A stretch of 64,000 nt of DNA from Urechis unicinctus (taxonomy: Eukaryota; Annelida; Polychaeta; Xenopneusta; Urechidae), in contig CM067343.1 in NCBI GenBank assembly GCA_034190875.2, forward strand, positions 34,855,059 to 34,919,058. The letters run 5' to 3'. Below the pieces are notes generated by a model, which made no database searches, was not told the origin of the DNA, and was given only the letters and a program-made list of their open reading frames with translations. Positions within the stretch are counted from its first letter, which is position 1, and each line of letters begins with the position of its first letter. Positions 1-64,000 of the stretch are shown here, in pieces. The position numbers and the translations under genes were made by a program.

Positions 1-1249
1 TATAGCATTCATCGTCTCTTTTATAACACGAACTTTCATAGTTTCCCGTTCAACTTCTTTAAGGGCAATGGGAAGATAAACATAGTTAGTATAAGAATGT
101 ACACTTTATGGCGCCATAGTTTCCTAATTAGACATTTCATACATTTTCGCATTACAGGGTTGCTACAATCAAACTCCAGCGTCTGTCATTCTACATTGAT
201 ATATTTTTATACACACCGTTATAGTTATTCATAATCTTTGCATATTTATTCCCAGAGCAGATACAACTGATATGATCTGTCATGACAAACGGTGGTTTGA
301 TTTACCAAATATAAGAGCAGTTGAAAAAGCTCCCGGTCATGTACTGAAACCATGAAAAGGATGTATTTGGTCTGCATTTCACCACAGCAGTTCATTGGCC
401 CATACTTAGAAGATACTTATGATGTAATATTCACTTAACTCCCAATCCGATATTGTTGACAGGTATATAGTATATTGCATAACAATAAAATGCGCATTTT
501 ACCATGAATATAATCAGATGACTGCATATATGCATGTTTACGAACTTATTGCATAAGGCTACTGACTAAATTAGTGAGCTGTCTTTACATCTCTTTGTGC
601 CCTATTGATTATAGGTGAGGCCGTGCAGGTGTGCACGAAACAATGCAGTGAGCCTAATTGTCCAACGTCACAAACTTCAGAGTTAGTAACATCTTCAATC
701 CTTTTGCTCTTTTATGCATTTGTTGTTATAGAGAAGTTACCGAAAAATTATGATATGTATTTCACCTAGTTTAATGTCGCTTAAGTGTGCATATGAATAT
801 AAATACTGGTTTTATTGTTACATTATATATATATGAATTATTGGTAGAGAGATGTTATTGTGTTTCAATGTAGCAATGGTATTGTGGGTAAATGATAGTT
901 TAGACACACACTAGATTGATATACAATGTAACTGTTTCGTCGGTTAATACTAGATTAGACATTTGAGATATATTGTAATGTAACTGTTATGTCTAGACAT
1001 ACAGTGATATTACAATGAAGCTGAAATGCACATTAATGTTGCAGTAACATGCATAGTGTGTTGGTATTGTATTCGTTATCAGGATTGAATGTAGCGTTGT
1101 TGTTTTGGTAGTAGTGTTATGGTAGCTACATTTCAATGGTTTGGTGTGATATATCTTAGCGTTGCTTTTGTATTCGTTCGGTATAAATATAGCAATATAA
1201 TCGCGTTGACATTCCACATAAAACCGTCGCCATTGATGTCAATGTGCAG
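1..1249. other. Non-coding 5' stretch, no gene recognised
   Basis: AT-rich sequence with no exon that links by splice phase to the EGF exon at 1250. Short open frames here have no recognisable domain. It is most likely an intron of Gene A, because the first visible exon starts in mid-codon and therefore needs an upstream exon. Confidence 0.5.
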
Positions 1250-19331
<18,082 letters not shown>

Positions 19332-22300
19332 TGTATCGCAACATTTACATAGCCTTCGAAGTAATTGTTTTTTCTACCCTTGTTTAGATTCTGGCCTGCT
19401 GAATAATTTAATCTGATATTGCACCTGTATCCCGCATAAGAAAATGGATGGTGAATACCTCACAGATAAGAACGAAATCTTTTGGGGTGTATTTCAACCC
19501 AGTCGAGCTCACCCTCTCATAGCGCTCTGTTGGCTATCGAGCATTTCGTTTGTTAAGACAACTGCTCTATCTTTGCCACCATATATTAAACAAAGTATTT
19601 TTGAACACAGCCTTATACAATAGATGATGGACTACAACCTTAGTTCGTCTTCGTCAAGCTGATATGGCCCGGTCGAAATATACGTATGTTTGTATTAGAG
19701 AAAAAATTCTCGCGAACATCACTTCGAAAAGATGTGCTATAAATGATTGGGAATTAGCGTCTAGAATTTACCCTTTTTGAAAGAACGGTCCGGAGAGAAG
19801 GCTACAGAAAAAATTCAAGGGCTTCGTTCCTTTATCTTATGTGTTGGGAACACGTAATATGTGTGCAATTTGCACGGAAGGTAGTTTTCAGTAATGTAAA
19901 TAAACCGGATTTCCGGTTGAAAGACAGGTATGACCATAAGTTACTCATTGTTAATTGGTGCTTCTTGCAAAGAGCGTATTATATTATCACGTCATATGTA
20001 TATTCATCATTCGTGCAAATATTGTTGACGAGTTTGTAGTTCATTCCTCAACCGAGATTATAGCCAGTTGCTAGCGCATGCATATGTGCGAAACAACTTT
20101 CTTTAGCTACCTATTTCTCATATATTACATGATGTTATGTTAACAAAATCAAAAGAACTATTTTTATCGCCACACACAATTTATTAGGCGCGTTTACTGC
20201 ATGAAATTCTGCCATTTTTGCAACTTTACTAAATACTCTGATTTGCATCCTCAAACGATGTTTACACATGGATACATGTGCTTTTGTGGAAACGTATATG
20301 ATGAAAAGCTTCACATTGTCTTCATTTCAGCCAACTATCAAGGCATCTACAAAGGAACCAAACAGAAGATGGACTGGACTAAATGCTGTGTCTGAATTAC
20401 ATAACAAATCTGATCTCTTTCGCAGAAAATCCTTCTGTCATATCACTAGCCCATGTGTAGCTTCTTCAGTCAATCGAAAAATTTCATTTTCTGCGCTTTT
20501 GTGACATATATTAATGTGCTTGTACATGTGTCGAGTGGGCCTTTAATTGACTGTCACTACGCCCATGGTGTCTTGTTTGGGTATTGACAGTACCTGGGGA
20601 AGAATACGTTGTCTATTTGATCCTTGCTGTGATAAGAACTCCGTCCTTTTGTGATTGGCATTATATTGTACTGTTATGCAAGCATATAGCTCTATATATT
20701 TATGGTGAATGCAACAAATTTCTATGATCTGAAATACACTGCTGATTTTAATGATATATATATTTATCATATGATATTATTAGTTATCAATATAAATGTT
20801 TAATAATGTTACAGCTATTGGTGATTATTGACTTTGTTGTTGCGTGTAGGCTAGAAGTGTTGACAATGGTTCTGCTATAATCCTGCAAAATAAACTTGAA
20901 GTTTTAGAGTAATAACCTTTCTTTTTCAGAAACTCATTTCTTGTGAATACACCGTTTAGACTGATTTGTTGCGGCAATATGAACATTCGGTACCAGTACC
21001 AATGTATTAACTCAAAATTACTTAAATCAGGATATTTCATGGTATATAAATATGTAGTATATTTTCTGTGATGTGTATTTTTGGCTATCCTTGTGTCTGC
21101 ATATTGGCCATTGTAAACGTTCCCAATTGGGGAACACGACAGTATGTGCACCTGAAATTAAGTAGTCGCACGACAATTAGCCTGTGAGTGATAAGAGGTA
21201 GAAAACACGCAAAGTTTCAGAGTGTGCATAAACGTTGAATTTACATTGAACCATTAAGTTACTTTGAAAAGACGTATTTGAAAATGTTTTCGACGTCATA
21301 AATAAAAGTTGAATCAACTCTGGGCGTCACCGTTGCTACAGCATGTGACATCCATGTTGTTGGTGTTTGTGATGTGACTGATACAGAATATAAAACCGTC
21401 AAGTTGGTTGTCTGTTGTGTTGATGGACGATCAACAGTCGTGGAATAACTTTTGGATGTTTTCCTTGGAAGATGAATGAAATTTAACACGAGCCATTCAA
21501 TAAGTAGGAGCGGAATAAAACGGAACTGCCGTTATAACTCACCGCGATTGCTAATCCAACCTTGTTGCTTGTAAAGTATTGTTTATGCCCCACCCCCCAC
21601 CCACACATACCATCAACACCACCCTCCACAAAAGCAACCGCTTTGACCTACACGGCGATCGTATCATAACTGTGTAACATGAATACAGACTTCTGGTGTA
21701 GACAACTGAACTGCCACATTTGATAAAAAGCTCTGTTCATTATTCAGCCAACACCATGGGCTCACGCTTTTGTTGAGGTCGGTTCAGGCACCAAGCTCAC
21801 GAATAATTGAAGCCACTGGTGCCGACAGCAACGTCTAAAATGGTTCTGTCGACAAAGGTTAAGTCTGTCATATAAATAATGGAACAAAATATGTTTTTGA
21901 ACGCAGTTTACAGGGTTGCCGTGTAAGTGGACTGTAGATGATTCTAATCATGCACGTCTGGCCAGTTATATGTTACAAAATGACTATATATAAATAGGGA
22001 AGTTTTGTTCATTGGTTATATCTAACCAAGTAATTGCTCGGTCTTCGAACATCAATACAATAATTGCTATACAGCTGTTGATTATATCATTAATTTCCAT
22101 TGTTTGTCAGCTATTTAGAACCATAACTCCTTGAATTTGAGGTGACTTGCAATAGCATCGAGGTATATCCACCCTCCCGGATTCTTGACTAAGAAACCCA
22201 ACTTTCCTTGCGGTGGTTCAAACCCACACATTTTGCAAGATAGCTCATCCCATATTATTGAACATGTTTTTGCAGGAGCCTCAAATATACATATAACTGT

Positions 22301-22369
22301 GTATCATGTACTAACCACTGGCCGGCCGCCATCTTCTTTGTACACATAAAACCCAATGTGGACAAAATC
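19332..22369. other. Intergenic, no gene recognised
   Basis: Short open frames only, none with a recognisable domain or supported splice chain. Likely contains the 3' UTR of Gene A. Confidence 0.5.
19585..19590 (+). terminator. Candidate poly(A) signal of Gene A
   Basis: ATTAAA, about 250 bases past the stop codon; the canonical AATAAA is not seen nearer. Confidence 0.25.
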
Positions 22370-22650
22370 CCCGGGGGGGGGGCACTAAAGTGTATAGAGG
22401 TAGTATATATGTGCCGCGCGACGGGGTATGCTTTTTCGGCCTCTCGACTTGTACGACGGGTTTTTTGACCTCATACATGTACGACGGGGTATGTTTTTCA
22501 GCTTCAATCTGTACGACGGGTTATACATTTGCATAATACCTTGTGCGACGGGGTATGTTTTTGGCCATTTTGACCTTGTACGACGGGTACGGGTTTTCGA
22601 GGTCCCGCGGCACATCCCTAGCCAGAATAAGGCCAAGTGCCCCCCCCGGG
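22370..22650 (+). mobile_element. 281-bp G-tailed MITE, copy 1, with 8-bp target duplication
   Basis: The ends are inverted copies: cccggggggg...cact at the left and the complement agtgcccccccc ggg at the right. They are flanked by the perfect 8-base direct repeat acaaaatc (22362-22369 and 22651-22658). Inside are about five copies of a tgtacgacggggtatg-like subrepeat, and no open frame encodes a transposase. An 8-bp duplication is typical of hAT-type elements. Related copies lie at 56208 and 57524 in the opposite orientation. Confidence 0.8.
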
Positions 22651-24616
22651 ACAAAATCTCACCTCAACCATCTGAAGTCCCGTTTACGAGCCTCTCGTGC
22701 CCCCGTGTTCATTGGGAAGATGTCAACCTACCTAAAAAAACCATCTTGCCACCTAAAAGGATACTTTATTCGAGTTCAAACGCTATTTTAGCCGATTGGG
22801 TGGAATGACATGTTCTCCAATGGACATGGGGCGCGACGGGCTCGTAAACGAAATCGTTTTCCCATCTGGGGTTATGTATACATAGTAGATAGCTGCCGGC
22901 TGGCCAATGCAAACATCTTGTACGGATTAACGACGGCACAATGTGCAGCGTGTAATAAGCATCATATTTTGCCACTAAATGGTTGTTACATCGCGTTGCT
23001 AACGTAACAATTAACAATGGGATAGAAAGACCTACTTCGTGGCGAAGTTCCATGTCAAGGGGTTGCGTGACAACAGAGCAGAAGAGCGCATTTTGTTGCG
23101 CGTGTACCCTTGTTAAGGGTAGCTGTCAGCAGACCCTTCATAAAGCGGGGGGCATTGATGCTCTTTTGTTAGAACTGTCTAACTGTAGGTAGCTTGTTAA
23201 TGGTGGGAATTAATGGACATGCCGGCTGAGATGCACATTGTATCAGGCTCCACCATAGTCCTGCTGCTGTATCTTTGCTTTAGCTTCAAAAGGTTGAAAC
23301 CATGCACCATTATGCAAAGCGGTTTGTCAACCAAGTGCCACGGCTTGCTCATGGCTGAACGATGGTTTTTGAGTGCATTGCGTAGCCGATTTATGAAAAA
23401 AGTTGCTCGTTACAGATTGTCGATGCAGTTTTGAGTAGGGGATGGATTTGTGTGGGAAAGCTGATTGTAAATATAGGGAGAGACGCTTCCACGTTGAAAA
23501 TGATGAATGGAGATAACGAAAAACTAGTGATCTAAAGAGCCTCGGTCAATAGTCGTGGCCACATCGGCACAGCCAAGGATGGACGAAGAAGATCAATCGA
23601 GTTAAGATCCTCTCTTGGGAGAAGCGCTTAGCAGTATGGATCTCGCGACCCCTGGCTACCAGGCTGTCACGACTCTTCGATGTTACCCCATATGACTCGA
23701 ATCACTATAAAGGAAATCGAAACTTAGACCAGACTTGTCGTTCATACTACAAGTAATATGAACTCAAAATTATTAATTTTAAAGACATACGTTTTTAATT
23801 GTCAATCTGTTGCAAGCTCAGTTTAACCGCTGTATAGCTTAGAAAAGGCGGTGTGCGCAAATAAGTGGCCTTTAACAATGCCAATGGTCACGGCAGCCAC
23901 CATGTTAACAAACCCATAAGGGTCTGACTGTGTTGTGGTACGTGAGGGACGCAACCCTACTGCGCACGAGTCACTGTCTACGAACGATGCGGGCACGATG
24001 TTAAATGCGAACTACGCAGGGCAGGACACCAATCTAACCCATCACAACTTAGCACAATGCCAATCGAAGCGTTGTTCACAACGAGTCTAGGTTTCGGCAT
24101 GTACAGTGTTGGCCTATTGGTGGGTGTTATATGTTGCCTGCGCATCTTGCCAATTTAGCCTCAATCCGAACCCTCTCTTTCCCCAGCACCAAGTAAAATG
24201 TGGATTAATCACCAATATTATGCATGTTGGGAGAAAGATTGATACAGATATATAAAATGAGCATGGACAAATATATCAAAATACCAAGCAACTGGGTTTT
24301 TTTCAAACAAAGAACAAAACCAATCATAATTTTTTTTTTGCAAAAAAAAGCATACCCATAAAAAACCAACATGACAGAACAGTAGACATCTGTTGGACAT
24401 AATGTTGAAGGAATTATCAAGGCACTGACTTATCATGACAGATACTGTTATACTTCATGAGAATGGAGTAGCAGTTATATATGTAAAGTAGCCACTGACA
24501 ACTGGCACCAAAATTCTGTAAAGCAATCTGAAACTATGCTAACTCCAAACATTAATAATTGAAACCTAATACTTGGCTTTGATATGCGTGTAACATTTAA
24601 ATTCAACAAAATGAGA
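22651..24616. other. Intergenic, no gene recognised
   Basis: Open frames around 22983-23434 (+) are short and broken by stops. They could be remnants of an old mobile element, but no motif is clear. The 3' end of Gene B lies just to the right on the other strand. Confidence 0.45.
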
Positions 24617-27080
24617 CTACCCTGGTAGATAAACATTTGATGAGGGGGAGGATGAACAGCTGTTGGACCTTCGGGAGCCACGCCCTTTTGGAATATGGCG
24701 AGGTGTGCAGGGAAATGGCGTATTGGTCTGGGCTTTGGCCATTCCTTCTTTGATGAGGACTTGTGCAATGTTGATCTCATGGGATTGGGAGGTGGCCACC
24801 AGGTCGACGCTGAGCTGCCCGGTAGACACACTGTCCACATAAACATCCCCAGTGGGTTTACAGCTATAATAAAGTCGAAATGGTTCTGTAAAGGTTTATA
24901 TGGCCATTAGTAGGTGATATCCTAATGATGAAGGACATAAAAACCATTCAATTTCTCAGTCAAAATTTATCTTTCAATGTATGAAAAGTTTGAAAAGTTA
25001 CAAAATCGTCACTAAGCATTGTTAATCCCATCCCAGCAACACACCTTGACTTGATTTGAGCAAACACATTGTACTGGCTAGCCAGTTGACGGAACCTGGT
25101 GCTCGCTTGCTCCGTCCAGTGGTCCCCTACAGGCTCCACAGGCAGGAAGCACTCCACTGCCTGAAACGGCAGGTTCATAAACTTGGTCTCAATGAGGTGC
25201 ACTTCCTGTTCATCGATCCAACCGCTGTCCCCAAAGTCAACGAAGAACACCTGCACAGAGAGAGCTTAATCTGGTGAAATAGGAGCTCACTGACGATGTG
25301 GTGTATAATATTGAGCCAGGGTGATTTAATTGTGTGATTAACAAGACAGATACGGAAAAGGTTTATATTGTGATGAAGTCTCACTTGACATGATTATAGG
25401 AGACCTTGTAATATTACAGATGCATCAAATCATCTCAGATGGAAATGAAGTATTGTAGTTTGAAATTGCCTTTGTTTAATACATATGTGACTATTGCAAT
25501 GAAACCCTTTAACCATAATGTGGTGCATAGAACGAAAGACATTAAAATAATCCTATTTTTAAATGCAAATATCATAATATGGGTGATGGCAAAGGGTCTG
25601 GCTGAATACCTTTGTTTTACCCAGGGAAACAACACATCAAAACAAACTTTCAACTCCTTTGGCAACCCAATCAGTCCTTTTCTGCCAGACCAAGATAAGC
25701 TTCTTCATTATGATACAGCAATTCTGTACCGACTTATTCATATGAAGGTTATCTACCATCATAGGATATCTTTGAAAGGATAAGCATGATCTGCATGGGT
25801 ATGAGCGAATGAAAATTTAACATTTGAATGAAATTTTCCTTTTGACATCAAACAAGCTTTGCGAAGAAATAACTGACCAGCACACGGGTATTATCTGGGT
25901 CAGCGTCCACCACTCTAGCCCGGTACCAGCTTCATCCAGCGAAAACTTGGCAACTACGATCTCTCCCTTGGCCAGAACTGTCATATCCTTGTCATTGTAA
26001 ACGAACTTTGAATAATGCTCACTGTGGAATGAATCATAAAATACTGAATGGCATCATTCACTTTGAATGACAGGGCTGTGATAATTAATAATGGGATAGG
26101 GAAAATAAATTGTGTGACATTAGAATTGCATCCAACGTCCAAATAAAAACACCGTCTTGGTCTAAACTCTAAGGATATGTCTTTTGGAAAAAGCAACAAG
26201 CCTCTAACTGCACAGCACTGATGATGCAGGCAGTGAGTGGGGGACTTACTTGAGAGCAGCATTTAGTGTGTCGATAGAGTCTGCTATAGTTGACACTCCA
26301 CTATCATAACCCTCTGTAATAACACACACAATTCTGGGTTACAAACAACAACCATCAATCCTAATTTCAAGTTCAATAACAAGTTCATAAATTATCCTTT
26401 TGTTGCCATTAAACTACATACTCTGACAAGGGCTAGTTGTAGCTACATAAGTGACCAATGGACTGTTGGCAGCCTCCATAGTAGTGATGCTTACAAAGCC
26501 GTGAGGAAGATTAGCATGAATAAGTACAGATGTTAATTAGCATTGAGTAAATGTCAGCAGTGAACAGCCCATGGGAGGTATGGCAATGCCAACTATTGGT
26601 CATAATGTGAACGAAATAGATATGGATCTTTAAAAAAAGGATCTTGCATCACTTTGACAGACAAAGAACTGACATGAAAAAAGGGACACATATTTGATGG
26701 AAGTAGCCTTATATACTTTTCCAAATGTAGTTTTGTCAGAGTAATTCACGAAAAGGTTAAGGCAATAAGTCAAGGTCCATTTGACCCATGAAGTTAACAA
26801 TATCATCCACCGGTTGGTGAAGGTGGGCAATATTTATTTGAAAAAAATTGGATTATCCTCTATAGAATTCACAACAATCTACCGTCTATGGAGAAACTCG
26901 GCCCTTTCAGCGTAGCCTCAGTGATAGGGGCAGAGCCTAATGGTAACACCACATAGAAATGGGCGGGGTTATACATGGCTGAGACGGCCACAAACACCCA
27001 GGCCTCAACGGGTGGGAGGGGCACCATATGTCTTGTGTCATCCACCCCGATAACTTCCTTTGTGTCCGTTGTCATGGTGC
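24617..27080 (-). CDS. Gene B exons 10-14: Tudor domain 3 and C-terminus
   Basis: Exon 10 (26883-27080) gives WVFVAVSAMYNPAHFYVVLP; exon 11 (26250-26313) the acidic YDSGVSTIADSIDTLNAAL. Exon 12 (25878-26021) gives IVVAKFSLDEA and, only after adding one base, WYRARVVDADPDNTRVL. Exon 13 (25045-25250) gives VFFVDFGDSGWIDEQEV and LPFQAVECFL. Exon 14 (24617-24863) gives INIAQVLIKEGMAKAQ and a basic tail, then TAG. Phase bookkeeping across exons 12 and 13 independently demands the missing base. Confidence 0.78.
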
Positions 27081-30000
27081 CTGAAAAAATCACAGAGAGG
27101 TCTGAGAGAGAGCAATGACGATGAGGAATACTCAATCAGGCGATAATATATCAGCTTCTAAAAATGCGTCTATGAAAGTCAATGCGGAAGATGTTTGGAG
27201 CATTTGGAGTCATACTTGACAGTAAAATGACCCTAGTTTTATTTCATTCTATTGTATCACTGCAAATGATTATCCCACCTTGTGGTATGAATGGAAATCA
27301 AAATGAAGAAAAATGTACTCATTTTTACCAAGATAACTCAAAATTAAGCTTTAAAAAGATAAATACATAACAGCGATCCCATATATGTGACAGTGTGGGG
27401 AACTCACCGGCTGTATGGATGTGCTTAAAAGGGCAGATTTCTCCTCGCCAGCAGTTACCTTTTTGAAACCATCTACACACCTTGGATTCATCTTCTGCCT
27501 CTATCAACAGAGACGAGGTACGGTGGCAAGCAACAGAAATAATCTCGTGATCACAAGAAATAATATGTGTTAACAAATTGTTGAAAAAGAATTCTAGGAT
27601 TTGCTGTGTTGTGTGTTAACAATACTTAGTGACGGTTTTGTAACTTTTCCTACATCGAAAGATAAATTATGACTAAGAAATTGAATGTCACCTCCTACAA
27701 GCAAGCACTGGAAAGCTGATAACTGAATGCTAGTACCTGAATGCTAGCAATAGAATAAAGATGTGAATGCTAGCACCTGAATATTGATAAGTGAATGCAG
27801 GCACCTCAATATTGACCACTGAATGCTAATCGTGTCTGGAATCAGTGAACGCTAGCCGCTGAATACTGGCCAGTGAATGGGCCATTCCACAGTACATGTT
27901 CCTTAATATGTATAATTCCACAGTATATGTATGACAGACATGTTTCCAAATTATAAAAGTTGACATCTCCTAGCCTCCAAAAATTGCTTAAGAATACGTC
28001 ACCCCTTTGGCTAAAAAATTGTATCATGGAAGGGACATTTCAAAAGTGTTTTTCAAATGTGCAAATTTACTAATTTTATGGGTTTGGTTAGTAAGACACA
28101 ATGTTAGGGTCACATTAAACCATACTCTGCAAATATGTTGTTAATGTACATTCTTAAATAAAAAAAAACATAAAATAAAAAATGTTCTTTCATAATATTT
28201 TTGTTGGAAAAGTTTTTAAATATTCAATAAGACAAAGTTGTATTGCCTTAGTGATTTGTGCCCTCTTCATTCATATGTTAATGTGACATAAACACAGTGC
28301 ATTAAGTGACTTATCTGCAGGCCCAGAGCCCCTCCAATATGACAATATACATGGTCAGGTGGTCACGGGCTTAAATCAACCCTTCATAAGTATAGAACAT
28401 CGGATGGCATAAAAAGGGAAAATAATTAGCATGATCCCATTTACTGTCAATATGATATAAAACATCATGGCTGACTCCAACTGACAGACCAATACAAATT
28501 CCAGTGTTTTTTTTGGGGTGTTGAATATAATGATTATTTAAAACAAAATTGTGTGCAAATTTTGCATTCCTTAAAAAATCAATTACCTTGGAATTACACA
28601 AAAGCAGACACTTCATAATTTATCATTAAATGCTATTCAGCCAATGCAGGCAGCATAACATTCATTGCTGCATGCTAGTCAGTGAATGCAGGCAGCATAA
28701 CATTCATTGCTGGATGCTAGACAGTGAATGCAGGCAGTGTAACATTCATTGCTGCATGCTAGTCAGTGAATGCAGGCAGTATAACATTCATTGCTGCATG
28801 CTAGACAGTGAATGCAGGCAGTGTAACATTCATTGCTGCATGCTAGTCAGTGAATGCAGGCAGTGTAATATTCATTGCTGCATGCTAGTCAGTGAATGCA
28901 GGCAGTATAACATTCATTGCTGCATGCTAGTCAGTCATGAATGCAGGCGGTAACATTCATTGCTGCATGCTAGACAGTGAATGCAGGCAGTGTAACATTC
29001 ATTGCTAGTGCAGTGAATGCAGGCAGTGTAACATTCATTGCTGCATGCTAGACAGTGAATGCAAGCAGTGTAACATTCATTGCTGCATGCTAGACAGTGA
29101 ATGCAGCAGTGTAACATTCATTGCTGCATGCTAGACAGTGAATGCAGGCAGTGTAACATTCATTGCTGCATGCTAGTCAGTGAATGCAGGCAGTGTAACA
29201 TTCATTGCTGCATGCTAGACAGTGAATGCAGGCAGTGTAACATTCATTGCTACATGCTAGTGAATGCAGGCAGTGTAACATTCATTGCTACATACTATTC
29301 AGTGAATGCAAGCAGTGTAACATTCATTGCTGCATGCTAGACAGTGAATGCAAGCAGTATAACATTCATTGCTGCATGCTAGACAGTGAATGCAGGCAGT
29401 GTAACATTCATTGCTGCATGCTAGTCAGTGAATGCAGGCAGTGTAACATTCATTGCAACATGGAAGTCAGTGAATGCAGGCAGTGTATTATTCATTGCTG
29501 GATGCTAGACAGTGAATGCAGGCAGTGTAACATTCATTGCTGGATGCTAGACAGTGAATGCAGACAGTGTAACATTCATTGCTGCATGCTAGTCAGTGAA
29601 TGCAGGCAGTGTAACATTCATTGCTACATGCTAGTCAGTGAATGCAGGCAGTGTAACATTCATTGCTGGATGTTAGTCAGTGTAACATTAATTCCTGCAT
29701 GCTAGTCAGTGATTTCAGGCAGTGTAGTTTATGTAGAGTTGTTAAGGTGAGCTAACAGAGGTGTCCGACTTACTGTAGCCCATGGTAGCTACCCCTGGAT
29801 CATCCACATCCACTGCGTAGCTGTTACGTATCGACTCATAGTCGTCCAACATAGGGTTCCACTCACAAGGGACATCTGGTATAGGGCCTGGAATGCATAC
29901 CAATCACCACACACACTCATCATCATTGAATACATAGCAAACCACCACCTCTACATTTAATTGTAGACAAAATAGATCCAAACAACCCACCTGTTGGACG

Positions 30001-33000
30001 GGCTAAGTTTGTCTCAATATGGGAAGGAGAGGAAGTAAAACCTGGCAGTTTGAGATCATTGCAGGTCAGCCTCTCAACGTGAGCTGTCAACAAATCACCC
30101 TGGTTTTCTTCAGTATAGCACGTAGATAGCCTACCTTCCTTGAGGGGGACCTTGCCGAGGGAGGTACTGGAGGCGAGTCCGAGCTTCACTAGTTCTTCGT
30201 TAATGATGACCTCTTTCCTCCCCTGAGGCATCTGACACGATGAGGGGGAAGTGATGAAGGCTCTCCTCACCTTCCACATCCCTACACAAATTATATGGTC
30301 AGCCAAGATGACAGACATGAATAAATGTGGATATAAAACACCTATGGACAAACATTTTTATAAAACCTATATATTATATATATATATATATATATTATAT
30401 GGAGGTACCCAGCACTTACAAGTGGTCCAGTGAAGCTTGTATATCCACGTAGACACCTTCAAATGTCTTCTCATATCCAGTCATCTCAGCAAACGCCTTC
30501 TTCTCAGCCTCACACCACGACTTGAATCCAGCCTGTTCATCCTTCTGCATTACTGGGTACACATCAGCCAGACAGCATGGCACTGCTTGCGAGGGAAGAG
30601 CCAGAAACCTCCCTTGTAGTGGGTAGACTTTCTTCGGATCAACCCACTCCGTATTTCCAAAGTCCACATATTGCACTTTGACCTTGGAGATAGGTCTCTC
30701 ACCCACATCACCATGACCTTCCTCCTCATATTTCACCTTCAATATACGAGCCCTGTAGAAAGAGTTGTCTCCGCTGAAGAGAGTACAACAGGGGTCGCCA
30801 ACCTTTACTCTGTGATCCTGGAAGAACCTTGCCATTGTTGGTTTCTCAATATCTTTGTAGCTCTGGTTGAGTTCGTTGATGAGGAAATCTAGACTTTCCC
30901 GGGCTCCCTTCTTGACTATGTGTACCCAGAACTCGCTCGGAGATTCTATATGTGCCATCATGAACGTCAGTTTTCCATCTTCATCCATGCCATCTAGCGT
31001 AGCTTCTGCATACCCCTCAGAGTGAATTTGTTCTCCACTTTGATTTGGCTGACTATTAGGTTTGGTAGTATTAGGCTCGGTTAGGGTACAAGAGGCAGTG
31101 TCCGGCTTTTTCATCCAGTCTGTGAGGCGTTGGTGGGAGGAGTTTGATGAGTTTTTCACGAGTCTTGTAGCTGTTGCAGCAGGAGCGACTGGTGTTTGGA
31201 TAATCTTTCCACTCGGGCTCTCACTTTCAACGTTGCCATGACTTCTTAATGTCTGATTCCTAGCAGTACCTTGTTGCTCTGGTGAACAAGTGAGTGAGTT
31301 TAGACTAGAAGGGTGTTCAATGTCTTGTGGTGCAGGTGAAGGTGAATATGGCACCTTATGAACTGTAGGTGGAATCACAGGTGTAGAAACAGGTGGAACT
31401 GCACGTGGAGCAGGAGAAATTGGTGGGGCTGGGAGGATGTCATCTTGCATGTCCTCCTCCCTGGAGTTCAACGCCAGAGGGCACTGCAGTTCATGAATCG
31501 CTCTCAGAGGCAGCTGACTCAACACGACCAGTGATGAACATTTGGCGATTCTTAATGAACTCATACTGAAATAATCCTCCTTGATGGCAGTGTTCGACAC
31601 ACAAGAGGCATTAAATCGAGACTTCATGACCTCTGCAACGTTGGCTGGTCGACCAATCACAGCCTGGTCTGGCCCAGTGGGAGAGGCTTCGGTGTAGGAG
31701 AGGTCAATGAACACAAGTGGGCAGTTTTCTAAAAGTGTCACATTGGCTTGATAAAGACCTGACTCTATGGGAGTTTTTAAGAGGAAATTGCTGAAATCTG
31801 TGCAGTGCTTCCTGGACCATTTCTCCCCACTGGGTGGACCCACCTGAGCAAAAACACACAAATGGAGGTAAGATTGTGAATACAGGAGTTTGATTGATAA
31901 AGGAAGTGAAGCTTGTTCGTAATGCTTGGGTTATTACCCAAGTTACACCCACCAACGAAAAGAATGCTCACCAAAAGAATGATTACTAGATAGAAATATT
32001 TAAACAAAGAGAATGATTCTGCTTAGGATATATTCACACTAACAATGAATGATTCTTTGACAGATATATTCACACTAACAATGAATGATTCTTTGACAGA
32101 TATATTCACACTAACAATGAATGATTCTTTGACAGATATATTCACACTAACAATGAATGATTCTTTGACAGATATATTCACACTAACAATGAATGATTCT
32201 TTGACAGATATATTCACACTAACAATGAATGATTCTTTGACAGATATATTCACTCTAACAATGAATGATTCTTCTATGGGCAGTTTTAGAATCCTGGCTG
32301 GGACGCTGTGTGCTCATCAAACATAATATCAGTTGGGCTTAACACCAGATTCACAACACTTGATATCCAATTTAATGTTTGACATACTTGTGACAGGGAG
32401 CATGCAAAAGCTTGGACAGGAAGGGAGGCAAACTTGGGGTGAAGTGGGCGGAGCTCATCTGCAGATTTAGCCTCTGTGTTCCCAAAGTCAACATAGAGCA
32501 CTTCCACTGGAAACAAGAAGTGCAAAGTAATTAATCACTAGGGTTTTACAAAGCATTCAACAAGGAGGTGATATAAGTCATGGATGAGGATGATTGTAAT
32601 TAAACACCTGTATGATCTCCCGGTTTGTATGATCTCCACCTGTATCTCCTGGTTTGTACACCAGTTTGATCTCAACTGGAGTGAATACCTGTATGATCTC
32701 AGCCACCTTTATCACCTGGTTTGTACACCAGTTTGATCTCAACTGGAGTGAATACCTGTATGATCTCAGCCACCTTTATCACCTGGTTTGTACACCAGTT
32801 TGATCTCAACTGGAGTGAATACCTGTATGATCTCAGCCACCTTTATCATCTGGTTTGTCTACCTGTATGATCTCAGCCACCTTTATCATCTGGTTTGTCT
32901 ACCTGTATGATCTCACCCACCTTTATCATCTGGTTTCTCAACCTGTATGATCTCACCCACCTTTATCATCTGGTTTCTCTACCTGTATGATCTCACCCAC

Positions 33001-36000
33001 CTTTATCATCTGGTTTCTCTACCTGTATATAACACCCACCTTTATCATCTGGTTTGTCTACCTGTATGATCTCACCCACCTTTATCATCTGGTTTCTCTA
33101 CCTGTATATAACACCCACCTTTATCATCTGGTTTCTCTGCCTGTATATAACACCCACCTTTATCATCTGGTTTGTCTACCTGTATGATCTCACCCACCTT
33201 TATCACCCGCTTTGTACACCCGTATGACTCGAGCCCTGTACCACTCGTGGTCTTGGGAGAAGCAGGCACACACCACCATGCCTAAGCTAGGGGACCAGGC
33301 AACTTGCTCCATACACTGTCAGCCCTGACGCTGCCCTGCTCGGAACTGAATACATACACATGGAGAAACGCATGCGTAAGTGAAAAGAACCAGAATAAAT
33401 ACTGTTTTCTTAGCCACTCACATCAGCAATATTTTCATCCAAGATGTCTCGATGTTATTTCAAAATGGAATCAAAAGGCTGGAAGCTATTGCTCACTTGA
33501 GCCAGTTCTGTAGATCTTCCACCTTGGGGTTGAGGGGCTGGACCCAGAAGTGGTTAGGAGATGTAACAATCTGAGGTGTTACACTCAATCTGCAGCCTGC
33601 TGATAGTTCCTGCCGACTTAAATGTGGTCCATTTCCGTAATCTCCAAGCTCGTTGAGTTGCTGCAGAAGGGGTGTGGCAGCACGGTGAGGGGGTATGGAG
33701 ACAGTAGAGGAAGTCTCGCTACCAAAACTCCGTCGGGATTTCCTAACTGGTTTCTTGAGACGAGTTTTTTTGGTGGATGCTGGTTTCGATTCCCTGGGGA
33801 TAATACAGGCTTGTTCCCCCGTTGTTGAGGTTGTCCCCGGATGTTGGTCCTGTTCGGAGATGATGGGGTGTTGTGAAATAGCCTGCTTGTTCTGAGTATT
33901 GCTGGAAGATACTGCGGTATTGCAAGATGCTGGAATCTCTTTGCCCTCCTCCATCTTGCTGCCATTAAATGCCCTACCATCTTCATAATCTACAGGTGTC
34001 ACAACAACTGGCTCAAACACCTTTTCACCTTTCACACCACCTACTGATTGGATGATCTCACCAGCAGTAACCCCATCACCACCTCTTAACACACCCTCAT
34101 TGCCGCTCACACCCTCAGCCAGGATGCCAGGGTTAACACTCCCAACACACAGCTCATCTTGACCGGCCTCCGACCTCTCATGTTTCACCACCAGTGACCT
34201 CGCCTGATGGCCATCATTTCCCTCCCCATCTCTGTACGGTGGACACTCCCTGAGGTCAGGGGGCTTGTCGGGCTCCCCTCCCCCCTCCTCTCCACCACTG
34301 CTGTCATCCTCTGCATACCATACATACATGGATAAATGACAAAAATAAAAGTGCAAAACATATAAATTGACAAATAGGATTCAATAAATAAATGAGAGTT
34401 AATATCAACAATGAATGAAATAACGATTAAATTGTTAATTTGGAATGAAAATTGTTCTTCTCAAGAGATAAATATTCCACTGAAGCGCTCGAAATGGCCA
34501 ATCACCATAGGCGACTAACTATTGATTTGGGTGGAAATTTGCCCATCATAATCACGTCTTTATTTTGCGCAATATTGCAATTTTCTGGCAAGTTCTTTGC
34601 ATGCGTCATTTGTAAACATTGCCGGTTTAGCTAATCAGATAGAGCGTATTTGTCACTTGAAATGTATAGTCTTAATTCAGGATGAAGAGTACGGTTGACT
34701 GCAGCACATTGTACTCATGTCTCATGAAAATTTGTTATAGAATCATTTTTATCTGTCTTGGTACGGACAGTGTAAATGCACTCTGCGTATGGGGCGTTTG
34801 TAACGATCCTTGAGAATTGTCCATGCAGGTGGACTTTATTAATTAATTACTTGGTGTTTGCCAAGTGGCAAATTTTCTTAGGTTTGGCTCCTGTATACAA
34901 CAGCCAACAATGAGACTCGGCTGAGTTTCGAGCGCTGCACTGTTTACACAAAATACCAGAAAAAAAAAAACTACGAACTGATTCATGGTAATATCAAATG
35001 TCATATCATATGAAAGGTGAAAAAACAATAATGATACTTCTACATACCATCACCACCATCAATGGAGGTGCTTATCAGAAAGAGAACCTTGAAACATTCC
35101 TCCAACGTACAGACCACTGCAGGGTAACTATGCATGAAGCAAACACGGTCTTGTTCTTCAAGAAGCGAACCAACAGCAACCTCAGCCTGGCACACAAGTA
35201 AAAGCCAACGTAAACCTCAGCCTGGCAAACAAGTAAAACAGTCGGCGTAAACCTCAGTCTGACAAACAAGTAAAAGCCGACGTAAACCTCAGCCTGACCC
35301 ACAAGTAAAAGCCGATGTAAACTTCAGTCTGACCCACAAGTAAAAGCCGACGTAAACCTCAGTCTGACAAACAAGTACCAGTCGGCGTAAACCTCAGACT
35401 GACACACAAGTAACAGCCAACGCAAACCTCAGCCTGACCCACAAGTAAAAGTCGATGTTAACCTCAGTCTGACCCACAAGTAAAAGTTGATGTTAACCTC
35501 AGTCTGACACACAAGTAACAGCCAAAGCAAACCTCAGTCTGACACACAAGTAAAAGCCAATGTAAGTATGATACCAGGCATCTGATTAGAATGTTCCACA
35601 ATTCACACCCCATAAATAGATCACGATAATTACTGTTGAAGTTAAAGTCAAAGCCATACTTGATTGATGGGTGCTGTATTATTTATCACAGGGCTTGGTT
35701 AATGAAGACCCATATGGCAAAGTCAGATTAATAGGTTAAAGTTCATTTATATAAAAGGACACCATCAAAGCCGTTTCATAGGTCAACAAAAACGAGGTAA
35801 ATGAGAGAAGATCTACCATCCAACAATTCTGTCAGGTTAGAGAGGAGAATTCCTGCATGAAAATTGGGAAGGTATTTGATTATATCCTACGGGGACTACC
35901 TTTTTGTACTGGCTGTTTATGAAGCTACTGATGGTGTTGTGCTGTTCTCTGATGCCGTCCAGTTTCTCTTGCACTCGCTTCCGAGCCTCAACAACAAACT

Positions 36001-36019
36001 TCTTCTTTGTGAGTGCCAT
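24617..36019 (-). CDS. Gene B: three-Tudor protein with CCCH zinc finger (RNF17/TDRD4- or TDRD1-like), one apparent frameshift
   Basis: Fourteen exons on the minus strand with interlocking phases: 35900-36019, 35048-35186, 33497-34310, ~33198-33286, 32388-32506, 30420-31843, ~29991-30265, 29774-29887, 27408-27500, 26883-27080, 26250-26313, 25878-26021, 25045-25250, 24617-24863 (TAG). About 1,348 residues. Three extended Tudor domains share the family core (WYRARV or FYRAR, then YVDFG or FVDFG). Such proteins dock on methylarginine tails of Piwi proteins in germ granules and support piRNA biogenesis; that role here is inferred from the family. Exon 12 needs one extra base to keep the frame. 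Upstream RING-type exons, expected if it is an RNF17 orthologue, were not found, although an acceptor-like site just before the first ATG leaves room for them. Confidence 0.8.
27408..27500 (-). CDS. Gene B exon 9: CCCH zinc finger
   Basis: A 93-base exon, essentially one zinc finger: KVCRWFQKGNCWRGEICPF followed by KHIH. Spacing is C-x7-C-x5-C-x3-H, the standard CCCH range. CCCH fingers usually bind single-stranded RNA. It enters and leaves in phase 1, so it is a symmetric cassette that could be added or skipped without changing the frame. Confidence 0.82.
28636..29720. repeat. 42-bp minisatellite, about 26 copies, in Gene B intron 8
   Basis: Unit like gcatgctagtcagtgaatgc plus 22 more bases (caggcagtgtaacattcatt, gct). 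Because 42 is a multiple of three and most units lack stops, long Cys-rich frames appear on both strands (14-residue periodicity). Shorter, related words (gaatgctagcacctgaat) at 27720-27870 suggest an older seed. Confidence 0.95.
29774..30265 (-). CDS. Gene B exons 7-8: end of Tudor unit 2 and linker
   Basis: Exon 7 (29991-30265) contains EVIINEELVKLGLAS, the characteristic terminal helix of the extended Tudor/SN-like fold. Its acceptor is weak: an AG near 30266 gives the right phase, while the better-looking AG at about 30280 does not. Exon 8 (29774-29887) encodes an acidic linker (CEWNPMLDDYESIRNSY) leading to the zinc finger exon. Confidence 0.68.
30420..31843 (-). CDS. Gene B exon 6: linker and Tudor domain 2
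   Basis: A 1,424-base exon. It begins with the tail of Tudor unit 1 (VGPPSGEKWSRKHCTDF, VFIDLSY), continues through a Pro/Ser-rich linker, and then encodes a full extended Tudor: FMMAHIESPSEFWVHIV, VGDPCCTLFSGDNSFYRARI, VKVQYVDFGNTEWVD, LPSQAVPCCL. The aromatic-cage residues expected of a methylarginine reader (Phe/Tyr and Asp-Phe-Gly-Asn) are present. The donor ctt|gtaagt is strong. Confidence 0.85.
32013..32274. repeat. 36-bp minisatellite, about 7 nearly identical copies, in Gene B intron 5
   Basis: Unit acaatgaatgattctttgac then agatatattcacacta. Copies are almost identical, implying recent expansion or homogenisation. It is open on both strands, an artefact of the 36-base period. Confidence 0.95.
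32388..34310 (-). CDS. Gene B exons 3-5: acidic linker and Tudor domain 1
   Basis: Exon 3 (33497-34310) is a low-complexity acidic/Ser-rich linker with a basic patch (KKTRLKKPVRKSRRSF), ending NHFWVQPLNPKVEDLQNW, the typical lead-in to an extended Tudor domain. Exon 4 (about 33198-33286) holds MVVCACFSQDHEWYRARVI. Exon 5 (32388-32506) holds VEVLYVDFGNTE and LPVQAFACSL. The exon 4 start is the weakest join: the in-frame AG used here gives a short spacer, whereas a longer start at about 33314 reads better as protein but breaks phase. Confidence 0.72.
32603..33215. repeat. 40-bp (and 67-bp variant) minisatellite containing the exon 4 donor of Gene B
   Basis: Units such as cctgtatgatctcacccacc followed by tttatcatctggtttctcta. 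On the minus strand each contains gataaag|gtgggtg (or gtggctg), matching the true exon 4 end and donor at 33198. About a dozen copies run without spacing from the exon 4/intron 4 border. Three copies at the far end carry an extra segment with ttgatctcaactggagtgaa. Confidence 0.92.
35048..36019 (-). CDS. Gene B exons 1-2: basic/coiled N-terminus
   Basis: Exon 1 (35900-36019) starts at ATG in a good context (ggccATGgc) and encodes KKKFVVEARKRVQEKLDGI, a basic amphipathic helix likely to be coiled coil. Exon 2 (35048-35186) encodes a Cys/His-containing stretch (RVCFMHSYPAVVCTLEECF). Its phase-1 donor joins exon 3 as ...DGGD/EDDSSGG. A polypyrimidine-AG (tttttgtacag) lies six bases before the ATG, so exon 1 could be internal and the true start further upstream. 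Confidence 0.6.
35177..35567. repeat. ~35-bp minisatellite containing the exon 2 acceptor of Gene B
   Basis: Units of the form taaacctcagcctggcacac then aagtaaaagccaacg. Read on the minus strand, each gives tttacttgtgtgycag|rctgagg, matching the true acceptor (tacttgtgtgccag|gctgagg) at 35186/35187 and the first exon bases. About ten further copies lie in the intron upstream. Confidence 0.92.
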
Positions 36020-38059
36020 GGCCAGCTGTACAAAAAGTACATGGTAAATATAGAGAGTGAAACATTTCAAATTAAATCACACATATTCTTATGAATATAC
36101 AGAGTGAAACATTTCATATTAAATCATACATATTCTTATGGAAGTCATCGTTACCAGCAAACACATACCAAGCATGTGTAGCAGCAAAGTGGCCATGATA
36201 TTACCCATATCATTTTTACATAAATTATACAACTTATCATAGATATGTCAAACAGTTAAATAGCTGGAGGACATATATAACACAATATTTTCAGGGAAAT
36301 AATTACTTATTATTAATATTTAATAAAATGTAACATATGGCAACACAGCAACAACTGTAGAATATTTGCTTAAGCATGGGTGGAAACTAAGTGGAATACA
36401 TTTAGGTGAAAAGGGGTACTGAAAGATTTAAACAGTTCAGCCACACCAGTACCTTATGCCATTAGAAACATAAATCCTTTTAAACGTTTTTGAAAATAAT
36501 TTTTATTCTTAATTGTAACCATGGTTGCCACCATGACAACCCTCATGACATCATAGGCTGGTGAAGCCACCATGACAACCCTCATGACGTGAAGCAAGGG
36601 TTAACAGTAGGCATGAAACATCAACATGTCTGGTGTGTGGTTCAGTGTACAAAGGCTATGTCAACTATGCCACAATACAAACAGTACAGGTCTGAATGAG
36701 TGAGTGAGTGAGTGAGTGTGAGTGAGTGAGTTTAGGGTTAAACTGCACACCAACACTAATATGTCATATGGTGCCTCGAAAGGTGGGATGAATATGAAGA
36801 GATAAGTTTGACCTGATTTAGCTGCCGCCTTCCAGGATAAATGGAAAAAAGAGTGAAAAATACATGGATGATGAAAAAGATTAAATGCAAACGATTATCC
36901 TAGGGCAAGTCACCACCAGCCGATTGACTGGACCAGGCCATCCCAGCCGCTGGTCAGTTGCGGCCTCGCCGCTATGTTGGGACCAGATATTACCGCTTGG
37001 TGTGATTCTAGGGCAACATACTAATTCATAGGAGTCGTTGAAACTCGCCTTTAGTTCAGATAAATGTTCGGCGAGTTGATTTCATTAGACAAAACTATAT
37101 CAAAAACAGAAACACAGATAATTCCATTGAATTCCCAAACTGAATTGTGGTAAGATGCCACAACTAAGATGGAGTGCAGCAGCATCTCCTGCACTTGGTT
37201 CTAAAGAGCTACTACAGACATAGAGGCCGACTGTAGGTCTGGTGTGACGTGTGACAACTCAGTCACTTTCTCGGTGTTAACTTGTCAGGGTTGCCTGATT
37301 AGCTCTCGAGTGTCAGTCTTGGGCTTTAATTGGAAACTGTTGATTAGTGACTTGGCTACCAACCTCTAAGTAACAGGTAAGTGGCAAAGAAACACTACAG
37401 GTCTATAACTTGTCTAGTGAGCCACGCGCGTTATAGTTAGCGAGTTACTCAGAGCAAATCCTATATTCTCAGTTTAATTCTTAAAAACCCGACAGTTTTT
37501 ATTACCGAAAGTAAATATCTCTTGAATATGGTTAAGATTTTTTCGATTCGAGCGGGGTTTTTGGTTCAAAAGTTTATATATTATCGCTCATTCTCAATCA
37601 ACTATCGGTAGAAAATAATTACAAACAAGTATGTTGAGTAATAGAGACTGATTAAGTCAGTTATATAACTGGATAATATGGAATAGTACGACTTGACAAT
37701 AAATGAATACCATTCATTGACAATTTTAATATCGCATCTCGTGTTGGAAGACTGGCCGATGAAGTTTCGCTCGCGATAAAGCGTTATGATAGGTGGATCA
37801 GGTTTGGCATAACGTAATGTATATTGAAGAAATTTCTATCTCTTCCGCAATGTGAATCTTCGATATTTATAACAAATAACAATCATTACCTTAACAACAT
37901 TTTATGAACAATGTATGCACAATGGTGCCAATAATAATTTACCTTTCCTCACTGACTTGATGTTAAAAGATTACAGTACTCAGTAGCCTCGATACCATCC
38001 CCTCCCACAGGTCAAAGTTGGCAGTTGGGGGTAGTCCGAAATGAGATGAGTCAGCAAAA
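36020..38059. promoter_or_regulatory. Shared divergent upstream region between Gene B (-) and Gene C (+)
   Basis: About 2 kb separates the two first recognised coding exons, which point away from each other. I see no TATA box or CpG-dense island, only the GAGT repeat. It probably holds both 5' UTRs and promoters, and possibly unrecognised 5' exons of Gene B. Confidence 0.4.
36690..36732 (+). repeat. (GAGT)n head, possible SINE start
   Basis: A gagtgagtgagt run followed by gagtttagggttaaactgca. Many molluscan genomes carry short interspersed repeats that begin with GTGAGTGAGTTTAG; the rest of this copy (to about 37010) is too diverged for me to confirm. Confidence 0.45.
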
Positions 38060-39453
38060 ATGGTCCACCTAGACGGGACTGACGTGTGGTCTTCTCTTCA
38101 CGGGAGATCCCTATCATCTTACCACGCAGTCGCTCCCTCCAACAGCGGGTCATCCCTTCCCAACATCCACGCATCGTCCTCTACATCCTTGCCTCATATC
38201 ACGGATTCTTCAGCGCAAACCTCTGACAGTTTACTCGAGAAGCACTTTCACAGAACTTCATATGTAATTGGAGAGCAGTTGGGGACAGAAACTCGGAATC
38301 TGGAGTTCAAGAGCGCTCAAGGGAGGCATATATATCGGCATCTTAAGAATAATGTCGGGAAGTATATGACGGCGTTCCTTAATTCGGAAGGGGGAACGTT
38401 GCTCTTCGGCATCGATGATAAAGGTAGCCTATATAGGGGGCCTATAGCCTATATAGGGGGCCTATAGCCTATATAGGGGGCCTATATAGGGGGCCTATAT
38501 ATAGGGGCCTATAGCCTATATAGGGGGCCTATAGCCTATATAGGGGGCCTATAGCCTATATATATAGGGGGCCTATAGCCTATATAGGGGGCCTATAGCC
38601 TATATAGGGGGCCTATAGCCTATATAGGGGGCCTATATAGCCTATAGACCTATATAGGGGGCCTATAGACCTATATAGGGGCCTATAGACCTATATAGGG
38701 GGCCTATAGACCTATATAGGGGGCCTATAGCCTATATAGGGGGCCTATAGACCTCAGTTTAATATTGTTAGTTGCAATGCATTTAATACTCAACGATAAC
38801 GCAAAATATAAACAATTAATTCATCACTCAAATTCATTCATTTTGCGTCAAACAAATTTGACCTATTTCATTAATTATTGTGCATATAACCGGCATTTTC
38901 TTATCAGACTATTTCTTTTTCTGACTGACAGGGAAGGTGGTTGGTGTACAATGTTGCCACCAAGCGGAAGACAGAATACGATTGGATATAGACGGTGTCA
39001 TGGGGAAAATCAAACCGCTTCTCACCACTTCTATGTACAGCGTCAACTTCCAAAGAGTGACAAACGAGAGTGGTCATGAAATCGGTTCGTTGATGGTTTT
39101 GAAGTTACCAATATTAATCTGTGCGGTTATTTTCAAGGTGTCAAAGTCGGTCAAAATTTCATTACATGCATCAAAACGATGCAAATGCATACCCGGATCC
39201 TGAATTTTGCCAGTTATTATGTGGTATTTGTGTCACAAATGTCAATGTGATTAGATGACCTAAAGGTCATCGAGGTCATAATTCGACCACCTCCAGGATC
39301 GAGGGACAAATTATACGAATCTCAAGATGGCACTGTGTATGTAAGACGAGATGCGAGCTTGCAGAGATTAACACCAGCGTTCATCCAAGAGTGGACAAAA
39401 CAGGTGATGTTATGTTTTTTCATTCCGATGAATCAACTAATTCATGAAATTCA

Positions 39454-39510
<57 letters not shown>

Positions 39511-39602
39511 TATATATATATAGGTATATAGGGTATATATATATATATATATTATATATATATGTATATATGTATATATATATTTATATATATATATGTA
39601 TA

Positions 39603-39642
<40 letters not shown>

Positions 39643-39731
39643 GTATATATATGTATATAAATATATATTCATATATATAAGAAAGCGAACAGTAATATAT
39701 ATCAGAGGGAGCAATTATTGCCCCAAACAAG

Positions 39732-39816
<85 letters not shown>

Positions 39817-39889
39817 TATATCTATATATATATATATATATCTCTCTCTAGATATATAAGATATATCTATATATATATATATCTATATA

Positions 39890-39944
<55 letters not shown>

Positions 39945-40312
39945 TCTTATTATTATTATTAATTGAGGTAAGTGTTTTGGCGATAGTCCCCGATAGTTAT
40001 TCAGCCTTGGCCATCATCAAGCTCGTTTGAATTACCTGGTTGTAGAGGACGGAGCGGAAACTGAAAGAGCAAGGGGAAAATTTGACGAGAAAACACAGTA
40101 AACTTCACCAACACCTTAACGATAGACAGGTAGAGGAGGCTGCGAAAGAAAATGAGGTTGTCCGGTCGCAGCTGTCAAAAACTCTTCAGCAAATGGACAC
40201 CCTCACTATGGCCACCACACAACTTGCCAAAGATTTGCTGGAACAGAAAACTCAGATAGAACAGCTTCGCAAACGATCTAGCCTTCTGTCGACTGTGTGT
40301 ACGATTGTGTAG
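38060..40312 (+). CDS. Gene C: Schlafen-like (AlbA_2) protein with C-terminal coiled coil
   Basis: Four exons in phase: 38060-38423, 38932-39137, 39266-39403, 40046-40312 (TAG), 324 residues. ATG context aaaaATGG. Residues 1-60 are a Ser-rich disordered tail. The Schlafen AlbA_2 core follows: [12 protein letters not shown] (E77, E82, K84; the family E-x-K element), [19 protein letters not shown] (about 102-120), [14 protein letters not shown], then [12 protein letters not shown] and [11 protein letters not shown]. The last exon is a charged helix ([17 protein letters not shown] ... [12 protein letters not shown]), likely coiled coil. Size and layout resemble vertebrate Schlafen-like 1 and the short Schlafen-domain proteins; the helicase of long Schlafens is absent. 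The acceptor at 39266 and donor at 39137 are the least certain sites. Confidence 0.8.
38425..38757 (+). repeat. Palindromic minisatellite (cctatatagggggcctatag) in Gene C intron 1
   Basis: Begins at the donor of exon 1 (aaag|gtagcctatata) and runs about 330 bp. Units of 16-31 bp are near-palindromic (cctatatagg, cctatagg), so single strands could fold. It does not alter the exon. Confidence 0.93.
39457..39945 (+). repeat. Long interrupted (TA)n tract
   Basis: Nearly 490 bp of TA with GATA/CTATA interruptions in the last intron of Gene C. All frames here are repeat artefacts. Confidence 0.95.
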
Positions 40313-42777
40313 GATTGTATTGATTATCGCCTCAATAATATATATTCACAATTACCAAATTTTAAATGACCGCTTTCCCATTTTTACATCTTAAATATCG
40401 ATCGCTTGAAGTCTTATTAAATACTCCACAGTCTCAGGTACGGGATTTTACGCTGTGATTTCATTCTGGGACAGTACGTGAGGAATTTGGCATCTTTACC
40501 AATCTCCAAGGGAAAAAAATTGTTTTTGAATTAAGATCGACATGATGTGTTGCAAATTACCAAAGAGTTACTTCTGAGTTACATCGTATTCAATACGCGA
40601 TGTACTTTATTTTACTGGTTTAAGCACTTCGGATAACAAAGAAACTAATTCATTGTTTGGGAAATTACAATTCCCATCTGTCAACGGAGGTTTGTCAATC
40701 TCAAAAGTCTAACTCCAATCCAATATTTCTTTTCAAATTTTAGCCATCGTTCGTTCTGTGTCAAAACCACCAATTATTCGCCATGGAGTGCAAACAGTTA
40801 TCTTACATCTTCACAATAGTTTGAAAAAATATCCGTGAACCAAAAGACGAAAAGTTTGTTGTCAACGAATTTGTGACATATAGCAAGTCAATCACATCTG
40901 TATCGATTGCAATTTTTGAAATTTACGAATGGCTGCAGTAGTGTCTGGTTCTCCAGAAACAGTTGGGTTATCATACTATTGTTGTTGTTAAGTTGGACGG
41001 CTATGTGAAAACAACAGTTCGGAATGTTTGATTTGAAACTAGTCAGATTGGAAGACCTTTCTAATTGACCAATATAACACTCACGACCGTCTGTTCAAGA
41101 TAGGGACGCTAAACACATAGCGTCATGCACGCCAAGCGCAAGTATGTCTCATGCGATGAGAAAACACGCGATTAAAGATGACACCTTTGGCCTTGACAAA
41201 ACCTTGAAGCGCCAAAGATGGGGCGTTCTAACTATTCTTGGGTATCTTTTGAGTCACTGAGTCAGTTTTGAGTGTGCTGTTCAGTTCTCAGCCAGAAAGG
41301 TCATTAAATCGAATTGCTTTTTTTGTGCAATTGACTTATCCATTAATGGGTAACACATTTGGTATTTGGAGATTGGCCTTGAAATTTGATGGGCCAAATA
41401 TAAATTGGTCAAGTTCATAGGAATGTTCTATTTCTCTTGTCCTCTTCACAGAGTAAACTGTGCATGGAAGTGTACATTAATATCAAAGTAAAATGAACTA
41501 AATTGTCAGCTACTAGAGGATTAATTCGTCGACAGCCTGATACATGTTATTTCTAGCAATATTTAGGGATTTATATAACATTGAGATAAACATTATTAAG
41601 GCAATAAATACAAGAGAAACATGATTTGTTGAGATGTTTCCCAATCAACACAGTGACCATATGGAAAGACCCAAATGCAACTGTAAATTATAATTGCGAT
41701 CCGCTTCATAGGATGTCGAATATCATCTTCAAGTTTCTTGATTATGCAATTCATAGTACACAGCGCAGTAAGGTTAATTTTTCCAGCTTATTTAGGACAA
41801 GTTCGTGGTTGCATTGTGTTTTGTTTGGAGGGAGATGAATGATACATCTGTTATTAAAGATGCCTAATACGACCATCTTCAACTCGGCTATCATTTGTAC
41901 CGCGAGCTCGGGGGACATAAAGGTTAATTTCTGTTTAGATTTGTACTCATTTCAGCATATGGGTTTATTTTCCAATATTCATGAGGTGCTCTAATCAATA
42001 ACAACGGGGGCTCTAACCTTGAAGTCGAGGTGCTTCGGGTTTGGAGGCCACACAGAACATGTTTTTGCAAACAAGTAATTGAATAACATCACTTCGTTGA
42101 AAACCATGTCCTTCAAAGATCATAAGAATGCCCAGTCCATTTTGGCTTATTGGCTGTATAATTTCTGATTTCGAGAAAGCAACAAACCGAAAGTACAATT
42201 TTTCGAAGTTAAACAGCTTACCAACCATCTTGTGTACATGCGTTTCTATTTTTGTTGGCCTAAATGGCTATTTGTACGGCTGCTAAAGTGTCTTACTAAG
42301 AGATCAGCTGTACAAATAGCCTATCACCAGCCTCATTCGAAAGACAGCATTATTTCGCTACCTAGTAAAACTAAATGTGACGGGTGAATGGCAAACTAGC
42401 TGTGAATCAAGGTTGTATCTAGATGGATAGCTTCCACTTCCACTTGATCTGAGATAGTATAATCCATATGAATTATCAATATATTCGTTTCGGAACCATC
42501 CTCGCCGGATGTTGCGTGTTGGCTATTGCGTGGACACGTGGGTGATATGGGGGAAAAGCTAGGGGGCGCAGTGCCACCTTTGCGGCATATGTCCTCGCCT
42601 CGTAATAGTGAGCTTAACAATTATTGGGAAATATGTTGTAGCAGTTCTATGTCTGATACAGTACCAGCAAATACCAGAGAGTTGCCTTAATCCCCTATTC
42701 GGCCTCAGTTACCCACAATGATGGGTTTACTAACCTTTTTTGACGCCCGTTATTTGCTTTCTCTTCTCCGAAAGAAC
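40313..42777. other. Intergenic, no gene recognised
   Basis: Unique-looking AT-rich sequence with only short open frames and no recognisable domain. It follows the end of Gene C. Confidence 0.5.
40416..40421 (+). terminator. Candidate poly(A) signal of Gene C
   Basis: ATTAAA about 104 bases downstream of the stop codon. Confidence 0.35.
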
Positions 42778-43045
42778 ACTGATATGACAATCACGACTGA
42801 GCACTGATATGACAATCACGACTGAGCACTGATATGACAATCACGACTGAGCACTGATATGACAATCACGACTGAGCACTGATATGACAATCAATACTGA
42901 GCACTGATATGGCAATCAAAACTGAGCAATGATATGGCAATCAAAACTGAGCAATGATATGGCAATCAAGACTAAGCACTGATATGACAATCACGACTGT
43001 GCAATGATATGGCAATCAAGACTGTGGACTGATATGGAAATCAAG
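42778..43045 (+). repeat. 25-bp minisatellite, about 11 copies
   Basis: Unit gatatgacaatcacgactga plus gcact; later copies drift to gatatggcaatcaaaactga. Confidence 0.93.
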
Positions 43046-43327
43046 ACTGAGCGTTTTTATAAGAAATCAACGTTTAACATAAAAGCTTCGTGAGTTGTTC
43101 GCCCCATTAACTGATTAAACATGCATGGATATTGCCTGAATAGTTCAAATTGGTCCAAACGCCCTGTCATTAAAACTATGGTTCAAATGGAAAATGCTGC
43201 TCAAAGTCGATGAACGAACCAACCGGGTATTGCAAACGCGAAGAAAAATCATATATCGATGTAGTCTACATTTCTTCCTTCCTCGCGATTTGTCAACTTT
43301 TGTCTTGAAATTAATCTTTTGTGGCTC

Positions 43328-43535
43328 GGGAAACCTCGTTTCACCAAATTGCTAACATCAATTGATATTCTATGAGTCTAATGTTCTTTTTATTGGTGGA
43401 AAATAGCTCGTATATGCTATAAGACAAGTTTGGGAAACCTCGTTTCACCAAATTGTTAACATCAACTGATATTCTATGAGTCTAATGTTCTTTTTATTGG
43501 CGGAAAATAGCTCGTACATGCTATTAGACAAGTTT
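43328..43535 (+). repeat. 104-bp tandem duplication
   Basis: Two copies starting gggaaacctcgtttcaccaa at 43328 and 43432, differing at only a handful of positions. Confidence 0.92.
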
Positions 43536-45301
43536 GGAAATGACCAACTATTATGTTCGAAGCAGCAACGGGCGTTATTTTGCGTAAAGGGTGCTAAACT
43601 CCTGACAATCTGACTTATTTCTAACGTGTCTTGATAAGAGCACTGGTTATATCGTCTTTGTAACAGGTTCGCATTAAGCTTTAATAGAACAATCTCTATT
43701 GTGGACTGCTGATATCAGCGATGACACGCTGTTTTATTGCGCCTCTTAAAACATTGGGGCAGTGGTTACGTGTTTACAGGCGCTTTTGAACGTGATGCGG
43801 CGAGTGCAAGACGAGATAAAGAAGCAAGTCACGGGTTAATGGTAAATTCTGTGGCTCTGATGTATCAAAATAATCGCTAGCCCGATCGGGCGACTAGAAT
43901 GTACCTCGCACTGGCCCGATCCGGCGGTGCGGTGGCCCGCGGCCATTGGACCATCGAGCCCGTGCGGGAGTGAAGAGTACGGGAGATGAAGAAGAGGAGT
44001 AGGGCCAGTTCATTGCTCATCACACAATCACTTACCAGTTACCGAGGGGGCCTGCTACCTTACCAACCCCCAATAGCCCATCACAAGGAGGGGTGCCCCT
44101 ATAAAGAATTGAACCTTGAGTTACCACCTCTACACCTCTGTCAAATATATCAGTACAAAATAAATATCTCTCGTTACACAAACCAGGTGTCTTCTTTGGG
44201 GGCAACCCTCGAGTCGTTTACAATATTAATATTTCAGATATCATATGAGATCGCATAAGGTACCAACACAATGAAACTGAGTGAGGCTGAGCGATATATT
44301 AGGTACTTTAATATACAATTTACAATGTCATAATAAATATATGGACAGCTATTTGGACGTGTATATCACTGTCATGTTTCAGCCAAAGTCTGATTGTTTT
44401 ATGTAATTTTGTTACTGATATACGCTTTCATGTGGATATTTTGATGCGATAAGGTTCCTAGCCTAATTTTGAGTCAGACACCGTATAATTTTCCGACACC
44501 TCAGCAAGATATCCTGCATTGTGTAATCAGTGTATTGATTCAGTAGCAGCTTGTAACCAAGGCACATTTAACTGAGGTAGAGGGCAGTGGTTAGGTTACA
44601 TCATTACCCTAACAGTCATACCTCATACATGGGGTGAGCACAAGCAACAGGACAAGAGAACATCATATACAGTAGGGGTAGTGTATGGTCACTCAGCATA
44701 TGGGATTTTCTACCTTGTTTCTCATAGAACATAGGTCTTATCCTTTCACGATCATAACAGTATACAGACAATTGGTCAGCATTACTGCCAATTTGTCAGT
44801 TGGACCATTTTAGCAGATATTTGTATGAGATGACTCTCTATCTTGTTGGTATTTAACCTATTGACTCTCTAGTTGATCTCTACTTACCTGTAATGCCTCC
44901 TCTTGGCTCTCGCATTGGATGTTATGTAAACCTAGGGGCTCTCAACGTGACTGTAATGGATCTTGGCTTTCTACTCTCCGCTTGGATGAAATGCAACCTA
45001 TTATCTTTTTTCTTGTGTGTTATGTCTCCTCTTTGCTCTCAACTTGTCTGTAACTCTACCTTGAGCCTAATCTGCTGTATCAATAATAACTGACCAGTTT
45101 TAATATAATTGATTGAATCACTTAAACCCAAAGCGGTAAATATATAACAATAATAGTTCAAAGTTATACCACCAGGTCACTTAATGCAGCAATAAAAGCT
45201 GCTTCTATACAAATTCATCCACCATTATCTGCTACTTAATTATATTGTACTTATGAAGGCTAAAATTGCCATTAAGGTCACATTCAAACCCCCAAACATA
45301 G
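43536..45301. other. Intergenic, no gene recognised
   Basis: Short open frames (for example 43986-44258 and 44893-45093 +) lack recognisable motifs or a splice partner. Confidence 0.45.
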
Positions 45302-45373
45302 ACTTCCATGGTGAAACTGGCCAATACATCTGCCTCTTAGGTAGGTACTCCAGGTTCGACTCCTGGTGGAAGT
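45302..45373 (+). tRNA. tRNA-like sequence (anticodon position TAG), probably pseudogene or SINE head
   Basis: The ends pair perfectly as a 7-bp acceptor stem (acttcca / tggaagt). The T arm is perfect (ccagg-ttcgact-cctgg) with a B-box ggttcgactcc, and the A-box-like tggtgaaactgg is present. An anticodon stem tgcct/aggta encloses loop cttaggt, placing TAG at the anticodon. The D stem is weak and the variable loop only two bases. A cytosolic Leu tRNA should have a long variable arm, so this is not a standard tRNA-Leu. No CCA is encoded. Confidence 0.45.
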
Positions 45374-45838
45374 TAGTTTGATGGTCTTGAATATGGCATC
45401 ACCCTAAAACAGTTCAATGCATATATGCTTAATGGCTGATTGAGTATTATGTTGGACAAATAAACGGTCGACTACTTACACTGTTGGATAATTGACACTG
45501 TCATGCTGTCATTGTTATTTGGATTAATGTTTACCTGCCCATCTTAATATAGTGACGATGTACACATATGGCTAGTGATTAAATAACTCCTGTTGTAACA
45601 ACGCATGTATGTTATGTCTCATGTTGTCACTCCACATGTATGTAATGTTTCCTGTCTTATGCATGTCATGTAACCTGTTAGCACTCCACATGTAAGTAAA
45701 AGTCAGCTGGTGCTACACTCATTGCCAATACGTTGGCCAAACGTAAGCTTAACAAGTACCAATTACACTATTGTTTCCGTATCTCCCAATATGTCAATCT
45801 TTGTATTCTTGGTAGTGCAACAGAGACTCATGGGTAAT

Positions 45839-45936
45839 AGCCTCAGCGCAGCACGCAGCGCGTCTCATCAACAAATGCTCGAGCAACAAATGCTCGAGCA
45901 ATCTCAAGGTCGTGAGTCCCGATCCTACTGGCTCTC
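45839..45936 (+). pseudogene. tRNA-Met-derived sequence with internal 15-bp duplication
   Basis: agcctcagcgcagcacgcag followed by cgcgtctcat resembles the 5' half of an elongator tRNA-Met. Then atctcaaggtcgtgagtccc resembles its 3' half, including the aaggtcgtgagt word. Between them the 15-bp caacaaatgctcgag occurs twice and destroys the anticodon arm. It reads as a tRNA pseudogene or the head of a tRNA-derived SINE. Confidence 0.5.
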
Positions 45937-46375
45937 GGCAATCGTCTCATTGCCTCCCTGGTTCTTGCTTGAACCACACCAAACCATCCTTTGCTATCAA
46001 ACCATCCTTTGCTATCATTAACATCGGCTCTCATGACCTCGCTCAGGGGCAAGACCACTTAAACGTTGCTTCAAGCATTTTCGACCTTGCTACCACGTTC
46101 TCATTCGTTTGTTACAATATCATGGCAACCACGTTGACAATATCCGTGCTACGTCTGTCACTTTGACAATATCCGTGCTTCGTCTGTCACTTACGCTAGC
46201 CTGATATGGTCCTTCAGTTTAGCCTGCTTGTCTCTGCCACTTGTCACTTCTCTACAAGCCACCTCTCGTTCACCGCAATTGGCCGCCGACAAGGTCGACC
46301 AGCTGCAGTATTCCATTTCGGCTGTCATCAGCATAGTACAGGACCTGCTGCACGCCCAGTCTGTTCAGACTGCCC

Positions 46376-46560
46376 ATGCTTACAGTATCGCCACGCCCCA
46401 CAGTATCGCCACGCCCCACAGTATTGCCATGCCCCACAGTATCGCCACGCCCCACAGTACCGCCATGCCCCACAGTATCGCCATGCCCCACAGTAACGCC
46501 ACGCCCCACAGCACCGCCATGCATCGCCATGGCCCACAGTGCCGCCACGCCCCTTTCACC
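46376..46560 (+). repeat. 18-bp GC-rich minisatellite, about 8-9 copies
   Basis: Unit cagtatcgccacgcccca with changes such as cgccatgcccca. It is open in several frames on both strands because 18 is a multiple of three. Confidence 0.93.
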
Positions 46561-46599
46561 GGATCTCGTGTTGTTCGGACACCCGGCCATGGACTTGCC

Positions 46600-49500
46600 C
46601 GTTGACCTACCAACTGACCCCAATGCCCTCTTCCTCAGGGTGAAAGAACGTTAACTCAATCGTAGAATAGAGCTCAACGATCAGTTTTACCGTCGAGCGG
46701 AGACATCACCTCCCGGACAAAATACAAATCCTAATAATAAAAGTTTTACCGAAATGTCTTTTGGAACTTCTTCCCATTGTAAGTGTAATACAGGTAATAC
46801 CGCAATTAGTAGTCTTTAATAGACTTTGATCTAATTGTAAGACAACTAGCAAATATTCTATATTACGTCACTAGCCTAGCAAAACCTCTTCCTCACAAGC
46901 TGGATAACAGCTGAAAGTGCCTATCGCACGAAAAATTATGTCATTTTTTTTCGCCAGATTACGGAAATATAACCCGAAATTACATATTCTGTCAGCCGTG
47001 AAAGTGCACGTTTACGGATCGAAATTCGACTGTAAAGATGAATCCGGCGTATCGAATCAACGAGCTCATGAATAATTAATCGCCTCCGCGATATGGTTAA
47101 TGGATAGAGGTATGTGAAGTGATAGTCAGACTGCAGAGCGCACGCGCGTGAGCCGGCGATAGCGAGCGTCTCCGTCGCGCTGGCTGGTCGCGGTTTGGGC
47201 ACAAAAACGTCCACACAAGCTCAACTTCAAACCCCAGTAACTTTTGAACCACTATAGTTAGAAAGATAACAATTGCGTTGTTGAATCATAAATCGAACCC
47301 TCCAGCCAGTGCTCCAAATCTGACAAAAATCACTACCACCCCTACCATTTGTCTCGGGATCGTAGTACCTGGCCAGTCCATTGTTTCCTTAATTCGCGAG
47401 AAATCCCCAACACAACAACGATTAACCATCATTTTCGATAGGTCGCATGATGGCGGAAAACGATCAAATATCCCAAAAAGAGAGACAAACTCTGACAAAG
47501 TCTCTGAGAACGGGGGGCTCCCTTTGCTGACGTCACACACCTGGGTCTGACTTAGATCATGGCCGCCGAAACGATCGTCGAGTGCGCTAATTGAAGTGAC
47601 ATTTTAAAAAAAAATTGGCCTTAACTGATCAGATGTCATGTTGTGTCTAAACATAATGTAAAAGTGGCGATTACTAATATATTTATTGATATTTTTAGCT
47701 TATTCGCTTAAAGGATTTATCTTGTGTCCAACATCGTATTCTTAACCCAGCAGCTGAACCTTTGTTTACTTTCCTATCCGCTTTGCTTATGTGCCGCAGC
47801 TCTAGCCTAATGGAATACGAACGTGACCTGCCATGTTAAGTGAGATATATTTTATAAATAAATCCCGGTCTACAAAAAATGGTGCGTGATGACCTTCTGT
47901 ATATTTTCCAGATTAATAAATGCCGTTTTAATTACATATATCAGTTGATCGGCAGATGAACAAATCACTGGTATGCAAGATGTGGCTTCAAGTGCCACTC
48001 TGAATAATACATCAAGTTGATTAGCTATATGCTGAAACGAATTACCTCTCAAGGTATCTGCTTTGAAGCTGTCTATTTCCCAATGCCAACCGCTGTACAA
48101 CAACCGGTACTCCAAACACAGGCTATCTCCACTCCAAGGTTACACATCAAACTTTGCTCTCTTTGCTAATTGACGAACTCACAATAGAATAGAGCCTAAT
48201 TTCGTACTGTTTTGTAGAATCACCAACCATACACACCACCATGGAATTGTCTAAGGTCTTCATGTATCGCTTCGCCGAGAGAGTTGACAAACGCGTCACA
48301 TTTTCCTGGTATCATTTATTTGTTTTTACCCGGTGTTTTCTTCTACGAAATAGCCATAAGCTGAGATTCCATATACGCGTAATGCGTAATGCGTCATCCG
48401 TCATCCGAATCCGACAAAAATCGATAACAGGCAAACGCACGGCGGTGATTCCACATGCTAACAATTCCATCTCTAGTATCTTGTCCAGGTACGTATAGCT
48501 CAGTCACCGAAGAAACCTTGAGTCATATGGGTGAAACAACTGTGAAATAGTCCACAAACCTATTCTTTATGTCAATTGCATCCCTTGCAGATTGAGTGCC
48601 TGCTGGAGTTTAATCACACAGGCATTCAATGTCCATATTTTCGGCAAAACAATCTGGGATTTTTTCGTTCACATCAGAAAACATTGCAGAGAAACAACTG
48701 GCAATCAATAATTATCTTACATACTTGACAACGGATTAATGATTTTGCGCGTTTCATTATAAAATATGATATATTATAAACGGCAGCTATGATATTATCC
48801 ATTTACAGCTGTGTTCCACGGTTGTTGCCAAGCCGAGACCATTCCAACCATGTCCATTGTAAATGGATAGTAGAACCCTGGTATAAGAGTCAATTCGAAT
48901 TAATTGTGGGGGATTGCTCTAGATCAGTTAAGCAGCCATTGCTTAGCAGCACAAGGGCGTGAAGGTGGGTATAAATGGACATGATTGGAGTAGAACATAT
49001 TCAAGCAAAATACGGCAGTAATAACAACAGAGAATTGTACAATTACTAAAGAATGAAATAACAAAAGCAAATATCATGTGGGGTAATTGAAATAGAGAAG
49101 GAGGTTTCTAGTTAAAAATTTAAATTCCGTAAATTACTGAATCAGTTTCCTTGTAAATTTGAATACAAGTTAAGAATATATATGAATATAGTATATTAGT
49201 ATTATCACTATATCATGCAATATATGTCAAATCAATAACTATTACGAGTGTCATAAGAGACAATATATCAATTGCCACGACAATACATGGACGTAAAGTG
49301 TAAAAATATTATAATATAAAATATATCAAATCCGGTAGACATTACTTACAACGGTAAAAGAATACATGCAATCTTATACCTTCACTCGTTGATCAATGCC
49401 TTTGTTGGCCTATACATGAGCCTCCTTTTCAATGCCTCTGTAAAAATGAAATTAATCTTTTTTTCTGCAAATCGTTGGATGTCAGTCGGTCGATTAAGAA

Positions 49501-50988
49501 TGATATGAGCACAAATTGCTGAGCGTAGATTCAATGTTCCAAACATTAAAATATATCCTATTCTAAGGTATCTTATGGGTTATCTGGTAAAATGTGCACT
49601 TCAATAGCGGTGACCACATCTACGTCACACGGCCTTTATGCTGATCGCAAATGATCACGTCAAATAACATAGGCAACAATTTTATATTGCAGCTATGCGT
49701 ATTTGACTACACTCCTCTGGTACCCACATACTTACATATATTCATATATTTACTCAAGCATATTAGGATCAATTCTACCTAACGAGCCCGATCAAAGCAT
49801 GAGCACTGCCCCAAGGATGGTAAATATACAAAGCAAATAGGGCCGTTATATTGATCACTACAGTACATTCTTTGTTGGGAGAATGGTCAGGAATGCTGTG
49901 ATACCTGGTCCATACATCAACGTGGTACCAGTAACATGAAAGACCTGTGCAAATATGGGAGCATATATTACAAGACAAGTACTATGAGTGGGGTTTTTCA
50001 TTACACCCTGGGGCGTGGCGATCTCGGTCGTTTAATGTGTACATTAAAATCAACAAATATTACATTCGCTGCAAGAAATGAGTTTGCTTTGGATCGTCAC
50101 ATTGCTGATGTTGTTGGAAACAAGCATTCTTGGAATTCGAATCGTTAAGTATCTGATGCAATTGGTAATTTGTAAAATTCATCAAAGCTGTCACAGATTG
50201 GCTAATTTTAAGGCCAACTCTGCTGTAAACGCACAGAATGAAACCGAGGTATAGTCATTCAAAAGAATCGTTTGATAGCAGTCAAAAGCTACACTACCAC
50301 ATTAGTTCATTCTCGCAAACCCACATATTATATGCATGGTGTGCATGCATTATCAATATGTACCTGGATTTTTAAGCATGATGATTGTAAGATTGGTATA
50401 TTAAACAGGTCGGATGACAGTAGATGGACGTTCGTGCGTGCAGTTGTTCGCGTTAGTGCAAACAACTGACGCTACCAACCGGAAGCCGTCTGCAAATGCC
50501 ACAGGCTGATGCTTGAACTGAGTCGGTTTTAACCGTAGCAACTAGCCTGTTAATTCCATGGTTATCATGTTTAGACTATAGGCGCTGACGTCGTCCACCC
50601 GGCTTAAGCATTCTGTGTCGCTATGTAAGAGAGTAGAAGCAGAGATCGATTCTATAGTTGGTGGAATTTACAGGCCTTACCAATCACCTGGCGGCGAAAA
50701 AAAACAACGACACTCGGTTGACAGTGGAATTGTGGCCTTTATACTTTTTTCCTTTCAAGTCACACATGTTTAGAGTGTGAATGTATACACGCACACAGGG
50801 TTGTGGGAAGATAGTTAATCGATAGAAGACAGTAAAGACGGTGAGGCGGATGCCAGCGCTGGATCCCCGAACATACATGTACATCTACACCTATATATAG
50901 GTGCGCGTCTCGGTGAGCAGTACGCAGTGCGTATTCGTGATGTCATTACGTACCTGAAAGCCTTGTGTTTTGATCTGTTATCACTGAC
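46600..50988. other. Mostly unannotated; small CpG-rich spot and a CRE palindrome
   Basis: A short CpG-dense stretch (about 47140-47200) and a palindromic TGACGTCA (47528-47535) lie close together. The latter precedes an ATG in a good context (atcATGGCCGCC at 47558) that opens only 11 codons. They could mark a promoter, but no gene body is recognisable. Open frames at 47870-48115 (-) and 48241-48498 (+) have no known motif. A 12-base inverted repeat, tatccatttaca, sits at 48796-48807 and 48858-48869. Confidence 0.3.
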
Positions 50989-51132
50989 GAGATGCACAGA
51001 TCTCCCCCGTCCCCGTCTAGCCTGGTAGTGCCAAACGTGCGTCTGTTTAGTGCTTGTTGACATCAGGCTGGCGTGAGTTGTAGCTACTCCCAACGGGGTG
51101 ACGGCTCCACCCATCTGTCCGTGCTGTGACAT
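50989..51132 (-). CDS. Possible first coding exon of an unknown gene
   Basis: An ATG at 51132 opens 48 codons (MSQHGQMGGAVTPLGVATTH ...) up to a gtcagt donor. Amino-acid composition looks protein-like, and the flank contains a TATA-like ctatatatag (50891-50900) on the wrong side for it. No downstream exon could be linked, so this is speculative. Confidence 0.15.
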
Positions 51133-51736
51133 CGCGGGCTATCGGAGGGCGCGACAAGGCTAGAAGACAGCAAAGGGGAAAAAACGAGGCATTTTTAACG
51201 GTTAGTCATTTTTTGTACATTTGTTTCAAGGATGGCGATCTATCCTTCCCCGGGTCAAGGTCAGATCTCAGACAGAACACAGTTCATACTGAGGCGGGTT
51301 GAATTGGGTGTTTTGTTGTAAACTGCTGCTTCTTGGCATGTAAATATTTCATTGCGTGTAGGCGTTTAACGTGAACGGAATAGACGAATCTTCTTAGCAA
51401 CATGACCGAGGACAGAAGCAAGCGAGCCGTCCCATTGTTAGATCAAGCTCTCTGTCAGATGATGTGCAATGCACACTTTGTTGCTTTATATTAATGCACA
51501 GCAATATACAGACCAGTTAGGCTGGACACCTAACATAGTTGTATGTATGCTTAATGCATTGAAAACATTGCCTTTAATTCGCTCGCCCTATCATCGCTTT
51601 GAGAACGCTCTCGATTCTTGAAGCCTTTATAACCGTTATCCTACAGCAACATGTAGGATGCTGTTCATCCGTTTCGAATTGGCTGTTGGGCGTGTGACCT
51701 ATAGCACTTCTTGGTCACATGAACGATTTGATAGCA
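51133..51736. other. No gene recognised
   Basis: Nothing identifiable apart from being upstream of the speculative exon at 51132. Confidence 0.4.
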
Positions 51737-52052
51737 ATGGGAATGGGGATGAGAGGTGGGGCGGGGATGGGGTCGGAGGGGATGAGAGGTGGGGCGGAGA
51801 TCGGGTCGGAGGGGATGAGAGGTGGGGCGGAGATCGGGTCGGAGGGGATGAGAGGTGGGGCGGGGATCGGGTCGGAGGGGATGAGAGGTGGGGCGGGGAT
51901 GGGATGGGGTCGGAGGGGATGAGAGGTGGGGCGGGGATCGGGTCGGAGGGGATGAGATGTGGGGCGGAGATCGGGTCGGAGGGGATGAGAGGTGGGGCGG
52001 GGATCGGGTCGGAGGGGATGAGAGGTGGAGAGGGGATCGGGTCGGAGGGGTA
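51737..52052 (+). repeat. 32-bp G-rich minisatellite, about 10 copies
   Basis: Unit ggtcggaggggatgagaggt plus ggggcggggatc. Very strong G skew on the plus strand with GGGG runs in each unit, a possible G-quadruplex former. Open in several frames on both strands, which I treat as an artefact. Confidence 0.95.
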
Positions 52053-53080
52053 GTGGTGGGCGTGGTGATTTGAAGGAACACAGAGTGCTCTATAAACCTT
52101 ATCTGTTGCATCAGCCGTATAGTCTGCATTCATTGTCAAAAACACCAATGTTGTATTCTGTTGTGTGGGAGGGAAACGCGTTCATTTGTTGGATGTAATC
52201 TGTTAGCAGGTAAGGGTCTATTTTTTTTTATAGGTGTTTTGGGCGATGTTGCTTGATGGCGGTGATACATGTCAATGATGGCACTGAATTATTCACCTGG
52301 ACATGTTGGTCTGTTAAGTACAGCTCTTATGCGCAACCTACGAAGTAATGGATGATTAACAGACATCTTCTTTTAACGACAAATGGACAATACAAAAGTA
52401 ACTGAAGAGTTTACTTTTCACAATTTGGAATAAAATGGGCTTCTGTGTTATTTATGTAATTTAGTTTAAGATGTTTGTAAACAATTAAAATACCGAGACT
52501 TGTCTTATTTCGAAAAGCGGGTTTTTCCGTTCGGAGCACTTGGATACACGTATTGCACACAGCCTCTGAAGTGGCGGAGAGAAGTGAACCCCCAGAGTCG
52601 AGGGATGTAGACTAGCAGTTGCTACCATGGTGTGAAAACCTGACTTTCGCAGCCCGGTCTGGACAACGGGTTTGTGCCAAGTGGGCACTGGCACTTAAGG
52701 GGAGCTGTCCAAGCACCACAAACATCCTCATCCATCACCGTCGCGATATCACCTCGATGTTGAAAGTGACATATTACCTCAACATGATCATATAACCATT
52801 TTTGACCCAGTTGTATTCTGGCGTTCGTGCATTGCTTTCAAATCTCAGGCTAGATGATTTCGTGGAGCTCAGCTGAAAATGTTAGGACCATGAAATCGGC
52901 GATTTACTCTGTACTAATGTTGGGGTTTCGTCACCCATAAGTGTTTCTAAATGAGGCGTAAGGGTCGATGAATCGTTCTCATGCAATTGCCATGGAAACT
53001 CACGCCGCACGATCTGTTAGAGAACACTCTGAGGAAAAGAAACGGCCATCTGCACCACATCTACCAAGTGAGACCTTGAT
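52053..53080. other. No gene recognised
   Basis: Unique-looking sequence with short, motif-free open frames. Confidence 0.45.
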
Positions 53081-53307
53081 TCACAGCCTCACCACACCTG
53101 ACAGCTCACATTGGTGTACAGTCTCAGGTGAGCAAATGGCTCAGCCTCATTACACCTGTCTGAAGAGCGAAAGGTACAGCCTCATTAGACCTGTCAAGTG
53201 AGCGAATGGCTCAGCCTCATTACACCTGTCTGAAGAGCGAATGGCTCAGCCTCGTTACACCTGTCAGTTGAGCGAATGGTACAGCCTCATTACACCTGTC
53301 AGGTGAA
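53081..53307 (+). repeat. ~35-bp minisatellite, about 6 copies
   Basis: Units of the form cagcctcattacacctgtca plus agtgagcgaatggct, with moderate divergence. Confidence 0.85.
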
Positions 53308-54765
53308 TTAGCGACCCATTATCCCCTCCTAACAACATCAATTCGCTGCCATGTTGCTCGTTACAAGATTGTGTTCGGCCCGGTCCTCATTACAATACTG
53401 ATTTAGGCAAGCGCTGCAAATGCGCAAATATTCGCATTTATCCCCGGTTAAGCCATTCATATATAAAATCGAGAACGAAATGGGCTGATGAACGTACAGA
53501 TTATGTTGACTGCTCGAAAAATCAGTGTTGTCCCCGTTCTAAATGGCTCTGTATTTACAATGTGAATGCAATATCCGGAATGCAATCTCCGGAATGCATT
53601 ACCTAGAATGATTGCTAATATGTTGTTGCTTTGGCGATTATGGATGCGTCAGATGAATGCCGCCTTATCATAGTGGGAATGCTGATAATGATGATATTGA
53701 CGACGATAATGGCGATAATGGCATTAGTTGACAAGGTCGATTAATGAGAGGACCGCGATCTGTTGCTAATGATGTAGTTGATGCAACTAATAATAATGAT
53801 GATGATTACTATTTGTTTTTGATGACTATATTGAGAATAACGTCGATGAAGAGAATCTTTATAAAATTGACCATAATGGTGATGACTATGATGATAAGGA
53901 CGATAACAACTTCAGATCATTTTACTGTTTTACTACTTGACATGGTTTTTCTGTTTGCTGTTAAACTGATGAAGCGCGTACCTAACACTGCTGGTGTATC
54001 AAATATCCGCTCGCACCATACCACGCATAACCTCTGCCGTCGGCAGCTGAGTGACTGACTGGAACCCGATAAGGCCAGGCGTTGATGACCATTGTAATAA
54101 CGTAGCAAATGGCGTTAAATTTCAAGGTTAGATAATATAATATACGGAAATATCGCTCAAGTACTGCTGCTCCTCGCGTTCTACTGATGTGTATGATATA
54201 GTGCATGGCATTATATTTCTGTGTTGTGGTGATAGCGAACATGGTGGTAAAATAATGTCTAGCAGTCAGAGTTATGACTGTTATCTTTCGTCATATCAGC
54301 GTCTATGACTTAAAGGTGTAAGAAATCATCTGCTCTCGAATGAAAAACCACGGGGTTATAATAGATGGATGCGAGCATATAAAACAGGTGTCATCGAATC
54401 TTTGTTAGCAGGTGCCCTGTGTGGGTTCAAGAGTGGTGTTATTCATTGTCAGGCAGATAAGCTGATCATCTCGTAGAAGCTGTATAGTTTACTATTTCAG
54501 AAAATTCTGATCGTTTGCAGAGATCGTCATGTTTGTGTTGTAGTATGGTGGACATTCAGTATCTTTGAATACACGAAGCGACAGCAGTTATACCGATGGA
54601 AGTGCATTCTAAGTGTTTACGGAGCTGATAATTGATACAAATTCGATATGATTGAATATTAAAGAGAAGAATTGTTTGGTGCACAGCTTACTTTATGTTT
54701 TTATGGATGGTATTCCCGCTATCCGATGCTTTTTATATCGCTAATTCTTCGGTTACAGCTATACA
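53308..54765. other. No gene recognised; GAT-rich patch
   Basis: A gat/aat-rich stretch around 53680-53900 gives spurious frames. Nothing else is identifiable. Confidence 0.45.
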
Positions 54766-55330
54766 CCTACCCCGAGCGTTTAGAAGTGTTCACGTAACTG
54801 ATACACATACCTCCGAGCGTTTAGAAGTGTTCACGTAACTGATACACATACCTCCGAGATACACATACCTCCGAGCGTTTAGAAGTGTTCACGTAACTGA
54901 TACACATACCTCCGAGCGTTTAGATGTGTTCACGTAACTGATACACATACATCCGAGTGTTTAGAAGTGTTCACGTAACTGATACACATACCTCCGAGCG
55001 TTTAGAAGTGTTCACGTAACTGATACACATACCTCCGAGCGTTTAGAAGTGTTCACGTAACTGATACACATACCTCCGAGCGATTCGAAGTGTTCACGTA
55101 ACTGATACACATACCTCCGAGCGTTTAGAAGTGTTCACGTAACTGATACACATACCTCCGAGCGTTTAGAAGTGTTCACGTAACTGATACACATACCTCC
55201 GAGCGTTTAGAAGTGTTCACGTAACTGATACACGTACTCCGACTGATCACACTGATACACATACCTCCGAGCGTTTAGAAGTGTTCACGTTTAGAAGTGT
55301 TCACGTAACTGATACACATACCTCCGAGCG
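54766..55330 (+). repeat. 41-bp minisatellite, about 13 copies
   Basis: Unit gtgttcacgtaactgataca plus catacctccgagcgtttagaa, with partial units where the array has slipped (54850, 55240, 55290). Confidence 0.95.
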
Positions 55331-56207
55331 AAAACTGATGATTTGTACACATTCGACGGGTTAGAATAATGAAGTGAAGAATTGTTATGTGTACAGCTCA
55401 ATGTAGATTTTACGACAGTATGCCAGCGATTCGTCGACAGGGTTAAAACAGATCATCAGATATTAGAAATGTAATAAGTTAAGCAGGTGCGCTTGGCTTT
55501 GAAGTGACACCTTTCGTGTCAAGCAGCGGTTGATTATCAACATTAACGACACAAAGTTATTGTTATTCCTAGACATATTGTTAATTTGCTTTAGAGGAGG
55601 GTCTTTGCATTTCTGACTATAACGACACCGTTTCAGTGAAAAAGAAGTGGCATTTCCAGTGTCTTAAAGTTCATTGTAGACATGTAGGTGATATTATACT
55701 GCACAAATCATGTGTATTTGGGGAACATCCGAACCTCATCTGTAATGTAGGGTTGTACATGATCACCTTACCTGTTAGCCGTACACGACGTTTCATTGAC
55801 GTCGTGCGAAGGTCGTAACCGTACTCGCAGTAAACGATACATGATTTCCAATTATACACGATAATTAAACAAATATACATATGAAGAATATTTTTTACAT
55901 ATAATAATGTTTATGAACAAGTTGAGTTAGTTTACGTGTGAGAGTTCGTCAAAGGTGATTTAATCTGGCCAGACAAATTTTGAAAAGTTCATGTTTATTT
56001 TGAATGACAAGATCGGTTGCTGCGCGCACGCGCAGACAAGGTTCTTCGCAAGCGAACTTTTGCTTTCCAAATTTTATTATTTAAGTATATGTGTCATTTT
56101 GTCAATGATTATCTTTTGGCAATACCTACCTTAGAGGGGGGATATGTATTCAACGATATCACATTGACAATTGAAAAAAAGACAACACTTATGGATTCCC
56201 GTAGTCT
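55331..56207. other. No gene recognised
   Basis: Only short open frames (for example 56017-56256 +) that run into the transposon copy on the right. Confidence 0.45.
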
Positions 56208-56405
56208 GGAGGGGGCACTTGGCCTTGTCATCTTGACCTTGGCCATGACCATCTAAAAAACTCGTACCCGTCATATAAGGTGAAAATGGCAAAAGCATAC
56301 CACACCTACAAATATGAGGCCCAACAAAACCCGTCGGGAGTCCGCAAAAACATACCCCGGCACATGTATACTACCTCTATATACTTAAGTGCCCCTTCCC
56401 CCGGG
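56208..56405 (-). mobile_element. G-tailed MITE, copy 2 (shortened)
   Basis: Left end ggagggggcacttggcc and right end cttaagtgccccttcccccggg match the right and left ends of the 22370 element in reverse complement. Internal words (aaacccgtcggga, cataccccgg) are shared. About 200 bp, so internally deleted. No clear target duplication. Confidence 0.75.
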
Positions 56406-56659
56406 ACCTGCAGCCGCATGGCGAGTGAAACTGAAACTGCGTAATGTGACGTCATATGTCCCAAACTGGGGTTGCCGTTAATGTAAGTTGTGATTCTAAA
56501 AGTTCATGTGACAATTGCTAAATAATCACGAGACAGTGGATAACCAAAATAGCGCGGTTCAACATCTCAATTCTCTACATATACATAAGTACACAACATT
56601 GATGAGAAGCTATATGCACTCGAAACAAAACGCTCACCGCACGACCAACATATACTTCA

Positions 56660-56692
56660 GCACGACGGTATATATTTATATTACCGTCGTGC
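56660..56692. repeat. Perfect 11-bp-stem hairpin
   Basis: gcacgacggta, an 11-base AT loop, then taccgtcgtgc. It stands alone between the two transposon copies. Confidence 0.8.
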
Positions 56693-57523
56693 GCGGCTAC
56701 TTACCTGTCAACAATATGTAGTTCTTTCTCGCCACACCTGACAAATGCGTTTGTGGCCCAACGACGCCTCACATGTCAACATCCATGTACGGCATGTCAG
56801 GTATGTGGACCGGTAAATATGTTATTTAAACCTAAAAAAGCTATAACGCCGACGTGATAAAACACACCATGTCATATATCCCATAGCAACTTGCAATGCA
56901 TTTCAAGGACTGTTCAAGCAATATCCGCAGTTATCACAAATATTGTTGCGTGGGCGTGCATAAATGGTCTTCTCGCTCGTCGCCTTTTGATGCATTGTAC
57001 AGCTGTATTGCGTGTCGTCTGTAAGTGGAGCGGTGGCAGCGAGATATGGTGGGTAGATATTGGCAAGCAGTCGGAGCTACGATTGTCAAACTCTACAAAA
57101 ATCACCATGTGACACAAAGTTTATAAAGTAAACTAGATCAACTGTCAGCAGTCATAACGTTAGAAGTACTGATTACCATCGGTCATAGTGTAAACGATAT
57201 TCATGCATCTTATTATTTCAACGTCAACGATTGGACTAGCTCCGGTGTAACGGTAACATGAATTTATACCGTTACGAAGAGTTCGTCAAACACAGTCGGC
57301 AAGTTCTCGTTTGGGTTGAAGGACTACTCTGCGTACCTAGAAAATAACATATATCAAGAGCCTTTACAAAAAATAGACTTTGCGCGCCAAAAAACTTACC
57401 ACCACTCGACGCTATTCTTCAATAAATGGCATCGATAGTTCGTTTCCTAACAAATCGCGATACGATGTCTGCCATTTTGGAAACAATTAATTCTCGCGAT
57501 TTCCCGCATTGCCTTAGCATCCC
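56693..57523. other. No gene recognised
   Basis: Only short motif-free open frames on both strands. Confidence 0.45.
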
Positions 57524-57741
57524 AAGTGGGGGGCACTTACCCTAACTCGGATAGGGGTGTGCCGCGGGACCTCGAAAACCCATACCCGTTGTACTCGTTG
57601 AGAATGAGAAAAAGTATACTCCATCGTACAAGGTATTATGCGAATGTCTAACCCGTCGTAAAAGTCGAGATGTTGAAAAACCACCCCTTCGTGCGCACAT
57701 GTATACTATATCTTTACACTTAAGTGCCCCCCCCACCCCGC
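57524..57741 (-). mobile_element. G-tailed MITE, copy 3
   Basis: Left end aagtggggggcactta and right end cacttaagtgccccccccac. The words gtgccgcgggacctcgaaaa and cccatacccgttgtac equal the reverse complement of the right half of the 22370 element. Same orientation as copy 2, about 1.1 kb away. Target duplication not evident. Confidence 0.78.
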
Positions 57742-57959
57742 GCAATGCATGCGGTCTTGAACTTGTAAACAAACATGTTGCTGTGTTTCTGACTTTTACC
57801 GCTTCCCAAATTGATCGAACTATAAATAATTACCACGGATGAAATCACCAGCCGAAAAGGGATGAAATGTTTGGTGTTTGGTAGTTGTCTGAATCGATCT
57901 AAAAATAATTGAGTTGCGTTGTTTCGAGAAACGGTAAGACGTCTACGCAGACGTCTTGT

Positions 57960-58730
57960 AGGGCTACGATTGGACATAACAATCAACCAGAACGATTGGA
58001 CATAGCAATCAGCGCCAACGATTGAGCTTAACAATCAACGTCTACGATTGAAGATATAACAATCAACGTCTACGATTGAACATAACAACGAACATCAACG
58101 ATTTGACATAACAATCAACGTCAACTATTGGACAAAACATTCAACGTCTACGATTGGACATAACAATCACGTCAACGATTGAACATAACAATCGACGTCA
58201 ACGATTGGATATAACAATCTACGTCAGCGATTGGACATGACAATTAAAGTCAACGATTGGTCATAACAATCAACGTCTACGATTGGACATATCCATCAAC
58301 GTCAACGATTGGACACATCAATCTACGTCAGCGATTGGACAAAGCAATAAACGTCAGCGATTGGGCATAACAATCAACGTCAACGATTGGACACATCAAT
58401 CTACGTCAGCGATTGGACAAAGCAATAAACGTCAGCGATTGGGCATAACAATCAACGTCTACGATTGGACATATCCATCAACGTCAACGATTGGACACAT
58501 CAATCTACGTCAGCGATTGGACAAAGCAATAAACGTCAGCGATTGGGCATAACAATCAACGTCAACGATTGGACACATCAATCTACGTCAGCGATTGGAC
58601 AAAGCAATAAACGTCAGCGATTGGGCATAACAATCAACGTCTACGATTGGACATATCCATCAACGTCAACGATTGGACACAACAATCTACGTCAGCGATT
58701 GGGCATAACTATCAACGTCTACGATTGTGT
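57960..58730 (+). repeat. 26-bp satellite with a 182-bp higher-order unit
   Basis: Basic unit aacgtcaacgattggacata plus acaatc (26 bp), about 29 copies. From about 58283 a block of seven units (182 bp) repeats almost exactly at about 58465 and partly at about 58647. Since 182 is not a multiple of three, the identical peptides from 58283, 58465 and 58647 lie in different frames of the array. Confidence 0.93.
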
Positions 58731-60929
58731 CGGTGCGTTTGCATCTGTTTGATCAATGCATTTGTGGTTGTGTATCGTCATTACACAGTACAAAAGAGTG
58801 GACATTCACAAGAGCCATTACCATCCGATTACGTTTCACTACATAATGGTCTGCTTGTTCACATGGCTATTTAATCGCGATGTTAACATGCGTTGATAGA
58901 CGATAAATAACACAGATCTTTCACACATGTCTTATAAGGAAGCATCAATGTCACTCAATGTTTCCTCAAAAAGCCCTACTTTTGCGCTTGAATACAATGT
59001 TGGACTAAAGTTTTGGTTGGGCATATAGAGTTGAGGGGAGGTTAATAAGATGTCATGTGACTCCTGTGTGATACTACAGTATGTATTGCTTTGTGAACTG
59101 CGATAGTTCTTTGCGTACGCCATGGATTTCTAACAGGCAACTCCTTACCGTCTCGCGTTCGTGTCACGCTTTTACCGCTCGTGATTGGCTGGATACTAAT
59201 ATATCGCATGTTGCCCAGTCGTTTGTGTGTGTTGTTTGGAAGTTAACAATTAACTATTCCCTGAAAATCTTTAATTCGCGCCTCATTATTTTTTTGGACC
59301 TTGACATCTATGCAGGCCTTGTGCCAGTGTAATACTTGGTGTCAGTGACTTAAAGAGGAGTGTGCTGAGCGTCTTTCGAATAACATACACGAAGGGAAAC
59401 AATGGAAATAAACAATTACATGCAAAAACAACGGGACTACCAACAGAAAATATACTGGAAATAAACAAAGCCACGAGAGTTAAGGCAAAGATAAGTATCA
59501 TTCCAACATATATAATTTGGACATTAAATTGCACAAGAATTTAACTATAAGAAGGTTCTGTCATCTGTTTACAATGTTCTTGTGGTTGTTGTTCATATAA
59601 TTAAATTATCTTTATATAGCGCTCCGCTGCATGTAGATGACAACAACCTCTACTATTTATTTGCTTAACGTGGTTTGGCGACGACGGTCGGGGACACTGA
59701 GATTACTCACACCACCACGAATTCACTCATTAAAATAGCAACCTTTCACTTCTGATTCCGGCCTCATGCTATAAACAGCATCATTGCCTTCCGCAGTCAT
59801 GGTTTAATTCTACACTGATCCCCACCGAATAAATGACGCCCGGAACGGATGTGTGACGGTCAGAAAGCCATAGTTTTGGAGTCATATCCCGTACAAATGT
59901 TCCATGTTGGAACGCGAAGCTAAAAATACCCAACCAATTTCAAAATTGATGGTTTCTACAAAGTAACTTATACAACTTAGTTTGTTATATTTAGCAACAT
60001 TTCTAGTCTACGTTGATGATTATATGTATTCCGTGTATGGCATTTATTGGATGACTTTAATGCCTCTCCAGGGCACGACAGCGAGTTTATCAACTGCGCG
60101 TTAACTTCATTGTAAATGTCGACCCTCTGCCAGATCAGCAGATTATATTAAATAAAAGCTGAAGCTTTTCATTTAATCGGATTGTGTTGTTTGAATATGC
60201 CAAATCCTCATGGCAGTATCCGCATCTCACAAAACGAACTTTGTGTTCAAATCACAATATGCTGAATGCGCAATTCTTATTTAGTGAATATACAAGAGCA
60301 AATAGCTTTGTATAAAACAAAGATCACTATAAATCATGATGCATTTCACATGCAAACACCTTATGCTTCGTAGTATTATCCCACGATTCAAATATGGCTC
60401 CATTGCTCCATTCCATTCAAATGGATGTCTGAAATACCGGCTGAAAGAACACATGTGCGTGTGTCAGTACTGTGTGTACGGCCTTGGCCACTATCACAGT
60501 TCTATGAAGCAGCGAGAATCCTTCCATATGACGTTATGTTGCATAAAGTACTATTGTCATTGACGGCGGCGAGCTCTTTATACTTTATTGCGATGTCTTA
60601 TTCATGGCATTCATGGGGTGAGGCTTTGTGGCGACTCTATAATGAACATAATTAATCATCAGGGCTATACAGTTGGCTGCAGCACCACCTTTCATTATTA
60701 ATTGCATTAGCTGCGGGAGAAACTAAGTGGTAATATATATGACAGTGCTTGTACAATTTCCTTCTAGCTATCGCGCTCGTAGTGGTCAGACATCAATATG
60801 ACTGCGTTTAGTTGTGTGTCCGGCGATAGTAGCCTAAATGACATCTCCCTGTATGAACCAGCTACTGTCATCTAGGCCATATATTTATCTTAACCTTTGT
60901 CATGGTGTTCCCATATATGCCAAGTGATT
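58731..60929. other. No gene recognised
   Basis: Several open frames up to about 80 codons without known motifs, splice partners or coding-like conservation that I can judge. Confidence 0.45.
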
Positions 60930-61098
60930 GAAACGACTCTCTAAGCGACTTTCTATGCGATTTTCTAAACTATCCTTTAATGACTCTCTAAACATCTTTC
61001 AGAAAGACTTTCTAAATGACTCTCTAAACGATTCTCTAAACGACTCTCTAAACGACTCGCTAAACGACTCTCTAAACGACCCTCTAAACGAATCTCTG
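60930..61098 (+). repeat. 12-bp minisatellite (gactctctaaac)
   Basis: About 13 copies of gactctctaaac with minor variants. It encodes a spurious Asn-Asp-Ser-Leu repeat. Confidence 0.92.
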
Positions 61099-61220
61099 AA
61101 CGACCGCATGATAACGTATGTTGATAAAAGTCGCCCTTCGTATCTCCTGCCCCACACCCCCGCACGCATCGCATATTCAAGCGAGGATTGTTGTTGCTCG
61201 CTGCTCAGCAATATGCGATA

Positions 61221-61330
61221 TAACTCATAGTGCTTCTATCATAAACCGCCATTTTAGACATAACTCATAGTGCTTATATCATCAACCGCCATCTTAGACA
61301 TAACTCATAGTGCTTCTAAACCGCTATCTT
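61221..61330 (+). repeat. ~40-bp tandem repeat, 3 copies, each with an aaccgccatctt core
   Basis: Unit taactcatagtgcttctatc plus ataaaccgccattttagaca. The ccgccatctt core resembles the YY1 consensus, though nothing shows it is bound. Confidence 0.85.
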
Positions 61331-62639
61331 AGGCAGTCAACCAGAACCGCCTGTTCACAAACGCATCAGAATTCAAATAACGGATGCATAACGTACGTTA
61401 TAACTGCACGAAGCATCTCAAATGGGCCAATGTGAAGCTAGCAAAGACACAAAAGGGGCTCCTTTCGAGCACCGTTATTATTCACAGACGTCATTGGCGT
61501 GAGATTACTATTTGGAATAAACCTTCATTCAACCTTTTCATTCAATTAACATGCGGAATGCTATCCAGCGCATGTAACCAAGCATGGGACGTTGCTTTAG
61601 GGTTCTTCTGTGTGATGACTTAGTTATGAATGACTCATTTAACATTAAACGCAACCGATACATCTGTTTTGTTTACATCACCACGTACATTCTTGGCATG
61701 CTGAACTTCTGTCCGTGGAAGGGTGCTTTTCAAATCTTGCTTTAGAGTCAAGTTTTGTAGCGTGTTGTAGTTACCGCAATCATCAGTGTGATTGCAAAAT
61801 ATTGTATAATGTCATTCCTGTGAATTCTTTATCAGAAATATTCTGCTAAGGTAAAATTTGTTTCCTGTACACAAGTGCCAGAAGCAAACTGAAAAGAAAG
61901 CACCAGTGTAACCCTGGATCACTATAAAACAGGACGAGTTCATTGATTGACCAGTAGTAACATAACTGCCAGTATCAGTTTTACTGGACAACTTGTGGGT
62001 GCTGAAGTCATTAAGAAAAATACACAATGCGCACAACAATGGTATGCGGAAAATCCTCCCAACCATTGCGAGCTTGAAGCATTATGGTTGATCCCAGGGT
62101 GTGCCAAACTGGTTAGATAATGGACTAGCCATTTGTCGTGGCTCGGAATCGATTACTTATTCATCAACGTGCCATGTACAACATATGTTTTAAGTAAATA
62201 AAATTATGCGAAGTGATGAAACCCATTCCGATATTATCACTTAATGTATGTACTGGATGCAATGGCGGTAGCATGGCACCCGTTAACACAAAGCAAGATT
62301 GGCTGTGTTAAAACGCCAGTGCTGCAATCTAATGGCATTTACGCAGTTGTGAACAATGGTAATTCTCATCTATTCTCCAATCTTCTCGTGAGGGAATCTA
62401 ATTATTTGTTTTAGCAATGATAATTAGGCATCCCCATGATACACTACCGAAAGATTGGCCAACGTTAAACGCCAACTGCAATAAAAAATATATCATACGG
62501 TAATATGTAATGCATGAACAATGCAGTGTATATGACATGACTATTCTCCAATCGTCTCGTGAAATCAGTGCCACACGTATTGCACGTGTATGAAAGCAAT
62601 GATACAGCATGATACCTACCGAATGCAGTGTCATGAAAT
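61331..62639. other. No gene recognised
   Basis: Nothing identifiable; only short open frames. Confidence 0.45.
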
Positions 62640-63690
62640 GCCAACTTAACTAACACGTTAATGCACGTGTAATGTAAAACGTAATGCACGTGTCATGAAA
62701 GCTGTGCCAAAGATAATGCACGTGTCATGAAAGCTATAATGCACGTGTCATGAAAGTTGTGTGCCTAATGCACCGCACGCGTGTGAAAATGCACGTAATG
62801 CACGTGTCATGAAAGCAGTGCCACACGTAATGCACGTGTCATGAAAGCTGTGCCACACGTAATGCACGTGTCATGAAAGCTGTGCCTCACGTAATGCACG
62901 TGTCATGAAAGCTGTGCCTCACGTAATGCACGTGTAATGAAAGCTGTGCCACGCGTAATGCACGTGTCATGAAAGTTGTGCCACGCGTAATGCACGTGTC
63001 CTGAAAGCTGTGCCACACGTAATGCACGTGTAATGAAAGCAGTGACACACGTAATGCACGTGTCATGAAAGCTGTGCCACACGTAATGCACGTGTCATGA
63101 AAGCTGTGCCACGCGTAATGCACGTGTCATGAAAGTTGTGCCACGCGTAATGCACGTGTCATGAAAGCAGTGCCACACGTAATGCACGTGGGTCATGAAA
63201 TGAAAGCAGTGCCACACGTAATGCACAGGAAATGACATTCTATACGTTTTTATATATTTCGAAAATGTCATGAAAGTTGTGCCACGCGTAATGCACGTGT
63301 CATGAAAGCAGTGCCACACGTAATGCACGTGTCATGAAAGCTGTGCCACGCATAATGCACGTGTCATGAAAGCAGTGCCACGCGTTATGCACGTGTCATG
63401 AAAGCAGTGCCAGCGTAATGCACGTGTCATGAAAGCAGTGCCACGCGTTATTCACGTGTCATGAAAGCAGTGCCAGCGTAATGCACGTGTCATGAAAGCA
63501 GTGCCAGCGTAATGCACGTGTCATGAAAGCAGTGCCAGCGTAATGTACGTGTCATGAAAGCAGTGCCACGCGTTATGCACGTGTCATGCAAGCAGTGCCA
63601 GCGTAATGCACGTGTCATGAAAGCTGTGCCACACGTAATGCACGTGTCACGAAAGCAGTGCCAGTGTAATGCACGTGTCATGAAATGCCC
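62640..63690 (+). repeat. 32-bp minisatellite with a CACGTG E-box in nearly every unit
   Basis: Unit gtgccacacgtaatgcacgt plus gtcatgaaagct, about 30 copies, with size variants of about 29 and 40. Almost every unit has the palindromic CACGTG, and many also have acgcgt or acacgt. The peptide frames across it are artefacts. Confidence 0.95.
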
Positions 63691-64000
63691 ATTGTACAAC
63701 ATATATTTTACCAATAGGAAAGCTCATAGGAAACGAGGTGACTGATATAACAACATATTGCCATTTATAATCTCAGTAGCTTGAACCATAAAATAAGGAC
63801 AATGAGCCCGAAATAATAGGGGAGTTTATTTGGTGGACATAATAAGGAGCAGTGTCACTGGAGTCCGATGGTATTAGGTTCGTATTGACGTGATAGCAAC
63901 TGATCACCGGATATATGTCGCCACATTTCTCTGGCTATTAAAACCGGTGCATGAATTATGCATTAGCTGTAGCCACAACATTGGGTGATTAAGATGTAAT
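63691..64000. other. No gene recognised at the right edge
   Basis: AT-rich unique sequence with no identifiable feature. Confidence 0.45.

Follow-up and report, generated by a model that had tools for sequence, protein, structure and literature searches.

Mirage minisatellites were reportedly described by Canestro et al. in 2002 at the lancelet gene Adh3. Minisatellites of this kind are reported in lancelets at Adh3, troponin C, globins and PGBD5, and in the accessible text of the two papers all cases that are called mirage come from lancelets (PMC3087553, PMC3902484). At lancelet Adh3, tandem repeats run across exon/intron borders and the splice sites are repeated with them (PMC3087553, PMC3902484). 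The length of mirages is unstable, at Adh3 also somatically (PMC3087553). RT-PCR suggests that mirages leave regular splicing undisturbed, and it is allowed that the copies could act as cryptic sites (PMC3087553). In both papers, lancelet mirages are mostly reported with regular splicing undisturbed (PMC3087553, PMC3902484). The BflGb6 mirage covers the 3' end of the intron and the start of exon 2 and has units of 150-160 bp, numbering 6 and 3 in two haplotypes. The BflGb9 mirage is a 157 bp duplicate at the 3' boundary of exon 2, on the donor side (PMC3087553). In lancelet PGBD5, tandem repeats lie at splice sites of both border types and their copy number varies between assemblies (PMC3902484). 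Tandem repeats also alter human gene structure (PMC2812944), and introns made from repeats are found in Cryptococcus CNN00420 (PMC2395259). A narrow literature search for decoy-bearing minisatellites outside lancelets found no paper.

Here we describe two arrays of this type in a multi-Tudor gene of Urechis unicinctus, within a stretch of 64,000 nucleotides that we refer to as the window. The gene is a different one from Adh3, and it carries 11 acceptor copies at one exon and a 13-copy donor array at another. Like the amphioxus globins, it indicates that 5' and 3' borders can both be duplicated and that many, though not all, copies keep AG/GT (PMC3087553). The globins differ from the array at exon B of the Tudor gene in unit size and number (150-160 bp, 6 or 3 units, against 35 bp x 11) and in having one border per gene (PMC3087553). 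PGBD5 already provides a precedent for a gene with repeats at both border types. Its units measure 60 and 108 bp and, as the assemblies differ, number 2 or 7 and 3 or 6 (PMC3902484); the two arrays of the Tudor gene have 11 and 13 copies. The human and Cryptococcus cases are alike in that tandem repeats alter exon/intron structure, but there the repeats become new introns or an exon, and the accessible text on them tells of no long series of decoy acceptors at a single border (PMC2812944, PMC2395259). The arrays of the Tudor gene thus belong to a known, rarely documented kind of repeat, and what stands out is copy number, with 22 decoys. A gene with 22 such decoys was not met in our literature search of one open library, and one may exist.

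All exons of the host gene are predictions on the minus strand, and all splice-site scores below come from an approximate matrix. Exon A (35900..36025; 42 codons, phase 0) ends in phase 0 at a weak donor, AAG/gtagtc, with a score of 4.5. Exon B (35048..35186; 139 nt, 46 codons) enters in phase 0 and leaves in phase 1. It is open in one frame of three, begins GCT GAG GTT, and its phases agree with exons A and C. Exon C (33497..34310) carries on phase 1 of exon B and has 270 open codons in one frame over its full length. Exon D (33198..33345) holds the first half of a Tudor core, an apparent frame break and the donor AAAG/gtgggt at 33198. The second half of the core lies in exon E (32388..32506), and when exon E is attached to the part of exon D beyond the break, the product matches Pfam TUDOR with E 5.2e-20. 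Exon F (30420..31843) has 474 open codons and a Tudor domain (Pfam TUDOR, E 4.5e-23); its best solved-structure match is TDRD1 (E 5.3e-15), a match that does not decide orthology. Exon G (30281-29991) is otherwise Tudor-like and has an apparent frame break.

With three separate Pfam TUDOR pieces (E 4.5e-23, 5.2e-20 and 1.3e-06) and a CCCH finger (E 1.4e-05), the prediction that the gene is of the multi-Tudor (TDRD) type is well supported. The CCCH pattern has four matches in the window, of which only the one at 27477 (minus) was accepted as real. RING and MYND patterns sought in six frames of the window gave no match, and the single B-box match, at 29152 on the plus strand, was rejected as lying inside a minisatellite. 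A Pfam search of exons A, B and C joined gave no match. Homology supports neither exon A nor exon B, so it is by the open frame and the phases, together with the splice score, that we place the exon B acceptor at 35187/35186.

The first-pass annotation of this DNA had noticed a minisatellite of about 11 copies of about 35 bp near 35177..35567. Tandem Repeats Finder (TRF) places it at 35178-35565, with a period of 35, 11.0 copies and 84% matches. It sits in an intron of the Tudor gene, and the 3' splice site predicted for exon B lies in its last copy. Read on the minus strand, a unit consists of a T-rich tract followed by (t/c)CAG and NCTGA(G/A)GTT. The core CAG[N]CTGA[A/G]G is found in all eleven units at a spacing of 35 nt, once 37, and the last bases of the acceptor AGs are at 35539, 35504, 35469, 35434, 35399, 35364, 35329, 35294, 35259, 35222 and 35187. 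Every unit had been said to copy the acceptor together with the exon bases ctgagg. The CAG and the exon-like core are indeed present in 11 of 11 units, but the exon probably starts as GCTGAGG at 35186 and not as CTGAGG; at 35186 this first exon base is G, and elsewhere in the array it is A, G or T. The exon part common to the units is 9 nt long, GCTGAGGTT, and likeness to exon B ends after it, which means that the predicted border falls inside the repeat. Unit 11 accordingly spans the predicted 35187/35186 border with 9 exon nt in the repeat. A branch-point-like motif, yTnAy, lies 24-26 nt upstream of the AG without an intervening AG in 9 of the 11 units and is missing from the other two. Together with the T-rich tract and CAG, it makes most units resemble full 3' splice sites, so the right site is not singled out by local sequence.

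We consider it likely that the exon B array is a mirage minisatellite, that is, a tandem expansion across an exon/intron border in which the exon-side copy is still mainly used. This reading draws on the CAG and core of all eleven units, on the match of all ten other units to the border beyond anything else in the window, on the high conservation of the block at CAG, on the open frame that the exon-side acceptor alone leaves, on the mirrored arrangement of the donor array at exon D, and on the like anatomy of lancelet mirages as published (PMC3087553, PMC3902484). Weighing against it are the want of homology support for exons A and B, an adjoining decoy that outscores the acceptor, two units that lack a branch-point-like motif, and the mildness of splice-motif enrichment over the minisatellites of the window. 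About ten decoy acceptors had been proposed, and ten other border-like units were located and aligned to a 35 nt query of the true border (24 intron and 11 exon nt). They match it at 25, 26, 26, 28, 28, 29, 29, 29, 30 and 30 of 35 positions. Over the whole window, no stretch outside the array goes beyond 19/35 on the minus strand, where the mean is 8.6 (s.d. 2.6), or beyond 22/35 on the plus strand. Chance similarity, which the first-pass annotation had named as a possible refutation of its idea, is therefore a poor account of units that match at 25-30/35 against at most 22/35 elsewhere in the window.

Acceptor scores across the units range from 4.2 to 11.2 bits, and the ten decoys fall at the 88.5th to 99.9th percentile of window AGs. 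The repeated signal is a CAG in 11 of 11 units with every score at or above the 88.5th percentile. The inferred true acceptor scores 9.2 (99.3rd percentile of window AGs), and decoy 35221, which adjoins it, outscores it at 11.2. When 400 random 35-nt pieces of the window were tandemised and read on either strand, 10% of them did as well in acceptor score as the consensus unit by itself. Since that score is unremarkable, the argument rests on homology to the border and not on motif strength. The same 10% would fit an ordinary intronic minisatellite whose acceptor likeness is incidental, with exon B misplaced or no exon at all, as would the shortness of exon B (46 codons) and its lack of homology support. 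We find this very improbable, because the array, which takes in 9 exon nt, extends into an acceptor that is in phase and because the second array of the Tudor gene does likewise at a Tudor exon that homology supports.

The claim that the array grew from the acceptor itself fares well in the alignment to the border, and growth out of the splice-site region is likely on the sequence evidence. With only 9 exonic nt in common, the acceptor array would be compatible with either order of events, border copy or array first. A gradient of similarity towards exon B was sought across the units and none was seen. Among the 35 cyclic blocks of the array, conservation is highest in the 12-column block that begins at CAG. 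We rejected selection on this core as an explanation, for a first rank out of 35 in a single array is at most a result of about 1 in 35.

The donor-type array at exon D (32636..33227, minus strand) was delimited from several overlapping TRF rows, the copies and their scores, and it consists of the exon D donor and 12 further copies. Exon D ends ...GGTGATAAAG/gtgggtgaga at 33198, and the exon-like ends of the further copies are at 33158, 33119, 33080, 33040, 33001, 32961, 32921, 32881, 32841, 32774, 32707 and 32640. These copies match the exon D border at 20-26 of 30 exonic and 8-10 of 10 intronic positions (5/10 in the last copy). The same query reaches at best 24/40 in all elsewhere in the window, with a mean of 10.0. 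Donor scores are 10.2 at 8 of the 13 sites and 5.9-6.2 at the other five. An intact Tudor core is obtained from one donor of the 13, the outermost, exon-side copy, and all 12 other joins to exon E stop. Because exon D after its break, ending at 33198, and exon E together form the Tudor core, the coding copy is the outermost one. The origin of the donor array from Tudor-coding sequence is much clearer than the origin of the acceptor array.

The first-pass annotation had expected decoy use to shift the frame in 35-bp steps, and the outcome is stronger than that. All ten decoy-acceptor versions of exon B meet a premature stop, seven through a frame shift and three in frame. Relative to the B/C junction, eight of the stops lie 172-419 nt upstream and the other two 30 nt upstream. 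Retention of the whole array-bearing intron likewise gives a stop, and only the exon-side acceptor of exon B leaves an open frame. Transcripts with a stop and further predicted junctions downstream are expected targets of nonsense-mediated decay, and here this would apply to all ten decoys. Over the two arrays the Tudor gene has 22 decoy sites (10 acceptor and 12 donor), every one leading to a stop. The sole harmless site in both arrays is the exon-side copy, which fits with copies being tolerated only on the intron side.

These stops bear on what the decoys may do. A measurable share of transcripts could use decoys and be lost to nonsense-mediated decay, and array length would then set gene output. 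Ten decoys that score 4.2-11.2 and all bring premature stops would suit such a role, as would the higher score of the decoy beside the inferred true acceptor, and the amphioxus globin paper allows cryptic use of mirage copies (PMC3087553). On the other side, the mirages in print are reported without disturbance of regular splicing (PMC3087553, PMC3902484), and selection against such an array would be expected in a needed gene. We regard a functional decoy array as unlikely, and, judged by the published cases, tuning of expression by the decoys as less likely than a harmless by-product. The units might instead be starting to be taken up as exon, an intermediate of intron gain. A model of this kind is in print for mirages, proposed for amphioxus globins (PMC3087553), and repeat-made introns occur in Cryptococcus (PMC2395259), but all ten unit-containing versions of exon B stop early and we give this possibility hardly any credence. 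The interpretation of the first-pass annotation, taken as a whole, is partly supported.

The apparent frame breaks, at about 33290 in exon D and about 30220 in exon G, would fit a pseudogene, in which the array would be free of selection; this is compatible with the other readings. Against it, exon C keeps 270 codons open and exon F 474, the latter with its Tudor domain, and the breaks in exons D and G may be assembly errors. A pseudogene is to our minds quite doubtful.

A third array, on the plus strand (18616..18921; 76-bp x 4 by TRF and scores), is less certain as a mirage. Its donor at 18665 recurs at 18741, 18817 and 18893 as ACAG or TCAG/gtaagt, with a score of 12.6 each. Each unit has about 50 exonic-looking nt, and read-through beyond the first donor stops before the second. 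A Pfam search of the presumed exon gave no match. We also counted splice motifs in 29 minisatellites that had been chosen manually among the 70 TRF rows of the window, with microsatellites omitted, overlapping rows merged and at least 3 short rows unused (1517-1562, 20751-20789 and 53564-53598). Donor motifs scoring at least 8 occur in 4 of the 29 against 1.6 expected, and acceptor motifs scoring at least 7 in 4 of the 29 against 2.4 expected, with the exon B array just below threshold. This enrichment is only mild, and we do not claim that minisatellites generally originate at splice sites. The 20-bp array at 38425-38750 was rejected as a mirage by eye, as it starts with the second base of the intron beside a Schlafen-type exon and the donor is not repeated. 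The exon beside it (region 38045-38750) has a Schlafen AlbA_2 match (E 1.2e-08).

Other repeats of the window carry splice-like motifs. The 41-bp array at 54761-55306 (minus) has a donor-like GGAG/gtatgtg with a consensus score of 8.5, and no adjoining exon was seen. The arrays at 53124-53302 and 27738-27826 (minus) have strong acceptor-like motifs (11.2 and 9.4) and are not tied to a known exon border. The units of a 22-bp array at 8656-8772, which is not at a known exon border, contain the acceptor-like CATTCTTGCAG (score 7.2). In the Tudor gene, the next intron holds 6.9 tandem copies of a 36-bp unit (32027-32273; 99% matches), an array that looks recent and is without a strong splice motif. 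The 18-bp x 17 array at 7334-7642 is mostly open as a six-residue repeat. A piece of a cadherin domain at about 1837-2250 (E 8.8e-08) probably belongs to a plus-strand gene.

For the exon B array, the mirage reading suggests the following course. A stretch spanning the exon/intron border would have expanded in tandem by replication slippage or unequal exchange. Copies that accumulate on the intron side would leave the border copy adjoining the exon in use. The spliceosome would mainly pick this exon-side copy via exon definition over the 139-nt exon B and its downstream donor. Transcripts from any decoy would carry premature stops and would presumably be degraded.

With 22 all-stopping decoys at its acceptor and donor mirages, the Tudor gene raises the prospect that splicing must use a rule for the exon-side copy beyond local strength, and that array length could be a heritable or somatic dial on a likely germline gene. 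We offer this as a speculative proposal that is more likely wrong than right by a wide measure. Eleven broadly similar acceptors and 13 donors, eight of them equal-scoring, offer a natural competition assay for the spliceosome's choice between duplicated sites. That 64 kb should hold two such arrays, and perhaps a third, hints that mirages may be frequent in regions rich in minisatellites. The question of how the exon-side copy gets chosen is thereby made testable.
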